64,000 nucleotides of DNA. Source: Kineosporia succinea (GTDB lineage Bacteria; Actinomycetota; Actinomycetes; Actinomycetales; Kineosporiaceae). The notes beneath the pieces are model-generated. The model was not told the DNA's origin, did no database searches, and saw only the letters and a list, made by a program, of their open reading frames with translations. The position numbers and the translations under genes were made by a program. The first letter of the stretch is position 1, and each line of letters starts with the position of its first letter. Shown here piece by piece: positions 1-64,000 of this stretch. The stretch is taken from contig NZ_JAUSQZ010000001.1 in NCBI RefSeq assembly GCF_030811555.1, positions 992,001 to 1,056,000 on the forward strand, in the 5' to 3' direction.

Positions 1-1441
1 GCTCGACGTCGTAGCGGTAGAGCTGCTTGCCCCAGAGCAGACCGGCGTAGGCGCGGCGGGCCACGTGCCGGTCGGCCTTGTCCATCTCGGGATGCACCAC
101 GCGGGCATAGAACTCGTCGGCCTCCCGTCGCCGGGCCTTCATCACCGCGTCGTAACTGGCTCCGAACGTGCCGCTCTCGGGCATCTGCCGGCTCAGGCGC
201 AGCTTCACGGTGACCGAATGGCCCGGCGCGACGGAGTCGAACGAGTACCAGACGGCGGCTTTCGTGCCCTCGTCGAACGGGTTCACCAGGTGCGCGTCGC
301 CGTGCACGATCCGCTGGTTGATCGCGTCCTTGGGGTAGGGACTGACGTTGCGCTCGGCCCCGAACAGCGACACCGCGTTGGTCTCGTTGTCGCAGAACAG
401 CAGCACCGGCGACCCCTCGGCGGCCAGGTAGTAGCTGCCCAGCGAACCGTGCTGCACCTCCAGCGCCTCCATGCCCCCGACCGCGAGAGTGGGCGGCAGC
501 AGCTGGTTCATGTGGCCGCGGCGCGGGTCCCGGCCCCAGGCCCAGGTGTTGCGCAGCCAGATCTGCGGCACCAGGTCGAGCGGGGCGGCGTCCGGCCCGT
601 GGTTCGTGGCCCGGATGCTGATGCAGATGTCGTCGGGCGAGGCCTTGGCGTAGGTCACCATGACGTCGAAGAAGCGGTTGCCGTCGAGCACCCCGGTGTC
701 GCCGAGCTCGTACTCCCGCTCGTCGCGTCCCCTCCGGGCGTTCTCCTCGCGGAGCTGCTGGTAGGGGTACTCGGCCTGGGGGTAGCGGTACATCCACTGC
801 ATCCAGCTGTGCGTGGGCGTGCCGTCGACCGCCCACCAGTACTCCTTGACGTCCTCACCGTGGTTGCCCTGGCCGTTGGTGAGGCCGTACAGACGCTCCT
901 TGAGGATCGGGTCCTTCCGGTTCCACAGCCCCACCGAGAAGTTCAGGAAGCCGAAGCGGTCGCAGATGCCGCCCAGTCCGTCCTCACCCCAGCGGTAGGC
1001 GCGGGCGTGCGAGTGCTCGAACGGGAACGCCGACCAGGCGTCGCCGTCGGCGGTGTAGTCCTCGCGCACGGTGCCCCACTGCCGGCCCGCCAGGTACGGG
1101 CCCCACTGGCGCCACGGGCTGCCAGGACCGGGAGACTCGGCCAGCCGGGCGTGCTCGGCGGTCGGCTCGGCCGGGAGCCCCCACGAGACCCCGCCGTCGC
1201 CCCACATCTTCTCGGGTTCCGGCGCGGCCGGCTCCTCACCCGGAGACGTGTCGTGCGACCAGTACGCCTTCATCGCCTCGGCCACCTCACGTTCCTCGGA
1301 TGCGCGCCGTTCCTCGTCGGCCGCTTCCCGAGGTGCCGGTACCCGCGCCTGTCCCGCCTCCACGATCTTCTCTTCGGCCGCCGGGGCGGGTGACTGCACC
1401 TTCTTGCCGGAGCGCTTACGAGGTCTCTGTCCGGAGGTCAC
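1..1441 (-). CDS. GH63-type (MGH1-like) glucosidase, N-terminal 480 residues; continues past window start
   Basis: The frame stays open to the left window edge, so the C-terminus is missing. The translation matches the N-terminal half of bacterial GH63/MGH1-like glucosidases. Recognisable segments are RQWGTVREDY, YRWGEDGLGGICD, LWNRKDPILKERLYGL, GNHGEDVKEY, PTHSWM, YELGDTGV, NTWAWGRDP and, at the edge, YAGLLWGKQLYRYDVE. These enzymes act on short alpha-glucosides or mannosylglycerate-like substrates; the substrate here is unknown. I chose the GTG at 1439-1441 because a GGAGGGG lies upstream, although the spacing of about 14 bases is long. The first in-frame ATG (1271-1273) would remove a basic, Ala/Glu-rich leader and keep all conserved sequence. 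No signal peptide is seen. Confidence 0.8.
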   Translation of the reverse strand, partial: MTSGQRPRKRSGKKVQSPAPAAEEKIVEAGQARVPAPREAADEERRASEEREVAEAMKAYWSHDTSPGEEPAAPEPEKMWGDGGVSWGLPAEPTAEHARLAESPGPGSPWRQWGPYLAGRQWGTVREDYTADGDAWSAFPFEHSHARAYRWGEDGLGGICDRFGFLNFSVGLWNRKDPILKERLYGLTNGQGNHGEDVKEYWWAVDGTPTHSWMQWMYRYPQAEYPYQQLREENARRGRDEREYELGDTGVLDGNRFFDVMVTYAKASPDDICISIRATNHGPDAAPLDLVPQIWLRNTWAWGRDPRRGHMNQLLPPTLAVGGMEALEVQHGSLGSYYLAAEGSPVLLFCDNETNAVSLFGAERNVSPYPKDAINQRIVHGDAHLVNPFDEGTKAAVWYSFDSVAPGHSVTVKLRLSRQMPESGTFGASYDAVMKARRREADEFYARVVHPEMDKADRHVARRAYAGLLWGKQLYRYDVE

Positions 1442-1532
1442 ACGATCAAGACTGCCCCTCCGGACGCGCGGAGTCCCGTCTCCGACACTCGTGCCGTACG
1501 AGTGTCCACAAGCACTTTCGCCTCAAAAGGGG

Positions 1533-2438
1533 TCAATCCCGGTCGGACATCTCCCGGTACGTCTCCGCGAGTTCGCCCACGAGGGCGGCGCCGCCCAGCC
1601 AGTTGCCCGGCGCGGGCAGCTGACGCAGCAGCAGATCGGGCGGCAGATCGGGATGACTGGGCAGCGGCAGCAGCCGGCCCGCGGTCCAGAACGTCACCGC
1701 ATCCCCGCCCGGTGGGCCGGGTTTCGCCCGCTTGCGCCCAGAAGGCGCCTTTTCCGGGAGAGAGGCCAGAGCCAGGGACGCGCTGAGCACCGTGGGCGCC
1801 TCGGCCTCGGCCAGGCGGTCGATCGCCGGGGTCTCGTCGTCGTCCTCGTCCTCGAGCGCGTCGCCCCGCAGTTCCCGCAACCGGTCGAGCAGGTCTTCGC
1901 GCGCCCGCCCGCGCCAGCGCAGGATCAGGAACGGGTCGTCGTCGAAACGCTCCGCCAGCAGGTAGAACACGGCCGCGATGTGCTTGCAGGGCACGGCCCC
2001 GTCGGGGCAGCTGCAGAGCAGGTCGAGGTCGGCCAGGCGGCCGGGGAACAGCGGGGCGCCGGCCTGGGCGAACACCGGCTCGAGCTCGCGCGGGAACTCC
2101 CCGGCCAGCAGCTGGGCGCTGAACAGGGCCTGCTCGGCGAGCACCACCTCGACCTTGGCCCAGGTCAGCCGGGAGAACTTCTTCAGCCCGATGCGCACCC
2201 GGTAGGGCGTGACCCGCGAGCCCTGCACGTCGGCGGCCACGACGCCGGGCTCGACCTCCAGCGAGATGACCTGTCCCTTGCGGGCGTAGGCGCGACCCCG
2301 CGTGAGACGGGTGCCCAGGGCGAACGACTCGAGCACCCCGATGAACCGGCGCGACCACCACTGCTCGCCGATCGAGCCCCGGCCGCTGCGGGCGGTCAGG
2401 CCGTTCTCCACCGCGAGAGGCTTCCCGTAGTCCTTCAT
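1533..2438 (-). CDS. SWIM zinc-finger protein
   Basis: 301 residues. The SWIM signature is C142-x-C144-x6-C151-x-H153 (CSCPDG...CKH), a small zinc-binding fold thought to bind DNA or protein. The N-terminus (GEQWWSRRFIGVLESF, GRAYARKGQV) is the usual start of actinobacterial SWIM proteins paired with SNF2 helicases. An acidic stretch (EDEDDDE) and a variable tail follow. The start codon overlaps the stop of the SNF2 gene (ATGA), so the two are translationally coupled. This pairing suggests the protein is a DNA- or substrate-recognition partner of the helicase; the biological role is not known. Confidence 0.88.
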   Translation of the reverse strand: MKDYGKPLAVENGLTARSGRGSIGEQWWSRRFIGVLESFALGTRLTRGRAYARKGQVISLEVEPGVVAADVQGSRVTPYRVRIGLKKFSRLTWAKVEVVLAEQALFSAQLLAGEFPRELEPVFAQAGAPLFPGRLADLDLLCSCPDGAVPCKHIAAVFYLLAERFDDDPFLILRWRGRAREDLLDRLRELRGDALEDEDDDETPAIDRLAEAEAPTVLSASLALASLPEKAPSGRKRAKPGPPGGDAVTFWTAGRLLPLPSHPDLPPDLLLRQLPAPGNWLGGAALVGELAETYREMSDRD

Positions 2439-5400
2439 TCCACCGCCCCCGCGTCCAGGGTGAGCAGCTCGCGCAGCTGCCCGCTCGACAGTTCGGTCAG
2501 CCAGCCCTCACCGGTGCCGACGATGCTGGCCGCCAGCCCCCGCTTGTCGCGGATCATCGTGGCGACGCGTTCCTCGAGCGTGCCCGCGCACACGAACTTG
2601 CGCACCTGAACCGTGCGGGACTGCCCGATCCGGAACGCGCGGTCGGTGGCCTGGTCCTCGACGGCGGGGTTCCACCAGCGGTCGACATGGATGACGTGGT
2701 TGGCGGCGGTGAGCGTCAGCCCGGTGCCGCCGGCCTTCAGGGAGAGCACGAAGATCGGTGGGGCGTCTCGGGACTCGCCCTGGAACCGGGTCACCATCTC
2801 GTCGCGCCCGGTCTTGGCGACGCCACCGTGCAGGAACAGCACCTCCCGGCCGAAGCGGGCGGTCAGGTGGGTGCGCAGCATCTCGCCGAACTCCGCGTAC
2901 TGGGTGAAGATCAGGGCCTTCTCCCCGGAGGCGAGGATCTCCTCCAGCGTCTCCTCCAGCCGGGCCAGCTTGCCCGAGCGGCCCGCGACCCGGCTGCCGT
3001 CGCGCTGGAACTGGGCCGGGTGGTTGCAGACCTGCTTGAGCTTGGTCATCGTCGCCAGCACCAGCCCGCGCCGCTCCATGCCCTCGCTGTTCTCGATGCG
3101 GGCCATCATGTCGGTGACCACGTTCTGGTAGAGCGCGGCCTGTTCCGAGGTGAGCGTGCAGACCACCTCCATCTCCAGCTTCTCCGGCAGGTCACTGATG
3201 ATGGTCTTGTCGGTCTTGACCCGGCGCAGGATGAACGGCTGGGTCACCGCCTTCAGCTTCTCCCGGGCCTCGTGCGAACCGACCCGCTCGATCGGCAGCG
3301 CGTACCGCTTCTTGAAGTCCGCCGGGTCGCCGAGCACGCGCGGGTTGGCGAACTCCATCAGGCTCCACAGGTCGGCCAACCGGTTCTCCACCGGGGTACC
3401 GGTCACCGCGATCCGGCGCGAGGCCGTCAGCGACCGGGCCGCCGTGGCCGCCTGCGTCGCCGCGTTCTTCACCGCCTGGGCCTCGTCGAGCACGATGCGG
3501 CGCCAGTCGAACTTGCGCAGGGCCACGGCGTCGCGGGCGAGTAACGAATACGTGGTGATGACCAGATCGCTGGCGGAGACGGCCTCTTCGAACGATGAAC
3601 CCTGCGGCCGGTCGGACCCGTGCTGCACGTGAACCCGCAGCGAGGGCGTGAACCGAGAGGCCTCCCGCTGCCAGTTGCCCACCAGCGACATCGGGCAGAC
3701 CAGCAGCGTCGGGCCGCTCCCGGGCGGGTCCGAGGCCATCAGCGCCAGCAGCTGAACGGTCTTGCCCAGCCCCATGTCGTCGGCGAGAACCGCCCCCAGG
3801 CCGATGTTCTCGAGGAACGACAGCCAGGCGACACCGCGTTCCTGGTACGGCCGCAGGGTTCCCTCGAAGCCTTCCGGCACCGTGAAGTCCTGCAGGACCC
3901 GCTCGTCGGACGAGGCGAGGAAGTCCGCCAGCCAGCCCGACGCGTCCACCCCCGTGACCTCGAGACCGGCGGGGCCCTCGGAACCGGCCCCGATCACCGA
4001 GAGCACGTCGGCGATCGACATGGTCTGCGGCCCGACCTTGCGCTGCTTGCGCAGGAAAGTCCGAGCCTTGCGCAGCTTCTCGGGATCGACCTGCATCCAC
4101 TCACCGCGCAGCCGAACCAGCGGCTGCTGGGCCTCGATCAGCAGGTCGACCTCGTCGGCGGTCAGCGGCTGGTCACCGATCGACAGCCGCCAGTCGTACT
4201 CCACGATGTCGTTCTGCCGGAAAACGGGTGCGCCCTCGACCCTTCCGGGCTGCGGAGGGGTGCCCGCCCGCAGCCGGGCGCCCAGGCGCTGCGGTTTCGA
4301 CCACCAGCCGGGGAACTGCACCCCGAAACCGGCGCCGATCAGAAGGCCGGCGGCCTCGGTCAGGAACTCGTGCGCCCCGGCGGTGTCGAGCAGCAGCTCC
4401 ACCGGCCTCGCCCCGAGCAGGGCCTCTCGCAGCCGCGGGTACAGCCGCAGCGCCCGGCCGAGCTCGGCCAGCAGCGTCTCCTGCGGCCGGGGCGCGTTGC
4501 GGCGCAGCCGGGTCAGGGTGAGCTCGGCGTCCCAGATCTGCTGGGCGGCGATGAAGATGCCGGGCTGGTCGGCGTCCTGCAGCCCGAAGTCGAGGCGCCA
4601 CAGCGCCGACTCCTCGGCCGGGCGCAGCTCCTCGTCGGCCGGGCGCAGGATGCTCGTCAGGTCGTCGTCGGTCGGCTCCACCAGCCGGAAACAGGCCCGC
4701 ACCAGGCCGCCGTTCAGCGCCTCGGCCTGCCATTCCGCCACCCCGTCGAGCAGGTTGCGCATCTGGCGCTGATTGGCCGGGAACGCCGGATACGCCCCGC
4801 GCAGTCCCTGCCGCCAGCCCAGCAGCCCGAGCCCACCCGAACTCCGCGACGGCGCCAGCCGCGCCCGCACCGACGCGTCCACCAGCGCGTCCACCGCCGC
4901 AGCGGCGCACTCCCCGGCCGGGGCGACCGCGTTCCAGGAGGGCGGCAGGGTGGCGACCGCGTGCCGGAACCACTCCCCGTCGTCCCCCGTGATCACCGGC
5001 CGCCACCGGGCCACCCCGTGGCCGTCCGGCGCCTCCAGCACCACCGGCAGCACCCGGCCCCGGGTGATCAGGTCGTCCACGAAAGCCAGCAGAGCGAGGA
5101 GGTGACGCACGTCGGAGCCGGCGACCACCACGTCCTCAAGCCCGGAAACGAACCCGCGCAACAACGCCAAGGCCGGCCGCGCGGGCACCGAAACCGTGGC
5201 CACCCGCCATCTGACCTCGGGGAACAGCCGCGCGGACTCACCCTCGGCCCGGTCGGACGCCCAGCCCGACCGCAGATCGAGCAGCTCGGGCGAACCGGCC
5301 GGCGCATGCTGGAACGAGGGCAGCACGAGGTCGGCGGTGCCCTCCACCCAGCCCTCGCCCTCGCCTACGCCTCCGGCGGAGAGCGTCTTGGCGAGCTCGT

Positions 5401-5560
5401 CGGCGGGGATGCAGAACGGGTGCTCACGCACCTTCGGCCGTCGCCCGGTGCGTTCGGCGGGCACCGCGCGCACCTGCGGATCCTCGGCCCACAGCACGAG
5501 CGAGCCGTCGTCGGCGGGATCTCCGGACGCGGGAGACCACCAGGCATGGACGACGAACAC
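2435..5560 (-). CDS. SNF2/HepA-family DEAD/DEAH-box helicase
   Basis: 1041 residues, the usual size for SNF2_assoc (DUF3670) plus SNF2_N plus Helicase_C proteins. Motif I is DDMGLGKT (about residue 595), motif II is DEAQ (about 693), and TGTPVENRLADLWSL follows. The second RecA lobe has IFTQYAEF, LSLKAGGTGLTLT, HVDRWWNPAVEDQATDRAFRIGQ (about 970) and a conserved C-terminal tail. It is an ATP-driven DNA translocase. I chose the GTG at 5558-5560 (VFVVHAWWSP, the family's normal N-terminus) over upstream ATGs because those run into the cobalamin riboswitch. TACCCT lies exactly six bases upstream, so the mRNA is probably leaderless. The gene overlaps the downstream SWIM gene by 4 bases. Confidence 0.93.
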   Translation of the reverse strand: MFVVHAWWSPASGDPADDGSLVLWAEDPQVRAVPAERTGRRPKVREHPFCIPADELAKTLSAGGVGEGEGWVEGTADLVLPSFQHAPAGSPELLDLRSGWASDRAEGESARLFPEVRWRVATVSVPARPALALLRGFVSGLEDVVVAGSDVRHLLALLAFVDDLITRGRVLPVVLEAPDGHGVARWRPVITGDDGEWFRHAVATLPPSWNAVAPAGECAAAAVDALVDASVRARLAPSRSSGGLGLLGWRQGLRGAYPAFPANQRQMRNLLDGVAEWQAEALNGGLVRACFRLVEPTDDDLTSILRPADEELRPAEESALWRLDFGLQDADQPGIFIAAQQIWDAELTLTRLRRNAPRPQETLLAELGRALRLYPRLREALLGARPVELLLDTAGAHEFLTEAAGLLIGAGFGVQFPGWWSKPQRLGARLRAGTPPQPGRVEGAPVFRQNDIVEYDWRLSIGDQPLTADEVDLLIEAQQPLVRLRGEWMQVDPEKLRKARTFLRKQRKVGPQTMSIADVLSVIGAGSEGPAGLEVTGVDASGWLADFLASSDERVLQDFTVPEGFEGTLRPYQERGVAWLSFLENIGLGAVLADDMGLGKTVQLLALMASDPPGSGPTLLVCPMSLVGNWQREASRFTPSLRVHVQHGSDRPQGSSFEEAVSASDLVITTYSLLARDAVALRKFDWRRIVLDEAQAVKNAATQAATAARSLTASRRIAVTGTPVENRLADLWSLMEFANPRVLGDPADFKKRYALPIERVGSHEAREKLKAVTQPFILRRVKTDKTIISDLPEKLEMEVVCTLTSEQAALYQNVVTDMMARIENSEGMERRGLVLATMTKLKQVCNHPAQFQRDGSRVAGRSGKLARLEETLEEILASGEKALIFTQYAEFGEMLRTHLTARFGREVLFLHGGVAKTGRDEMVTRFQGESRDAPPIFVLSLKAGGTGLTLTAANHVIHVDRWWNPAVEDQATDRAFRIGQSRTVQVRKFVCAGTLEERVATMIRDKRGLAASIVGTGEGWLTELSSGQLRELLTLDAGAVE

Positions 5561-5566
5561 CGGCCA

Positions 5567-5572
5567 AGGGTA
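5567..5572 (-). promoter_or_regulatory. -10 element of leaderless SNF2 promoter
   Basis: TACCCT on the minus strand ends six bases before the GTG start, with no Shine-Dalgarno between. It is the same arrangement as at seven other genes in this window. Confidence 0.5.
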
Positions 5573-5590
5573 GGCCAGTGGGCCCGGGGC

Positions 5591-5709
5591 TGGCACAGTT
5601 GGCACCGTTAAGCACCTGTAGCCGGTGTGGAACGACAGGAAGCCGGTGAGAATCCGGCGCGGTCGCGCCACTGTGAGGCACCTCATGTGCCGAGCCAGGA
5701 ACTGTGCCA
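5591..5709 (+). promoter_or_regulatory. Cobalamin riboswitch upstream of cobN
   Basis: The conserved aptamer core is present: GTGAGAATCCGGCGCGG, then CGCGCCACTGTGA, then GAGCCAGGA. The P1 helix is a perfect 10-bp pairing of TGGCACAGTT (5591-5600) with AACTGTGCCA (5700-5709). A short GC hairpin (CGCCG...CGGCG, about 5721-5740) abuts the GAGGAAGAGG ribosome binding site of cobN, so translational control is likely. When adenosylcobalamin binds, these elements repress the downstream gene. Confidence 0.93.
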
Positions 5710-5755
5710 CACCGCACCGACCCGCCGCGCGGACGGCGAGGAAGAGGACGTCAAC

Positions 5756-8700
5756 GTGTCAGAAGCTCCCGTGGAGCGTCAGCCCGTCCTGCTCATCTCC
5801 ACCTCCGACACCGACCTGCTCAGCGCCCGCGCGAGCTCGGTGCCGTACCGGCTGGCGAACCCGAACCGGGTGTCCGTGGACGACCTGGACGGCCTGCTCG
5901 AGGGCGTCGCCGTCGCCGTGGTGCGCCTGCTCGGCGGCACCCGGGCCTGGGAGGACGGGCTGAACGCCCTGCTCGGCAAGGGGGTACCCGTGGTGGTGCT
6001 CTCCGGTGAGGCCCTGCCCGACGCCGACCTGATGAGCCGCTCGACGGTTCCGGTCGGGGTGGCCGCGCAGGCTCACGGATACCTGGTCGAGGGTGGCCCT
6101 TCCAACCTCACCGAGCTGCACTCGTTCCTGACCGACACCGTGCTGCTGACGGGGTTCGGGTTCGAGCCACCTCGCAGCACGCCGCAGTGGGGTGTCCTGT
6201 CTCGCTCCAGCCGTTTCGAACCGGAGGACGAGCGACCCACCATCGCCGTCCTCTACTACCGCGCCCACCACGTGGCCGGGAACACGGCTTTCGTCGAGGC
6301 TCTGTGCACCGCGGTGGAAGACGCGGGTGGACGCGCCCTCCCGATCTTCTGCGCGTCGTTGCGGGCGGCGGACTCCGAGCTGCTGGCCCGGCTGGGCACC
6401 GCCGACGCCCTGCTCGTCACCGTGCTGGCCGCGGGCGGCAACCGGCCCGCGACCGCCTCGGCCGGGGGTGACGAGTCCACCTGGGACATCGGGGCGCTCG
6501 CCGCTCTCGACGTCCCCATTCTGCAGGCCATCAGCACGCTGACCTCGCGGGAACGCTGGCTGGAGAACACCGAGGGCCTGATCCCCCTGGACGCGGCCAA
6601 CCAGGTCGCGATCCCGGAGTTCGACGGACGGCTGATCACGGTGCCGTTCTCGTTCAAGGAGGTCGACTCCGAGGGACTCACCCAGTACGTGGCCGACCCC
6701 GAAAGGGCTGCCCGGGCCGCGGGAATCGCGGTGGCTCACGCCCGTCTTCGCTCACTGCCCTCGGCATCGAAGCGAATTGCCCTGGTGCTCACCGCCTACC
6801 CGACCAAGCACGCGCGCATCGGTAACGCGGTGGGTCTCGACACGCCGGCGTCCGCGCTGGCGCTGTTGTCGGCGATGAGGGACGCGGGGTACGACGTCGG
6901 TCCTTCGTCGGGCGCCGGTGCGTTCCCCGGCTTCGAGGCCATGGACGGGGACGCCCTGGTGCACGGGCTCATCGAGGCCGGCGGTCAGGATCTGGACTGG
7001 CTCTCCGAAGAAGACCTGGCGCGTAATCCTGTTCGCATCCCGGCCGCTACCTACCGCGCCTTTTTCGACGGTCTTCCTGAGGATCTGCGGGCGTCGGTCG
7101 TCGAGTCCTGGGGTCCGGCACCGGGTTCGATGTTCGTCGACCCGCCCGGTGGAGCGCTTTCCTCCGGCGACCCGGACGGGGACATCGTGCTGGCGGCCAT
7201 CGTCGCCGGCAACGTCGTGCTGCTGCTCCAGCCGCCGCGAGGCTTCGGCGACAACCCGGTCGCGATCTACCACGACCCGGAACTGCCGCCGTCGCACCAC
7301 TACCTGGCGGCCTACCACTGGCTGAATCTGGCTGTTCCCTCCGGTGGTTTCGGTGCGGACGCGGTGGTGCACCTGGGTAAGCACGGCACCCTGGAGTGGA
7401 CGCCCGGCAAGACCCTGGCCCTTTCGGCCTCCTGCTCCCCCGACGCCGCGCTGGGCAACCTGCCGTTGATCTACCCCTTCCTGGTCAACGACCCGGGCGA
7501 GGGCACGCAGGCCAAGCGCCGGGCGCACGCGACACTGGTCGACCACCTGGTGCCGCCGATGGCCCGGGCCGATTCGTACGGCGACATCGCCCGGCTGGAG
7601 CAGCTTCTCGACGAGTACGCGTCGGTGTCGGCGCTCGACCCGGCGAAGGCCCCGCAGATCCAGACGCAGATCTGGACACTCATGCACGCGGCCAAGCTCG
7701 ACCACGACCTGGGGCTGGCCGAACGGCCGCACGAGGCCGAGTTCGACGACATGATCCTGCACCTCGACGGCTGGCTCTGCCAGGTCAAGGACGCCCAGAT
7801 CCGCGACGGGCTGCACATTCTCGGCCAGGCCCCCTCGGGATCGGTTCTGGTGCATCTGGTCACGTCGATGCTGCGGGCGCGGCAGCTGTGGGCCGGGTCG
7901 CAGAACCTGCCGGGGTTGCGGGAGGCGCTGGGGCTGGACGAGGCTTCGGTCGGCACCGGGTCTTCGGAGTCCGACGGCCTGGAAGAGGTGGACGAGGCCC
8001 AGGAGCGGGCGGTTGCGCTGGTACAGGGACTGGCCGACGCTTCGTGGTCCGTCTCCGCCGTGCCGTCGGTGGTGCAGTCGGTGGTTTCCGGCTTTGACGA
8101 CACCTCGTCCGTGGACGTGCCGGCCCTGACCGCAGTGCTGGAATTCGCTGCCTCCGAGGTGGTTCCGCGTCTCCTGAAGACGACCGACGAGCTCACCGCC
8201 GTCCTGCACGCGCTCGACGGTGGTTTCGTGCACCCGGGCCCGAGCGGTTCGCCGCTGCGCGGTCTGGTGAATGTGCTCCCGACCGGCCGTAACTTCTACT
8301 CGGTCGACCCGCGCGCGGTGCCGAGCCGGCTGGCCTGGGAGACGGGCCGGTCGATGGCCGAGTCGCTGCTCGAGCGGTACAAGGCCGACGAGGGTGACTG
8401 GCCGCGGTCGGTGGGGCTGTCGGTGTGGGGCACCTCGGCGATGCGGACCTCGGGTGACGACGTCGCGGAAGTGCTGGCCCTGCTGGGTATCCGGCCGGTG
8501 TGGGACGACGCCTCGCGGCGGATCACCTCGCTGGAGGCCATCTCGCTGGAGGAACTCGGGCACCCGCGCATCGACGTGACGGTGCGGATCTCGGGGTTCT
8601 TCCGGGACGCGTTCCCGCACGTGGTCCAGATGATCGACGACGCGGTGCAGATGGCTGCCTCACTGGACGAGCCCTCGGACTCGAACTTCGTGCGCGCCCA

Positions 8701-9466
8701 CGTGCAGGAGGATCTGGCCGCCCACGGCGACTCGCGCAGGGCCACCACCCGCATCTTCGGCTCCAAGCCGGGTTCCTACGGTGCGGGGGTGCTGCCGCTG
8801 ATCGACACCCGCACCTGGCGGGACGACGCGGATCTGGCCGAGGTGTACGCGGTCTGGGGCGGATACGCGTACGGGCGCGGGCTGGACGGGCGTGAGGCTC
8901 GTTCGGACATGGAGACGTCGTACCGGCGGATTGCCGTGGCGGCCAAGAACTACGACAGTGTCGAGCACGACATCGCCGACAGCGACGACTATTTCCAGTA
9001 CCACGGTGGCATGGTGTCGATGGTTCGGGCGCTGACGGGTTCCGCCCCGAAGGCCTACATCGGCGACAGCACCCACCCCTCGGCCGTGCGCACGCGCACG
9101 CTGCACGAGGAGGTCTCGCGGGTGTTCCGTTCCCGGGTGGTCAACCCGCGCTGGATCGCGGCCATGCAGAGGCACGGTTACAAGGGCGCTTTCGAGATGG
9201 CGGCGACGGTCGACTACCTGTTCGGCTACGACGCCACGACGGGTGTGGTGGCGGACTGGATGTACGGCAAGCTGGCCGAGACCTACGTGCTCGACGAGTC
9301 GGTGCAGAAGTTCATGAACGACTCCAACCCGTGGGCGCTGCACGGCATCACGGAGCGTCTGCTGGAGGCGGCCGAGCGGGGACTGTGGGCGGAGCCGTCG
9401 CCGGAGATGCTCGACGCGCTGCGTGAGGTGTTCCTGCGCACGGAGGGTGATCTCGAGGGGAAATAG
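5756..9466 (+). CDS. cobN: Cobaltochelatase subunit CobN
   Basis: 1236 residues, the normal size for the large subunit of aerobic cobaltochelatase. CobN inserts Co2+ into hydrogenobyrinic acid a,c-diamide together with an ATPase I/D complex, here the ChlID fusion at 18892-21093. Diagnostic segments are LTAYPTKHARIGNAVGLDTP, HLGKHGTLEWTPGK (about residue 538) and the C-terminal GYKGAFEMAATVDYLFGYDA, with WMYGKLAETYV near the end. I chose the GTG at 5756 because GAGGAAGAGG precedes it and the upstream frame is inside the riboswitch. It is the only cobalamin gene transcribed rightward here. Confidence 0.96.
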   Translation: MSEAPVERQPVLLISTSDTDLLSARASSVPYRLANPNRVSVDDLDGLLEGVAVAVVRLLGGTRAWEDGLNALLGKGVPVVVLSGEALPDADLMSRSTVPVGVAAQAHGYLVEGGPSNLTELHSFLTDTVLLTGFGFEPPRSTPQWGVLSRSSRFEPEDERPTIAVLYYRAHHVAGNTAFVEALCTAVEDAGGRALPIFCASLRAADSELLARLGTADALLVTVLAAGGNRPATASAGGDESTWDIGALAALDVPILQAISTLTSRERWLENTEGLIPLDAANQVAIPEFDGRLITVPFSFKEVDSEGLTQYVADPERAARAAGIAVAHARLRSLPSASKRIALVLTAYPTKHARIGNAVGLDTPASALALLSAMRDAGYDVGPSSGAGAFPGFEAMDGDALVHGLIEAGGQDLDWLSEEDLARNPVRIPAATYRAFFDGLPEDLRASVVESWGPAPGSMFVDPPGGALSSGDPDGDIVLAAIVAGNVVLLLQPPRGFGDNPVAIYHDPELPPSHHYLAAYHWLNLAVPSGGFGADAVVHLGKHGTLEWTPGKTLALSASCSPDAALGNLPLIYPFLVNDPGEGTQAKRRAHATLVDHLVPPMARADSYGDIARLEQLLDEYASVSALDPAKAPQIQTQIWTLMHAAKLDHDLGLAERPHEAEFDDMILHLDGWLCQVKDAQIRDGLHILGQAPSGSVLVHLVTSMLRARQLWAGSQNLPGLREALGLDEASVGTGSSESDGLEEVDEAQERAVALVQGLADASWSVSAVPSVVQSVVSGFDDTSSVDVPALTAVLEFAASEVVPRLLKTTDELTAVLHALDGGFVHPGPSGSPLRGLVNVLPTGRNFYSVDPRAVPSRLAWETGRSMAESLLERYKADEGDWPRSVGLSVWGTSAMRTSGDDVAEVLALLGIRPVWDDASRRITSLEAISLEELGHPRIDVTVRISGFFRDAFPHVVQMIDDAVQMAASLDEPSDSNFVRAHVQEDLAAHGDSRRATTRIFGSKPGSYGAGVLPLIDTRTWRDDADLAEVYAVWGGYAYGRGLDGREARSDMETSYRRIAVAAKNYDSVEHDIADSDDYFQYHGGMVSMVRALTGSAPKAYIGDSTHPSAVRTRTLHEEVSRVFRSRVVNPRWIAAMQRHGYKGAFEMAATVDYLFGYDATTGVVADWMYGKLAETYVLDESVQKFMNDSNPWALHGITERLLEAAERGLWAEPSPEMLDALREVFLRTEGDLEGK

Positions 9467-9483
9467 GGCTTCTGGTCCGGAGG

Positions 9484-10359
9484 TCAGGTGGCCTGGGCGC
9501 TGGCGTAGGCGGCCGGGGTGCTGCCGATCGCCGCGCTGAAGTCCCGGACGAGGTGGGCCTGGTCGCTGTAGCCGAGATCGGTGGCGACGCGGGCCCACCT
9601 CACCGGTTCCCCGTGACGCACCGACTCGGCCGCGTCGAGCAGCCGGTAGCGGCGCAGCACCCAGGTCGGTGAGACCCCGGCGTACTCGGCGAAAAGTCGT
9701 TGCAGCGTACGGACGCTCGTACCCGACTGCCGCGCGAGCTGTTCCACCCGGCGGATGGTGCGGTCGGTCTCCGCGAGTCGCGCGGCGGCCGCCACCGTTC
9801 GCGCGGGGCCGGTGCGGTGCGGTCGCACCTGGGCCTCGAGGGTGCGGCGGAGCACGGCCACCTTGGCGCTCTCGTCGTCGGCCGCCTGGATCTCCTCGAT
9901 GAGGCGGGCGTCGTCGGTGCCGAGGGCCTGGGTCAGGGGGACGGTGCGGTCGTTGTAGGTGGACGCGGGGCTGTCCAGGAACGCTCCGAGGCCGCCGGGG
10001 GTGGTCATGGCTGCGACGCAGATGCCCTCGCCGGCCAGGCGACGGCTGGAGCGGTGGAGGAGGACGCCTTCGAGTTCGGCGACGGTTGGTGGGTCTTCCT
10101 GGTCTTCTCGGTCTTCTGGGGCTTTTTGGCCCTCTGGGTCCTCTGGGGGTTCCTGGGGAGTGACGTAGAGGTTGGCGCAGGGGTGGGTCAGGAGTTCCTG
10201 AGTGTGGGTGGCGCCTGGCGGCAGGGCCCAGGTGACGACCCAGAACCAGCTGACGAGGCCCTCCAGGGCATCCCCCGCCGGGTGACGGTTGAGCTGGTAG
10301 CGACGCCTGAACTCCGAGGGCTCGATGATGCCTCGGCTGTCCTGGTCGACGCTCTTCAT
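9484..10359 (-). CDS. AraC-family transcriptional regulator
   Basis: 291 residues. The C-terminal third (about 190-285) is an AraC/XylS double helix-turn-helix: VEQLARQSGTSVRTLQRLF is the first HTH and VATDLGYSDQAHLVRDFSAAIGSTPAAY the second with its usual tail. The N-terminal domain resembles the DUF6597 sensor region (YQLNRHPAGDALEGLVSWFWVV). A short loop rich in Pro/Glu/Asp (about residues 72-88) looks like a lineage-specific insertion. The gene converges on cobN with 17 bases between stops and is divergent from the TIGR03086 gene, which it may control. TACCCT six bases before the ATG suggests a leaderless mRNA. Confidence 0.88.
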   Translation of the reverse strand: MKSVDQDSRGIIEPSEFRRRYQLNRHPAGDALEGLVSWFWVVTWALPPGATHTQELLTHPCANLYVTPQEPPEDPEGQKAPEDREDQEDPPTVAELEGVLLHRSSRRLAGEGICVAAMTTPGGLGAFLDSPASTYNDRTVPLTQALGTDDARLIEEIQAADDESAKVAVLRRTLEAQVRPHRTGPARTVAAAARLAETDRTIRRVEQLARQSGTSVRTLQRLFAEYAGVSPTWVLRRYRLLDAAESVRHGEPVRWARVATDLGYSDQAHLVRDFSAAIGSTPAAYASAQAT

Positions 10360-10365
10360 GACCCG

Positions 10366-10371
10366 AGGGTA
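10366..10371 (-). promoter_or_regulatory. -10 element of leaderless AraC-family gene
   Basis: TACCCT on the minus strand, followed by six bases and the ATG at 10359. It lies close to the oppositely oriented TACCTT at 10409, so the two promoters are back to back. Confidence 0.45.
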
Positions 10372-10408
10372 TGGCGCGGTTCTTCAAGAGAGCGCCGGTG
10401 GTGCCCTC

Positions 10409-10414
10409 TACCTT
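10409..10414 (+). promoter_or_regulatory. -10 element of leaderless TIGR03086 gene
   Basis: TACCTT, then seven bases, then ATG at 10422; no ribosome binding site is seen. Confidence 0.4.
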
Positions 10415-10421
10415 GGCTTTC

Positions 10422-11018
10422 ATGACTCAGAACCCGGGCCCGCACCTGCTGGCCGTTCTCGATCAGCTGGCCGATCTGGTGGGGCAGATCCAGCCCTCGC
10501 AGTTCGCCCGGCCCACGCCGTGCAGCGAGTTCGACGTGGCTCTGCTGCGCAGTCACACCCTCGCCTGGGCACAGTTCTTCGCGGGCGTCTTCGAGCGGCC
10601 CGCGTCCAGCGTCCCGGCTCCGGACGTCGACGGTTACGAGGCCCCGGCCGACCCGGCCGAGGCCGCCGAGGTGATCCGTGACGCGCGTCGCCGGTTCGCG
10701 TCGGGCATCGAGGCCGGGGTGGCCGACGAGCCGGTGGCGATGTTCGGCGACCCGATGCCGGGCGTGATCGGGCTGAACATGTGCCTGAGCGAATACCTGG
10801 TGCACGGGCACGACCTGGCTCGGGCCACCGGTCTGCCGTGGCACCCGCCGGCCGAGGCGGCGGCCGCGGCACTGGCGTTCATGCCGAACATGCTCACCGA
10901 CGATTTCCGGGGCCCGTCGAAGAGTTTCGGCTACGCCGTGCCGGTGCCGGACTCGGCCGCCGACCTCGAGAAGCTGGTGGCGTTCACCGGGCGGGATCCG
11001 TACTGGAAGGCCGACTGA
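10422..11018 (+). CDS. TIGR03086-family (DinB-like, maleylpyruvate-isomerase fold) protein
   Basis: 198 residues. The fold is that of mycothiol-dependent enzymes. There is an early helix (LDQLADLVGQIQPSQF), the PTPCSEFDVALLRSH segment where the family has TPC.DW.V..L..H, and a late LSEYLVHGHDLARATG with the metal-ligand histidines. TIGR03086 proteins are presumed metal- and mycothiol-linked enzymes of unknown reaction. The start at 10422 fits the family N-terminus; the upstream ATG at 10371 would lie in the AraC promoter. The 3' end overlaps the convergent flavoprotein gene by 35 bp. Confidence 0.82.
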   Translation: MTQNPGPHLLAVLDQLADLVGQIQPSQFARPTPCSEFDVALLRSHTLAWAQFFAGVFERPASSVPAPDVDGYEAPADPAEAAEVIRDARRRFASGIEAGVADEPVAMFGDPMPGVIGLNMCLSEYLVHGHDLARATGLPWHPPAEAAAAALAFMPNMLTDDFRGPSKSFGYAVPVPDSAADLEKLVAFTGRDPYWKAD

Positions 11019-12195
11019 CCAGTCGCCGCCGGGCGTAGTGCGCGAGCACCCGGGGCACCATCCGTTTCGGGATCAGGCCGTCGCCCAGGCCCAGGTCGAT
11101 GAGGCGGTGCATGGTCTCGGGGCGGGCCCGGGCGGCGTCCATCGCCGCGTCCATCGTGTGGTGGCGCCGGCTCAGGTTCGCCAGCCAGGTGGTCTGCCGC
11201 AGGTGACGGCCGAGGGCGGCGTGCAGGGCCTCGCGGTAGGTCCGGCCCGGGTCGTCGCTGCTGACGGCGGCTTCCCCGGCCAGGCGCCCCGAGCGCACGG
11301 CGTAGAAGATGCCCTCGCCGGTGAGCGGATTGACCAGGGACGCGGCGTCGCCCACCAGCAGCACGCGGCCGTCGGGCTGGTGCGGGCGCCAGGTCGACAG
11401 CGGCAGGTGATGGGCGCGAAGGCCCTCGGCGGGCTGGCCGGGGAGGAGTCGTTCGAGCTCGTCCTCGAGATCTTGCCGTCCGGCTGCTTCCGGACCGGGG
11501 TGCGTCGCGTCGTGACGGGTGCGCAGTTGCGAGCGCAGGCGCCCGTAACCGATGTTCGCGGTGCCGCTGCCGTCGGCCAGGGGGAACGACCAGGCGTAGG
11601 CGGGCCAGGAGTCTTGCATCGTGATGAGCTGGGTGGGCTCGACGTGGTCGGTGGGGCGTTCGGGGGCGTAACCGCGGATGGCCACGGCGAGGTGCTGGTC
11701 GCCGTTGCGCGGGATGTCGAGGGCGCGGCGCAGGGTGGAGTTGGCGCCGTCGGCCACGATCAGGGTGCGGCCGGCGTGCTCGCCGTCGACGCTCACGTAA
11801 CCGTCGTGCGTCTTCAGGTGCCGGGCACGGTGTTTCACCAGGGTCGCGCCCTTCGCCCGGGCGGCCTGCACCAGCCGGGCGTCGAACACCGTGCGCGGGA
11901 TCACGTGCATGGCGTCGTGCGGGTGGGCCTCGAGCCGCACGCCGGCCGGTGAACGCAGGTCGAGGGTGCGGATCGGGCCGTGGCCCCGGGTGATCTCGGC
12001 GCGCGGCACACCGAGACGTTCCAGCTCGGTCAGGGCGTGCGGGGCGATGCCGTCGCCGCAGGCCTTGTCCCGGGGGAAGTCGGCGAGATCGAGGAGGCGC
12101 ACGTCGGCCTCCGGGTTCTGCCGCAGCGCGGCCAGGGCGGCGCTCGCCCCGGCCGGTCCCGCTCCGACCACCAGCACGTCCGCGATCTCGCTCAT
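10984..12195 (-). CDS. Geranylgeranyl-reductase-family FAD-dependent oxidoreductase
   Basis: 403 residues. The N-terminal dinucleotide-binding motif is VLVVGAGPAGASAAL (residues 8-22). Next come DFPRDKACGDGIAP, typical of geranylgeranyl reductases, and the second FAD motif VLLVGDAASLVNPLTGEGI in the middle. The C-terminus is the usual helical tail. The family reduces isoprenoid double bonds in menaquinone or lipid precursors. It is the last gene of the minus-strand cobalamin run, 36 bases after cysG. That position may only reflect co-transcription, since no cobalamin step needs this activity. The start lies near a moderate GGGGAGTC ribosome site. Confidence 0.88.
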   Translation of the reverse strand: MSEIADVLVVGAGPAGASAALAALRQNPEADVRLLDLADFPRDKACGDGIAPHALTELERLGVPRAEITRGHGPIRTLDLRSPAGVRLEAHPHDAMHVIPRTVFDARLVQAARAKGATLVKHRARHLKTHDGYVSVDGEHAGRTLIVADGANSTLRRALDIPRNGDQHLAVAIRGYAPERPTDHVEPTQLITMQDSWPAYAWSFPLADGSGTANIGYGRLRSQLRTRHDATHPGPEAAGRQDLEDELERLLPGQPAEGLRAHHLPLSTWRPHQPDGRVLLVGDAASLVNPLTGEGIFYAVRSGRLAGEAAVSSDDPGRTYREALHAALGRHLRQTTWLANLSRRHHTMDAAMDAARARPETMHRLIDLGLGDGLIPKRMVPRVLAHYARRRLVSRPSSTDPAR

Positions 12196-12231
12196 CCAGA
12201 CTCCCCGTTTCTGGTTGCACGCTGTTTCTGC

Positions 12232-13524
12232 CTACCCGTTCCCGGGCTCCTTCGGGCGCCGGCCCACGACGTCGCCGATCACGATGATCGCGGGCGGGCG
12301 GATGTTCTCGCGCTCGGCGACCTCGCCGATCCCGGCCAGGTCCGAGACGGTGACGCGCTCGGCGGGCATCGAACCGTCTTGGATCACGGCGACGCCGGTG
12401 AGCGGGTCACGGCCGTGCTCGACGAGTGTGCGGGCGATGGCGGGCAGGTTGGCCACGCCCATCAGCACGACGATCGTGCCGTGCAGTTTCGCCAGGGCGG
12501 TCCAGTCGATGAGCGAGTCGGGATTGTCGGGCGGCAGGTGACCGGACACGATGACGGCCTCGTGCGCGACGCCGCGGTGGGTGAGCGGGATACCGGCCAG
12601 CCCGGGCACCGAGATGGCGCTGCTCAGGCCGGGAACGACCTGCACCGGCACCCCGGCGTCGAGGCACGCCTCGAGCTCCTCGGAGCCGCGCCCGAACACG
12701 TAGGGGTCGCCGCCCTTGAGCCGCACCACGAACTTGCCGGCCAGGGCGTGCTCGACCAGGGCCGCGTTGATGGCCTCCTGCGACATCGACCGGCCACGCG
12801 GCAGTTTCGTGGCGTCGATGAGCTCGACGTCGGGGCTGAGCTCGGGCAGCAGCGAGCGCGGGCCGAGCCGGTCGACGACCACCACGTCGGCCTGGCCGAG
12901 CAGGCGGCGGCCGCGCACGGTGATCAGGTCGGGATCGCCCGGCCCGCCGCCGACGAGGGCGACACCGGGGAGCTTCGGGTTCTGCGTCTTCTGGGCCCGG
13001 GTGTCCTGCTTGCGCTCGGCGAGGATGCGGTCGCCGGCGCCGGAGCGCAGCCATTCGAGCAGGCTGTCGCGGACGACGGCGGCCCGCAGCGGGTCGGCCC
13101 CGTGCGCCGAGCCCGGGCCGACCGACTCGCTGGCGACGGCGATGCGCAGCCCGTGCCACTCACCACTGGCCGGGGTCGAGGCGCTGCCGCCCGCGGCGCG
13201 GTCGGCGCGCACGCAGAACACCCGCTGTTCCTCGGCCTCCTGCGCGACGGCGGCGTTGACCGTCGGATCGTCGGTGACGGCCATGGCGTACCACGCACCG
13301 GCCAGATCGCCCGGTTCGTAACGTCTCTGGACCCAGACGATCTCGTCGGCCCCGGCCATGCCCTCGATGGCGGGGGTGACCGCGGGCGCGATCAGCTCGA
13401 TGCGCGCGCCGACGTCGAGCAGCGCCGGGAGGCGCCGCTGGGCGATGGTGCCGCCTCCGACCACGACGACCCGGCGGCCGGTCAGGTCGAGGCCGGCGAT
13501 GTAGGGCCTGTCCACTTGCGGCAT
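12232..13524 (-). CDS. cysG: Siroheme synthase-type fusion: precorrin-2 dehydrogenase + uroporphyrinogen-III C-methyltransferase
   Basis: 430 residues. The N-terminal Rossmann domain (GRRVVVVGGGTIAQRRLPALL, about 15-35) is the NAD-dependent precorrin-2 dehydrogenase part. From about residue 185 the SUMT methyltransferase follows: GVALVGGGPGDPDLITVRG, KLPRGRSMSQEAIN, VVRLKGGDPYVFGRGSEE, VVPGLSSAI and PLTHRG. It makes precorrin-2 from uroporphyrinogen III, the entry to cobalamin and siroheme. The ATG at 13522-13524 lies 4 bases after the cobT stop. A longer upstream reading in the same frame is only the antisense of cobT. It is often called cobA in actinobacteria. Confidence 0.93.
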   Translation of the reverse strand: MPQVDRPYIAGLDLTGRRVVVVGGGTIAQRRLPALLDVGARIELIAPAVTPAIEGMAGADEIVWVQRRYEPGDLAGAWYAMAVTDDPTVNAAVAQEAEEQRVFCVRADRAAGGSASTPASGEWHGLRIAVASESVGPGSAHGADPLRAAVVRDSLLEWLRSGAGDRILAERKQDTRAQKTQNPKLPGVALVGGGPGDPDLITVRGRRLLGQADVVVVDRLGPRSLLPELSPDVELIDATKLPRGRSMSQEAINAALVEHALAGKFVVRLKGGDPYVFGRGSEELEACLDAGVPVQVVPGLSSAISVPGLAGIPLTHRGVAHEAVIVSGHLPPDNPDSLIDWTALAKLHGTIVVLMGVANLPAIARTLVEHGRDPLTGVAVIQDGSMPAERVTVSDLAGIGEVAERENIRPPAIIVIGDVVGRRPKEPGNG

Positions 13525-13528
13525 TGTC

Positions 13529-14794
13529 TCAGGAACTCTTCTCGGTGACGCCCGCGGCGTCGAACGTGGCCATCTCACGCAGGACGGCGACAGCCGAACG
13601 GACCAGCGGCAGGGCCAGCACCGCGCCGCTGCCCTCGCCCAGACGCAGTTCGAGGTCGACCAGCGGGGTGAGGGCCAGATGGTCGAGCGCGATCGCGTGG
13701 CCGGGTTCGGCGGAGCGGTGACCGGCCAGGCAGGCGTCGACGGCGGCAGGGGCCAGCGCGACGGCGACCAGGGCGGCCGCCCCGGCGATGACGCCGTCGA
13801 GCACGATCGGCACCCGACGGGCGGCCGCGCCGAGGATGAAGCCGGCGATCTGGGCGTGCTCGAGGCCACCGAGCGAGGACAGGATGGCGATCGGGTCGTT
13901 CTCGGTGTTCTCGCTCTCGGCCTCGGCCGTGCGGCGGGCCAGCGCGACCCGGACGACGCCGACCTTGTGCCGGTGGGCGTCGGCGTCGATGCCGGTGCCG
14001 TAACCGGTGACGTCGGTGGGGTCGGCGCCGGTGAACGCGGCGATCAGGGCGGCGGACGCGGTCGTGTTGGCGATGCCCATGTCACCTGCGACCAGGCAGC
14101 GGTAGCCCGTGTCGGCGAGCTGGCCGGCGATCGCGATGCCGCTGGCCAGGCCCTGGATCGCCTGCTCGCGGGTCATGGCCGGGCGGACCGAGATGTCGTC
14201 GCTGCCGCGGCGGGCGGCGGCGCGCAGCAGTTTGGGGCGGTCGCCGGGCTTGATGGTGGACGCGTCGGTCACCTCGACCGCGTCGGTCACCGCTGCTGTC
14301 GCGGTCTCGTCGGTCTCGCGGGTCTCGTCGGTCTGGCCGGTCTCGCTGATCTGGCCGGTCTGGCCGGTCTGGCCGGTCTCGCTGATCTGGCTGGTCTCGC
14401 TGGTCTCGCTGGTCACTGGGATCTCGATCGGGGTGATGACGCCGGCATCGACCACGAGCACCGCGGCCCCGACCTGGCGCGCGAGCACGTTCACGGCCGC
14501 ACCCCCGGCCAGGAAATTGGTGACCATCTGCGCCGTGACCTCCTGCGGCCACGGACTGACCCCCTGCGCGTGCACGCCGTGGTCGGCGGCGAAGACGGCC
14601 ACCGCGGCGGGCGAGGGATCGGGCGGCGGACAGGTGCCGGCCAGCCCGGCCAGGCGGATCGAGACCTCTTCCAGCACGCCGAGTGCCCCGCGGGGCTTGG
14701 TCAGGCGGTTCTGCCGGTCCCGGGCTGCTTCCAGGGCCGCCGGGTCGGCGGGTCGGATGGCTTCCAGGGTTGCGGCGAGCCGGTCGTCGGTCAT
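13529..14794 (-). CDS. cobT: Nicotinate-nucleotide-dimethylbenzimidazole phosphoribosyltransferase with repeat insertion
   Basis: 421 residues against about 350 for the family. It makes alpha-ribazole phosphate, the lower ligand of cobalamin. Family hallmarks are KPRGALGVLE, FAADHGVHAQGVSPWPQEVTAQMV, FLAGGAAVNVLA, MGIANTTASAAL, GYGTGIDADAHRHKV and the C-terminal DGVIAGAAALVA...HRSAEPGHAIALDHL. A glutamate of the GEGSGAVLALPLV segment near the end is the likely catalytic base. Residues about 127-170 are a tandem tripeptide array (units such as SET, GQT, DET) with no counterpart in the family. The insertion falls between VVDAGVITPIEIPV and the conserved GSDDISVRPAMTREQA. The gene probably belongs to the riboswitch-led operon upstream. 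Confidence 0.93.
   Translation of the reverse strand: MTDDRLAATLEAIRPADPAALEAARDRQNRLTKPRGALGVLEEVSIRLAGLAGTCPPPDPSPAAVAVFAADHGVHAQGVSPWPQEVTAQMVTNFLAGGAAVNVLARQVGAAVLVVDAGVITPIEIPVTSETSETSQISETGQTGQTGQISETGQTDETRETDETATAAVTDAVEVTDASTIKPGDRPKLLRAAARRGSDDISVRPAMTREQAIQGLASGIAIAGQLADTGYRCLVAGDMGIANTTASAALIAAFTGADPTDVTGYGTGIDADAHRHKVGVVRVALARRTAEAESENTENDPIAILSSLGGLEHAQIAGFILGAAARRVPIVLDGVIAGAAALVAVALAPAAVDACLAGHRSAEPGHAIALDHLALTPLVDLELRLGEGSGAVLALPLVRSAVAVLREMATFDAAGVTEKSS
14302..14415. repeat. 9-bp tandem array inside cobT
   Basis: About 13 degenerate copies of a 9-bp unit of the form GGTCTSGYY run in the plus strand. In the cobT reading frame each unit gives a tripeptide of the type (S/T/G)-(E/Q)-T. 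Because the unit is a multiple of three, copy-number changes keep the frame. Confidence 0.85.
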
Positions 14795-15211
14795 CGGTGC
14801 TCCAGGCGATCTCAGGGCAGGTGTTGGCTCCTCGTCGGGGCCGTTGTGGTTGCCTGCCGGTCATGCGTTTCCGGGCGTGTACTGGCCCCGGTCGTGTCCT
14901 GCTCTCTTCCCGGGCTTGTACTGGTCCCGCCCTCTTCCCGGGCTTGTACTGGTCCCGGTCGTGCTCTGCTGGCCCAGCCGGGGCGGCCGGCCCGATCATG
15001 CTCCGCTGGCCCGATCGTGCTCCGCCGGCCCAGCCGAGGCGACCGGCCCGGCCGTGCTCCGCTGGCCCGATCGTGCTCCGCCGGCCCAGCCGGGGCGACC
15101 GGCCCGCACCGTCGCGCGAACCGGCCTCCTCTCGCAGGCCGGCCCCATCCCGCGAGCCAGCCTCGTCGTACAGACCGGCCCCCGCAGCACGGACCGGCCC
15201 CGCCGTGGCCC
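14795..15211. repeat. Repeat-rich gap between cobC and cobT, no gene
   Basis: About 417 bases without a supported gene. There are two tandem families. One is a unit of about 23 bases containing CCCGGGCTTGTACTGGTCCC, with two good copies (about 14906-14951) and a diverged one at about 14871. The other is a unit of about 55 bases containing GTGCTCCGCTGGCCCGATCG and GCTCCGCCGGCCCAGCC, with about 2.5 copies (about 14953-15105). The remainder is low-complexity CCGGCC-rich sequence. I see no clear promoter or terminator. Confidence 0.75.
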
Positions 15212-16858
15212 CTACCGCCCCGGGTGCACCGCGGCGTCCAGAGCCTGAGCGAACTGGTCACTCACCGATCGGTCCCGCACCGCGACGCGCAGCCAGCCGG
15301 ACCCGAGCCCGGGGAAGGTGTCCGCCCGGCGCACCGCCCATCCGGCGCCCCGCAGACGCTGGTGCACGCCCACCGGGTCGGGCCCACCGGCCCGCAGCAG
15401 CACGAACGGCGCAGCGGCCGGCCCCTGGACCTCCACGTCGGGCACCTTCGCGAGCACGCTCACCAGATGGTCGCGGTCACCCGCCAGACGCACCGCGTAC
15501 CCCTCGGCCTCGGCCGCCGCCGGCGGCGTGGTCACGGCCAGGGCCGCCTCCAGCGCCAGCGAGTTCACCGACCACAGCGACTGAGTCGCAGCGCATGCGC
15601 GCAGCAGTTCGGGAGCGCCGAGCAGATAGCCGACCCGCAGGCCGGCCAGACCCCAGGTCTTGGTCAGGCTGCGCACCACGACCAGTCCGGGCACGTCCGG
15701 CGCCGGGCGGTCAGGCGTGCCCGCGAGCGTCTCCGGCTCCCCCGGGATCGCGTCCATGAACGCCTCGTCGACCACCAGCACCCGCCCCGGCCGGGACAGA
15801 GCGATCAAGGTCTCCGCACGGTGCAGCACCGACGTCGGGTTGGTCGGGTTGCCCACCATGACCAGGTCGGCGTCATCGGGCACCAGCGCCGGATCGATCT
15901 GGAACGGCGGCGCCAGCACCACCCGCTGCACGTCGTGACCCGCAGCCAGCAGCGCCGCCTCGGGCTCGGTGAACTGCGGGTGGATCACCACCGCGCGGTG
16001 CGGTGCGAGAGCGCGGGCCAGCAGCACGAAGGCCTCGGCACCTCCGGCGGTCAGCAGCACCTGGTCGGCCGGGCGGCCGTGCCGGGCGGCGATGGCCTCG
16101 GTGGCCGCGCGCGGATCGGGGTACGCCGACAGGTCGGCCACCGCGTCGCGCAGCCGGTCCTGCAGCCAGTCCGGAGCCGCACCGCGGACGTTGACCGCGA
16201 GGTCGACCAGACCGGGAACCACCTCGGCGTCGCCGTGGTGGCCCAGGTCCTCCGCGATGTAGGCCTCGTCGTACTGGTCGTACACGCGGGCCTCGGTCGC
16301 CGGACCGAATCCGGTCTGCGGGCCGTAGCTGGCGTGCGGCCGGGGCTGCTCCTGTGGCCGGGGGACGGCGAAGAGCCGGCCGACCGCGACGGTGACACCG
16401 CGATAGGTGTGCTTGGGGCTGATCAGCTGCGCCTCGGACGCGAGCACCGCGGCCTCGGCCACGGACGGCACGCCGACCAGCCGCTCGGTCACGGGTGACG
16501 GATTGGGGACCTGCTGACCGGCCAGGACGTCGGCAGGCAGCAGCTTCAGCGGCACGCCCAGCACATCGGCCAGTTCGAGCAGGGCCTCCTCGTTCTGCTT
16601 CGCGTCGACGGTGGCGATCGCGACCACGTCACGCGCCCGGACGCCGGACATCGAAAGGGCCTGCCCCATCGCCATCCGGACGTCGCGGATGCCGACACCC
16701 CGCCGCGAGCCGATACCCACGATGATCTGGTCGCCGGTGCCCTGCAGGTCCAGGTGGAGGCTGCCCGTGATCGGGCCGATCTCGGTGTACCGGTCGCGGA
16801 TCTCGTCGGGACTGCGCCCGTCGGTCGCGCCGGTGTCGGAGGCTGCGGTGGTCGACAT
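15212..16858 (-). CDS. cobC: Cobalamin biosynthesis fusion: CbiG-C/CobE-like domain + CobC PLP aminotransferase-fold protein
   Basis: 548 residues. The N-terminal domain (about 35-170) matches the CobE/CbiG C-terminal fold: IIVGIGSRRGV, VVAIATVDAKQNEEALLELA, VAEAAVLASEAQLI. The rest (about 195-545) is a class I/II aminotransferase-fold protein of the CobC/CobD type. It has SAYPDPRAATEAIAARHG, MVGNPTNPTS, VVDEAFMDAIPGE and the PLP lysine in VVRSLTKTWGLAGLRVGY (about residue 400). The family makes the (R)-1-amino-2-propanol phosphate side chain from threonine phosphate. The two-domain layout is the one annotated as Rv2231c-type CobC in actinobacteria. The ATG overlaps the cobB stop (ATGA). Confidence 0.9.
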   Translation of the reverse strand: MSTTAASDTGATDGRSPDEIRDRYTEIGPITGSLHLDLQGTGDQIIVGIGSRRGVGIRDVRMAMGQALSMSGVRARDVVAIATVDAKQNEEALLELADVLGVPLKLLPADVLAGQQVPNPSPVTERLVGVPSVAEAAVLASEAQLISPKHTYRGVTVAVGRLFAVPRPQEQPRPHASYGPQTGFGPATEARVYDQYDEAYIAEDLGHHGDAEVVPGLVDLAVNVRGAAPDWLQDRLRDAVADLSAYPDPRAATEAIAARHGRPADQVLLTAGGAEAFVLLARALAPHRAVVIHPQFTEPEAALLAAGHDVQRVVLAPPFQIDPALVPDDADLVMVGNPTNPTSVLHRAETLIALSRPGRVLVVDEAFMDAIPGEPETLAGTPDRPAPDVPGLVVVRSLTKTWGLAGLRVGYLLGAPELLRACAATQSLWSVNSLALEAALAVTTPPAAAEAEGYAVRLAGDRDHLVSVLAKVPDVEVQGPAAAPFVLLRAGGPDPVGVHQRLRGAGWAVRRADTFPGLGSGWLRVAVRDRSVSDQFAQALDAAVHPGR

Positions 16859-18270
16859 CAGGCTTTGACCTCTCTTCGGGCTGCTGCGGTACCTCGGGCC
16901 GCCTCGACCAGACCGAGCGCGGCGCCCGGCGTCGAGGCCCAGTGCAGGTGCAGGTACGAGGCGTGGACGGTTCCTTGGACGAAGCCCTCCCGGTGCCGGG
17001 TTCCGTCCGCGGCCGACCATTCCCAGGCGGGCGTGATGCCGGCGCCGGGGGTGCAGGCCGTCCGGTGGAACTCGTGACCACGCACGGTGGTGCCTGTGGT
17101 GGTGATGACCGAGTCGCTCATCGCAGTCGCCTCTCTGTATCCCAGGGTGAGCCGGCCGGTCATCCTCGCGTCCGTGGCCAGCACACCGCACATCTGCCGA
17201 TCATCGAGAGAGCGTGCCAGGTACAGCAGCCCTGCGCACTCCGCGACGATGGCCGTACCGGCCGCGGCCTGGACCGAAACTGCGTTCCGTAACGGCTCAT
17301 TGGCCGACAGTTCCTCTGCGTATATCTCCGGGAACCCTCCGCCGATGACAAGTCCAGTGGTGTCCTGGGGTAACGCCTCGTCGATGCGGGGATCGACCGT
17401 CACCACGTCGGCGCCCGCGGCGGTCAGCAGCTCGGCGGTCTCGGCGTAGGAGAAGGTGAATGCGGCTCCGCCGGCCATGGCGATGACGGGACGGGGCCCC
17501 ACCCGCTCGAACCGGGAGCCGACCACCCCGGCGATCTCGTCGTCCGGGTTCCAGGCCCCTCCGGGCAGTGACGGAGCCGACCGCGCGAGGGCCAGCACCG
17601 CGTCCAGGTCCACCGCGTCGGCGACCACCGCACCCAGACCGCGCACCACGTCCACCGCTTCGCCCGACCGCTCGGCCGCAGGCACGAGACCCAGGTGCCG
17701 CGACGGGGTCGCCAGCGCGTCGTGACGCCGGATCGCCCCCAGCACCGGGATACCCAGCTCGCCCAGCGCCTGCCGCAGGATCATCTCGTGACGGTCCGAG
17801 CCGACCCGGTTGAGGATCACCCCGCCCACCCGGATCCGCGGGTCGAACCCGGCGAACCCCTTGACCAGCGCGGCGACCGACCGGCCCATCGCCGTGCTGT
17901 CGACGACCAGCAGCACCGGGGCGTCCAGCACCCGGGCGACGTGCGCGGTGGAGGCGAACTCGCCCCGCCCGGCGGCGCCGTCGTAGAGCCCCATGACGCC
18001 CTCGATGACCGCGAGATCAGCCGGGACCGGTTTCGCCACCGCGTGTTTGAACAGCGGCACCAGCCGTTCCTCACCGACCAGCCACGGATCCAGCGTGCGG
18101 CCGGGACGGCCGGCCGCGAGCGCGTGATAGCCGGGGTCGATGTAGTCGGGGCCGACCTTGTGCGGGCTGACCACCAGGCCGCGCGCGGCGAACGCCGCGA
18201 GCAGACCGGTGGCCACGCTTGTCTTGCCGTGCCCGCTCGCCGGGGCCGCGACCACGATCCGGGCCGTCAT
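16858..18270 (-). CDS. cobB: Cobyrinate a,c-diamide synthase / hydrogenobyrinic acid a,c-diamide synthase
   Basis: 470 residues. The P-loop APASGHGKTSV (residues 9-19) starts a DTBS-like synthetase domain with HKVGPDYIDPGYH and VIEGVMGLYDG. The C-terminal half is a type 1 glutamine amidotransferase: LVIGGGFPEIYAEEL, the nucleophile cysteine in AECAGLLYL, and a late histidine in VHASYLHLHW. It amidates the a and c side chains using glutamine and ATP, producing the CobN substrate. It lies 7 bases after cobO and overlaps cobC, so it is in the riboswitch-led operon. Confidence 0.95.
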   Translation of the reverse strand: MTARIVVAAPASGHGKTSVATGLLAAFAARGLVVSPHKVGPDYIDPGYHALAAGRPGRTLDPWLVGEERLVPLFKHAVAKPVPADLAVIEGVMGLYDGAAGRGEFASTAHVARVLDAPVLLVVDSTAMGRSVAALVKGFAGFDPRIRVGGVILNRVGSDRHEMILRQALGELGIPVLGAIRRHDALATPSRHLGLVPAAERSGEAVDVVRGLGAVVADAVDLDAVLALARSAPSLPGGAWNPDDEIAGVVGSRFERVGPRPVIAMAGGAAFTFSYAETAELLTAAGADVVTVDPRIDEALPQDTTGLVIGGGFPEIYAEELSANEPLRNAVSVQAAAGTAIVAECAGLLYLARSLDDRQMCGVLATDARMTGRLTLGYREATAMSDSVITTTGTTVRGHEFHRTACTPGAGITPAWEWSAADGTRHREGFVQGTVHASYLHLHWASTPGAALGLVEAARGTAAARREVKA

Positions 18271-18277
18271 CGGGACG

Positions 18278-18892
18278 TCACCATTCGATGCCTCGCTGGC
18301 CCTTCTGACCCGCGTCCATCGGGTGCTTGATCTTCGTGGTCTCCATGACCAGGTCGGCCGCGTCGATCAGGTCGGGGTGCGCGTCCCGGCCGGTGATGAT
18401 CACGTGCTGGTGCCCGGGCCGGTCACGCAGCGTCTCGACCACCTCGGCGACGTCGACCCAGCCCCACTTCATCGGGTAGGTGAACTCGTCGAGCACGTAC
18501 AGCCCGTGTTCCTCCGCCGCGAGCCGGCGCTGGATCTCGCGCCAACCCTCGAGCGCGGCCACGGCGTGCTCCTCGTCGGAGCCCGGCTTACGTGACCACG
18601 ACCAGCCCTCGCCCATCTTCTGCCAGCTGACGGCCCCGCCCTCGCCGGTGTCCTCGTGCAGACGGCCGAGCGCACGGAAGGCGTTCTCCTCGCCCACCTT
18701 CCACTTCGCCGACTTCACGAACTGGAACACGCCGATCGACCAGCCCTGGGTCCAGCCGCGCAGCGCGAGACCGAACGCGGCCGTCGACTTGCCCTTCATG
18801 GTGCCGGTGTGGACGACCACGAGCGGCCGGTTCCGGCGCTGCCGCGTGGTCAGACCGTCCTCGGGGACGGCGACCGGCTTTCCCTGCGGCAT
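18278..18892 (-). CDS. cobO: Cob(I)yrinic acid a,c-diamide adenosyltransferase
   Basis: 204 residues, the normal length. The P-loop is HTGTMKGKSTAAFG, followed by RGWTQGWSIGVFQFVKSAKWKVGEE, LYVLDEFTYPMKWGWVDVAEVV, VIITGRDAHPDLIDAADLVME and the C-terminal KHPMDAGQKGQRGIEW. All are diagnostic of CobO/BtuR. It transfers the 5'-deoxyadenosyl group of ATP to cobalt(I) corrinoids. Its start codon overlaps the stop of the chelatase fusion gene at 18892 by one base, consistent with coupled translation. Confidence 0.96.
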   Translation of the reverse strand: MPQGKPVAVPEDGLTTRQRRNRPLVVVHTGTMKGKSTAAFGLALRGWTQGWSIGVFQFVKSAKWKVGEENAFRALGRLHEDTGEGGAVSWQKMGEGWSWSRKPGSDEEHAVAALEGWREIQRRLAAEEHGLYVLDEFTYPMKWGWVDVAEVVETLRDRPGHQHVIITGRDAHPDLIDAADLVMETTKIKHPMDAGQKGQRGIEW

Positions 18893-21093
18893 CAGGCGAT
18901 CCTTCGTTCGGTGCGGGAAGTGTGGGAGGTGCGGGTGGCGCGAGAGGTGCCCGGCGCACCGGCGTTCGTGACCTGCTCGCGGACCATGCCCGCCAGCGAC
19001 TCGGCCCGCAGCTCGTCGAGGCTGATCAGCTCACCGCCCAGACCGGCGGCCAGTTTCGCGGCCATGTGCAGCTTCACCGGCCCCCGTTCGCAGTCCACCA
19101 CCACGCTGCGGACGCCCTTACGGGCGAACTCGGCGGCGATGCGCGTGGGGTCTTCCCCGGCCGTGTGGCGGCCGTCGGTCACGAGCACGAGCAACGGACG
19201 CCGGTGGGGGTCGCGGAGCCTCTCGTTGCCGATCACCGACCAGGCGCGGCGCAGGCCTTCCGAGAGCGGTGTCCGGCCACCGGTCGGGAGCCGGTCCAGT
19301 CGCATGCGGGCCGCCTCCACCGCACCGGTCGGGGGCAGGGCCAGCTCGGCCTCCCGCCCGCGGAAGGTGATTAGGCCGACCCGGTCACGGCGCTGGTAGG
19401 CGTCGAGCAGCAGGGACAGCACCGCACCCTTGACCGCGGCCATGCGCTGCTTGGCCGCCATCGAGCCGGAGGCGTCGACGCAGAACAGGATGAGGTTTCC
19501 CTCGCGGCCTTCGCGCACGCCGAGACGGATGTCGTCGCGGCGCAGCAGCACCGGACCACCCGGCTCGCGGCCCCGTGCCTGCTGACGGCCCGCGGCCGCG
19601 GTGAGAGTGGCGGGCAGGTGCACGCGTCCCGCCTCGGCCTGCCGGCTCGAGCTCCCGGAGTCGAGGGGACGCGTCGAGATCGTGCGTCCCGACGTGGTCA
19701 GGGCCCGGGAACGCCTTCCCGCTGTGCCCTTTCCGAGGCCGGGAACCTTGAACGAGCGGACCTTGAACGGCGACGTGGCCGACACCGGGTCCTGGGTCGG
19801 GGCGGGTGCCCGCGGGCTGTCGGTGTTCTCGGAATCGTCCTGCGGCTTCGCCTCAGCCGGATCCGGTTCTCCGGCGGACGGCTGCTGAGCTCCAGCATCG
19901 GCCGACGATGTCTGCGCGACGGGACCAGTTGTGTCGTCAGCACCTTCGGGCCCACCGTGGTCCGGACCGTTCTGCGGGTCCGCGCCGTCCTGCGAGTCCG
20001 GGCCGTTCTGCGGATCCTGGCCGCCCGGGCCACCTTCCGGGCCGCCCTCGGGGCCGTCGTCCGGATCCGTCGGAGGCTCCGGGTCTTCCGGGGCGTTGTC
20101 GCGCAGCGCCTCGTCGAGCAGGTTCTCGTCCATGCCCGGGGCGTCGAACGGATCGCGCCGGCGGCGGTGCGGCAGCGCGAACATGGCTGCCACCCGGACG
20201 TCGTCACTGCTCACGCTGCTGCGCCCGGCCCAGGCCGCGTGGGCCCGGGCGGTGCGGGCCACCACCAGGTCGGCGCGCATGCCGTCGACGTCGAAGGCCG
20301 CGCAGACGGCCGCGATCTGACGCAGCACCCCGTCGGAGAGCTCCACGCCCACCAGGCGCTCGCGCGCGCTCGTGATGCGGCCGGCCAGCTCCCGTTCGGC
20401 GTCCTGCCACTCCTTGACGAAGCCGTCGGGGTCGGCGTCGAAGGCCAGACGGCGACGCACCACCTCGGCGCGCACGTCCGGGTCGCGGCTCGCGCGGACC
20501 TCGACGGTCAGGCCGAACCGGTCGAGCAGCTGCGGACGCAGCTCGCCCTCCTCCGGGTTCATCGTGCCGACCAGCACGAACCGCGAGGCATGGGTGATCG
20601 AGATGCTCTCCCGCTCGATGTGCACCCGGCCCATCGCGGCTGCGTCGAGCAGCACGTCCACCAGGTGGTCGTGCAGCAGGTTGACCTCGTCGACATAGAG
20701 GATGCCCCGGTGCGCGGCGGCCAGCAGGCCGGGCTCGTAGGCGCGCACTCCGGCGGACAGGGCCCGGTCCAGGTCGAGCGAGCCGAGCAACCGGTCTTCG
20801 GTCGCGCCGACGGGCAGCTCCACCAGCCGGGCGGGCCGGGGGTGGTGCTCGTGACCGTGCGGCTGGTCGGGGCACTCCGGGTCGGGCGCGTGCGGGTCAC
20901 AGCCGAAACGACAGCCGGAGATCACGTCCACCGGCGGCAGGAGGTTGGCCAGGGCACGCACGGCCGTCGACTTGGCCGTGCCCTTCTCACCGCGGACGAG
21001 CACACCGCCGATGTCGGGCGCCACCGAGGAAAGAAGGAGCGACAGGACGAGATCGTCCATGCCGACGACGGCTGTCAGGGGGTACGGGGGCAC
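18892..21093 (-). CDS. Cobaltochelatase ATPase subunit, ChlI-ChlD fusion
   Basis: 733 residues. The AAA+ (ChlI/CobS-like) part has the P-loop GEKGTAKST (35-43), Walker B GILYVDEVNLL (about 133) and VLVGTMNPEEGELRPQLLDRFGL. A cysteine-containing insert (CRFGCDPHAPDPEC) follows the P-loop region. A long acidic Pro/Gly/Asp-rich linker (about 340-470) leads to a von Willebrand A domain with the MIDAS motif DASGSMAAK (about 541) and LVTDGRHTAGEDPT. It powers cobalt insertion by CobN. I chose the GTG at 21091-21093 because GGAGTGGAGGAAG precedes it and upstream sequence is riboswitch. It heads the operon with cobO, cobB and cobC. Confidence 0.93.
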   Translation of the reverse strand: MPPYPLTAVVGMDDLVLSLLLSSVAPDIGGVLVRGEKGTAKSTAVRALANLLPPVDVISGCRFGCDPHAPDPECPDQPHGHEHHPRPARLVELPVGATEDRLLGSLDLDRALSAGVRAYEPGLLAAAHRGILYVDEVNLLHDHLVDVLLDAAAMGRVHIERESISITHASRFVLVGTMNPEEGELRPQLLDRFGLTVEVRASRDPDVRAEVVRRRLAFDADPDGFVKEWQDAERELAGRITSARERLVGVELSDGVLRQIAAVCAAFDVDGMRADLVVARTARAHAAWAGRSSVSSDDVRVAAMFALPHRRRRDPFDAPGMDENLLDEALRDNAPEDPEPPTDPDDGPEGGPEGGPGGQDPQNGPDSQDGADPQNGPDHGGPEGADDTTGPVAQTSSADAGAQQPSAGEPDPAEAKPQDDSENTDSPRAPAPTQDPVSATSPFKVRSFKVPGLGKGTAGRRSRALTTSGRTISTRPLDSGSSSRQAEAGRVHLPATLTAAAGRQQARGREPGGPVLLRRDDIRLGVREGREGNLILFCVDASGSMAAKQRMAAVKGAVLSLLLDAYQRRDRVGLITFRGREAELALPPTGAVEAARMRLDRLPTGGRTPLSEGLRRAWSVIGNERLRDPHRRPLLVLVTDGRHTAGEDPTRIAAEFARKGVRSVVVDCERGPVKLHMAAKLAAGLGGELISLDELRAESLAGMVREQVTNAGAPGTSRATRTSHTSRTERRIA

Positions 21094-21164
21094 CGGTACT
21101 TCCTCCACTCCCGGCGGGTCTCCACGCCCACCGCTCGCGCACACCGCGCCCAGACGGGCACGGG

Positions 21165-21285
21165 GACCTGGTCGAAGTACCTGGCTTCCGGATCTCGTCC
21201 GGTCACAGTGGCGGGACCGCCCCGGACTCGGAAACCGGGCCGATACGGGCCAGACCTCCTGCACCGGTGTTCCTCCGCGCGGGTC
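21165..21285 (-). promoter_or_regulatory. Cobalamin riboswitch upstream of chlID-cobO-cobB-cobC
   Basis: On the minus strand the core reads CCGAGTCCGGGGCGGTCCCGCCACTGTGA and then GGAAGCCAGG (plus-strand 21180-21188 for the last part). These are the B12-box elements of the cobalamin riboswitch. A GCACCGGTG-like helix begins at about 21261. A closing P1 helix is not obvious, unlike in the cobN copy, so the ends are approximate. About 75 bases separate the element from the ribosome binding site. Confidence 0.85.
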
Positions 21286-21372
21286 GCATCGGATACTGCC
21301 ACATTCGGGTGACCAGGCCGTCCTCCGCTCGGGGTCATGCGGCGTTCCCGCCGGTTCCCAGGTCTGCCGCGC

Positions 21373-22932
21373 TCACGGACGCCCCGGTGGCACGAACGGC
21401 AGCCCACTCGGCACACCCCCGTTGATCAGGCGTTCCACCGCCCCGACGTCGAGGTGGTCGGCGACCATGTCGGCCAGCGAGTCCAGCCGGGCCTCGCGCA
21501 GGGCCGCGAACGAGGTGTCCGGCGCGACGACGAACCGGTGACGCCCTGACCGGCCCGCCACCTCGGTGAGGAACGCCCGCCTGAACCCATCGTTCTCCAG
21601 TGCTCCGTGCCAGGTCGTGCCCCAGACCGGACCCGACCGCCACCCGTCGAGGAAGGCCTCGGCCTCGGGCCCTCCTGACTCACCGACCCCGGCGTCCGGG
21701 TCCAGCGTGACCACGCCGTGGTGGATCTCATAGCCGTCCACCGGCTGCCCCAGGGCCTCGCCGTGCGGACGTGCCAGCACCTTCCTCGCCCCGAAGTCCG
21801 TGCGGGTCGGCAGCAGCCCGAGCCCGGGCACACTCCCCCGGCGGGACTCGACCTCGTCGCTGACCGTGCGCCCGAGCATCTGGTGCCCGCCACAGATCCC
21901 GAGCACGGGCAGACCAGCGCCGGCGTGCGCCACGATCGCGTCGGCCAGCCCGGTCGAGCGCAGCCAGGCCAGATCGTTCACCGTCGCCCGGGTCCCCGGC
22001 AGCACCACCAGGTCGGAGCCCGCGATCTCGGCGCCGTGGTGCACGAGCCGCACGGCCACGCCCGGCTCGGCCGCGAGCGCATCGATGTCGGTGACGTTCG
22101 AGAGTCTCGGCAGCCGCGGCACCGCCACCCGGATCACGTCGTCGCCCAGTGGCGCCCGCATCGGTCCCCGGTCTTTCTCGAGGTCGAGCGAGTCCTCCAC
22201 GTCGAGCCAGAGCCCTGTCAGGTAGGGCAGGACCCCCAGCACGGGACGCCCGGTGATCTCCCGGATCATGCTCAGCCCGGAGTCGAGCAGCGCCGGATCG
22301 CCCCGGAACTTGTTGATCACGAACCCGCTGATGTGCTTCTGGTCGTCGGCGCCGAGCAGCGCCAGGGTGCCGTGCAGGGCCGCGAAGACCCCACCGCGGT
22401 CGATGTCCCCGACCACCAGCACCGGCAGCCCGGCCGGGCGGGCCAGCCCGAGGTTGGTGATGTCCCGGTGCCGCAGGTTGATCTCGGCCGGGCTGCCCGC
22501 TCCTTCACAGATCACCACGTCGAACCGGGACCGCAGGTCGTCGAGCGCGTCCAGCACCACCGGGAGCAGCTTCGGCGTCAGGTCGCCGTAGTCCATGGCC
22601 CCGGCCTCGGCGAACGGCCGCCCCATCACCACGACCTGCGAGGTGCGGTCGCTGCCGGGCTTCAGCAGCACCGGGTTCATCGCCGCCTCGGGCTCGATCC
22701 GGGCGGCCCGGGCCTGCATCGCCTGGGCCCGGCCGATCTCCGCCCCGTCGCGCGTCACGAACGAGTTGAGCGACATGTTCTGCGCCTTGAACGGCGCCAC
22801 GCTCACCCCCTGCCGGGCCAGCCAGCGGCACAGCCCGGCCACGAGCACACTCTTGCCCGCGTCGGAGGTCGTACCGGCGATCATCAACCCGCCCCGGAGC
22901 GACGGCCGCCCCGACCTACTCACGCCACTCAT
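21373..22932 (-). CDS. cobQ: Cobyric acid synthase
   Basis: 519 residues. The P-loop [20 protein letters not shown] is followed by [14 protein letters not shown], the CobQ family signature, and by [23 protein letters not shown] and [11 protein letters not shown]. The C-terminal glutamine amidotransferase has the nucleophile cysteine in [12 protein letters not shown] and a late conserved EIHHGV. It amidates side chains b, d, e and g of adenosylcobyrinate a,c-diamide. The ATG at 22930-22932 overlaps the cobD stop (ATGA). A longer upstream reading is only antisense of cobD. Riboswitch 2 lies downstream of this gene, so cobQ is not under its control. Confidence 0.96.
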
Positions 22933-23969
22933 CGCGTCCCCCTGTTCGTCCCGACCATCGCGCCACTCGCTCTGCTTCTTCTTCTCGTCGACGCCCGCCC
23001 CGCCACCACCCAGACCGCGGCGACCGCCCCCGCGCAGAGCACGGCCGCCATCGCACCGACGCTCCGCCCGAGGGTCACCGCCCGCCGCACGTCCGCCACC
23101 TCGGGAAGCCGGTTGCCCTCCCCCATCACCGGACGCGACTCCACCTGCCCCCCGTACGAATTCGTCCCCCCGAGCCTCACCCCGAGCGCCCCGGCGGCCG
23201 ACGCCTCGCACTGCCCGGCGTTGGGGCTCGGATGCCGGTTCCGGTCGCGCCGCCACACCTCCCACGTCTGACGCACCGAACCACGTACGACCGGCGCCGC
23301 GGCCACCGTCAGCAGCCCGGTCAACCGCGCCGGCACCAGATTGACCACGTCGTCCACCCGGGCCGAGGCCCACCCGAATTGCTCGTACCGCTCCGACCGG
23401 TAGCCCACCATCGCGTCCAGCGTGTTGACCGCCCGATAGCCGATCACCCCGGCCGGCCCGGCCACCGCGGCCCAGAACAAGGGCGCCACCACCGCGTCGG
23501 ACGTGTTCTCGGACAGCGACTCCACCGTGGCCCGCGCCAGCTCGGGCGGTTCCAGTCGAGACGGGTCACGCGCACACAGGTGGGTGAGCAGCTCCCGGGC
23601 CTGAGGTGTGCGACCGCTCTCCAGGGCGTCGGCCATCCGTGAGCCCTCACGGGCCAGGCTGGTGCCGCCGAGAGCCGTCCACGTCGCCAGAGCCGTCAGC
23701 AGGGCGCGGGCGACCGGACGGCCGGCACAGCACCGGTCCAGCCCGGCCGCCAGTGCCACCGGAACACCGGTCGCGACAGCCGCATAGAGAACACCCGCGG
23801 CCCGGTCGGGCCGGTACAGGCGCCGCTCGAGTCGCCCCGCCCACGTCCCGAACACCGCGACCGGATGACCTCGACGAGGATCCCCGAACACCGCGTCCGC
23901 CAGTACCCCGACACCGATGCCCAGGGCCCGGGCGCCGAGGTCACGACCGGTTGTGTGCGCAGAGCTCAT
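22929..23969 (-). CDS. cobD: Adenosylcobinamide-phosphate synthase (CbiB/CobD)
   Basis: 346 residues, a polytopic membrane protein. Family hallmarks are [90 protein letters not shown], here given as linked segments of one conserved block (about 145-215), and [19 protein letters not shown]. It couples aminopropanol phosphate to cobyric acid. An AGGA ribosome site precedes the ATG, and the gene overlaps cobQ by 4 bases. A hydrophobic segment near the C-terminus is followed by a basic tail. This is the L-aminopropanol coupling enzyme and is distinct from Salmonella CobD. Confidence 0.93.
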
Positions 23970-24035
23970 GACCGGAATCCTGCCTCAACGTCACCCGCAC
24001 TCACGCACGGCCTGGCCCGGGCCGGACCGCGACGG

Positions 24036-24596
24036 CTATCCCAGCGCCGAGACCTTCCCGCCGGAAACGGTCTCCTCGTCCAGATCCGCGCCATCCTCGA
24101 GGACCTCGAACCCGGTGACGTCGGCCATCGGCTCCCCGATCTCGCGCACGGCACCGTAGACAGCCGCGGCCGCCGGGTCGGTCTCGTCGACGGGGCGCCC
24201 CTCACGTGCTGCGAGTTCCTCACCCACGTGACGGTTACGCGGGAATCGGGTGAACGCGGAGACCCCGAAGGTCAGGTCGTGGCCGACGGTCTCGGCCTCC
24301 ACCTCGAGGGTGCGGCCGGCCCGGTCGTCCTTGGTCCAGCTCCGCTCCCAGAGCCGGCCGGTGATCACCACGGGATGCCCCTTGTGCAGGCTCTGCATGG
24401 CGCTCTTGGCCAGGATCCGCCGGCAGTTCACACTCACGTAGGTGGTGCGCCGGTCGACCCAGGTCTCGCGCTCCCGGTCGTACCACGACGACGTGGAAGC
24501 GAGCCGGAAACTGGTCACACAGTTGCCGTCGTCGAACGTGATGAATCGCGGGTCACTGGCGATGTTCCCGCGCAGGACCACCTGGATGTCGTTCAT
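24036..24596 (-). CDS. ssb: Single-stranded DNA-binding protein
   Basis: 186 residues. The OB-fold domain occupies about 1-115 (VVLRGNIASDPRF, CVTSFRLASTSSWYDRERETWVDRRTTYVSVNCRRILA, here adjacent segments, and GHPVVITGRLWERSW). The tail is acidic but lacks the DDDIPF tip needed for partner binding in the main SSB. That suggests a second, specialised paralogue of the actinobacterial SsbB type. The ATG at 24594-24596 follows an AAAGGGG ribosome site. It is 66 bases upstream of cobD on the same strand and downstream of the GTPase pair. Confidence 0.88.
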   Translation of the reverse strand: MNDIQVVLRGNIASDPRFITFDDGNCVTSFRLASTSSWYDRERETWVDRRTTYVSVNCRRILAKSAMQSLHKGHPVVITGRLWERSWTKDDRAGRTLEVEAETVGHDLTFGVSAFTRFPRNRHVGEELAAREGRPVDETDPAAAAVYGAVREIGEPMADVTGFEVLEDGADLDEETVSGGKVSALG

Positions 24597-24707
24597 CGAA
24601 GACCCCTTTCGCCCGCCGGCCGGATCGACCGGTGATCGCCGGGCCGGTTGCCCGAACAGGGATCCAGATTCGCCCCCGGCCCCATCGGACCGAAGTCCCG
24701 GAGGCCC

Positions 24708-24772
24708 GCCTGTGGACAAACCCCGGTTCGTACAGACCTGTGGACCATACGAACCCGGGTCTGTCCACAGGC
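24708..24772. repeat. 25-bp inverted repeat with DnaA-box-like ends
   Basis: The left arm (24708-24732) begins GCCTGTGGACAAACCC and the right arm (24748-24772) ends GGGTCTGTCCACAGGC. The arms match at 23 of 25 positions around a 15-base loop. The left arm contains TGTGGACAA, the complement of the actinobacterial DnaA box TTGTCCACA. A third TGTGGAC lies in the loop. The repeat lies between the 3' end of the GTPase gene and ssb, both on the minus strand. It lacks a T-run. Confidence 0.7.
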
Positions 24773-24847
24773 CCGCCCGTCGACTGGATCCGGGCGGGCC
24801 GGGCGGTTCACCATCGGGGCATGAACACGTGCGCCCCGCGAGGGGTT

Positions 24848-26710
24848 TCAGCTGGAGAGCGCAGCCACCGGCTCGCCGCTCTTCTCCTGCGGAGGGTCGT
24901 CGGCGCGGCCCGCGCCCTGGGGATGGTCGGCCGGGCCGTCCGAGGGAGCGCGCTCACCGAGCAGCACCTGGCGGGTCTCCCGGTGCCGGGCGAGCACCGA
25001 CCGGATCGGGGCGACGACCCGCAGGGTGGCGACGTCGGCAACCGCATCCCGCAGGCGCCCCTGCAGCTCGTCCCGGCGGTGGGCGGCTCCCCCGGCCAGC
25101 CACCAGCGGGAGAAGAGCCTCAGCAGCAACCCGGCGACCAGGCCGCCGACTCCGGCCGCGACGGCGAGCGGGAACGTCCCCAGGGCTCCGGGCAGCTCCT
25201 GCCCCATCGCGTCGAAGAGACCGTACAGAGCCATCCAGAGCAGCCCGACCACGGCGACGGCGCCGAGCACGTGCTGGGCGACCTGCCCCGCGTGCCACCA
25301 GAACGGCGGGGTGAAGCGCAGGTCGACGGCGGCGAGACGGCTGTCCAGCACCCGGGCCAGGCCGTCGGGGTCGGGGGCGGTCCCACCCTTCAGCGTGGGC
25401 AGGCCATAGGCCGGGGTGTGCCGTCCTCTCGTGTGCGTGCCGCTCTGCTCAGCCCGGCCGATCGCCGAGACGGGCCGCAGCGGGGACTCCGACATCGTGG
25501 CCGCCCCGGGGAGCAGCGCGTCCTCGGGAGCGACCGAGGGGTCACCGGCACGGGCGACCAGGGTGCGCATCTGCTCGGCCCAGCGCTCGGGCAGCGGGTC
25601 GGCGTTGTCGGCGAGCATGGCCTCGACCGCGAGCCGCACGGCGGGGCGCTGCGAGGGCGACGCGAGGGCCTTCAGCGAAGCCGTCTCCGCGCGCAGCTGA
25701 ACCTCGGCGGCACCGGCGCTCCTGCCCCGCGAGGCAGCGATCCGGCCGGCCCACACGGCAGGCGCCCAGGCGAGTTTCTCCCGGCCCCGGCGCCGGTATT
25801 CCGCGCCGAGCACGTCGAGCAGGGCGGAGATCCCGGAGGCCGCAGCCAGCTCGGTGATCAGTTTGTCCTGCGAGATCGGCTGCCCACCACCGGGTTCGGA
25901 CGCGGCGAGGCCGCCGGCGATCTCCTCGGCCGCGATGTCCAGGTCGCTCTCGATGCGCTCGATCACCGCGAACCGGTCCTGCACGACATCGGCGAGCAGC
26001 GTGCGCAACTCGTCCACCCCGTCACCGCGGCTGGCCGAGACGGGGACTATGCCGACCCGGGCGAGGCCGTCGTTATCGAGCAGGCGCCGCAGGTCGGTCA
26101 CGCAGGTCTCGACCTCGGCGGCGCTGAGCTTGTCCACCTGGTTGAGCACCACGAGCATCACGCCGTCATGACTGGTGAGCTTCTGCAGGTAGCCGGAGTG
26201 CAGCGAGTCGTCCGCGTATTTCTGCGGGTCGACGACCCAGATCATCAGGTCGACCATGCGCACCAGCCGGTCGACCTCGACCCGGTGCACCGCCTCGGTG
26301 GAGTCGTGATCGGGAAGATCGAGCAGCACGAGGCCGTGCAGAGCGGCCTGGTCGTCGGCGTCGAGCACCGATTCCCGGCTGATCCGGCGGTCTTCCGGCA
26401 CCTGCAGCCAGTCGAGCAGGGTCTGCGAGCCGAGTTCACCCCAGACACAGGCCATCGGCGACGTGGTCAGCGGCCGACGGGCCCCGACCTGCGCGATGTC
26501 CATCCGGGCGATCGCGTTGAAGAGACTGGACTTGCCGCCACCGGTGGCACCGACGAGAGCCACCACGGTGTGCTCCGTGCCGAGGTCGAGCCGGTGGCCC
26601 ACGTGCTCCATGCGGTCACGGGTCTTCTGCACGGATTCCGGCGGCAGCCAGGGCCCTCCGCAGTCGAGCGCCGCGGACAGTGCGGCAACCCGCCCCATCA
26701 CGTCGGTCAC
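24848..26710 (-). CDS. Dynamin/YfjP-like membrane-associated GTPase
   Basis: 620 residues. G1 is ALVGATGGGKSSLFNA (about 49-64), a threonine-rich switch I follows (RRPLTTSPM), G3 is LLDLPDHDS and G4 is VVLNQVDKL. The C-terminal third has two hydrophobic segments (VLGAVAVVGLLWMALYGLF and FPLAVAAGVGGLVAGLLL), so it is probably anchored in the membrane. The gene lies downstream of a second, larger GTPase on the same strand. The pairing resembles the dynamin-like pairs of actinomycetes (Streptomyces DynA/DynB, which act at sporulation septa); that assignment is inference. The start codon is a GTG with GAGG just upstream. Confidence 0.82.
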   Translation of the reverse strand: MTDVMGRVAALSAALDCGGPWLPPESVQKTRDRMEHVGHRLDLGTEHTVVALVGATGGGKSSLFNAIARMDIAQVGARRPLTTSPMACVWGELGSQTLLDWLQVPEDRRISRESVLDADDQAALHGLVLLDLPDHDSTEAVHRVEVDRLVRMVDLMIWVVDPQKYADDSLHSGYLQKLTSHDGVMLVVLNQVDKLSAAEVETCVTDLRRLLDNDGLARVGIVPVSASRGDGVDELRTLLADVVQDRFAVIERIESDLDIAAEEIAGGLAASEPGGGQPISQDKLITELAAASGISALLDVLGAEYRRRGREKLAWAPAVWAGRIAASRGRSAGAAEVQLRAETASLKALASPSQRPAVRLAVEAMLADNADPLPERWAEQMRTLVARAGDPSVAPEDALLPGAATMSESPLRPVSAIGRAEQSGTHTRGRHTPAYGLPTLKGGTAPDPDGLARVLDSRLAAVDLRFTPPFWWHAGQVAQHVLGAVAVVGLLWMALYGLFDAMGQELPGALGTFPLAVAAGVGGLVAGLLLRLFSRWWLAGGAAHRRDELQGRLRDAVADVATLRVVAPIRSVLARHRETRQVLLGERAPSDGPADHPQGAGRADDPPQEKSGEPVAALSS

Positions 26711-26844
26711 CTGGCCTCGCCGTCCTTTCGAGTCATCGGTTCTGCCGGTCCTCTCGCTCTCGCGAGGGTCGTCGCGGACACCCCGGCGGCCGGGGCCGGC
26801 CGGGGCAGCTACGTGTCAGTGTTCACGAGCCTTCAGGGTAGAGC

Positions 26845-29800
26845 TCATTCGGCGATGTTCACCGCGGAGGCGGCATCGAGCAGCGCCCCCACCCGCAGTC
26901 CCAGGTCCTCGGGGTTCTCCAGCACACGTTCCAGCCGCAGGCGCTCGTCGTCGATCACCGTGGCCGAGCGCATCACCAGATCGGTGCGGGCGGCCTCGAG
27001 GATCGAGCGCACGATCCCCTCACCGAGCAGTTCCTCGACGGCGAGGCGAGCGCCCACCGTCGAACCGGCCGACGGCACCGTGGTTTCCGGCTCCGGGGTC
27101 GCCCCGGGTGCCTTCACCGGGGAGACGGCATGACCGGGGTCGGGCGAGATGGCCAGGGCGAACATCACGTCCGCCACCGTCTGCTCGTCCACCCTCAGGT
27201 CGGCACGTTCCTCGCGGGCCTTGGCCAGCGCCTCGTGCACGCGCTGCGTGACCTTCTCTCTCCACTCCCCGATCGGCTTGGCGAGCAAAGTCTCCTGATC
27301 CATGGGAGCCACCTGGTGCCCGCGGGCGGTGAGCAGGCTCGCGCCGTACGGGTGTTCCCGCCAGGTCGAGAGCACCCGTTCCATCGACGCACGGACGGCG
27401 TGGTGCACGGACGCGGTCACCGCGTCGCAGACAGTGGTCGCCAGGGCCCGGTCGTCGGTGTCCGACGAGGAGAGCGCCGCCCCCAGACGCTGAGCCCGGC
27501 CGGCAGAACCACCCCCCAGACGCGACGCCAGATCGCCGCGGGCGATGAACTCCTGCCAGTGCGAGAGCACCTGCCCGCTCATCAACGACCCGTCGGAGAG
27601 CGCGTCGAGCATGGCGAACCGGGCGGGGATCATCACCCCGTCGATCTCCTCGTACAGCTGCGACCAGCCGTCGGCCTGCGCCGCAGCGGCTTTCGCGAGC
27701 ACGCGGGCACGGGCCGGGAGGCTGCGCAACGCGCCTCCCAGCGTGCGTTCCACCACGACCGATCGCGAACGGTCGTCGCCGGCGATCCGCCGCAACCAGT
27801 CACGCAGCGGCCGGACACTGTCCTCCGGCAGGAAGCCGTTCTCCAGCGACGCCTCGGGCACGGTGAAGAGCGCCGCCCCTCCCAGCCCGTTGTCACGCAA
27901 CTTGGTGGCCAGGTGGATACGCAGTTCCTGCAGCGCTTCGGGCGGCACCCGGTCGAGCACGACAGCGATCGCCGCACCCCGCTCGGCGGCCTGCCTCAGC
28001 ATCTCCCACGGCATCGCGTCCGCGTACCGGGCGGCCGTGGTCACGAAGATCCACAGGTCGGCCGCCTGCAGCAGCTGCACCGCGAGATCGCGGTTCGTCT
28101 CCACCAGGCTGTCGATGTCCGGCGCGTCGAGCAGCGCCAGGCCAGGAGCCAGGCCGTCGTACGGCACCAGCCGAAGACCAGTGATACGGGGGGCTTTCGG
28201 GTCGATCGGCTGAATCGGCTCCGGCGCCTCGGAGGTGACGCGGGTCAGTCGCGGCAGAATCCGCTGCGACAGGAACGCCCCCGAGTCGAACGGGTGGTGC
28301 ACCAGAACGGGCGACCGCGTCGTCGGCCGGAGCACACCCGAGCGGGTGACCTCTCGCCCCACGATCGAGTTGGTCAGCGTGGACTTGCCCGCGCCGGTCG
28401 AACCGCCGATGACCGCGAGCGCCGGGGCATCAGGGCGCTGAAGTCGCGGAATGATGTAGTCGTCGAGCTGGCTGAGCAGGTCTTCGCGTTCCTTGCGAAC
28501 CGCGTCGATGCCTTCCACGTCAAGCGTCAGCGACAGCGTGGCCACCTGGGTGCGAAGCCGTTCGACGGCTGCCAGGCGCTTGGGCAGCGGCGAACCGCCG
28601 GTGCTCGCAGAGGCTCCTGCGTCTCCACCCGCTCCGCGACCGGCAGCGCTGCGACCGGCACCGCGTGCCCCGGCTGCCCCGGAAGCCCGGGAAGCCCCGG
28701 AAGCCCCAGTCCCACCGGACGAACCCACGCGGGACGAGCCAGAACCCGGTGCCGCGCCGGAAGATGCAGCACCGGTCGGGCGGGAGGAACCAGAGACACC
28801 GGTCCGGCCGGGAACCCGCGATGCGCCGGGACCGGCGACTCCACCGGCAATCCCGGAACCGCCCGGCCGTCGTTCGGCCCCGGCCGGGGCACCCGGCACG
28901 GCGGCACGAAGCGCGGACGCACGAGGATCGGTTCCAGAAGCACCGGCCACATCAGTAACCGTCGTCCGAGGATCGGCCATCTCACCGGGACCCGGGCTCG
29001 CTTCGAGGCGGCCCGGAGAACCGGGGCCGTTTCCGGGCGGGGTCACGACCGGTGCCGCAGGAACAGCCGGCGCGAACGGGCCACGGTGCGGCGCGGGTTC
29101 GTTGTCCGGCTCCGAGCCGTCACCGAGACCCGGAGCACTTGCCTCCGAGACATTGTCGCCCCCGGAGAACCCGGAGCCCGTGCCACCAGCAGACTCCACC
29201 GGCCCGGCCGGACCAGCGAGGCCGGCACGTCCGGCGAGACCGTTCGGGGTCCGCACCTCAGATGCAGCACCCCCCTCGCTGGCCCGACCGATGGCCGGAG
29301 CGAACGAAATGCCCGCTGCCGGGGCGGCGTCCTCGTCCGGCTGCTTGCCGTCGGCCTTGAAAAGGCCTTCACCCGAGGCATTCTGAGCCGACCCGGTAGG
29401 CGTGCCCGCCTCAGCCCGACGATTCGCCGCGGCGGAGCCACCGCCCCGGCCCGAACCTCCGGCCGAAGCAGGACCAGAAGCGTCAGCAGCACCCCCCGAA
29501 GCGGAAGGCCCACCCGAGCCGACAACACGAGCCGAGCCAGTCACACCGCGCCCGTCAGACGCGACCGGCGCCATCGGGATTCGCGGCGCAGCCTCACGCC
29601 CGGCCCGCCCGGACCCGCCCCCGGCAAGGGCCGGATCGGCGCCGCCGGAACCGGCTCCCACGGAGTCGGCGCCCGCCGGATCAACCCCCACCGAAGCCTC
29701 GCCCGGAGAAACAGCATGCCGCGGCCACACCGAACCCCCCGGGAAGCCAGTGGGTGCGAAAGTCCTCGCGTCCCGAGGCAATGGCCCTGCCCCGGTGGGC

Positions 29801-30333
29801 ATACCCACGGGCACGACCGGCACCGAACCGGTGGCGACGGGGCCCCGACCAACAGGCCCAACAGGCCCACCGGACCGCGGCATACCCGTCCCCGACGAAA
29901 CGAGCCCCCGATCATCACGAGCCCCAGCAGAGCGACCGGACTCGGAGTGACCAGTCCCCAGATGACCGGATTCCAGGTAGCCAGACTCCGGGCGACCACC
30001 AGTCAGACGACCCTCCGACAGGCCGTCACCAGGCAAACCAGCACCCGGCAAACCAGCACCAGGCAAACCAGCACCAGGCAAACCGGCACCAGGCGAACCG
30101 ACCCCCACAGCACCGCCCGCCAGCGAGTCACGCACCCCGGGCTGCAACTGATCCACATCCACCGCACGGGCCGGCGAACCGGTCAGCCAGGTACCGGGCG
30201 CGAAGCTCTCGCTCCCCCGGTCCGGCGCACCGGCCGTCCCGGACTGACGCTGCCCGTCACCGGCCGCGTCGGCCCTACCGGCCCCTTCGGCACCGTCGCC
30301 TTCTGTGCGACGGCCATCTCGTGCCGGGCTCAC
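26845..30333 (-). CDS. Dynamin-like GTPase with about 580-residue disordered N-terminal extension
   Basis: About 1162 residues. Residues 1 to about 580 are Gly/Ala/Pro/Ser-rich, with no predicted fold and with pentapeptide repeats (GAGLP). The GTPase part starts at KRLAAVERLRTQ. G1 is VIGGSTGAGKSTLTN (about 640); a threonine-rich switch (RPTTRSPVLV), G3 LLDAPDID and a hydrophobic LWIFVTTAARYADAMPW follow. The C-terminus is helical. I prefer the GTG at 30331-30333 because GGGAGG lies 11 bases upstream, whereas the next GTG overlaps that site. The gene lies 134 bases upstream of the second GTPase. Its partner role at septa is inferred only. Confidence 0.8.
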   Translation of the reverse strand: MSPARDGRRTEGDGAEGAGRADAAGDGQRQSGTAGAPDRGSESFAPGTWLTGSPARAVDVDQLQPGVRDSLAGGAVGVGSPGAGLPGAGLPGAGLPGAGLPGDGLSEGRLTGGRPESGYLESGHLGTGHSESGRSAGARDDRGLVSSGTGMPRSGGPVGPVGRGPVATGSVPVVPVGMPTGAGPLPRDARTFAPTGFPGGSVWPRHAVSPGEASVGVDPAGADSVGAGSGGADPALAGGGSGRAGREAAPRIPMAPVASDGRGVTGSARVVGSGGPSASGGAADASGPASAGGSGRGGGSAAANRRAEAGTPTGSAQNASGEGLFKADGKQPDEDAAPAAGISFAPAIGRASEGGAASEVRTPNGLAGRAGLAGPAGPVESAGGTGSGFSGGDNVSEASAPGLGDGSEPDNEPAPHRGPFAPAVPAAPVVTPPGNGPGSPGRLEASPGPGEMADPRTTVTDVAGASGTDPRASALRAAVPGAPAGAERRPGGSGIAGGVAGPGASRVPGRTGVSGSSRPTGAASSGAAPGSGSSRVGSSGGTGASGASRASGAAGARGAGRSAAGRGAGGDAGASASTGGSPLPKRLAAVERLRTQVATLSLTLDVEGIDAVRKEREDLLSQLDDYIIPRLQRPDAPALAVIGGSTGAGKSTLTNSIVGREVTRSGVLRPTTRSPVLVHHPFDSGAFLSQRILPRLTRVTSEAPEPIQPIDPKAPRITGLRLVPYDGLAPGLALLDAPDIDSLVETNRDLAVQLLQAADLWIFVTTAARYADAMPWEMLRQAAERGAAIAVVLDRVPPEALQELRIHLATKLRDNGLGGAALFTVPEASLENGFLPEDSVRPLRDWLRRIAGDDRSRSVVVERTLGGALRSLPARARVLAKAAAAQADGWSQLYEEIDGVMIPARFAMLDALSDGSLMSGQVLSHWQEFIARGDLASRLGGGSAGRAQRLGAALSSSDTDDRALATTVCDAVTASVHHAVRASMERVLSTWREHPYGASLLTARGHQVAPMDQETLLAKPIGEWREKVTQRVHEALAKAREERADLRVDEQTVADVMFALAISPDPGHAVSPVKAPGATPEPETTVPSAGSTVGARLAVEELLGEGIVRSILEAARTDLVMRSATVIDDERLRLERVLENPEDLGLRVGALLDAASAVNIAE
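30031..30105. repeat. 15-bp tandem repeat coding GAGLP units
   Basis: Five 15-bp units, AGGCAAACCAGCACC with small changes, run end to end. Read on the minus strand they give (G-A-G-L-P) repeats in the disordered N-terminus of the large GTPase. The first and third units are identical. Confidence 0.85.
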
Positions 30334-30822
30334 AGCGCCGTCCACCTCCCTGTCGCCGCCCGGGCGTCACCGCACGGGCGGACGAATGCAATACGTTCCG
30401 TCGACCAAAGATAACTAATTGTTCAATGCGCGAGGAAGGGCCGCAACGACCCGGTCTCCGCCCCTATGTTTACTGCCTCACCGCCGGGATCACCGCGAAC
30501 CCACGCCGAAACCTTCGAATGGCCGTACCGGCCGCCCGACGAGACCCGGCTCACGATGATTCAACAAGAATGAACCCGAAGAGAGGCCAGATAAACTCTT
30601 CGCATTCATTCAAATACTCTTCGTCACGACTTCTTTAATGCGCAGGTCAATCTCCCACAACGCGACAGGCAGTCAAAAGTACGGTTCGCACCTTTTACCC
30701 GTTGCACGTCGGCACGGACATTCCATATTCCCTTCATCAGACCCGACGCGCCGGTATCATCACCGTCGGGGGCAGCCAGCGAGGCGTCGAGAGGTCGGCG
30801 TCCCGCGCAGCGGTCCCACCAC
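30334..30822. other. Gene-free, GC-poor spacer between GTPase gene and tRNA-Arg
   Basis: No supported gene lies here. Base composition drops well below that of the neighbours: 30601-30660 is about 43% G+C by count. Short reading frames exist but have no ribosome site or recognisable sequence. A possible promoter for the tRNA is TATCAT at 30755-30760, without a convincing -35. The left edge should hold the GTPase promoter, which I cannot define. Confidence 0.5.
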
Positions 30823-30898
30823 GCGCTCGTAGCTCAGCGGATAGAGCAACAGACTTCTAATCTGTCGGTCGCAGGTTCAAATCCTGCCGGGCGCACCA
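30823..30898 (+). tRNA. tRNA-Arg (anticodon TCT), CCA encoded
   Basis: The acceptor GCGCTCG pairs with CGGGCGC, the D-arm is GCTCAGCGGATAGAGC, the anticodon loop is CTTCTAA with TCT in the centre, and the T-arm contains GGTTCAAATCC. The discriminator A is followed by an encoded CCA at 30896-30898. Confidence 0.95.
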
Positions 30899-30908
30899 GC
30901 ACCACCAG

Positions 30909-30929
30909 CCCCGGGAGCACCTCCCGGGG
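30909..30929 (+). terminator. Hairpin downstream of tRNA-Arg
   Basis: A perfect 9-bp stem, CCCCGGGAG and CTCCCGGGG, with a CAC loop, 11 bases after the tRNA. It has no T-run, which is common for actinomycete terminators. Confidence 0.55.
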
Positions 30930-31034
30930 GCCAGCTCAGGCATGACTTCACGCTCCAGGCTCCTCACCAGCCAACCCGGGTCCCGACGTCCCCGGGTTAC
31001 TGATCGACGACTCAAGGTCAGCGGCCATCGAGTG

Positions 31035-32249
31035 ATGACATCATCCTCTTCTGTGCCGATCTCGGGGCGAAGTGCCCCGACCGACCCCCGACGGGCAACC
31101 GTGCCATCTCGACCCGACGAAGCAACCGCCCGGTCCGACGAGGCGACCGCGAGGATCCAGAGCCTCGCGACGGTCGCGCGCGCCCTCGGGCTGTCCATCC
31201 GCCTCGACCAGATGCTCGAGCTGGCCAGCGAGTCGGCCCTGGACGCACTGGGCGCCAGCAGCATCTCGATCAGCCGCCTGCAGCCCGGCACCAGCACCCT
31301 GCAGACCCTGATCAACGTCGGTGACCTGGCCCCCGACGAAGAACGCTGGCCCACCGACGAGACCTACCACTTCGACGACTACCCGCAGGCCCGTCAGGTG
31401 CTGTCCGACCTGAAGGTCTGGGTCACCGACGTGGACGACCCGATGGGCGACGCGATGGAGATCGCCCTGCTGAAACGCCTGGGCAAGCGCACCGCCCTGG
31501 CCGCTCCCCTGATCGTCGACGGCCAGCTGTGGGGCGAGTTCTACGCGACCCGCGACGCCCGGCTGAACCACTTCTCCCCGCTCGACCTCGCCTACACCGA
31601 GGCTCTGTGCGCGATCCTGGCCGGCGCCCTGTCCCGCGCGATCCACTTCGAGGCCCTCGAGCAGCTCGCCTTCCGCGACCCTCTGACCGGCCTGGCCAAC
31701 CGTCGTGCCCTCGACGACGCCGCCGAGGTGGCGCTCCAGCACCGCCGCTCACCCGGTCCCGAGACGCCCGGCCACCTGGCCGGGCTCGTGGGCATCCCGG
31801 ACGGCCGGGGCCGCAACCGGGCCGGCACCGACGCGCCGATGCGCCGCGTCTCGGCGGTCGCCGTCGACGTGAACGGACTCAAGCGGGTGAATGACACCGC
31901 GGGTCATTCGGCCGGTGACCAGCTGCTGACCTCGGTCGCTCGGCTGCTCGTCCAGCATTTCTCACCCCTGATCGGCAGCCTGATCGCGCGGGTCGGCGGG
32001 GACGAGTTCGTCGTGCTCGTGCCCAACCACGCGGTCGAGGCCGTGCTGTCGTGCGCCGACGCCCTCTGCGGGGCCGCCTCCGGTCTCCCCGAGGGGGCGG
32101 GGGTGTCGTGCGGCGTCGCCAGCACCACCCGGTCGTGGCCCCTGGTGTCCGCGAACGATCTGTTCCGCGCCGCCGACCAGGCCCAGTACGAGGCCAAGCG
32201 CCGGGTCAGCAAGACCGCGGTGCTGTCGGCCACGCTCTTCGACCACTGA
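31035..32249 (+). CDS. GAF-GGDEF protein, probable diguanylate cyclase
   Basis: About 404 residues. An N-terminal GAF-like sensor (about 45-190: LDQMLELASESALDALGAS, GKRTALAAPLIVDGQLWGEFYA, FSPLDLAYTEALCAILAGALSRAI) precedes a GGDEF domain (DPLTGLANRRALDD ... VDVNGLKRVNDTAGHSAGDQLL ... ARVGGDEFVVLVP). The intact GGDEF motif implies c-di-GMP synthesis. No RxxD inhibitory site lies five residues before it. About 30 residues (SPGPETPGHLAG...) interrupt the strand after the first helix. The start is uncertain: ATG 31035, GTG 31032 or ATG 30942 are possible, and none has a strong ribosome site. The gene converges on an EAL gene. Confidence 0.88.
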   Translation: MTSSSSVPISGRSAPTDPRRATVPSRPDEATARSDEATARIQSLATVARALGLSIRLDQMLELASESALDALGASSISISRLQPGTSTLQTLINVGDLAPDEERWPTDETYHFDDYPQARQVLSDLKVWVTDVDDPMGDAMEIALLKRLGKRTALAAPLIVDGQLWGEFYATRDARLNHFSPLDLAYTEALCAILAGALSRAIHFEALEQLAFRDPLTGLANRRALDDAAEVALQHRRSPGPETPGHLAGLVGIPDGRGRNRAGTDAPMRRVSAVAVDVNGLKRVNDTAGHSAGDQLLTSVARLLVQHFSPLIGSLIARVGGDEFVVLVPNHAVEAVLSCADALCGAASGLPEGAGVSCGVASTTRSWPLVSANDLFRAADQAQYEAKRRVSKTAVLSATLFDH

Positions 32250-32319
32250 GCCGACCACCCGCCCGACCGGTGCCACCGCACCGGCGGCGATCGGAACGTC
32301 CGCAAGCACCGAACCCGGA

Positions 32320-33516
32320 TCAGGCCGCCGGAAGCGCCGCCGGCCGCCCGCAGATGAACCCCTGCCCGAACCCGACCCCGATCTCTCGCAGCGTCTGCAG
32401 CTCGCCGGCGGTCTCGATGCCCTCGGCCACCAGCGACACCTTCGCCTCGGCGGCGAAGCCGACCAGGCTGCGGGTGAGTGCCAGCCGCATCGGATCCAGG
32501 TCGACGCCCCGCACGATCTCGATGTCGAGCTTGATCACCGAGGGCCGCAGCTTGAGCAGGTGCACGAAGTTGGCGAACCCGGCCCCGGCGTCGTCGACCA
32601 CGATCTCCACCCCCGCCCCCCGCAGCAGCGCGAGCGGCTGGGCGAGCAGGTTGTAGTCGCGCACCTGGGTGTGCTCGGTGATCTCGACACTGAGCGGGTA
32701 TTCGGCGTGGTGCAGGATCAGCTCGACGACGGCCGGCGTCATCAGGGCCTCGGCGGACAGGTTCACGTTGAGCCGCCCGCCGGCCGGCACCGCGGGCAGC
32801 TGCTCGAGCGCCGACCGCATGGTCAGCAGCTCCAGCTGCACCCCGACCCCCGCCCGGGTCGCCGCCTCGAAGGCATGCGCGGGCGTGGGAAAACCCGGGT
32901 CGTCGAAGCGGGCGAGCGCCTCGTAACCGACCACGCCACCGTGGCTGAGATCGACGATCGGCTGGTAGACCATGCGGAACCGGCTCGGGTCGAGCGCCTC
33001 GTGGATACGCGCCGGATCGCCGATGTGGGCCCGGCGCAGCTGGTCGGTCATCATCTCGGCGAGCAGCCCGAGGAACTGTGTGGCCCGCTCGTCGAGCTCC
33101 GGCGTGGCCACCCCGCTCGCACAGATCAGCAGCGCCCCGTTGCCCACCGGGACCGCGGCGTACGACCCGATTCCGTTCTCGCGGGTGCCCGCCAGATCAC
33201 GGCTGGCCGGATGCCAGTGCGTGTCGGTCAGATGGGCGGGCAGCTTCCCGCTCAGGATGCCCTGCGTGTAGCTGCCCTCGAGAGGCGTGCGCCGGTCGAG
33301 CAGGAACGTGAGTGACGTCTGCCCGCAGTCGACCGCCCGCAGGGCCACCTCGTCGCCGAGAACCTCGACAACAGCGGCGAGCTCCAGCCCCAGATGCACG
33401 CGGGCCAGCCGCAGCAGCCGCCGGATCTCGAGATCTTCGGCGCTGACTCTCGGGCGCGGAAAGGACGGCACGGATGCCGTCTCGGTGCTTTCCACAGTTT
33501 CGCCCCATCCCGGCAC
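32320..33516 (-). CDS. GAF-EAL protein, probable c-di-GMP phosphodiesterase
   Basis: 398 residues. The N-terminal part (about 25-165) is a GAF-like sensor (THWHPASRDL, IGSYAAVPVGNGALLICASG). The EAL domain spans about 170-395. Catalytic-site segments are VVGYEALARF, LNVNLSAEAL, LSVEITEHT, IVVDDAGAGFANF, SVIKLDIEIVRG, LVAEGIETAGE and VGFGQGF. All metal- and substrate-binding residues that I can place are present. The usual DDFG is DDAG here, a change outside the acidic pair. With the convergent GGDEF neighbour it could form a synthesis/degradation pair; a shared signal is inference. Confidence 0.9.
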   Translation of the reverse strand: MPGWGETVESTETASVPSFPRPRVSAEDLEIRRLLRLARVHLGLELAAVVEVLGDEVALRAVDCGQTSLTFLLDRRTPLEGSYTQGILSGKLPAHLTDTHWHPASRDLAGTRENGIGSYAAVPVGNGALLICASGVATPELDERATQFLGLLAEMMTDQLRRAHIGDPARIHEALDPSRFRMVYQPIVDLSHGGVVGYEALARFDDPGFPTPAHAFEAATRAGVGVQLELLTMRSALEQLPAVPAGGRLNVNLSAEALMTPAVVELILHHAEYPLSVEITEHTQVRDYNLLAQPLALLRGAGVEIVVDDAGAGFANFVHLLKLRPSVIKLDIEIVRGVDLDPMRLALTRSLVGFAAEAKVSLVAEGIETAGELQTLREIGVGFGQGFICGRPAALPAA

Positions 33517-33622
33517 TACGGCGCAGTTCGTCGACCCCGGTCGATTTTACGGGAGCGAACCTGAGGTCCCCAGGAGAAGCTTTTCAGCTGTTCCGGAGCA
33601 CTCGGATCACGCGCCGGACCCG

Positions 33623-33650
33623 TGACAGGATTTCACCCCAAAGCCTGTCA
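33623..33650. promoter_or_regulatory. Dyad upstream of the EAL gene
   Basis: TGACAGG (33623-33629) and CCTGTCA (33644-33650) form a perfect 7-bp inverted repeat with a 14-base spacer, about 110 bases upstream of the EAL start. It could be an operator, but no regulator is known. Confidence 0.3.
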
Positions 33651-33721
33651 TATGCGTTCTTCCGCCCCACCGGTGACGATTGTGATTTATACCACTCAGC
33701 CCGTTTCGGAACCAACTCCCG

Positions 33722-34408
33722 TCACTGCGGGTTCACCGGGTACAGACTCTGCGAGTACGTCGCGGAGGCGTAGTAGGCCTCGATGTCGGCCAGTGGCTCG
33801 TCGGGGCGCTCCAAGGCCTGGGAGATCTGGGCCCGGGACATCACGTCGTCGGAGTGCCAGGTCTCCTGCTCCCACAGCCCGGACCGCAGGAAGGCCTTGG
33901 TGCAGTGGAAGAACACCTCCTCCACCGTGACCACCAGCGCGAGCACCGGTCGGTGCCCCTGCACCACGAGGTCGTCGAAGAACGGGGCGTCGCTCACGAT
34001 CCGCGCCCGGCCGTTGACGCGCATGGTGTCGGGACGGCCGGGAATCATGAACAGCATCCCGACGTGGGGGTTCCCGAGGACGTTGAGGTAGCCGTCGACG
34101 CGTCGGTTGCCGGCCCGCTCGGGCATGACGATCGTGCGGTCGTCGAGCACCTTCACGAATCCCGCCGGGTCTCCCTTCGGGGAGACGTCGCACGAGCCGT
34201 CGGCGGCCGAGGTGCCGAGCAGCAGAAAAGGGGACGCGGCGATCCACTGCCGGTGCGGCTCACCGAGTCGTGCACGCGCCTTCTCCGCGACCCGGCGGAT
34301 CGGGGTGCCGACGATGTCCCGCAGTTCGGCGACCGTGGTCACCTCGGTGAACCCGGTGACCTCCGTGATCGGCGTGGTCGGGGCGGTGCCGGACGTGTCG
34401 ATGTGCAT
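33722..34408 (-). CDS. PPOX-class FMN-dependent flavoprotein (MSMEG_1061-type)
   Basis: 228 residues with the split-barrel fold of pyridoxamine 5'-phosphate oxidase relatives. Key segments are SPFLLLGTSAADGSCDVSPKGDPAGFV, VDGYLNVLGNPHVGMLFMIPG, MRVNGRARIV and FFHCTKAFLRSGLW. These are typical of the MSMEG_1061 group of flavoproteins, whose reaction is not settled. The ATG at 34406-34408 follows GGGAGG. It is divergent from the sigma factor gene across about 270 bases, so both may share regulation. Confidence 0.85.
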   Translation of the reverse strand: MHIDTSGTAPTTPITEVTGFTEVTTVAELRDIVGTPIRRVAEKARARLGEPHRQWIAASPFLLLGTSAADGSCDVSPKGDPAGFVKVLDDRTIVMPERAGNRRVDGYLNVLGNPHVGMLFMIPGRPDTMRVNGRARIVSDAPFFDDLVVQGHRPVLALVVTVEEVFFHCTKAFLRSGLWEQETWHSDDVMSRAQISQALERPDEPLADIEAYYASATYSQSLYPVNPQ

Positions 34409-34677
34409 GGAGGCCTCCCAGGAATCCCGGACCGGGCCGCCGGGCCGGCCGGGCATCCATGCCCCTCGCTCGACCATGCCCTGCGGAGAGCCCGGCTGGC
34501 AATGGGGTTTCGGATGTGGGGGCAGTGTCCGTCGAGTAGGAGTAAACCCCCGAATTGAGGACGACCAGGAGCGTTGGGCTTCCGTGTCACCTTCGCGGCC
34601 CGGAAGATTGTCGGTGGCGCCCCTACGCTTGCGGGCAGATCGACGACGTGGCTGTTGACTCGAAGGGGACCGTCAGC

Positions 34678-35736
34678 ATGAGCGAGGTCAGGACACCGGC
34701 CGGCGGGGCGGGCGGCGGTGCCGCAACCGTCGACGCGCACGATGTGGTGGAGCTCGAGCAGTTCCGCACCGAGCTCACGGGGTACGCCTACCGCATGCTC
34801 GGCTCCGGCTTCGAGGCCGAAGACGCGGTGCAGGAGGCGATGATCCGGGGCTGGCGGGGGCTCGACCGGTTCGAGGGCCGTTCCGCCCTGCGCTCGTGGA
34901 TGTATCGCATCACCACGAACGTCTGTCTCGACATGCTGAAGGGCCGCGAGCGCCGGGCCCTCCCGATGGACCTGGGGCCCTCCCAGAAAACGGCCGAGGT
35001 GGTGCTCAGCGCTCCGCTCGGCGAGGCCACCTGGATCCAGCCGATCCCCGACGGCCGGGTCCTCCCCGACACCTCCGACCCGGCAGAGGCCGCGGTTCAG
35101 CGCGAGACGGTGCAGCTGGCGTTCGTCTCCCTGCTGCAGAACCTGCCACCCCGCCAGCGAGTGGTGCTCATCCTGCGGGAAGTGCTGCAGTGGCGTGCCT
35201 CCGAGGTCGCCGAGCTGCTCGACACCACGGTCGCCTCGGTCAACAGCGCCCTGCAGCGGGCCCGGGCCACGCTCGCCGTCGACGGCACCACGCCCGACGA
35301 GGCCATCGCGAAGGCCACGGCCGGCGCCCCCGGCGCGCCCACCGACTCCGAGGGGGCCGAGCTGCTGCAGCGCTACCTCGAGGCCTTCGAGAACTACGAC
35401 ATGGAGGGCCTGGTCGCGCTGCTCCACGAAGACGCGACGATGTCGATGCCGCCGCTCAATCTGTGGCTGCAGGGTCCCGACGAGATCGTGGCCTGGATGG
35501 AGGGGCCCGGGCACGGCTGCAAAGGGTCCCGGCTCGTCGCCACCTCGGCCAACGGCATGCCCGCCTTCGCCCAGTACCGTCCCGCGCCCGAGGGTGGATG
35601 GGCCCCGTGGAGCCTGCACGTGCTGCAGGTCGTCGACGGCCGCATCGCCGGCCTGACCATGTTTCTCGACAGTCCCGCATTCATCAAGAAATCCACGCTG
35701 TTCCCGTACTTCGGCCTGCCCGCCCGGCTGGAGTGA
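34678..35736 (+). CDS. ECF sigma factor, SigG-like, with SnoaL-like C-terminal domain
   Basis: 352 residues. Region 2 (YAYRMLGSGFEAEDAVQEAMIRGWRGLDRFEGRSALRSWMYRITTNVCLDML, read as linked segments at about 35-95) and region 4 (LPPRQRVVLILREVLQWRASEVAELLDTTVASVNSALQRAR, about 160-200) are both complete. A C-terminal domain of about 125 residues has the SnoaL-like fold (LLQRYLEAFENYDMEGLVALLHEDATMSMPP), as in SigG/SigJ-type extracytoplasmic sigma factors that lack an anti-sigma gene. The ATG follows AAGGGG. The start of the following gene is 7 bases away and likely coupled. Confidence 0.92.
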   Translation: MSEVRTPAGGAGGGAATVDAHDVVELEQFRTELTGYAYRMLGSGFEAEDAVQEAMIRGWRGLDRFEGRSALRSWMYRITTNVCLDMLKGRERRALPMDLGPSQKTAEVVLSAPLGEATWIQPIPDGRVLPDTSDPAEAAVQRETVQLAFVSLLQNLPPRQRVVLILREVLQWRASEVAELLDTTVASVNSALQRARATLAVDGTTPDEAIAKATAGAPGAPTDSEGAELLQRYLEAFENYDMEGLVALLHEDATMSMPPLNLWLQGPDEIVAWMEGPGHGCKGSRLVATSANGMPAFAQYRPAPEGGWAPWSLHVLQVVDGRIAGLTMFLDSPAFIKKSTLFPYFGLPARLE

Positions 35737-35742
35737 GCGCTC

Positions 35743-36729
35743 GTGAGTCCCACCCTCGACGAAGCGGCGGGTGAGCTCTACGCGGTCGAGCCGGGCCGGT
35801 TCACCGCCGAGCGCACCCGCCTGGCCCGGGCGGCGCGCGACGATGCCGATTCCGAGACGGCCAAGGCCATCGGCGAGCTGCGCCGTCCGACCACCTCGGC
35901 CTGGCTGGTCAATCAGCTGGTCCGGAGTGACGCCGACGAGGTCACGCACCTCGACCAGCTGGGGCACGACCTGCGCGAGGCCCAGGCCGCGCTCGACGCC
36001 ACCCGCATGCGTGACCTGACCAAGCAGCGGCAGCAGCTGGTGGCCGTGCTGGTCCGCCAGGCCGACGAGATCGCCGCCGGGGCGGAGACGAAGATCAGCA
36101 CCGCCGTGCGCCGCGAACTCGAAGACACCCTCGGCGCCGCCGTGGCCGACGAGCAGGCAGCCCAGGCGGTGTTCTCCGGCCGCCTCACCCGGGCCCTGAC
36201 CTACGCCGGCTTCGGCGAGGTCGACATCACCGAGGCCACGGCCACCCCGCTCGGTGCCTCACGCCCCACGATGCGCCGGGGTGACACCAAGCTCGCCGAC
36301 GCGAAACACAGCACTGAAAAACACAGCACCGAAAAACACAGCACCACGAAGCACGTCTCCCGGCCCAGCAAGAACACCACGAGCAAGCAGAGCCACGAAC
36401 CGGCAGAGAAGACCGACCAGCAAGCAGCCCGCCGCACCCAGGCCGAGGCCCAGGTGCAGACCGCCCGCACCGAACTCGAGAGCGCCGAGGAGTCCCTGCG
36501 TCAGAAGGAGCAGGAACTCGACGAGGCCACCTCCGAGCACGACGAGCTCCAGACCCGGCTGAACCATCTCCAGGCCGAGGTGGTCTCCCTGCGCCGCCAA
36601 CTCGACACCGGCGAACGCCGCATCGCCCACGCCGAGCGTGACCGCAAGCGCGAGGAACGTCAGCTCAAAGACGCCACCCGGGCCCTCGAGCGCGCCGAGG
36701 CCGCCCTCGACCGCCTCGAGAAACCCTGA
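35743..36729 (+). CDS. Actinobacterial coiled-coil protein of unknown function
   Basis: 328 residues. The N-terminal half has the segments RFTAERTRLARAARDDAD, IGELRRPTTSAWLVNQLVR and RQQLVAVLVRQA, found in an uncharacterised actinobacterial family. A linker with near-repeats (KHSTEKHSTEKHSTTKHV, about 187-204) and Lys/Gln-rich sequence leads to a long predicted coiled coil (about 230-325, rich in Glu/Arg/Leu heptads). There is no signal peptide or membrane segment. The start is GTG, with GGAG inside the end of the sigma gene. Its position suggests co-transcription with the sigma factor. Confidence 0.7.
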   Translation: MSPTLDEAAGELYAVEPGRFTAERTRLARAARDDADSETAKAIGELRRPTTSAWLVNQLVRSDADEVTHLDQLGHDLREAQAALDATRMRDLTKQRQQLVAVLVRQADEIAAGAETKISTAVRRELEDTLGAAVADEQAAQAVFSGRLTRALTYAGFGEVDITEATATPLGASRPTMRRGDTKLADAKHSTEKHSTEKHSTTKHVSRPSKNTTSKQSHEPAEKTDQQAARRTQAEAQVQTARTELESAEESLRQKEQELDEATSEHDELQTRLNHLQAEVVSLRRQLDTGERRIAHAERDRKREERQLKDATRALERAEAALDRLEKP

Positions 36730-36742
36730 GCCTGTTTCAACC

Positions 36743-36808
36743 AGACCGAAGCCAGACCGAAGCCAGACCGAAGCCAGACGGAAGCCGGACCCAAGCCGGA
36801 CAGAAACC
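36743..36808. repeat. Six 11-bp tandem units between convergent genes
   Basis: The unit is AGACCGAAGCC. Three exact copies run from 36743 to 36775, then AGACGGAAGCC, GGACCCAAGCC and GGACAGAAACC. The array lies in the 105-base gap between the stops of the coiled-coil gene and the large unknown gene. Confidence 0.85.
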
Positions 36809-36834
36809 GGTCCCCGGCAGCACCACACAAGACC

Positions 36835-38682
36835 TCAGGGCTCGTAGTCGTCGTGCAGCACCACCCGCGAGAACTCGATCTCCTCCGACGACTTCCAGAA
36901 ATGCAGCCGCCGGGCCTGCGGCGCATTCCGCTGCAGGGCCACGCGGAAACACGTAGCCCCGTCGTCGCGTCGCACCGGCTGGTCGTTGCCCCCGAGCCCG
37001 GTGCGTAGAGCGTGCATCTGCCGCCCTGCCGACGTCCCCGCCAGCCCCGTGAGTACCTCGACCGCGACGTCCACGACCTTGCCCCGGTCCACCCCGGGCG
37101 TCTCCTCGAGCGAGCTCAGGAACCGCGGGCCGACCGTGAACGACCCCAGCGGACGTCCCTGCTTCTCCCCCGCCGGGATCCGCCGCGCCCAGCAGACCGT
37201 CACGTCGAAGCGGAACCGTTCCACGGCGTCGGCGAACAGGTCGTCCGACGACAGCGTCTCCCGGTGATCGCGCTGGGCCCCCTTCCGGTTGCGGCGCCGC
37301 AGTCGTTCCAGTTCACCGTCCCGGGCCTCGAGCAGCCGGATCCGTCGCTTGAGTTCCGCCTCGAGATGCTGCATCTCCAACGTCGCCGACCGCAGTTCCT
37401 GCTCCAGCCGGGCTTTTTCCAGCAAGGTCACGCGTGAGGTGGCCCGCGCCTCCTCCAGCGCCCGCTGCGTACTCTGCAAGGCCTCCTTGCGCACCGGCCG
37501 CTCGAGGACCTGCACCGCCCGCGCGGCCAGCAGGGCCGGTGAGGGACGCGGCAGCGCCCGCACCGGGGCACCGTCGTGCAGGGACACCACGTCCGGGGTC
37601 TTCTCCAGATAGCTGCGCACGTCGTGCACCACAGCGGGAGGAGCGGGCTTCCACACCGGAACCGGCGGATCCCCGGCCCCCGGAGCCTCTTCCCCGCCCG
37701 GCGCGAGGGCCTCGAGCGGATCGGCGGCCTCCGGCGGAGCGACCACTTCGCGCAGCACCAGCCATCCGGGCCCACCGGGCAGCAGGGCGAGCGCGCGCGA
37801 CGGAGCCTCGTCGTCCACGTCCACCATGTTCAGCGAGGCGCCGCCGGCCGCGACCCGCACCGGCACCACCTCCCCGACCGACATCAGGTCACGCAGGTCG
37901 TCCGCCGCGTCCCCGGTCACCCGTGCCCTCGACACGAAGCTCGAGACCCCCGGCAGCAGGGCGATCTCGCACGACGACTCCCCCACCGACTCGACCCGCC
38001 CCAGCAGCACCTCACCGTCGGAGACCTCGGCCATGCGTTCGCCGGGCGAGGCGAGCATGCCGGAAACATCCAACCGGCGGGACTTCTCGTCGAAGACCCC
38101 GCGCACCTTCATGCCACGTTCGAAGAGCCGGTCGGAGTGCACGCCGGGGCACAGCAGCCCGACCTGGATCGTGGCGTAGGAACCGTCTTCGAGCGTGACC
38201 ACGGCCTGCGACGGGTTCGGGCAGCCACCGACCACACCGGTCACCTCGGGCAGAGGCCCTCGGCTGGCGACCGTCGTGGGTGACAGCAGCAGCCCCGCTG
38301 CGGCGGCCGCCTTGAGTCCGTCTTCGATCAGGCGCTCGGTGGTCACGACCCCCTCGGCGTCCGAGTAGGCGAATCGCAGCCGTGATCGCCGCAGGTCGTG
38401 AACCCATTCAAGACCGATCGGATAGACCCGGCCGGCGCCGCCGTAGACCTGGGTCATCTCCGGCATACCCCGCGAGAACGACCAGGACGCGGCCGGGTCC
38501 GAGATCAGGTACACCTCGGCCAGGCCCTCGAGCTCGTCCGCCAGACGTTCGGCGTCGATGTAGGGCCGGTCCGCTCCCCGCGCCATCGTGACCACGACCG
38601 TCGGCCGTGTCCGCCCAGGACGGTTGAGCTCCTCGGCCAGTTCCTCGGCCCGCCTGGGACCGGTGATCGTCTGAGCCCCCAC
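36835..38682 (-). CDS. Unrecognised 615-residue protein, multi-domain
   Basis: I do not recognise a named family. The N-terminal third (about 1-190) looks alpha/beta (PTVVVTMARGADRPYIDAER, LAEVYLISDPAASWSFS, YGGAGRVYPIGLEWV). The middle has small beta domains, one ending in GEVVPVRVA, which could be S1/OB-like. Pro/Gly/Ala-rich linkers follow, then a coiled coil (about 405-490: TLLEKARLEQELRSATLEMQHLEAEL) and a compact C-terminal domain ending in RRLHFWKSSEEIEFSRVVLHDDYEP. I chose the GTG at 38680-38682 because AAGGGG sits 5 bases upstream; a GTG 11 codons earlier is possible. There is no signal peptide or membrane segment. It is flanked by UbiA and the sigma-linked coiled-coil gene. Confidence 0.7.
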   Translation of the reverse strand: MGAQTITGPRRAEELAEELNRPGRTRPTVVVTMARGADRPYIDAERLADELEGLAEVYLISDPAASWSFSRGMPEMTQVYGGAGRVYPIGLEWVHDLRRSRLRFAYSDAEGVVTTERLIEDGLKAAAAAGLLLSPTTVASRGPLPEVTGVVGGCPNPSQAVVTLEDGSYATIQVGLLCPGVHSDRLFERGMKVRGVFDEKSRRLDVSGMLASPGERMAEVSDGEVLLGRVESVGESSCEIALLPGVSSFVSRARVTGDAADDLRDLMSVGEVVPVRVAAGGASLNMVDVDDEAPSRALALLPGGPGWLVLREVVAPPEAADPLEALAPGGEEAPGAGDPPVPVWKPAPPAVVHDVRSYLEKTPDVVSLHDGAPVRALPRPSPALLAARAVQVLERPVRKEALQSTQRALEEARATSRVTLLEKARLEQELRSATLEMQHLEAELKRRIRLLEARDGELERLRRRNRKGAQRDHRETLSSDDLFADAVERFRFDVTVCWARRIPAGEKQGRPLGSFTVGPRFLSSLEETPGVDRGKVVDVAVEVLTGLAGTSAGRQMHALRTGLGGNDQPVRRDDGATCFRVALQRNAPQARRLHFWKSSEEIEFSRVVLHDDYEP

Positions 38683-38770
38683 GCTGCCCCTTCCCCCGTC
38701 CTCACCGATCGGCACGCAGGAAGCCCAACCTGAACCCCGGACCGGCCCGAACCCCGGGCCGAACCGGCCC

Positions 38771-39628
38771 TCAGGCCGTCACGAGCACCCCCGCCACCAC
38801 GAACGAGACCGCGAGCAGCGTGAGCCGGAAGGCCGCGTCACCACGCAGCACCAACGAACGCCCCAGCGCTCCGGCCAGCCCCAGCAGCACACCCCCGAGC
38901 AGCAGCACCCCGGCCGTCACCTCCCGAATGACCCCGACCCCGCCGGCACCCACCACCCCGACGAGCAACCAGGCCGCCGCCAGCGCGATCAGCACCGCCA
39001 TCACCGTCAGCGAGCGGGCCGGCCCGATGCGCTGGGGCAGCCCTCGCACTCCGGTCAGCGCGTCGGCCTCGGTGTCGCCCACCGTGTTCGCGAAGTGCGC
39101 TCCCGCTCCGAGCAGGGCCGCAGCACCGATGGTGGACGTGGTGGGCACCGATCCGGTCACGGCCAGGGAGGCGATGGCCGGGAGAAGACCGAACGAGACC
39201 AGGTACGGAAGGGGGCTCAGCACCGTGCTTTTGAGACCGGCGTTGTAGGAGATCGCGCTGAGGACGGCGATCAGGTGCAAGAACCCGGCGTCGTGCGGCA
39301 GGCGCCACGACAGCAGAACGGCCGCGGCGGCGGCGCAACAAGCGCTCGCGGCAACCACTCTCACGCTGATCCGGCCGGAGCTGATCGGCTTGTCGTCGCG
39401 CTGCGCCCGCAGGTCCCGCGGGGCGTCGAACGCGTCGTTGGACCAGCCCACGCACAGCTGACCGGCCAGAATCGCCAGCCCCACCGACACCGCCCAGCCG
39501 AAACCGGACAGGGACAGCCCGTTCTGGGCCGCGAGGGCATAGGCCGTCGCGAAAACGGTGACGGCAAGGGTGGGCAGCGGGTGGAACGCGTCCACCCAGC
39601 CCTGTGCCCCGCGCCTCAGGTTCCTCAT
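38771..39628 (-). CDS. UbiA-family prenyltransferase
   Basis: 285 residues with about eight hydrophobic segments. The first aspartate-rich motif is GWSNDAFDAPRDLRAQRDDKP, and the second is NTVGDTEADALTGVRGLP. UbiA enzymes attach prenyl groups to aromatic or lipid acceptors in the membrane; the acceptor here cannot be told. The gene may start at the ATG 39626-39628 rather than the TTG one codon before. The gene is divergent from the phosphoesterase gene. Confidence 0.88.
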   Translation of the reverse strand: MRNLRRGAQGWVDAFHPLPTLAVTVFATAYALAAQNGLSLSGFGWAVSVGLAILAGQLCVGWSNDAFDAPRDLRAQRDDKPISSGRISVRVVAASACCAAAAAVLLSWRLPHDAGFLHLIAVLSAISYNAGLKSTVLSPLPYLVSFGLLPAIASLAVTGSVPTTSTIGAAALLGAGAHFANTVGDTEADALTGVRGLPQRIGPARSLTVMAVLIALAAAWLLVGVVGAGGVGVIREVTAGVLLLGGVLLGLAGALGRSLVLRGDAAFRLTLLAVSFVVAGVLVTA

Positions 39629-39674
39629 CAACCGCCGCCCACCACCACGTCCGCCATCGAAACCCGAACAGCAC

Positions 39675-39680
39675 TAGTGT
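39675..39680 (+). promoter_or_regulatory. -10 element of leaderless phosphoesterase gene
   Basis: TAGTGT followed by six bases and the GTG at 39687, without a ribosome site. Confidence 0.45.
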
Positions 39681-39686
39681 CGCAGC

Positions 39687-40196
39687 GTGCCCGTGAAGCT
39701 GCTGATCATCTCCGACACCCATCTGCCCAAACGCGGCCACGACCTGCCCGCCGAGGTGTGGGACGCGGTGACGCAGGCCGACGTCGTGTTCCACGCCGGC
39801 GACTGGGTGCTGGAGTCACTGCTGGACAAGCTGGAGCGCCGCGCGAAGCAGGTGGTCGGGGTGTGGGGCAACAACGACGGCCCGGGCCTGCGCCGCCGCC
39901 TGCCGGAGGTCGCGCGGGTGGAGATCGAGGGACTCCGGATCGCGATGATCCACGAGACCGGCCAGTCGCAGGGGCGGGAGAAGCGCTGCGACCAGGCCTA
40001 CCCCGACACCGACCTGCTGATCTTCGGCCACAGCCACATTCCCTGGGACACGGTCACGCCCAACGGCCTGCGTCTGCTGAACCCGGGAAGCCCGACCGAC
40101 CGCCGCAAGGAACCCGACCACACGTACCTGACCGCGGTGGCCGCCGACGGCGCCCTGCACGACGTGGTGCTGCACCGGATGCCTCCGAAGGCCTGA
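39687..40196 (+). CDS. Metallophosphoesterase, YfcE/MJ0936 type
   Basis: 169 residues. The metal-binding signatures are all present: ISDTHLPKRG, FHAGDWV, VWGNNDGPGLR, MIHETGQSQG and LLIFGHSHIPWD, with LNPGSPTDRR at the end. It belongs to the calcineurin-like family of small phosphodiesterases; the physiological substrate is not known. It is read from a GTG 7 bases after a TAGTGT box, probably leaderless. The gene is followed by the terminator of the first tRNA-Lys on the opposite strand. Confidence 0.92.
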   Translation: MPVKLLIISDTHLPKRGHDLPAEVWDAVTQADVVFHAGDWVLESLLDKLERRAKQVVGVWGNNDGPGLRRRLPEVARVEIEGLRIAMIHETGQSQGREKRCDQAYPDTDLLIFGHSHIPWDTVTPNGLRLLNPGSPTDRRKEPDHTYLTAVAADGALHDVVLHRMPPKA

Positions 40197-40202
40197 AGCG
40201 CC

Positions 40203-40237
40203 AAAACGCAGCAGGCCCGGTCGGAAGACCGGGCCTG
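40203..40237 (-). terminator. Intrinsic terminator of tRNA-Lys copy 1
   Basis: On the minus strand, CAGGCCCGGTC, TTCC loop, GACCGGGCCTG, then GCGTTTT. The 11-bp stem is perfect. Confidence 0.8.
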
Positions 40238-40248
40238 ACGCCTGAGGG

Positions 40249-40321
<73 letters not shown>

Positions 40322-40431
40322 TCGGCCGCGCGGAGCCTTGCGGCCCGTTGCTGCGAGAAGAACTTTAGCAGCCGAAACAGGGGACTCAGAACCAGCCTCG
40401 AGCGCCGGCCCGAAACCCCGAGCGTCCGGCC

Positions 40432-40466
40432 AAAACGCAGCAGGCCCGGTCCGAAGACCGGGCCTG
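40432..40466 (-). terminator. Intrinsic terminator of tRNA-Lys copy 2
   Basis: Same 11-bp stem as copy 1, here with a TTCG loop closed by C-G (a UUCG tetraloop), then GCGTTTT. Confidence 0.8.
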
Positions 40467-40477
40467 ACGCCTGAGGG

Positions 40478-40550
<73 letters not shown>

Positions 40551-40625
40551 TCGGCTGCGCAGAGCCTTGCGGCCCCTCGCTGCGTTGAAAACTCTAGCAG
40601 CAGCCCACCCTCAGAACGAAATCGG

Positions 40626-41252
40626 TCAGGACGGCGGAAGCACGTACTTCTTCGCGGCCGCCCGCGCGGTGTCGCTGTCCGGCCCGGGCTGGGGCACGAA
40701 GAGCACCTCGCGGTAGTACTTCAGCTCCTCGATGCTCTCCCGGATGTCGGCCAGCGCGCGGTGCCCGCCGTTCTTCGCCGGGGAGGCGAAGTACACCCGG
40801 GGATACCAGCGACGGGACAGCTCCTTGATCGAGGAGACGTCCACGATCCGGTAGTGCAGGTGGGCCTCGAGCTCGGGCATGTCCCGCACCAGGAAGGCGC
40901 GGTCGGTGCCGACCGAGTTGCCGGCCAGCGGGGCCTTACGGGCGTCGGGCACCCAGGCCTTGATGTAGTCCAGCACCATCTGCTGGGCCTCCTGCAGCGT
41001 CACACCGCTGTCCAGCTCCTCGAGCAGGCCGGAGGTGGTGTGCATGGTGCGCACGACGTCCACCATGGTGTCCACCACACCGTCCGGCGGCCGGATCACG
41101 ACGTCCACCCCCTCACCGAGCACGTTCAGCTGGGAATCGGTGACTAGCGCCGCGACCTCAATGAGGGCGTCCTTCCCCAGGTCGAGGCCGGTCATCTCGC
41201 AGTCGATCCACACGATGCGGTCCTGCGAACGTTCGCTGTTCTCCGATGTCAC
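40626..41252 (-). CDS. orn: Oligoribonuclease
   Basis: 208 residues. A DEDDh exonuclease: [26 protein letters not shown] (D-x-E) at the N-terminus, then [35 protein letters not shown] and [21 protein letters not shown] (the HxxxxD motif), here read as three separate conserved blocks. It degrades 2-5-nt RNAs and, in many bacteria, pGpG from c-di-GMP, a plausible link to the GGDEF/EAL pair. The start is GTG at 41250-41252, 7 bases after TAGAGT, probably leaderless. Confidence 0.95.
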
Positions 41253-41259
41253 GGCCGGT

Positions 41260-41265
41260 ACTCTA
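41260..41265 (-). promoter_or_regulatory. -10 element of leaderless orn gene
   Basis: TAGAGT on the minus strand, followed by seven bases and the GTG start. It is divergent from the PrsW promoter at 41318. Confidence 0.45.
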
Positions 41266-41317
41266 CGCTTCGAGGCCTTCGTCGGCTGTGGATGAACCGC
41301 CGGGTACGTCGCGCCGC

Positions 41318-41323
41318 TAATCT
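41318..41323 (+). promoter_or_regulatory. -10 element of leaderless prsW-like gene
   Basis: TAATCT followed by seven bases and GTG at 41331, with no ribosome site. Confidence 0.45.
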
Positions 41324-41330
41324 CGAGGGC

Positions 41331-42494
41331 GTGAGCACGCCCATTCCCGCCGGTGCCCCCATGGCCGCCCCACGTCGTCCCAAGCTGTGGGTGACACTGC
41401 TCTGGGTCGCCGTGATCGTGGTGCTGGTGGGGTCAGCCGTGCTCAGTCTGCTGGCCATCACCCGTGAGACCGGCCTTCTCAACGCCTCCACCGGCGCCGT
41501 GCTGGCCGCCGTCCCGGTCTTCCCGGTGATCGCGACCTTCCTCTGGCTCGACCGGTACGAGGCCGAACCGCCGTCCCTGCTGTCGCTCGCATTCGCGTGG
41601 GGCGCGGGCGTGTCGACCTTCGGCGCCCTCGTGATCAACACCGCCTCACTGATCGCCATCCACAACGCCGGCCGCGACATGACCTACGCCGCCGTGTTCG
41701 TGGCGCCGTTCGTGGAGGAGGCGTTCAAGGGGATGGCCGTGGTGCTCATCCTCCTCCTGCGCCGCAAGGAGTTCGACGGCGTGGTGGACGGCATCGTCTA
41801 CGCCGGCATGGCGGGCATCGGCTTCGCCTACGTGGAGAACGTGCTCTACCTGGGCCGCACCTTCGCCGACGACGGCACCGGCGGCGGCACGCTCTTCGTG
41901 TTCCTTCTGCGCTGCGTGGTCTCGCCGTTCGCGCACCCGCTGTTCACGGCCGCGATCGGCCTGGGCATCGGCGTCGCCGTGCGTTCCCGCAACCCGATGG
42001 TCAAGGTGTTCGCCCCGCTGGGCGGCTACCTCACCGCCGTGGTGCTGCACGGCGCCTGGAACTGGTCGGCCTCGTCCGGCCTGGCCGGTTTCGCCGCGGC
42101 CTACGTGGTGCTGCAGCTGCCGGTCTTCATCGCCTTCATCTCGCTGGCGCTGCTGGCCCGCCGCCGCGAGGGCAAGCTCGTGGCCCAGCACCTGAACATC
42201 TACGGGCAGACCGGCTGGCTCACCCAGGCCGAGGTGGCCATGCTCGCCTCGCTGCCCGCCCGCCGCGAGGCCCGCGACTGGGCGCAGCGCACCGGCGGGC
42301 CCGAAGCCCGCCGGGCCATGCGCGATTTCCAGGAGATGGGCAGCGAACTGGCCTTCCTGCGGGAACGGATGGCCCGGGGCACGGCGTCGCAGGACGCCGC
42401 GACCACGGAGTACGCGATGCTCGCCACGCTCTCGCAGCTGCGCTCGCAGTTCCTGCCCCGGCTGTCCCACCCCGGACCACCCGTCACCGGCTGA
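41331..42494 (+). CDS. PrsW-family intramembrane metalloprotease
   Basis: About 387 residues with eight or so transmembrane segments in the first 280. PrsW (GluZincin) motifs are [13 protein letters not shown] (EExxK), [26 protein letters not shown] and [11 protein letters not shown]. In Bacillus, PrsW cleaves an anti-sigma factor; the target here is unknown. The C-terminal 110 residues are cytoplasmic and helical. An upstream ATG at 41292 is in frame, but TAATCT seven bases before the GTG at 41331 favours a leaderless start there. Confidence 0.9.
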
Positions 42495-42504
42495 GAGCGC
42501 CGAA

Positions 42505-42738
42505 TCAGCCCAGCAGGTGATCGAAGTCGCCGTCCTTGGCCCCGAGGATCAGCGCCTCGATCTCCGAGCGTGTGTAGACCAGGGCCGGACCCTGCGGGAA
42601 CCGTGAGTTGCGCACGGCCACCTGGCCGTCTTGCAGTGCTGCCATCTCGACGCAGTTGCCCTGGGCCCCGCTGCGGGCGGACTTCTTCCACTCCGCGTTG
42701 ATCAGTTCCGCCGGCATCCCGTTGCGAAAGTGCGACAT
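42505..42738 (-). CDS. DUF397 protein of an Scr1/WhiJ-like locus
   Basis: 77 residues. The DUF397 signature is intact: INAEWKKSARSGAQGNCVEMA, then VAVRNSRFPQGPALVYTRSEIEALILGAKDGDFDHLL, read as two separate blocks. In Streptomyces such small proteins are partners, often antagonists, of neighbouring XRE/DUF5753 regulators (WhiJ-type or Scr1 loci). The ATG at 42736-42738 follows GGAGG. A minus-strand TATAGT (42812-42817) could be the -10. A TGCACG...CGTGCA dyad (42763-42784) lies between promoter and gene. Confidence 0.88.
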   Translation of the reverse strand: MSHFRNGMPAELINAEWKKSARSGAQGNCVEMAALQDGQVAVRNSRFPQGPALVYTRSEIEALILGAKDGDFDHLLG

Positions 42739-42762
42739 CTCGACCTCCAAGTGCTGTCCTAC

Positions 42763-42784
42763 TGCACGTTCTTCTGCGCGTGCA
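42763..42784. promoter_or_regulatory. TGCACG-N10-CGTGCA dyad upstream of DUF397 gene
   Basis: TGCACG (42763-42768) and CGTGCA (42779-42784) are the half-sites of the perfect ATGCACGTGCAT palindromes upstream of the ATPase gene, here 10 bases apart. It is a likely operator of the locus regulator. Confidence 0.45.
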
Positions 42785-42961
42785 TTTGCGCGAGCAGTCG
42801 GGCAGTTCAGGACTATACGGGCAGGTCGGGCCGCCTGACCAGTCCGAATTGCACAGAGCGTTGACGGATGGCAACACGGAGTCAGGGGACGTTGTGCGCA
42901 CAAGAGGGGTAACACCCGCAACAGCGGACAAGATGGTGCGTGAGCCGCGAAAAGGCGGGGC

Positions 42962-43818
42962 TCAGGACTCCGCGAGCAGTCGCTGCAGCGTGCGCCGGGT
43001 CATGTCCGGAGGCAGGCTGTCGACCGTGAGCCGGTCCATGTTCTGCGTGTACCGCTCCACATGGTCGGGCTTGTCGAGATAGTGCGCGCTGGTGAGGTGC
43101 TCGACGTAGACCGTGTCGGGCAGTTCCGGCTCGGGGAACCGCAGGATGGTGAAGGCCCCACCGTCCACCACGTGCCCACCGAACTTGAACGGCATGACCT
43201 GCAGCGTCACGTTCGGCAGCGTCATCATGTCGAGCAGGTGCTCGACCTGCTCACGCATCACCTTGGCACCACCGACCGGGCGGTGCAGCGAGCCTCGTCG
43301 ACCACGGTCCAGAAGTGGGGCGGGCTGTCGCGCCGCAGGATCGCCTGGCGCTTCACCCGGAAGTTCACCCGGCGCTCGACCTCGGCCACGGTGGCGTTGG
43401 GAGCACCCGAGCTGACCATCGCCCGGGCGTACGCCTCGGTCTGGAGAAGGCCCGGCAGGAACTGGATCTCGTAGCTGCGGATCATGCTGGCGGCCTCTTC
43501 CAGGCCGACGAACGTCTCGAACCAGTTGGGCAGCACGTCGTCGTAGCTGTGCCACCAGCCGGGAGCGTTCGCCTCGCGCGCGAGAGCCACCAGCATCTCG
43601 CGCTGGACCTCGTCGTCGACACCGTAGAACTCGAGCAGGTCGGCGATGTCGCGGTCCTTGAATCCGACCCGGCCGAGTTCGAGACGGCTAATCTTGGACT
43701 CGGACGCGCGGATGCGGTAGCCCGCTGCCTCACGGGTCAGATTCTTCGACTCCCGCAGACGTCGCAGCTGGGCGCCCACCAGAATGCGCCGGACCGTAGG
43801 TCCACCCGGCGTCGTCAC
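42962..43818 (-). pseudogene. XRE/DUF5753 (Scr1-family) regulator, frameshifted
   Basis: The first part (43818 to about 43290) encodes an HTH (VGAQLRRLRESKNLTREAAGYRIRASESKISRLELG, residues about 14-48, linked) and the start of DUF5753 (GLEEAASMIRSYEIQFLPGLLQTEAYARAM). It runs off frame at VVDEA and stops at about 43261. The remainder (RPVGGAKVMREQVEHLLDM ... HVERYTQNMDRL) continues in another frame to 42962. Restoring one base near 43290 gives DEASLHRPVGG, the normal family sequence. This could be a true pseudogene, a sequencing error or programmed frameshifting. The start is GTG, with GAGG upstream. Confidence 0.85.
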
Positions 43819-43990
43819 AGTGTGTGCACCTCATTCGAAGTCAAGAGGATCCGATCGCCGATGAGCGTCGCTCTTCGTGTGCAACCGGCCGCAGTGCCGC
43901 GACCCCGTGCCAGTGTGCCATCTCGAAGACCTCAAGTCCTAGCGGAAGCCACTTTCGGTCAATTTCGGACTGGACTCACATTTGCGCCTG

Positions 43991-44002
43991 ATGCACGTGC
44001 AT
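43991..44002. promoter_or_regulatory. Palindrome ATGCACGTGCAT, site 1
   Basis: Perfect 12-bp palindrome, likely operator of the neighbouring XRE regulator. It is identical to the site at 44031-44042. Confidence 0.6.
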
Positions 44003-44030
44003 CCGCACGAACCAATCGGATACTCTCGAG

Positions 44031-44042
44031 ATGCACGTGCAT
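44031..44042. promoter_or_regulatory. Palindrome ATGCACGTGCAT, site 2
   Basis: Second identical 12-bp palindrome, about four helical turns from the first, so both could be bound on the same DNA face. Confidence 0.6.
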
Positions 44043-44130
44043 TTGGCGGTAGCGTTTGCACCGGCACAACGCGTGGCTCAGGGAGACCGGTCCGGCGAAC
44101 GGCCGAACTCCCCGGGGTCGGGAACGAGGT

Positions 44131-44754
44131 ATGGGGCCTGTCGTGGTGATTGCACAGACGCAGTCCGCGGACGTCGCGCCGTCCGCGAAGCAGAGCACTG
44201 CCCAGAAGAACGCTGCTCCCCGGAGCACCGAGCTCGACCTCGTCCTCGAGGCCGGCTCGGCCAGCTGTGTCCTGCCCGGCACCCCCCACGCGGTTCCTCT
44301 GGGGCGGGCCATGGTGCGGCGCGGGCTGGCCCATCTCGGCGCCGAGTCGGTCTCCGACGACATCGCGCTGGCCGCCACCGAACTCATCGCCAACGCCATC
44401 GAGCACGGAGTGCGTGACTGTGCGCGTGAGATGACCGCCCGCACCGGTGGGCCCGACGAGCTCCAGCGCCGGCGTCCCGACAGCGTGCGCATCAGCCTGG
44501 TCAGCAGCGGTGCCCACGTGGTGCTGTCGGTGACCGACCCGAGTCCGCTGCCGCCCGTCCGGCGCCCGCGCGACATGCTCGCCGGCGGTGGCCGCGGTCT
44601 GCAGCTCATCGAGTCGCTGAGCCTCTGCTGGGGCTGGACCCTGCTCGAGGAGCAGGAGGGGCAGCGCGCCCCCGGCAAGTCGGTCTGGGCCATGTTCCCG
44701 AAGGTCGCCGCCGAGAAGCCGGCGCCGCAGATCCGCATCCAGGGCGCGGCCTGA
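44131..44754 (+). CDS. ATP-binding protein, HATPase (anti-sigma-kinase-like)
   Basis: About 207 residues. The GHKL/HATPase fold is shown by LAATELIANAIEHG (N-box) and SVTDPSPLPP with AGGGRGLQLIESLSLCWGW (G-boxes). There is no receiver or sensor domain. In actinomycetes such proteins occur beside XRE/DUF5753 regulators and DUF397 proteins and may act as anti-sigma-type kinases or binders. The ATG at 44131 is preceded by a poorly placed GAGG; GTGs at 44143 and 44146 are alternatives. The gene is divergent from the XRE gene, with two palindromes between them, and is followed by a strong hairpin. Confidence 0.85.
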   Translation: MGPVVVIAQTQSADVAPSAKQSTAQKNAAPRSTELDLVLEAGSASCVLPGTPHAVPLGRAMVRRGLAHLGAESVSDDIALAATELIANAIEHGVRDCAREMTARTGGPDELQRRRPDSVRISLVSSGAHVVLSVTDPSPLPPVRRPRDMLAGGGRGLQLIESLSLCWGWTLLEEQEGQRAPGKSVWAMFPKVAAEKPAPQIRIQGAA

Positions 44755-44775
44755 GCGGTCCGAGAAAGCCGGCCA

Positions 44776-44830
44776 CCACGAATGAGGGACGCCTCGGGAG
44801 ACTGTCTCCCGGGGCGTCCCTCATTCGTGG
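44776..44830. terminator. Bidirectional 27-bp hairpin terminator
   Basis: Arms at 44776-44802 and 44804-44830 start CCACGAATGAGGGACGCC and match at 26 of 27 positions; the one mismatch can form G-U. The centre is a single base, so a few central bases must open to form a loop. CTTTT follows on the plus strand and CTTTCT on the minus strand. It separates the convergent ATPase and methyltransferase genes. Confidence 0.75.
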
Positions 44831-44840
44831 ACAGGGCTTT

Positions 44841-45704
44841 TCAGACGACCCGGCCCACCCCGCACAGCACGCGGATCGGCAGGTAGGGCTGATCGTCGCG
44901 CCAGTGCGTGACGTCGACCAGACCCGGCCCGATCAGCTCGGTGCCGTCGAACAGCTGCTCGACCTGCGAGCGCGACCGCACGACGAGCGGCGTGGGTGAG
45001 GTGTCGTAGACCTTCTCGAGCGTGGAGACGTAACCGGGCTCCATGCCGTCGGAGCAGATGGCCGAGATCGCGATGCAGCTGCCCGGCGGGAGCAGGCGCC
45101 GGTACTGCTCGACCACTTTGATCGCCATCTCGCGACGCACGAAGTGCAGTACCGCGATGAACAGCAGGCCGACCGGGCGGCCGAGATCGATGTGGGCGCG
45201 CAGGCGCGGGTCTTCGAGCAGTGACTGGGGGTGGCGCAGATCGTGGTCGAGCGCCAGCACTCCCGGGCGAGGTGCACGCAGGGCCCGGTTGTAGGCCATC
45301 ACGATCGGGTCGTTGTCGATGTAGGCGACCCGCACGCCGGGTGCCTTCACCTGGGCCACCTCGTGCACGTTGGGCGAGGTGGGGATGCCCGCGCCGAGGT
45401 CGACGAACTGGTCGATGCCCTGTTCGGCGAGCAGGTCGACGGCCCGCACCAGGAACCCCCGGTTCGCGGAGGCGACGGCGGTGAGGTCGGGGATGACGCG
45501 GCCGATCTCGTTGACCGCGCGCCGGTCGACCTCGAAGTTGTCCTTGCCGCCGAGCGCGAAGTCGTACATGCGGGCGGCGCTGGGCTTGGAGATGTCGATC
45601 TCGGGCGGGATCCAGTCTTCGTCGGACGCCGTCCACGACCAGTCGACGGAGAGACCGGACTGCGATTCGCGCCCGGTCTGCGGTTCGTGCGGCTGGGTCG
45701 TCAT
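44841..45704 (-). CDS. DUF574-type SAM-dependent methyltransferase
   Basis: About 287 residues. This family is frequent in Streptomyces, often near Scr1-type regulators. Markers are KPSAARMYDFALGGKDNFEVD, the SAM motif FVDLGAGIPTSPNVHEVA, VAYIDNDPIVMAYNRAL and GLLFIAVLHFV. Substrates are unknown. I chose the ATG at 45702-45704 (GGAG nine bases upstream); an ATG at 45746 is possible. The gene is the outermost member of the Scr1/WhiJ-like locus and ends at the bidirectional terminator. Confidence 0.88.
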   Translation of the reverse strand: MTTQPHEPQTGRESQSGLSVDWSWTASDEDWIPPEIDISKPSAARMYDFALGGKDNFEVDRRAVNEIGRVIPDLTAVASANRGFLVRAVDLLAEQGIDQFVDLGAGIPTSPNVHEVAQVKAPGVRVAYIDNDPIVMAYNRALRAPRPGVLALDHDLRHPQSLLEDPRLRAHIDLGRPVGLLFIAVLHFVRREMAIKVVEQYRRLLPPGSCIAISAICSDGMEPGYVSTLEKVYDTSPTPLVVRSRSQVEQLFDGTELIGPGLVDVTHWRDDQPYLPIRVLCGVGRVV

Positions 45705-45848
45705 CGTCGGCGTGCTCCAGTCTCGATCCGCCAGGGTCCCATTCACCCTAATTGCCGGTACGCACCGGTCTAAATGGTGGAAAACCCCTCACTATGCTTT
45801 CCAGGTCCGCACTTGAGTCCCGGCGGGCACGGGCGGTGGGGCCGGTAC

Positions 45849-45854
45849 TACCCT
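45849..45854 (+). promoter_or_regulatory. -10 element of leaderless Lrp-type gene
   Basis: TACCCT, six bases, then GTG at 45861; no ribosome site is present. Confidence 0.45.
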
Positions 45855-45860
45855 GAGCAG

Positions 45861-46142
45861 GTGATCACCGTGTTCGTGATGCTTCAGGCCCGGCCCGACC
45901 GTATCCCCGAGATCGCGACCGAGGTCGCGGCGATCAAGGGCGTGCGCGAGGTGTACTCGGTGACGGGTGACGTCGACCTGGTCGCCATCGTGCGGGTGGA
46001 GAAGCAGGACGATCTCGCCGACATCATCGCCGACCACCTGGGCAAGGTGGAGGGCGTGGTGTCCACGCGCACCTACCTGGCCTTCCGCACCTACGCGCCC
46101 GACGCGGTGGACGACGCCCTGAACTCGGGCTTCGAGAGCTAG
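45861..46142 (+). CDS. Lrp/AsnC ligand-binding domain-only protein
   Basis: 93 residues forming only the RAM/effector domain of Lrp/AsnC regulators (VFVMLQARPDRIPEIATEVAAIKGVREVYSVTGDVDLVAIVRV as the first half, read as segments, and VEGVVSTRTYLAFRTY). There is no HTH. Such domain-only proteins bind amino acids and may modulate other Lrp proteins. The GTG start fits the first beta strand and a leaderless TACCCT box. It converges on the GntR gene, overlapping its stop by 4 bases. Confidence 0.88.
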   Translation: MITVFVMLQARPDRIPEIATEVAAIKGVREVYSVTGDVDLVAIVRVEKQDDLADIIADHLGKVEGVVSTRTYLAFRTYAPDAVDDALNSGFES

Positions 46143-46804
46143 GGAAGTTCCAGCCCGGCCAGCAGCGCCCGGCGGCTGGCCCGGACGTGCTCCCGCATGA
46201 CCATCTCGGCGCTGTCGCCGTCCTTGGCCAGGATCAGGTCGAGCACCACGTGGTGCTCCCGCTCGGACTGCGGCGCCCGGCCGGGCTGCCCCAGTGACGT
46301 GACGACCAGCCGGGAGTAGGCCAGCTGGTTCATCAGCGTGCGGTAGTGCGCCTCGAGCTTGGTGTTGTCGGCGCCGGTGATGAGCAGGCCGTGGAACTCC
46401 TCGACCAGTTCGGCGTAGCGCGCCCGGTCGTCGGCGCGGACGGCGAGGTCGCCCTGCCGGACGTTCTCCTCCAGCAGCTCGACCTCCCTCACCCGTCCAC
46501 GCAGGGCGAGCAACCGGGCCGCCGCGCCCTCGAGCAGTTCCTTCATCTCGAACAGCTCGGTGATGTCACGTCGTGACGGGGCCGCTACGAACGTGCCCAC
46601 CCGGGGCCGGATCTCGACCAGCCCCTCGGTCTGCAGCTGTTTCAGCGCCTCGCGGACCGGCGTCCGGCTGACCCCGAACTCATCGGCCAGGGCGATCTCC
46701 GACAGCAGGGCGCCGGAGGCCGCCTCGCCGGTGATGATGCGGCGGCGCATCTCGGCGATGACGCGCTCTTGACGAGAGCCGGTGCCGGCCGCGGGGCGCT
46801 GCAT
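46139..46804 (-). CDS. GntR-family regulator, FadR/FCD type
   Basis: 221 residues. The N-terminal winged HTH (GEAASGALLSEIALADEFGVSRTPVREALKQLQTEGLVEIRPRVGTFVAAPS, in linked parts, about 25-77) is followed by an all-helical FCD domain with metal-ligand histidines (about residues 128, 180 and 200). It is the last gene of a minus-strand operon with the flavin reductase, ester-cyclase-like protein and BCCT transporter. It probably represses this and the divergent operon at CTTGCAT sites (49471-49738). The ATG follows GGGAG. Confidence 0.9.
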   Translation of the reverse strand: MQRPAAGTGSRQERVIAEMRRRIITGEAASGALLSEIALADEFGVSRTPVREALKQLQTEGLVEIRPRVGTFVAAPSRRDITELFEMKELLEGAAARLLALRGRVREVELLEENVRQGDLAVRADDRARYAELVEEFHGLLITGADNTKLEAHYRTLMNQLAYSRLVVTSLGQPGRAPQSEREHHVVLDLILAKDGDSAEMVMREHVRASRRALLAGLELP

Positions 46805-46822
46805 GATTGCTCGGACTCCCGG

Positions 46823-47326
46823 TCAGGAAAGGGGGCTGAGACCCTCGGAGTGGAAGAACTTACCCGAGCTGTAGACCACCGGCGGCAGGTCGGTGACCTC
46901 GGCCGCGACCACCCGGCAGATGAACACCGTGTGGGTGCTCGCCTGCAGCCGCTCGCGGATCTCGACCTCCATGTGCGCGCTGCTGCCGGCCAGGATCGGG
47001 CTGCCGAACCGCCCTCGCGACCAGGCCACGCCCTCGAACTTGTCGCCCGACTTGGAGGCGAACTTGCCCATGACCTCCATCTGCTCGGTGGAGGCGATGT
47101 TGATGGCCAGGTGCGTGGCGCTGAACAGGCAGTCGTGCGTGTTCGAGGTGCGCTGGACGGCGACCATCACGGTGGGCGGGTCGAGCGAGATGTTGGCGAA
47201 CGCGTTCACGGCCAGGCCGCGCGGGGTGTCCCCGTCCATCGCGGTGACCAGGGTGACGCCGGTGATGAAGCGGCGGTTGACCTGCTTGAGCAGGTCGAGG
47301 GTGGGGACGTCGGCGGTGACGGTCAT
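46823..47326 (-). CDS. Flavin reductase-like protein (possible TgnB-type reductase)
   Basis: 167 residues. It belongs to the flavin reductase split-barrel family (FMN_red): FITGVTLVTAMDGDTPRGLAVNAFANISLDPPTVMVAVQ, in linked segments, and LAINIASTEQMEVMGKFAS, with HMEVEIRERL near the end. It supplies reduced flavin to the luciferase-like monooxygenase at 53377-54423 in the divergent operon. That pairing is the enzyme system of trigonelline monooxygenase TgnAB; the specific assignment is inference. The ATG at 47324-47326 follows GAAGGAG. Confidence 0.85.
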   Translation of the reverse strand: MTVTADVPTLDLLKQVNRRFITGVTLVTAMDGDTPRGLAVNAFANISLDPPTVMVAVQRTSNTHDCLFSATHLAINIASTEQMEVMGKFASKSGDKFEGVAWSRGRFGSPILAGSSAHMEVEIRERLQASTHTVFICRVVAAEVTDLPPVVYSSGKFFHSEGLSPLS

Positions 47327-47352
47327 GGGATTCTCCTTCTCCGGAACGGGAT

Positions 47353-47781
47353 TCACGCGTCCTGGCCGACGGTGATGACGCCGAGGGCGGTGAGCAGACC
47401 ACGCGGGTCCCAGGTCACCCGCTCCTCGTGCACCAGACCGTCCGGGCCGAACGACGCGAACGTCGCCCCCGACACCTGGACCGTGCGCCGGGTCGCCGGC
47501 ACCCCGAGGAACGAGTGGGTGTGCGTACCCGTGCTCTGCCACCGGACGGCGGCCTTGTCCCCGTCGAGCACCAGGTCCTCGATCGTGGTGGTGAGGTCGG
47601 GGAAGGCGGCGCGGGTGGTGAGGATCGTGGCCTTGAACGCGTCCCGGTCCAGGCCCTCCTCGTCGCTGCTGGTGCGCCGGCGGTAGTCCCGGGCCAGCAG
47701 CCGGTCGAGGGCGTCCACGTCGCCGGTGTCCCAGGCGGCGAGCCAGCTCTCGGTGATCAGGCGGCGTCGGTCGTCGGTCAT
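47353..47781 (-). CDS. SnoaL-like/ester-cyclase-type protein
   Basis: 142 residues with the NTF2-like cone fold: WLAAWDTGDVDALDRLLARDYRRRT, FPDLTTTIEDLVLDGDKAAVRWQSTGTHTHSFLGVPATRRTV, read as two separate blocks. The family includes ester cyclases and isomerases that open or close rings. It has no assigned step in the trigonelline pathway. Its ATG overlaps the BCCT stop (ATGA), and the flavin reductase follows after 26 bases. Confidence 0.8.
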   Translation of the reverse strand: MTDDRRRLITESWLAAWDTGDVDALDRLLARDYRRRTSSDEEGLDRDAFKATILTTRAAFPDLTTTIEDLVLDGDKAAVRWQSTGTHTHSFLGVPATRRTVQVSGATFASFGPDGLVHEERVTWDPRGLLTALGVITVGQDA

Positions 47782-49433
47782 GCGTTTTCCTTCCTCTGCG
47801 TGGCCTTCTCGTCGATGCGCTCGCAGTCGTCCGTGGTGAGGTTGGTCAGACCGCGGTGGTCGTTCACGAGTTCCTTCCAGAACGACACGGCCAGGCCGGC
47901 GATGATCACCAGGAACGGGGCCGAGGTGACGATGACGGTGTTCTGCAGGGCGTTCAGGCCCCCGGCCAGCATCAGCACGACCGCGGTGACCCCGGTGAGC
48001 ACGCCCCAGAGGACGAGGATCGGCCGGCGCGGGGTGAGCGAGCCGCCGGACGTCATCATCGCCAGCACGTAGGTGTTCGCGTCGGCGCCGGAGACGAAGA
48101 ACATGATCACCAGGAAGATCGCCACCGCCGAGGTGATGCTCGCCAGCGGGAAGTTCTCGAGCGTGGCGAAGAAGGCGCTGTTGATGTCGTTCGCGGTCTG
48201 CGCGGCGATGTCACCGCCCTGGAACATGTCGACGTGGATGGCCGAGCCGCCGAACACCGTGAACCAGGTGAAGAAGACGACCGTCGGCACGACCAGGACG
48301 CCCATGATGAAGCCGCGGATCGTGCGGCCCTTGGAGATGCGGGCCAGGAAGACGCCGACGAACGCGCCCCACGACACCCACCACGCCATCATGAAGTAGG
48401 TCCACCACTGCATCCACTGCAGGTCGCCGAAGGCCGTGCCCTGCAGGCTCATCCGGAAGAAGTCGGTGGCCCAGGTGCCGACGGACTCGATGTACAGGTT
48501 CGCGATGAAGACCGTCGGGCCGACCACGATCATGAACACGAACAGCGCCGTGGCGGCGACCGTGCTGGCCTGGCTCAGGTACTTGATGCCCTTGGTGACG
48601 CCGGTGACGGCCGACATCGTGAAGATCGCGGTGACCGCGGCGATGATCAGGACCTGGGTGAGGTTGCTGACCGGGATCCCGAACAGCTTGGCCAGGCCGT
48701 TGTTCACCTGCAGGGCGCCCAGGCCGAGCGAGGTGGTCGTGCCGAACAGGGTGGAGAACACCGCGAGCACGTCGATGGTCTTGCCGATCGGGCCGTCGAC
48801 CCGGTCGCCGAGCAGCGGACGGAAGAGCTGGCTGACCAGCGTCGGGCGGCCCTTGCGGTGGGTCGAGTAGGCGATGGCCAGGCCGAAGACCGCGAAGATG
48901 GCCCAGGCCTGCAGGCCCCAGTCGAAGTAGCTGTACTGCATCGCGCGCACCGCGGCCTGCGGGGTGCCGGCCTCGGCCAGACCGTGCGGCGGGGTGGCGA
49001 AGTGCGAGATCGGCTCGGCCACGCCGTAGGACACCAGACCGATGCCCATCACGGCGGACAGGATCATCGCGAACCAGGTGATGTTGCCGAACTCCGGGCG
49101 GTCGCTGTCCTTGCCGAGCCGGATGTTGCCGTACGGGCTGAACGCGAGGAACACCAGGAAGACCAGCAGCGCGAGGGTGACGACCAGGTAGGCCCACCCC
49201 CACGTGCCGGTGATCCAGTTGAGCGAGTCGGTGGTGACCTGGTTCAGGTTGTCGGTGAAGAGCACGCCCCACGCGACGAACAGCGCGCAGACCGTGACAG
49301 AGGCGAAGAAGACGCTGCCGAGACGGCCCTTGGGCTGCTCGTCGGGCGCCGCGGCCGGAGCCTGCCGCGCTGAAGGCTGAGCCTCGACGTCGACGACGTC
49401 GAACTCAGCGGGCTCGCTGAACTTCTGGGACAT
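47778..49433 (-). CDS. BCCT-family transporter (betaine/choline/carnitine type)
   Basis: 551 residues with 12 predicted membrane segments and a charged N-terminus. BCCT signatures are YGVAEPISHFATPP, WGLQAWAIFAVFGLAIAYSTHRKGRP and the WWTYFMMAWWVSWGAFVGVFLARISKGRTIRGFI region, cited as separate motifs. BCCT carriers import quaternary ammonium compounds by Na+ or H+ symport or exchange. It is the first gene of the minus-strand operon, with a good promoter (TTGACA-17-TAGCAT). A betaine-type substrate such as trigonelline would suit the neighbouring enzymes. The ATG follows GGAGGG. Confidence 0.9.
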   Translation of the reverse strand: MSQKFSEPAEFDVVDVEAQPSARQAPAAAPDEQPKGRLGSVFFASVTVCALFVAWGVLFTDNLNQVTTDSLNWITGTWGWAYLVVTLALLVFLVFLAFSPYGNIRLGKDSDRPEFGNITWFAMILSAVMGIGLVSYGVAEPISHFATPPHGLAEAGTPQAAVRAMQYSYFDWGLQAWAIFAVFGLAIAYSTHRKGRPTLVSQLFRPLLGDRVDGPIGKTIDVLAVFSTLFGTTTSLGLGALQVNNGLAKLFGIPVSNLTQVLIIAAVTAIFTMSAVTGVTKGIKYLSQASTVAATALFVFMIVVGPTVFIANLYIESVGTWATDFFRMSLQGTAFGDLQWMQWWTYFMMAWWVSWGAFVGVFLARISKGRTIRGFIMGVLVVPTVVFFTWFTVFGGSAIHVDMFQGGDIAAQTANDINSAFFATLENFPLASITSAVAIFLVIMFFVSGADANTYVLAMMTSGGSLTPRRPILVLWGVLTGVTAVVLMLAGGLNALQNTVIVTSAPFLVIIAGLAVSFWKELVNDHRGLTNLTTDDCERIDEKATQRKENA

Positions 49434-49754
49434 CTGGCCCTCCTGCGGCGCCTATGCCTTGGGACTCGGTCTTGCATGCATGAGGGATGCTAGGTAGGTC
49501 ACACGACAGTGTCAATGGCCGTGACCGAAGCCACAGTCAGCGATGGGAACAAGCGTAGGCGACTCCGCGCCCAACGGCCCGCGCAGCCCTCTCGATCGGC
49601 TGATGACCATGCAGTTACAGCCCGATTGCCGAGGAGTTGCACGGCCGGCTGAGCGAGCACGCGGGAAACCTCGCAGCAGTACGGGCGAAGGTCTGTTGAC
49701 ACATGCAAGGGGCAGTCGTAGCTTGCTCTTGCATACATCAGCGAGGAGATGCGC
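49434..49754. promoter_or_regulatory. Divergent control region of the catabolic locus
   Basis: 321 bases without a gene. Leftward promoter: minus-strand TTGACA (49510-49515), 17-base spacer, TAGCAT (49487-49492). Rightward promoter: TTGACA (49696-49701), 17-base spacer, TAGCTT (49719-49724). Sites with CTTGCAT lie at 49471-49484 (CTTGCATGCATGAG), 49702-49710 (inverted) and 49728-49740 (CTTGCATACATCA). Two of them sit at or just after the expected transcription starts and one is in the rightward spacer. I see nothing else. Confidence 0.7.
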
Positions 49755-50411
49755 ATGAGTGTCGACCTGGAGCCGAACCCCGGCTCACTGAGTCTCGAGC
49801 CCGGCCCCACGTCCCACTGGTTGCGGCGAATCTCGGTCTACCGGGAGGAGGTGCTGCTCGAGAACGGGGCCGCCCCCGCCGTCCCCGCCCTCCGGGCCAC
49901 GGCCGCAGCCGTGATCAGCAACCCGTGGACGGGCACCGGCCCCGACCACGATCTGAACGCCGAGGTCGAGCTGATCGCCCCGGTGCTGGCGCAGGAACTC
50001 ACCGGCCGGCTCCTCGCCGCCCTGGGCGGTGCCCACACCGTCGAGGCGTTCGGCAAGGCCGCGGTGGTCGGCACGAACGGCGAGATCGAGCACGCCGGCG
50101 CGCTGATCCACACCCCGTTCTTCGGCAACCTGATGCGGGAGTTCCTCGAGGGCGAGTCGATCATCTGCTTCGCCGACACCCGCGCGGACGCAGGAGAGAC
50201 CCTCGTCGTGCCGATGTGGCACAAGAGCCACGCCGCGACCCGCAGCCACTACCAGACGATCACCGCGCGCATCTCGGACGCACCCCGTGCCGACGAGATC
50301 GTGATCATCGCGGCGGCCTCCACCGGCCCCCGCCCGCACGCCCGTATCGGCGACCGGCGCACCGACCCGGCCGTCTCGGCAGCCTCGATCCGGAAGGACC
50401 AGCAGTCATGA
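49755..50411 (+). CDS. DUF1185 (amino acid synthesis family) protein, paralogue 1
   Basis: 218 residues. The conserved blocks of the family are present: AAAVISNPWTGTG, VEAFGKAAVVGTNGEIEHAGALIH, and the final DEIVIIAAASTGPRPHARIGD. Its biochemical function is unknown to me; databases call it amino acid synthesis family. It is the first gene of the rightward operon. I chose the ATG at 49755 because GAGGAG sits 7 bases upstream. It overlaps the second paralogue by 4 bases. Confidence 0.85.
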   Translation: MSVDLEPNPGSLSLEPGPTSHWLRRISVYREEVLLENGAAPAVPALRATAAAVISNPWTGTGPDHDLNAEVELIAPVLAQELTGRLLAALGGAHTVEAFGKAAVVGTNGEIEHAGALIHTPFFGNLMREFLEGESIICFADTRADAGETLVVPMWHKSHAATRSHYQTITARISDAPRADEIVIIAAASTGPRPHARIGDRRTDPAVSAASIRKDQQS

Positions 50412-50959
50412 GCATCCGCAAGATCGTCACCATCGTCGACGAGATCCGCACCGAGGGCGGACGTCCCGTCGAGCCGGTCGCGCGGGTGGCCGTGGTCGCC
50501 GCGGTGATCGCGAACCCGTGGGCCGGTCAGGGCTTCGTCGAGGACCTGCTGCCGGGCATCGACGCGCACGCCTCCGACATCGGGGCGCTCCTGGCCCCGC
50601 GCGTGGTCGAGGCCCTCGGGGCCACGGTCGAGGCGTACGGCAAGGCCGCGGTCGTCGGCCTGGACGGCGAGATCGAGCACGGCTCGGCGCTGATCCACAC
50701 GCTCAAGTTCGGTGACCACTTCCGCACCGCGGCCTCGGCCACCACCCTGCTGCCCGCGCTGGAGAAGCGCGGTCCGGCCGGCATCGTGTTCGACATCCCG
50801 CTCAAGCACATCACGGACGCCACCATCCGCTCGCACCACCAGTCGTTCGAGGTGCGCATCCCGGACGCCCCGCACCCGGGCGAGATCGTGATCGCGCTCG
50901 CGGCCGCCGCCCAGGGCCGTCCGCAGCAGCGTCTCGCCTCGCTGTCGACCGAGCAGTAA
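50408..50959 (+). CDS. DUF1185 (amino acid synthesis family) protein, paralogue 2
   Basis: 183 residues. It shares the blocks VVAAVIANPWAGQG, VEAYGKAAVVGLDGEIEHGSALIH, and GEIVIALAAAAQGRPQQRLAS with the preceding gene. The region after GSALIH differs (KFGDHFRTAASATTLLPALEK against FFGNLMREFLEGESIICFADT), so the two may form a hetero-oligomer or have separate roles. The ATG overlaps the upstream stop, so the pair is coupled. No other feature gives a function. Confidence 0.85.
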   Translation: MSIRKIVTIVDEIRTEGGRPVEPVARVAVVAAVIANPWAGQGFVEDLLPGIDAHASDIGALLAPRVVEALGATVEAYGKAAVVGLDGEIEHGSALIHTLKFGDHFRTAASATTLLPALEKRGPAGIVFDIPLKHITDATIRSHHQSFEVRIPDAPHPGEIVIALAAAAQGRPQQRLASLSTEQ

Positions 50960-50963
50960 GCCC

Positions 50964-51695
50964 GTGAGCCGACCGGTTCTCGTCCTGCTGCACGGTGTCG
51001 GTCTCGACCACACCGTGTGGCAGGGGGTCGTCCCTCTCCTGGAAGAACGCTTCGAGGTGAGGACGCCGGACCTCCCCGGTCACGCGGGTGCGGTCCGGGT
51101 TCCTCCCGGACTCGACCTGGCCGGCCTGGCCTCGCTGGTCGCCCCTTCCCTCGACGAGGGGACGCACCTGGTCGGCTTCTCGCTCGGCGCGCTGGTCTCG
51201 CAGTACCTGGCGATCCACCGGCCCGAGCTGGTCGCGTCGCTGACCAGCGTCAGCTCGGTCTGCCGGCGCACTCCCGCCGAGCGGGAGGCGGTTCTCAGAC
51301 GGCTGCGGGTCGCCGAGGCCGACCCCGCGAAGGCCGCGACCGCGTCCATCGACCGCTGGTTCCAGGGCACCGAGGTCTCCCCCGAGATCATCGAGCACAC
51401 CCGCACCATGCTGACCGCCAACGACCCCGACCAGTTCCTGGCCTGCTACCGGGTCTTCTGCACCGGCGACGCGGTCGTCGGGCCCGACCTCGGCCGGATC
51501 GCCGTACCTGCGCTCGCTGTCACGGGCAGCGACGACCCTGGCTCCACCCCGGACATGACCCACCGCCTGGCGTCCGCGATCCCGAGCAGCCGCGACGTGG
51601 TCGTGCCGGGCGTCCGCCACATGCTTCCCGTCGAGGCACCCACCACACTCGCAGGGCTCATCGAGGAGCTCATCGGAGGAGACGTGCATGTCTGA
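50964..51695 (+). CDS. Alpha/beta-hydrolase (possible TgnD-type hydrolase)
   Basis: 243 residues. The fold is typical: VLVLLHGVGLDHTVW (oxyanion hole), LVGFSLGALVSQYLA (nucleophile serine in GFSLG), then ALAVTGSDDPGSTPDMT and VPGVRHMLPVEAP (acid and histidine). It resembles 3-oxoadipate enol-lactonase-like enzymes. In the Acinetobacter trigonelline pathway an AB-hydrolase (TgnD) hydrolyses (E)-2-((N-methylformamido)methylene)succinate; that role is inferred from context. GTG start; overlaps the aldehyde dehydrogenase start by 8 bases. Confidence 0.85.
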   Translation: MSRPVLVLLHGVGLDHTVWQGVVPLLEERFEVRTPDLPGHAGAVRVPPGLDLAGLASLVAPSLDEGTHLVGFSLGALVSQYLAIHRPELVASLTSVSSVCRRTPAEREAVLRRLRVAEADPAKAATASIDRWFQGTEVSPEIIEHTRTMLTANDPDQFLACYRVFCTGDAVVGPDLGRIAVPALAVTGSDDPGSTPDMTHRLASAIPSSRDVVVPGVRHMLPVEAPTTLAGLIEELIGGDVHV

Positions 51696-53172
51696 GACCC
51701 GCAACCACCACATCGGTGGGGAGAAGGTCGAGCCCGCGTCCGGCGCCTGGTTCGACAGCACCAACCCGGCCACCCGCGAGACCCTCTACTCGGCCGCGAG
51801 GGGCGACGCCGAGGACGTGAACAAGGCCGTGTCCGCGGCGAAACAGGCGTTCGAGAGCCCGGCCTGGCGCGACCTGACCCAGACCGGCCGCGGCCGTCTG
51901 CTGCGCCGCCTGGCCGAGCTGATCGCCGAGAACGCCGACGAGCTGGCCACCACCGAGAGCCTGGACAACGGCAAGCTGCTGCGCGAGATGCGCGGCCAGA
52001 TGACCGGTCTGCCGGAGTACTACCACTACTACTCCGGCCTGGCCGACAAGATCCAGGGCGACGTCATCCCGACGTCCGACCGCGCGGTGCTGAACTACAC
52101 GATGCGCGAACCGCTCGGCGTGGTCGGCGCGATCACCCCCTGGAACTCGCCTCTCACCCTGACCACCAGCAAGCTGGCGCCCGCCCTGTGTGCCGGCAAC
52201 ACCGTCGTCATCAAGCCCTCCGAGTACACCTCCGCGTCGGTGCTGCGCCTCGCGGAACTGGTGGACGAGGCCGGGTTCCCGGCCGGAGTCGTCAACGTGG
52301 TCACCGGTTTCGGGGCCGAGGCGGGCGCCGCGCTGGTCGATCACCCGGACATCGCGAAGATCTCGTTCACCGGCTCCACCGGCACCGGTTCACGCATCGC
52401 GTCCTCGGTCGCGTCCCGCTTCCTCGGCTCCACCCTCGAACTGGGTGGCAAGTCGCCGAACATCGTGTTCGAGGACGCCAACCTGCACAACGCCGCGATG
52501 GGCGTCGTGGCCGGTGTCTTCGCGGCCGCCGGGCAGACCTGCATCGCCGGCAGCCGGGTGTTCGCGCACCGCAGCGTCTACGAGGAGCTGCTCGAGCGGG
52601 TCTCCGCCCGCGCCGCGACCATCAAGATCGGTGACCCCCTCGCCGCCGAGACCGAGCTCGGGCCACTCGCTTTCGCCGACCAGCAGAACAAGGTCGCGGG
52701 GTACGTGGACCTCGGCCGTTCCGAGGGCGCACGGGTGCTCACCGGCGGCCACGCCACCGACGGCGGCGGCCTCGGCGGGTACTTCTACGAGCCCACCGTG
52801 CTGGTCGACGTGAACAACGGCATGCGCGTGGTGCAGGAGGAGATCTTCGGCCCGGTCGTCGCGATCATGCCCTTCGACACCGAGGACGAGGTGGTCGCCC
52901 TGGCGAACGACACCGAGTACGGTCTCGCGGCGGGCGTCTGGACGAAGGACCTGGGCCGCGCCCACCGGATGGCGAACCGCCTTCAGGCCGGGACGATCTG
53001 GGTGAACACCTACCGGGCCATGTCCCCGATGTCACCGCGCCAGGGCTTCAAGAACAGCGGCGTGGGCGTGGAGCACGGCCAGGAGACCATCAAGGAGTAC
53101 ACGCAGCTCAAGAGCGTCTGGGTCAACACCAGCGACGCCCCCGTGGCCGACCCGTTCGTGCTGAGGAGCTGA
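51688..53172 (+). CDS. Aldehyde dehydrogenase family protein (possible TgnC-type)
   Basis: 494 residues, full length. Key segments are VGAITPWNSPL, NTVVIKPSEYTS, VVTGFGAEAGAALV, ISFTGSTGTGS, LELGGKSPNIVF (general base Glu, about residue 250), AGQTCIAGSR (nucleophile Cys, about 283) and EEIFGPVVAIM. Aldehyde dehydrogenases oxidise aldehydes with NAD(P). In the trigonelline pathway TgnC oxidises a hydroxybutyrolactone hemiacetal, and a second ALDH (TgnE) oxidises succinate semialdehyde. Only one ALDH is seen here. The ATG follows GGAGGAG. Confidence 0.92.
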   Translation: MSETRNHHIGGEKVEPASGAWFDSTNPATRETLYSAARGDAEDVNKAVSAAKQAFESPAWRDLTQTGRGRLLRRLAELIAENADELATTESLDNGKLLREMRGQMTGLPEYYHYYSGLADKIQGDVIPTSDRAVLNYTMREPLGVVGAITPWNSPLTLTTSKLAPALCAGNTVVIKPSEYTSASVLRLAELVDEAGFPAGVVNVVTGFGAEAGAALVDHPDIAKISFTGSTGTGSRIASSVASRFLGSTLELGGKSPNIVFEDANLHNAAMGVVAGVFAAAGQTCIAGSRVFAHRSVYEELLERVSARAATIKIGDPLAAETELGPLAFADQQNKVAGYVDLGRSEGARVLTGGHATDGGGLGGYFYEPTVLVDVNNGMRVVQEEIFGPVVAIMPFDTEDEVVALANDTEYGLAAGVWTKDLGRAHRMANRLQAGTIWVNTYRAMSPMSPRQGFKNSGVGVEHGQETIKEYTQLKSVWVNTSDAPVADPFVLRS

Positions 53173-53173
53173 G

Positions 53174-53380
53174 ATGCCCCTCGTGGACGTCACGATCACC
53201 CAGGGCCGCTCCCCCGAGCAGTTGCGCGCCCTGATCCACCGGCTGCACGCAGCCGTTGTCGAAACCGTCGACGCCAAGCCGGAGTTCGTGCGCGTCATCG
53301 TGCGCGAGGTGCCCCGCACGCACTGGGCCACCGGCGACGTCACCGTCGAGGAAATGCTAGAAAAGAAGGAGTCACGATGA
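53174..53380 (+). CDS. 4-oxalocrotonate tautomerase-family protein
   Basis: 68 residues. The mature protein would begin with the catalytic Pro (MPLVDVTITQGRS), followed by the usual LIHRLHAAVVETVDAKPEFVRVIVREVP segments and W, R and other ring residues. The family catalyses proton shifts and cis-trans isomerisation of unsaturated acids. It may isomerise an unsaturated ring-cleavage product. The start lies 1 base after the ALDH stop (GAGGAG upstream) and overlaps the monooxygenase gene by 4 bases. Confidence 0.88.
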   Translation: MPLVDVTITQGRSPEQLRALIHRLHAAVVETVDAKPEFVRVIVREVPRTHWATGDVTVEEMLEKKESR

Positions 53381-54423
53381 GGTTCTCTCTCTTCGTCCAC
53401 ATGGAGCGCTGGGACGACAAGGTCAGTCACCGTGAGCTCTTCGAGAACCTGACCGAGCTGACGCTCATGGCCGAGGCCGGCGGCTTCGGCACGGTCTGGA
53501 TCGGCGAGCACCACGCGATGGAATACACCATCTCGCCCAGCCCGATGCCGACGCTGGCCTACCTGGCCGCCCGCACCACCAAGATCCGCCTGGGCGCGGG
53601 CACCATCATCGCGCCGTTCTGGAACCCGATCCGCGCCGCCGGTGAGTGCGCGCTGCTCGACGTCATCAGCAACGGGCGCATGGAGGTCGGCCTGGCCCGC
53701 GGCGCCTACCAGTTCGAGTTCGACCGACTGGCCGGTGGTCTGCCCGCGACCGACGGCGGCAAGCACCTGCGCGAGCTGGTGCCCGCGGTGCGTGCGCTCT
53801 GGCAGGGCGACTACGCGCACGACGGCGAGATCTGGCAGTTCCCCACCTCGACCTCGGTGCCCAAGCCGATCCAGCAGCCCACCCCGCCGATGTGGATCGC
53901 CGCCCGCGACCCCGCGTCCCACGACTTCGCCGTGGCCAACGGCTGCAACGTCATGGTGACGCCGCTGATGAAGGGCGACGAGGAGGTCGAGAGCCTGGTC
54001 GACAAGTTCGAGACCGCGATCGCCGCGCACCCCGAGGTCACCGAGCGCCCGCAGATCATGGTGCTGCGCCACACCCACGTGCACGACGAGAGCGACCCGG
54101 AGGGCTGGAAGCCGGCCGCCGCCGCGATCAACCAGTACTACCGCAGCTTTGACGCCTGGTTCGGCAACAAGAGCACCCCGGACGACGGCTTCCTCGAGCC
54201 CAGCCCGGAGTCGAAGTTCGCCGAGCGTCCCGACTTCGAGCTCGACTCGCTGCACCGCACCGCCATGATCGGCACCCCGGCCGAGGTGATCGAGCGGCTC
54301 AAGCACTACCAGGCGCTCGGCGTGGACGAGTTCAGCTTCTGGATCGACAACAGCATGTCGCACGAGGAGAAGCGCGACTCACTGGCCCGCTTCATCGAGC
54401 ACGTGGTGCCGGCCTTCAGCTGA
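53377..54423 (+). CDS. LLM-class flavin-dependent monooxygenase (possible TgnA-type)
   Basis: 348 residues. Luciferase-like monooxygenase fold: RFSLFVHMERWDD, FGTVWIGEHHAMEY, RLGAGTIIAPFWNPIRAAGECALLDVISNGRMEVGLARGAYQFEF as linked pieces, and PPMWIAARDP. The N-terminus (RFSLFVHMER) is close to what I recall of TgnA, the oxygenase that opens the pyridinium ring of trigonelline; this is memory of a family, not an alignment. Its reductase partner is probably the flavin reductase of the divergent operon. The ATG follows AAGGAG. A bidirectional hairpin follows the stop. Confidence 0.88.
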   Translation: MRFSLFVHMERWDDKVSHRELFENLTELTLMAEAGGFGTVWIGEHHAMEYTISPSPMPTLAYLAARTTKIRLGAGTIIAPFWNPIRAAGECALLDVISNGRMEVGLARGAYQFEFDRLAGGLPATDGGKHLRELVPAVRALWQGDYAHDGEIWQFPTSTSVPKPIQQPTPPMWIAARDPASHDFAVANGCNVMVTPLMKGDEEVESLVDKFETAIAAHPEVTERPQIMVLRHTHVHDESDPEGWKPAAAAINQYYRSFDAWFGNKSTPDDGFLEPSPESKFAERPDFELDSLHRTAMIGTPAEVIERLKHYQALGVDEFSFWIDNSMSHEEKRDSLARFIEHVVPAFS

Positions 54424-54432
54424 CCGCCGTAC

Positions 54433-54466
54433 GCTCCTGGCTCGTCACACCTCGCGAGCCAGGAGC
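54433..54466. terminator. Bidirectional terminator hairpin after the monooxygenase gene
   Basis: GCTCCTGGCTCG (54433-54444) and CGAGCCAGGAGC (54455-54466) make a perfect 12-bp stem with a 10-base loop. The right arm lies in the last codons of the convergent kinase gene. Confidence 0.65.
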
Positions 54467-55332
54467 GCTGCTCCGATCACCGGGCTGTGCAATGGTTTCC
54501 GCAGATCGAACCCGTCGCCCAGGTGACGGGTAAAAGCGTCCACGACCTCGGCGGCCGAGAACACCCCGCCCGAGTAGGACACCGGAACCGCCTCGTCGAC
54601 GGCGAATCCCAGCCGCCGCCGGCCCACCTGCACCAGCAGCGCCAGTTCGGCCCCGGCGGTCTCCAAGAGTCCTTGAGCCCCTGGATCCCCGGCCCGTGCC
54701 GCCTCCACCACCACGCGCGACAACGCCGCGACCGGCGTACGGTCCCGCCCCCAGCGGTTGATCACCACGTCGACCAGGTCGAGATCACCCGCCAGGCTCA
54801 GGTGTTCGCGCAGCAGCCCGAGCAGTGGCCCCTCCGGAACGCGTCCGTCGCTCATCCGGGAGAACAGGCGCAGCCCCTCGACCCCGAGCCAGTGGCCGGA
54901 CCCCTCGTCGCCGAACCCCTCGCCCCAGCCCCCGACCCGCAGCCCGGTGCCGTTCCGGCGGCCGTACGCGATCGAGCCGGTGCCGCTGACCACGTTGATG
55001 CCGTCGGCGCCGCCGAGTGATCCGGCCCAGCCACAGACCGAGTCGTTGTCGCAGCGGTACCGGTCGTGGCCGAGCAACCGGGCCGGCAGGGCGTCGAGCA
55101 GGGGCACTTCGGCACTGATCTCGCCGTATCCGGGGAACCCGAAGAAGGCGGCGTCGACCTCACCCGCCCCCAGCTCCTTCAGCGCCGAGGCCAGGATCTC
55201 CTCCACCTGTGCCACGTGACCCGGCCGGTAGATGCTCATCGTCTCGAGGGAGGCCAGCACCGCGCCGTTCTCATCGGTCAGGCACAGAGCCGTCTTGGTG
55301 CCGCCGCCGTCCACTCCCAGAAAGATCGTCAA
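54445..55332 (-). CDS. N-acetylglucosamine kinase-like (BadF/BadG family) sugar kinase
   Basis: 295 residues. ASKHA fold: FLGVDGGGTKTALCLTDENG (phosphate 1), INVVSGTGSIAYG (phosphate 2) and the adenosine segment VSYSGGVFSA. GWGEGFGDEGSGHWLGVEGL is the family signature of GlcNAc kinases. It phosphorylates an amino sugar or hexose after import. It is the last gene of the minus-strand sugar operon; the ATG overlaps the GH4 stop (ATGA). Confidence 0.85.
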   Translation of the reverse strand: MTIFLGVDGGGTKTALCLTDENGAVLASLETMSIYRPGHVAQVEEILASALKELGAGEVDAAFFGFPGYGEISAEVPLLDALPARLLGHDRYRCDNDSVCGWAGSLGGADGINVVSGTGSIAYGRRNGTGLRVGGWGEGFGDEGSGHWLGVEGLRLFSRMSDGRVPEGPLLGLLREHLSLAGDLDLVDVVINRWGRDRTPVAALSRVVVEAARAGDPGAQGLLETAGAELALLVQVGRRRLGFAVDEAVPVSYSGGVFSAAEVVDAFTRHLGDGFDLRKPLHSPVIGAALLAREV

Positions 55333-56663
55333 GCCCGGAACCTGTCCATCGTCGAACCGTGTGCCACGCAGGCATCATCCAGGATCGACGTGGCCACGGC
55401 CAGTCCCGGTACCAGCGGATCGAGCACCAGCGCCTGCAGCGCCAGTTCGCGGGAACCGGTCAGCGCGGCCTGCACGGTGATCTCCTGCTGCTGGGCGCGG
55501 GCAGTGAGCACGGCGGCGATCGCCGACGGCAGCGCGCCGACACCGAGCCCGGTGACGCCCGAAGCCCCGACGACCGCGGGGATCTCGACCACGGCCTCGG
55601 CCGGAAGGTTCGGGATCTTGCCCTGGTTGGGCACGTTCACGGCCAGCTCCACGTGCTCGCGCCCGGTGACCACCGCCGCGCAGATGTCGACGAGACGCTC
55701 GGCCTCCCCGTCGTCCACCGGCGCCAGTGGTTCGGTGCCGTCGGCCTGCGCGTGCAGCCGGTCCCAGAGGTCGCTCTTCTCGTCGATGTAGCGGATCGTG
55801 TCGTCGCGCCCACCCTGCAGTCCCCACGGCAGCTCGGAGCTGTCGGCGCCGCGCAGGTAGTGCCCGAAGAACTCGGACACGTGCCGGTCGCCGGGAGCCG
55901 GGTAGAGCCCGAACGTCGCGAGAAGGTCGGCGGAGACCGGCAGATGCACCCCCTCCTCGTTCGTCGACGGCGCGTCCGCACCACCCGCACGCTCCGAAAC
56001 CGCCCGCCTCAGCAGCGGATACAGATCCTCGGCGCCGTACCGCAGGTCGAGCAGCCAGCACAGGTGGTTGAGCCCGGCGAAGGTCGCACCGATCTCCCGG
56101 GCCGGGATGCCCAGGTCCGCCGCGATCTTCGACAGCGTGTGCATGGTGCCGTGGCACAGCCCGATCGCGTCGACCGGCGCCGTGCTGGTGATGGCCCGGA
56201 CGTTGGCGGTCAGCGGATTGGTGTAGTTGACGAAGAGCGCGCCCGGCGCCAGCTCGGCGACGTCCTGGGCAACCGCGGAGAGCTCCGGCACATGACGCAG
56301 CGCCCGCAGCACACCACCCGGCCCGACGCTGTCACCCACGGTCTGCACGATGCCGTACCGCTCGGGCACTTCCAGGTCGTGGCGCCAGCCGTCGGCCCCA
56401 CCCACCGCGATGGTCGTCGTCACGAACCGTGCGCCCGCTAGTGCTTCGCGCCGGTCGGTGTGCGGGACGAAGGTCAGATCGGCCCCCTTCTCGGCTGCGA
56501 TGCGCCGTCCGACCCGGGCCATCGTCTCCGCCGCGTCTTCCACCAGGTCGACGAGATGCACCGTCCAGCCGTCGAACACCCGGTTGTCGGCCAGGTCGTT
56601 CATCAGCCCGGGCGTGAACACCGTGCTCCCGGCACCGATCAGGACGATGGAATTCTCACTCAT
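55329..56663 (-). CDS. Glycoside hydrolase family 4
   Basis: 444 residues. NAD-dependent GH4: N-terminal Rossmann motif IVLIGAGSTVFTPGLMND, FVNYTNPLTANVRAI, IGLCHGTMHTLSKIA (metal-binding Cys-His) and FAGLNHLCWLLDLRYG. The family cleaves alpha- or beta-glycosides, often phosphorylated, by an oxidation-elimination mechanism. The next gene, a kinase, could act on the products. I chose the ATG at 56661-56663 because AAAGGTG precedes it. It overlaps the kinase start. Confidence 0.92.
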   Translation of the reverse strand: MSENSIVLIGAGSTVFTPGLMNDLADNRVFDGWTVHLVDLVEDAAETMARVGRRIAAEKGADLTFVPHTDRREALAGARFVTTTIAVGGADGWRHDLEVPERYGIVQTVGDSVGPGGVLRALRHVPELSAVAQDVAELAPGALFVNYTNPLTANVRAITSTAPVDAIGLCHGTMHTLSKIAADLGIPAREIGATFAGLNHLCWLLDLRYGAEDLYPLLRRAVSERAGGADAPSTNEEGVHLPVSADLLATFGLYPAPGDRHVSEFFGHYLRGADSSELPWGLQGGRDDTIRYIDEKSDLWDRLHAQADGTEPLAPVDDGEAERLVDICAAVVTGREHVELAVNVPNQGKIPNLPAEAVVEIPAVVGASGVTGLGVGALPSAIAAVLTARAQQQEITVQAALTGSRELALQALVLDPLVPGLAVATSILDDACVAHGSTMDRFRA

Positions 56664-56673
56664 GGAACACCTT

Positions 56674-57495
56674 TCAGCGTGTACTACCGGCCAGCAGACC
56701 ATCGACGATGTAGCGGTTGAACACGAGTGCGAGACCGACCGGCACCACGATGGCCAGCACCCCGGCCGCGTCGAGCAGTGTCACCGGCACCACGTGCCGC
56801 CCCTGGAGTCCGGCGATCACGACGGTGAGCGGCTGCGTGGAGAGGTCACTGGACAGCACCAGCGGGAAGAGGAACTGCGCCCAGGCGAACAGGAAGGTGA
56901 TGAGGGCCGTGGAGATGATGCCCGGCCGGGCCAGCGGGAGCACGACGTGCCGGAGCACCTGCAGCCGGCTCGCCCCGTCGACGGTCGCCGCCTCCTCCAG
57001 GCTGATCGGCAGGCTCGAGAAGTAGTTGTGCAGCACCCAGGTGGCCAGCGGCAGGAAGCCGGAGACGTAGACCAGCACGATCCCGGTGTAGGTGTTCACC
57101 AGTGAGAACTGGCTCATGATGCGGTAGAGCGGAATCAGCGTGGTGTAGGCGGGCAGGCTCATGGTGGCGAGAATCGTGTAGAACAGCACCTTCCGGCCCG
57201 GGAAGGTCATGCGGGCGAACGCGTACGCGGCCAGTGTCGCCAGCACCACCGTGACGATCGTGGCCGCACCGCACTCGATCACGATGTTCCAGGCCGAACG
57301 CTTGATCTGGGAGGCGATCTCGCTGTCGCCGAGCAGGGCCCGGTAGTTGTCGAGCGTCGGGCTCAGCGGGAAGAACTGCACCGGGGTCGACCGGGCGTCG
57401 CTCTCGGTCTGCAGGCTGGTGCGCACGGCCCAGTAGATCGGCACGACCGACCAGAGCACGAGCCCGGCCAGCCCGATGCGGCGCAGAGGACTCAC
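56674..57495 (-). CDS. Sugar ABC transporter permease, MalG type
   Basis: 273 residues with six predicted membrane segments. The EAA loop is SLEEAATVDGASRLQVLRHVVLPLARPGI. The start is a GTG overlapping the upstream permease stop (GTGA). Longer upstream reading is antisense to that gene. It is one half of the membrane channel for the sugar imported by the lipoprotein at 58403-59728. No ATPase gene is encoded in this operon, so a shared MsiK-type ATPase elsewhere in the genome is likely. Confidence 0.92.
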   Translation of the reverse strand: MSPLRRIGLAGLVLWSVVPIYWAVRTSLQTESDARSTPVQFFPLSPTLDNYRALLGDSEIASQIKRSAWNIVIECGAATIVTVVLATLAAYAFARMTFPGRKVLFYTILATMSLPAYTTLIPLYRIMSQFSLVNTYTGIVLVYVSGFLPLATWVLHNYFSSLPISLEEAATVDGASRLQVLRHVVLPLARPGIISTALITFLFAWAQFLFPLVLSSDLSTQPLTVVIAGLQGRHVVPVTLLDAAGVLAIVVPVGLALVFNRYIVDGLLAGSTR

Positions 57496-58406
57496 AGCTC
57501 CACCCTCCGGTAGACGAGGCGCACCACGGCCACCGAGACCAGCAGCGTGGCCAGCGTGATGAGCAGGGTGAGGGCGTAACCGGCTCCGAAGTCGAGGTTC
57601 TGGAAGCTGATGAAGTAGGTCTGCATGGTCACCGACGCTCCCGTGGACGCGGCGCCGTTCAGCACGTAGGGCTGGTCGAACACGTTCAGCGTCGCGATGA
57701 CGGCCTGCACCATGGCGACGGCGATGCCGGGGCGCGCCAGCGGCAGGGTGATGCGGGCGAACGAGGCCCAGGGTCCGCAGCCGTCGAGCTGCGCCGCCTC
57801 GTACAGTTCCGCCGGTATCAGCTGTAGCGCAGCCAGTATCAGCAGCGCCGACAGCGGTGTGATCTGCCAGACCTGCACAACCTCGATGAGCGCCACCGTC
57901 AGCAGCCGGTCCTGCCCCAGCAGCAGCCCCCCGTCGGCACCGAAGAGCGACATCACCCCGCTGATCAGACCGGATCCGGGCTCGAAAATGCCCTGCCAGA
58001 GGATACCCTCGACCACCCCGGGCAGGGCCCAGGGCAGGATCATCACGGCGATCACCAGACTGCGTCCCCGGAACGGACGCTGCAGCAGCACTGCCGCGGT
58101 GATGCCCAGCACGGTCGAGAGCGTGACGCCGACCATGACGTAGAACACCGTGTTCGCCATGCTCGAGCGAACGGCCGCGTCCTGGAACAACTTCGAGAAG
58201 TTGCCCAGTCCCGCCCACCGCATCGGCGGGTCCAGCGCGTCCACAATGAAGAACGACTGCACCACAGCGAAAACCGCGGGCACCACCGCGAGCCCGATGA
58301 CGAAGAGGGTCACCGGGGTGACCATCAGATAGGGCAGAAAATCGAAACGCCGGCTTTTGGACGTCGTGGTCACCCCCGCCGGTCGGGTCAGCACCGGGGT
58401 GGTCAC
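57492..58406 (-). CDS. Sugar ABC transporter permease, MalF type
   Basis: 304 residues, six membrane segments. The EAA loop is LYEAAQLDGCGPWASFARITLPLARPGI. The N-terminal cytoplasmic tail is short (about 22 residues). It pairs with the MalG-type permease. The ATG overlaps the stop of the binding-protein gene. Confidence 0.92.
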   Translation of the reverse strand: MTTPVLTRPAGVTTTSKSRRFDFLPYLMVTPVTLFVIGLAVVPAVFAVVQSFFIVDALDPPMRWAGLGNFSKLFQDAAVRSSMANTVFYVMVGVTLSTVLGITAAVLLQRPFRGRSLVIAVMILPWALPGVVEGILWQGIFEPGSGLISGVMSLFGADGGLLLGQDRLLTVALIEVVQVWQITPLSALLILAALQLIPAELYEAAQLDGCGPWASFARITLPLARPGIAVAMVQAVIATLNVFDQPYVLNGAASTGASVTMQTYFISFQNLDFGAGYALTLLITLATLLVSVAVVRLVYRRVEL

Positions 58407-59728
58407 GATTTCGCCAGGTCCTGGGCGGTTTTCGCCATGGTCGCCACGGCCTGCTCGACGGTCATCGATCCCGTGGCCGCCGCGTGCAGGCTGGTGTAGA
58501 CCGCGTTCGAGAACTTCGGGTACCAGGTCGGGGCACCGCCCTCGAACACCGGCTTCGAGTTCTCCAGCATGGTCACGAGTTCCTCGCCGCCCGAGAGCTT
58601 TCCGGCGTCGACCATCTTGCTCACCGCGGACACGTGCGAGGGCAGCGGGTAGGCCGTGTAGATCTTGTCCGGCCCGTCCAGCCCGGCGAACGCCGACTGT
58701 GTCTCGACGCTGGTGAACCAGTCGATGAACTTGGCCGCCGCCTCGGGATACTTCGCCTGCTTGGGGATGCCCACCGCGTCCGGGTTGGACAGGTTCGCCA
58801 CCGGTCCGTCGACGCCCGGCGTCGGCAGGTACGCCACGTCACCCGCGACCTTCGACGACTCCTTCACGTCGTAGATCGTGTCGACGGTACCGCTGTAGTC
58901 GGAGAACGTGCTGGCCACCGAGCCCTGGGCCATGAGCGTCTGCTGCCCCTGGGAGTCGGTGACGTTGATGTTGCCCTTCGGCACCAGGCCTTCCTTCAGC
59001 GCGTCGACCATCCACTGCGCTGCCTTGTACCCGGCCGAGTCGGGGGTCGAGAATTGCGGGTTGCCCTGCGTGTCGAGCACCGTGCCACCGAACGCGGCCG
59101 TCGTCTCGTACCAGTAGGTGGACAGTCCCTCGGCCGCCGCGAACGGGATGTTGAGCGGATTCTCGGAGACCCCCTTGCCCTTCACCGTACGCAGGGCCTG
59201 CGTGTAATCATCGATGGTGGTGGGCATCTCGGTGACGCCGGCCTTCTCGAACAGGTCCTTGTTCACCGTCGTCACCATGAACGACGCGTCGTACGGCACC
59301 CCGACCACGTGCCCGTCGCTCGTGAACGACGCGAGCTGAGGCACGTCGTCCTTCATCGCCCCGGTGTCGACGAAGTCTTCCATCGGCTGGAACCAGCCGA
59401 GCTTGCCCAGCTGCCCCACCCGCGACCAGTCGACGTTCGTCGCGTCGGCGAAGTAGGTGTTGGCGGCGGCCGCGGCCGAGATCTTGGTCTGCAGGCTGTC
59501 CCAGTCGATGTTCACCCAGTTCACGGTGATGCCGGTGTCCTGGGTGAACTCGTCGAGCAGGGCCTGGGGCGGGGGCTCGGCGGCCAGCACCACGTTGATC
59601 GTCACGCCGCTGGTGCGGTCGGACGCGTCTTCGTTGCCCACACTCGGAGCACCGCAGGCCGCCAGGGCCAGGAGCATCGCCAGGCCCGGCACGACGGCTT
59701 TCCACTTGCTGCTTCTCGTCTTCGGCAT
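58403..59728 (-). CDS. ABC transporter sugar-binding lipoprotein
   Basis: 441 residues. A signal peptide with lipobox LALAAC (cysteine at residue 25) anchors it in the membrane. The mature part is a MalE-type solute-binding fold (TINVVLAAEPPPQALLDEFTQDTGITVNW, read as the start). It binds the sugar delivered to the two permeases. The ATG at 59726-59728 follows GGGAGAG. It is the first gene of the operon and lies opposite the DeoR regulator. Confidence 0.92.
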   Translation of the reverse strand: MPKTRSSKWKAVVPGLAMLLALAACGAPSVGNEDASDRTSGVTINVVLAAEPPPQALLDEFTQDTGITVNWVNIDWDSLQTKISAAAAANTYFADATNVDWSRVGQLGKLGWFQPMEDFVDTGAMKDDVPQLASFTSDGHVVGVPYDASFMVTTVNKDLFEKAGVTEMPTTIDDYTQALRTVKGKGVSENPLNIPFAAAEGLSTYWYETTAAFGGTVLDTQGNPQFSTPDSAGYKAAQWMVDALKEGLVPKGNINVTDSQGQQTLMAQGSVASTFSDYSGTVDTIYDVKESSKVAGDVAYLPTPGVDGPVANLSNPDAVGIPKQAKYPEAAAKFIDWFTSVETQSAFAGLDGPDKIYTAYPLPSHVSAVSKMVDAGKLSGGEELVTMLENSKPVFEGGAPTWYPKFSNAVYTSLHAAATGSMTVEQAVATMAKTAQDLAKS

Positions 59729-59936
59729 GACTCTCCCTGGAGATGACTGCGCGGAGAAGGGACTGCGCGGAAGTGAGCAAATATGAAGCTTTGACTGCGC
59801 ATTACTGCGCGAACGGTGATCTGAACCGTACGGTTTGCCGCGAAGCAGCGTCAATGACGGAATCGAACATTCCTGTTACGAGCAGTCAGCTGCGCAAATG
59901 CGCACTGCCCTGCACAGAATGGCTAGGGTGATCGGC
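59729..59936. promoter_or_regulatory. Divergent operator region of the sugar operon
   Basis: 208 bases with ACTGCGC direct repeats: 59745-59754, 59761-59770, 59793-59800 and 59804-59810. TGCGCAAATGCGCA (59891-59904) is an inverted repeat at the -35 position of the DeoR promoter. These are likely binding sites of the neighbouring DeoR-family regulator. Confidence 0.55.
59924..59929 (+). promoter_or_regulatory. -10 element of leaderless DeoR gene
   Basis: TAGGGT, seven bases, then GTG at 59937. The inverted repeat TGCGCAAATGCGCA lies just upstream and would block the polymerase. Confidence 0.45.
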
Positions 59937-60692
59937 GTGCGGAGAGCGGAACGGCTGAGCGCGATCCTCGACCAGGTGCGCGCGGAGGGCAGCGTCGACG
60001 TCGGCGACCTGTCCACATCCCTCGGGATCTCCGGCGCCACGGTGCGCCGCGACCTGCAGTCGCTGGCCCAGAACCGGCTGCTGGTGCGCACCCGCGGCGG
60101 TGCCATGTCGAACGATGTCGGCGACGAGCTGCCCTCCCGCATCAAGGCCTCCCGCTTCCACACGGAGAAGCGGCGCATCGGTGAGGCCGCCGCCGCACTG
60201 GTGCCCGAGGGTGCGGTTGTCGGCCTCACCGGTGGCAGCACCGCCCTGGAGGTCGCACGCCAGCTGGCCCGGCGGCGCGGCGTCACGATCGTCACCAATG
60301 CCATCGACATCGCCGGCGAGCTGGTCGGCAACTCCGGCCTGCGCGTGGTTGTGATCGGCGGAATCCTGCGCTCGTCGCAGGAACTCGTGGGCCCGGCGGC
60401 CGAGGCCATGCTCTCGAACTACCACCTCGACATCGCCTTCATCGGCGTCGACGGCCTCACCCCCGACGAGGGTTGCACCACCTATGACGAGATGGAGGCC
60501 CAGACCGACCTGGCCTTCCTGCGTCGCGCCCGCCGCAGTGTGGTCATCGCCGACTCCTCCAAGCTCGGCCGGGTCACCTTCGCCCGCATCAGCCCCCTGT
60601 CTGCCGTCAGTGACGTGGTGACCGACTCGGGCGCCGAGCCCGGCGCACTCGAGGCCCTGGCCGCAACCGGGGTTCAGGTCACCGCGGTCTGA
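59937..60692 (+). CDS. DeoR-family transcriptional regulator
   Basis: 251 residues. HTH at the N-terminus (RRAERLSAILDQVRAEGSVDVGDLSTSLGISGATVRRDLQSLA, in linked parts) and a C-terminal sugar-phosphate sensor domain (VGLTGGSTALEVARQLA, VTIVTNAIDIAGELV, VVIGGILRSSQELVGPAA, DIAFIGVDGLTPDEGCTT). It likely represses the divergent sugar operon in the absence of a phosphosugar. The GTG at 59937-59939 gives a usual DeoR N-terminus (VRRAERLSAIL) and fits a leaderless promoter; an upstream ATG is less likely. Confidence 0.9.
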   Translation: MRRAERLSAILDQVRAEGSVDVGDLSTSLGISGATVRRDLQSLAQNRLLVRTRGGAMSNDVGDELPSRIKASRFHTEKRRIGEAAAALVPEGAVVGLTGGSTALEVARQLARRRGVTIVTNAIDIAGELVGNSGLRVVVIGGILRSSQELVGPAAEAMLSNYHLDIAFIGVDGLTPDEGCTTYDEMEAQTDLAFLRRARRSVVIADSSKLGRVTFARISPLSAVSDVVTDSGAEPGALEALAATGVQVTAV

Positions 60693-60749
60693 CAGCCCCG
60701 CAGCTCCTCGCACCGCCAGGCGTGAACTCGGGCCAATAGGGCCTATCCA

Positions 60750-60779
60750 TTGACATGCGGTGTCTCGGGCACTCATCAT
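60750..60779 (+). promoter_or_regulatory. Promoter of the DUF2291-rbsA-rbsC operon
   Basis: TTGACA (60750-60755), 18-base spacer, CATCAT (60774-60779). The expected start point falls on the ATG at 60786, so this transcript may be leaderless. Confidence 0.45.
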
Positions 60780-60785
60780 CGAGCC

Positions 60786-61490
60786 ATGTCCAATCAGCGC
60801 CGAATGGATATTCACACGCGGTTTGCCGGTAACCGCGGAGTGCTGCGGTCTGCCCGGTGGGGTGCGGCGGTCGCTGTTCTGGCCCTGACCACCGCCTGCT
60901 CCCACGTTCCCGGCGTCTACACGATCGAGAGCAGGAGCGACGCCCAGGCCGCCGCGAACCGCGACGTGTTCGACCCGGCCGCATACGTCGACGGCGTCTG
61001 GGACTCGAAAGTCGTTCCCGCACTCACGAAGGCGACCGACGCGTCTGTCGTTGTCGCGGCGATCGGCGAAGACCCGGACGCGGCAGGTGAGCGGTACGGA
61101 CACCGACCGGGAGTCGGCGGACCGTTCTCGTACCTGGTCAAGGGCACGGGCACGGTGACGAAGGTGGACGACGGCAGTGCCACGACCCCTCTGACCGTGC
61201 GGCTCGAGGGCACCGACGACGACGTGAACATCGGCACCGGCCAGGTGATCGCGGGCACCGCCCTGCGCGACGCGGTGGGCTTCATCAGCTTCAGCGACTT
61301 CAGCAACCAGCTCGACTACGCCGACGTGGCCACGCAGCTCAACGACCGGGTGCGCTCCGACGTGCTCGATCATCTGCCCACCGACCGGAAAGAGCTGGAG
61401 GGCAAGCAGATCACGTTCAGCGGGGCGTTCTCTTCGCTGGTGCCGGGAACGGCGATGATCGTGCCGGTCACGCTCGAGGTGACGCCGTGA
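60786..61490 (+). CDS. DUF2291-family lipoprotein
   Basis: 234 residues. Signal peptide with lipobox LTTAC. The mature part has DPAAYVDGVWDSKVVPAL, FSYLVKGTGTVTKV and QITFSGAFSSL, features of DUF2291, a periplasmic lipoprotein family found with ribose-type ABC importers. The function is unknown. The ATG at 60786 has no ribosome site. Its stop overlaps the ATPase gene by 4 bases, so they form one operon. Confidence 0.82.
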   Translation: MSNQRRMDIHTRFAGNRGVLRSARWGAAVAVLALTTACSHVPGVYTIESRSDAQAAANRDVFDPAAYVDGVWDSKVVPALTKATDASVVVAAIGEDPDAAGERYGHRPGVGGPFSYLVKGTGTVTKVDDGSATTPLTVRLEGTDDDVNIGTGQVIAGTALRDAVGFISFSDFSNQLDYADVATQLNDRVRSDVLDHLPTDRKELEGKQITFSGAFSSLVPGTAMIVPVTLEVTP

Positions 61491-63013
61491 GCTCCGCGAT
61501 TCTGCGGGCCGAGAGCATCAGCAAGAACTACGGCGGTGTGCACGCCCTGCATGACGTCACGTTCGAGGCCCACCAGGGCCGGGTCAACGTGCTCGTCGGC
61601 GAGAACGGCGCGGGCAAGTCGACGCTGATGAAGATTCTCTGCGGTGCCGAACAGCCCACCTCGGGAACGATTCTGCTGAACGGAGAGCCGGTCGACATCG
61701 GCGGCCCCCGCACCGCCATGTCGCTGGGCATCGGAATCATCCATCAGGAGCTCAGCCTCTTTCCCAACCTGTCGATCGCCGAAAACCTCTTCGCCGGAAA
61801 GGAACTGAAGTCACGCGGCTTCAGCGACCTCAAGACCCAGCGCCCCCGGGCCCACGCCGTGCTCGAGCGCCTCGGCCAGGGCCACCTGAATCCCGACCGC
61901 CTGGTCGGCGAACTCCCCATCGGACAGCAGCAACTCGTCGAGATCGCCCGCGTGCTGCTGGAAGACGTCCGCATCCTGATCATGGACGAACCCACCTCGG
62001 CCCTGTCGAACCACGAGGTGGAAATCCTGTTCACGGTGATCGGCGACCTGCTGCGCGACGACGTCACGATCATCTACATCTCGCACAAGCTCGACGAGTT
62101 CCGGCGCATCGGAGATCACGTGACCGTGCTGCGCGACGGGCGCCTGGTGGCCCACGAGTCGATGGAACACACCGACACGGCCTGGATCGTGCGGCAGATG
62201 GTTGGCCGCGACCCCGAAAGCCTGTTCACCCGAAACCACTCCCCCCTCGGTGAAACCCTGCTCGAGGTAGATCATCTCACGATTCCCGGACCGCGAAGAC
62301 CAATCGTGGACGACGTGTCACTCCGCGTGCGCGCGGGTGAGGTCGTCGGCATCTACGGCCTGATGGGAGCCGGCCGCACGGAGCTGATGGAAGCCCTGAT
62401 GGGGCTGCGGGCAACCTCTTCCGGCACCGTCACGGTCAAGGGACGCCCCGAGCCGAAGGCCACCGTGCGCGCCCGGCTCGCCGCCGGGCTGGCCCTGGTG
62501 CCGGAGGACCGGCAGCGCGACGGCCTGGTTCAGACCCTGTCGGTACGCGACAACATCGTGCTCTCGATCATCGGCCGTCTCACCCGGGGCGGGTTGTTCC
62601 GGCGCGGCGCGCAGACGCGGGCGGCCCGGGCCAAGGTCGACGAACTGGCCATCAAGGTGGGCGATCTCGGCCTGGCGGTGACCTCACTGAGCGGCGGCAA
62701 CCAGCAGAAGGTGGTCCTGGCCCGGGCCATGCTCACCGACCCGGTGGTGCTGCTGCTCGACGAGCCGACCCGGGGTGTGGACGTCGGCGCGAAGAGCCAG
62801 ATCGCCGAGGAGATGGCCGGTCTCGCCGAGGCCGGGTTCGGCGTGCTGTTCATCTCCTCGGAGCTGGCCGAGGTCGTCGCGATCGCCGACCGGGTGCTGG
62901 TGATGGCCGCGGGCCGGCTGACCGCGGAGTTCGACGCCGACTCGATCACCGAGCAGGCCCTGGTGACGGCCTCTTCCAGCCAGAGCGTTCCTGACCAGGA
63001 GGTCTCGTCATGA
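61487..63013 (+). CDS. Sugar ABC transporter ATP-binding protein, RbsA/MglA type
   Basis: 508 residues with two ABC domains. Domain 1: VGENGAGKSTLMKIL, VGELPIGQQQLVEIARVL, ILIMDEPTSALS. Domain 2: VGIYGLMGAGRTELMEAL (a degenerate P-loop, as in the family), VTSLSGGNQQKVVLARAML and VLLLDEPTRGVDVGAKSQI. It energises uptake of a pentose or hexose. The GTG start overlaps the DUF2291 stop, and the permease start overlaps its stop by 4 bases. Confidence 0.95.
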   Translation: MSSAILRAESISKNYGGVHALHDVTFEAHQGRVNVLVGENGAGKSTLMKILCGAEQPTSGTILLNGEPVDIGGPRTAMSLGIGIIHQELSLFPNLSIAENLFAGKELKSRGFSDLKTQRPRAHAVLERLGQGHLNPDRLVGELPIGQQQLVEIARVLLEDVRILIMDEPTSALSNHEVEILFTVIGDLLRDDVTIIYISHKLDEFRRIGDHVTVLRDGRLVAHESMEHTDTAWIVRQMVGRDPESLFTRNHSPLGETLLEVDHLTIPGPRRPIVDDVSLRVRAGEVVGIYGLMGAGRTELMEALMGLRATSSGTVTVKGRPEPKATVRARLAAGLALVPEDRQRDGLVQTLSVRDNIVLSIIGRLTRGGLFRRGAQTRAARAKVDELAIKVGDLGLAVTSLSGGNQQKVVLARAMLTDPVVLLLDEPTRGVDVGAKSQIAEEMAGLAEAGFGVLFISSELAEVVAIADRVLVMAAGRLTAEFDADSITEQALVTASSSQSVPDQEVSS

Positions 63014-64000
63014 GCGACACCGACGTCGCGACGCCGGTCGTGAAGCCCGGCCCGGCGCCGCGGCGGGCGGGCAGAACCGCCCGGCTCGCCCTGCTCCTGC
63101 TGCGAGGCCGCACGGTGATCGTGCTGATCGCGCTCATGATCCTTTTCGGCTCGATCTCCGGCGAGTACCTCAGCTCCGGAAACCTGATCCTGATGACCAA
63201 ACACGTGGCCATCAACGCCATCCTGGCCATCGGCGTCACGTTCGTCATCCTGACCGGCGGCATCGACCTGTCCGTCGGTTCCATCGCAGGCCTGGCCAGC
63301 ATGATCTGCGGCGGCCTGCTCTTCACCGGCCTGGCCCTGCCCGGCGGTTCCACGATGTTCCTGTCGGTCGGGGCGGTGATCCTGGCCGGCGTCGTGGTGG
63401 GCGCCCTGGTCGGCTGGGTCAACGGGGTGCTGATCACCCGGTTCAAGGTCGCGCCGTTCATCGCCACACTCGGCATGCTCTACGTGGCAAGGGGTTTCGC
63501 CCAGCTGCGCAGCAACGGCGGCACCTACCCGAACCTGGCCGGCACGCCGGGACGCGGCAACACCGGGTTCCACGTCATCGGGGTGGACGAGTGGCTGGGC
63601 ATCCCGGTCGCCGTCTGGATCATGATCGCGGTGGCCGTGGCGGCCATCGTCGTGACCACGCGCACCCCGTTCGGCCGCCGGGTCTACGCCGTCGGCGGCA
63701 ACGAGCGGGCGGCCGAGCTGGCGGGCATCCGCACCGGCCGGATCAAGATCGCGGTCTACATGATCAGCGGGGCCTGCGCCGCCCTCGCCGGCCTGCTGCT
63801 CACCTCCGAACTCGGCGCCGCCTACCCCGACACCGCCACCACCTACGAGCTGAACGCCATCGCGGCGGCGGTTCTCGGCGGCACGGCCCTGTCGGGAGGA
63901 CGCGGCACGATCGCCGGCACGGTGCTCGGCGCGTTCGTCATCGGCTTTCTTGCGGACGGGCTGGTGCTCGTCGGCGTCTCGACCTTCTGGCAGTCGGTGG
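63010..64000 (+). CDS. Ribose-type ABC transporter permease, 3' end beyond window
   Basis: 330 residues seen; the frame is open at the window end. It resembles RbsC: about eight membrane segments, GVTFVILTGGIDLSVGSIAGLAS, PFIATLGMLYVARG, VYAVGGNERAAELAGIRT and AAAVLGGTALSGGRGTI. It forms the channel for the RbsA-type ATPase. The ATG overlaps the upstream stop. A substrate-binding protein is expected to the right of the window. Confidence 0.93.
   Translation, partial: MSDTDVATPVVKPGPAPRRAGRTARLALLLLRGRTVIVLIALMILFGSISGEYLSSGNLILMTKHVAINAILAIGVTFVILTGGIDLSVGSIAGLASMICGGLLFTGLALPGGSTMFLSVGAVILAGVVVGALVGWVNGVLITRFKVAPFIATLGMLYVARGFAQLRSNGGTYPNLAGTPGRGNTGFHVIGVDEWLGIPVAVWIMIAVAVAAIVVTTRTPFGRRVYAVGGNERAAELAGIRTGRIKIAVYMISGACAALAGLLLTSELGAAYPDTATTYELNAIAAAVLGGTALSGGRGTIAGTVLGAFVIGFLADGLVLVGVSTFWQSV

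Follow-up and report, generated by a model that had tools for sequence, protein, structure and literature searches.

A TGCA palindrome pair as candidate operator of a WhiJ-type regulator in a BldB-AbaA gene cluster of Kineosporia and other Actinomycetes

Which protein would bind a pair of identical palindromes lying between two divergent genes of Kineosporia succinea, and which genes would it control from there? The pair lies in the window, by which we mean the whole stretch of 64,000 nucleotides that was analysed. The original prediction described two perfect 12-bp palindromes with centres 40 bases apart between divergent genes, and both 12-mers were indeed exact, with centres at 43996.5 and 44036.5. 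They sit between the gene of a HATPase and that of an XRE-DUF5753 regulator. The features of the locus, with the names used for them below, are as follows.

42505 to 42738, minus strand: DUF397 (BldB-like) gene (Pfam DUF397, E 4.9e-18)
42763 to 42790, no strand assigned: putative third operator copy, upstream of DUF397, with TGCA/TGCG half-sites at 42763, 42775, 42781 and 42787
42812 to 42841, minus strand: promoter-like TGGTCA-18-TATAGT of DUF397 (consensus match; 1 found, shuffles 0.2)
42962 to 43818, minus strand: XRE-DUF5753 regulator gene, read in two overlapping frames, with the break within about 43258-43300
43991 to 44002, no strand assigned: candidate operator palindrome 1, ATGCACGTGCAT, on the regulator side
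44031 to 44042, no strand assigned: candidate operator palindrome 2, ATGCACGTGCAT, on the ATPase side
44052 to 44061, minus strand: flanking degenerate half-site GTGCAAACGC (regulator sense), 19 bp from palindrome 2
44131 to 44754, plus strand: gene of a HATPase_c_2 protein (AbaA-like, anti-sigma-like; Pfam HATPase_c_2, E 4.6e-10), divergent from the regulator gene

The domain matches of the regulator were distributed over its two frames (HTH_31, 1.6e-15; DUF5753, 1e-25 and 1.2e-30), giving the N-terminal XRE helix-turn-helix followed by DUF5753 that defines the WhiJ-type regulators. With DUF397 and HATPase_c_2 both above the Pfam cut-off beside it, the locus belongs to the WhiJ-BldB-AbaA clusters, which are present in many copies per Streptomyces genome and steer development and antibiotic production. 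The regulator is intact as a frame of 289 codons in four of five congeneric genomes, and in the fifth (G004) it is broken too, at another codon. Because of its frame break the regulator of the window may be dead in this strain, unless the break is an assembly error. Assignment to a family rests on the intact Kineosporia mesophila ortholog, standing in for the broken window protein, which scored 400.5 bits against the Sco1979 family model of NCBIfam (NF058600, cut-off 350); all nine further members of the regulator clade described below that were compared with this model scored between 353.9 and 434 bits. A profile search of solved structures with the regulator returned no match at E 0.01. An AlphaFold2 model based on 32 aligned orthologs (mean pLDDT 63, pTM 0.49) was good in the HTH part and poor in the DUF5753 part.

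We looked at whether the palindrome is frequent across the genome, which would speak against a link to these genes. The full 12-mer ATGCACGTGCAT had two exact matches in the whole genome (one contig, 8,065,021 bp), both of them the window pair, and exactly two in each of the five congeneric genomes, always at the corresponding pair, while a reversed-pattern control gave 0, 0, 0, 1 and 0 matches in these congeners. All 12 exact 12-mers of the six Kineosporia genomes were thus located at the regulator/ATPase pair. Looser matching was less discriminating: with up to one mismatch the 12-mer had six places in the whole genome versus nine for the reversed control, and within the window alone its three matches at up to two mismatches were not unusual, since 21 of 100 shuffles reached the same count. 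The 10-mer core TGCACGTGCA is by itself not rare either, because its 26 genome copies compare with 41 for the reversed control. By a crude ORF and GC3 test 22 of the 26 copies lie inside coding-like ORFs, and the four outside them are the window pair and two lone sites. Both cores are invariant at nine loci of the family (the window, the five congeners and three other genera), and the spacing of the palindromes is 40 bp throughout the six Kineosporia genomes and 39, 38 and 39 bp in the three other genera, so that the "about four helical turns" of the original prediction is a loose description. We also searched with a 44-position profile built from 39 sites, excluding the window's own and including those of K. 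mesophila. In this genome the two window palindromes were its best two distinct places (E 0.0009 and 0.0016), and the DUF397 copy came at E 0.07, behind a place at 5207971 (0.06); in three Streptomyces-like genomes (G072, G104, G202) the top two distinct places were the regulator and DUF397 sites. Since the full 12-mer occurs solely at this locus in each of the six Kineosporia genomes, the circuit looks mostly local.

The putative operator is spread over the class and is not a trait of one lineage. A GTDB scan found 435 relatives, and of the best 80 of these 435 matches 77 had TGCACGTGCA no more than 620 bp upstream of the regulator; of the three exceptions one was cut by a contig end at 132 bp (L124) and two were without TGCACGTGCA (L136 and L139). 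A class-wide search gave matches in 103 of 296 genomes. From these, 25 of 30 automatically taken loci had TGCACGTGCA within the examined stretch, from which it was absent in L152, L156, L161, L164 and L173. It was present in all 20 further stretches picked by family and in 7 of 12 later loci, chosen mainly as additional family members within a genome; two of the remaining five have TGCAATTGCA and three have no TGCA-N2-TGCA whatever. These loci are not independent of each other, many of them being from Actinomadura.

We used the variation in gene order among relatives to find out which gene the element accompanies. Genes were found with three small models over 130 loci (L065-L194), and the flanks were searched for TGCA-N2-TGCA, with any two central bases allowed, up to 450 bp upstream of the transcription unit. 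A DUF397 gene was identified in 108 of the 130 loci and had TGCA-N2-TGCA upstream of its transcription unit in 106. In regulator-DUF397 operons the element was upstream of the regulator without exception (73/73), and in other arrangements it was upstream of DUF397 in 33 of 35 loci, the two exceptions being L066, which has TGCACGCGCA there, and L194, whose flank is short. The element was retained where DUF397 lies ahead of the regulator (L107, L115, L118, L184 and L185) and where it is inverted downstream (L070, L145 and L147), and DUF397 genes in divergent orientation were seen in L155, L157, L162 and L163. Streptomyces-like loci (L175-L183 and L193) have the order DUF397, ATPase, regulator, with TGCACGTGCA both at the DUF397 promoter and in the ATPase-regulator gap. 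There are also loci where DUF397 has a site though the regulator has none near it (L044-L047, L136, L173 and L186); in L044-L047 these DUF397 sites are variant forms, TGCATATGCA among them, and the ATPase and DUF397 genes of L136 and L173 each have their own array. The element is also present in several families where no ATPase was seen close to it. Since it is found there across gene orders, the DUF397 transcription unit is the constant neighbour of the element. The comparison shows that the putative operator remains upstream of this unit and, in most lineages, also in the regulator/ATPase intergenic region. The window itself has the TGCA-N2-TGCA upstream of the DUF397 unit that marks the putative operator of the Sco1979-family cluster, the DUF397 copy being one base off and the regulator/ATPase pair exact. 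The idea that the palindromes link the regulator, DUF397 and HATPase genes was therefore well founded: an operator-like element is kept at these genes in many families and several gene orders. The clade members L045, L046 and L047, which have no TGCACGTGCA near the regulator, share CGATCATGATCG or a close variant of it some 115 bp ahead of the regulator gene.

The surroundings of the palindromes contain further half-sites in a regular phase. Among 38 loci hand-picked for diversity, a second TGCA-N2-TGCA (at least 7 of 8) was found near the 58 main palindromes at -18 in 19 cases and at -12 in nine; the degenerate half-site at 44052-44061 of the window has the same position as the TGCA-N2-TGCA at -18/-19 in relatives. 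Exact TGCA tetramers on the upstream side were in 6-bp phase with the palindrome in 44 of 69 instances, and at eight offsets we counted 51 in-phase TGCA versus a shuffle mean of 1.6 and maximum of 5 (this phase count used 57 sites instead of 58, with a copy inside a gene, L069, omitted). The phase was weak on the downstream side (12/37).

The half-sites of the third copy, spaced 12, 6 and 6 bp, are in the same 6-bp phase. Its core is degenerate in the window (TGCGCGTGCA, one base off) and intact, as TGCACGTGCA, in two of the five congeners and in the three other genera of the family. The original prediction had noted half-sites split by 10 bases at 42763-42784; TGCACG-N10-CGTGCA is literally present there, but a degenerate palindrome copy with in-phase half-sites is the better reading of this element. 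This copy is directly downstream of the predicted -10 of DUF397, the promoter positions being consensus matches only, and the TATAGT is kept in congeners. In the Streptomyces-like loci the DUF397 element is upstream of a TATGAT, a placement that would suit activation.

The same prediction had suggested that the site is the operator of Scr1-type regulators in this lineage, and this assignment could not be upheld. In the genome TGCACGTGCA was found upstream of none of ten other DUF5753 loci, two of which have a different TGCA-N2-TGCA upstream, and at 15 other DUF397 loci neither TGCA-N2-TGCA (0/15) nor TGCACGTGCA (0/15) was found, which rules out a general operator of all DUF5753 regulators. TGCA-N2-TGCA was likewise absent from the 17 paralogs of relatives, a control set that includes four clade members whose regulator has no site next to it (L044, L046, L049 and L050). 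Moreover, the intact ortholog belongs to the Sco1979 family, and the element extends over the class.

Presence of the site instead follows a single branch of regulators. In a tree of 70 proteins (77 rows before identical ones were dropped, with about 40 of 78 loci hand-picked for diversity) all 40 carriers, 33 with a near and seven with a more distant site, fell into one 47-row clade with 100/100 support, and the site was carried by none of the 23 proteins outside it. Seven rows within the clade are without the site, and five of them (L044, L045, L047, L049 and L050) form one subclade, in which the HTH is very similar yet the regulator has no adjacent site. Within the clade the third HTH helix is mostly RASESKISR(L/M)ELGRV; in paralogs it differs. 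In Streptomyces-like paralogs (L278, position 2797; L282, positions 916 and 994) TGCAATTGCA replaces TGCACGTGCA, which suggests that in a paralogous branch the half-site stays constant while the centre varies.

Because the element is kept beside the same three genes in many families despite changed gene order, the regulator encoded by one of them very probably binds to it. Taken as one joint reading, we consider it likely that the adjacent XRE-DUF5753 regulator, a WhiJ paralog of the Sco1979 family, has the palindromes as its operator, and that this operator consists of TGCA half-sites arrayed in 6-bp phase, the strongest unit being TGCA-CG-TGCA. A regulator dimer would use its HTH to bind the palindrome, and additional dimers would occupy the phased half-sites. 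So bound, the regulator would repress its own gene and the DUF397 gene; we infer repression of the latter because the element lies downstream of TGGTCA-18-TATAGT. The divergent anti-sigma-like ATPase gene would be under its control as well, by repression or activation, and the BldB-like DUF397 protein might close the loop by altering the activity of the regulator, as was suggested for BldB and the WhiJ paralogs of Streptomyces venezuelae. More tentatively, and with somewhat more doubt than confidence, we propose that the Actinomycetes have retained a single DNA code, in which TGCA half-sites surround TGCACGTGCA in 6-bp phase, and that it serves the most widespread WhiJ-BldB-AbaA cluster as a private operator. 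Its primary conserved target would be DUF397 and not the regulator's own gene, the regulator would polymerise along the array according to its balance with the DUF397 protein, and paralogous branches would insulate their circuits by swapping the two central bases (TGCAATTGCA).

Other explanations differ in which protein binds and in which gene responds. The regulator might act chiefly as an activator of the ATPase gene from the paired palindromes, with repression of DUF397 or of itself minor or absent. This is possible, if on the unlikely side: the ATPase start codon lies 89 and 129 bp downstream of the ends of the palindromes, WhiJ9 has been proposed as an activator of iosA that acts from repeats 113 bp ahead of the start site, and abaA paralogs are strongly up in a bldB mutant (PMC10294661), but the DUF397 copy downstream of the predicted -10 suits repression, and an activator of the ATPase gene fits poorly with the families in which no ATPase was seen near the element. 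It is improbable that a different, global regulator of the cluster occupies the site and the XRE protein binds elsewhere. The 26 core copies in the genome and the extra copies away from the cluster in some relatives (L239, L243 and L245) would agree with such a regulator, whereas the position of most core copies in coding-like ORFs, the confinement of the full 12-mer to the locus in six genomes and the tracking of one regulator clade argue against it, as does the fact that the site recurs within a single genome beside several members of the family (L285, L286 and the site at 5461016 of G191).

DNA binding by the DUF397 protein in place of the XRE protein appears very improbable to us, even if the element tracks the DUF397 gene more faithfully still than the regulator gene; BldB, itself a DUF397 protein, was concluded not to bind DNA (PMC10294661), and none of the 15 other DUF397 loci of the genome has such a site. 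We give scarcely any credence to chance, or to a hairpin, terminator or methylation site unrelated to the regulator. The sequence is palindromic and its near-match count in the window alone is unremarkable, but a perfect 12-bp palindrome leaves no loop for an RNA hairpin, the sole terminator-like match of the region lies elsewhere, and retention across families beside the same genes already contradicts the idea.

An operator of this kind, WhiJ-type and at a BldB-AbaA cluster, is already known. WhiJ9 binds in the gap between iosA and its own gene, is needed for the activation of iosA and represses itself, whiJ9 transcription rising 2-fold on its loss, and BldB joins BldB paralogs (PMC10294661). 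The present locus resembles that system in having a WhiJ-type XRE regulator beside a BldB-like DUF397 gene, a site in the gap shared with a neighbouring gene, repeated half-sites and, as we would predict for this cluster, autorepression. It differs in that the gene opposite the regulator is iosA there and an ATPase gene here, and in that the WhiJ9 site consists of three direct repeats CGXXCTCAAC, as against TGCA-N2-TGCA palindromes and TGCA half-sites in 6-bp phase; between 43819 and 44130 we detected no match to the WhiJ9-type operator CGNNCTCAAC with up to one mismatch. SCO1979 of S. coelicolor, to which PMC12565409 and PMC10364602 refer, is cited as autoregulatory, binding upstream of its own gene (PMC12565409), and the K. 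mesophila ortholog falls into its family by NCBIfam, a match at the protein level; the letters TGCA are absent from the main text of PMC12565409, whose supplement has 223 motif clusters. The S. coelicolor cluster SCO3421-SCO3423-SCO3424 (PMC4255298, PMC6767563) has the same gene content, going by its description in these papers. The order DUF397, ATPase, regulator of the Streptomyces-like loci fits SCO3424-SCO3423-SCO3421, and the TTA codon in 10 of their 11 ATPase genes fits the description of the gene next to SCO3421 (PMC4255298). No operator is given for this cluster in the passages of PMC4255298 and PMC6767563 used here, and SCO3421 is absent from the list in PMC10364602 of XRE genes followed by DUF397. 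Scr1/Scr2 (SCO4441/SCO4442) are likewise an XRE-DUF5753 and DUF397 pair, but the ortholog of the window regulator is named for the Sco1979 family, Scr1 being compared by description; the passages of PMC6262351 used here give no operator.

A literature search for the string TGCACGTGCA gave, among the papers listed, none on actinobacterial regulation by title, and one for WhiJ and operator, from 2021, gave unrelated papers only. In the literature searched, as far as the passages used go, a binding site is defined for one regulator of WhiJ type (WhiJ9), and the operator sequence, array form and reach described here were not found, although the SCO1979 site (Zhu 2020) may be in print. Our analysis provides a candidate operator at the level of bases for the most widespread clade, private to that clade, and points to the DUF397 gene as the target kept most constantly. 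Short DNA would make binding by the regulator, the effect of the DUF397 protein on it and cross-talk with paralogs testable.

Some further copies and neighbours were observed along the way. In two Streptomyces-like genomes ATGCACGTGCAT directly precedes the probable start of a gene encoding a protein with MTSSTSDPISFDDSVRSLLDG as its first residues (L243, position 2994; L245, position 3026), possibly an extra target. A tandem array TGCATATGCACGTGCATATGCACGTGCA is located between two ORFs away from the cluster in G134 (L239, 2970-2997; profile E 1.3e-5). In G259 a second Sco1979-family regulator (353.9 bits) has a full 12-mer on either side, the two being separated by about 2.2 kb (L240, positions 2970 and 5194). 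In the window, an S-adenosyl methyltransferase (Methyltransf_19) gene at 44841-45746 on the minus strand adjoins the ATPase gene and lies outside the element.
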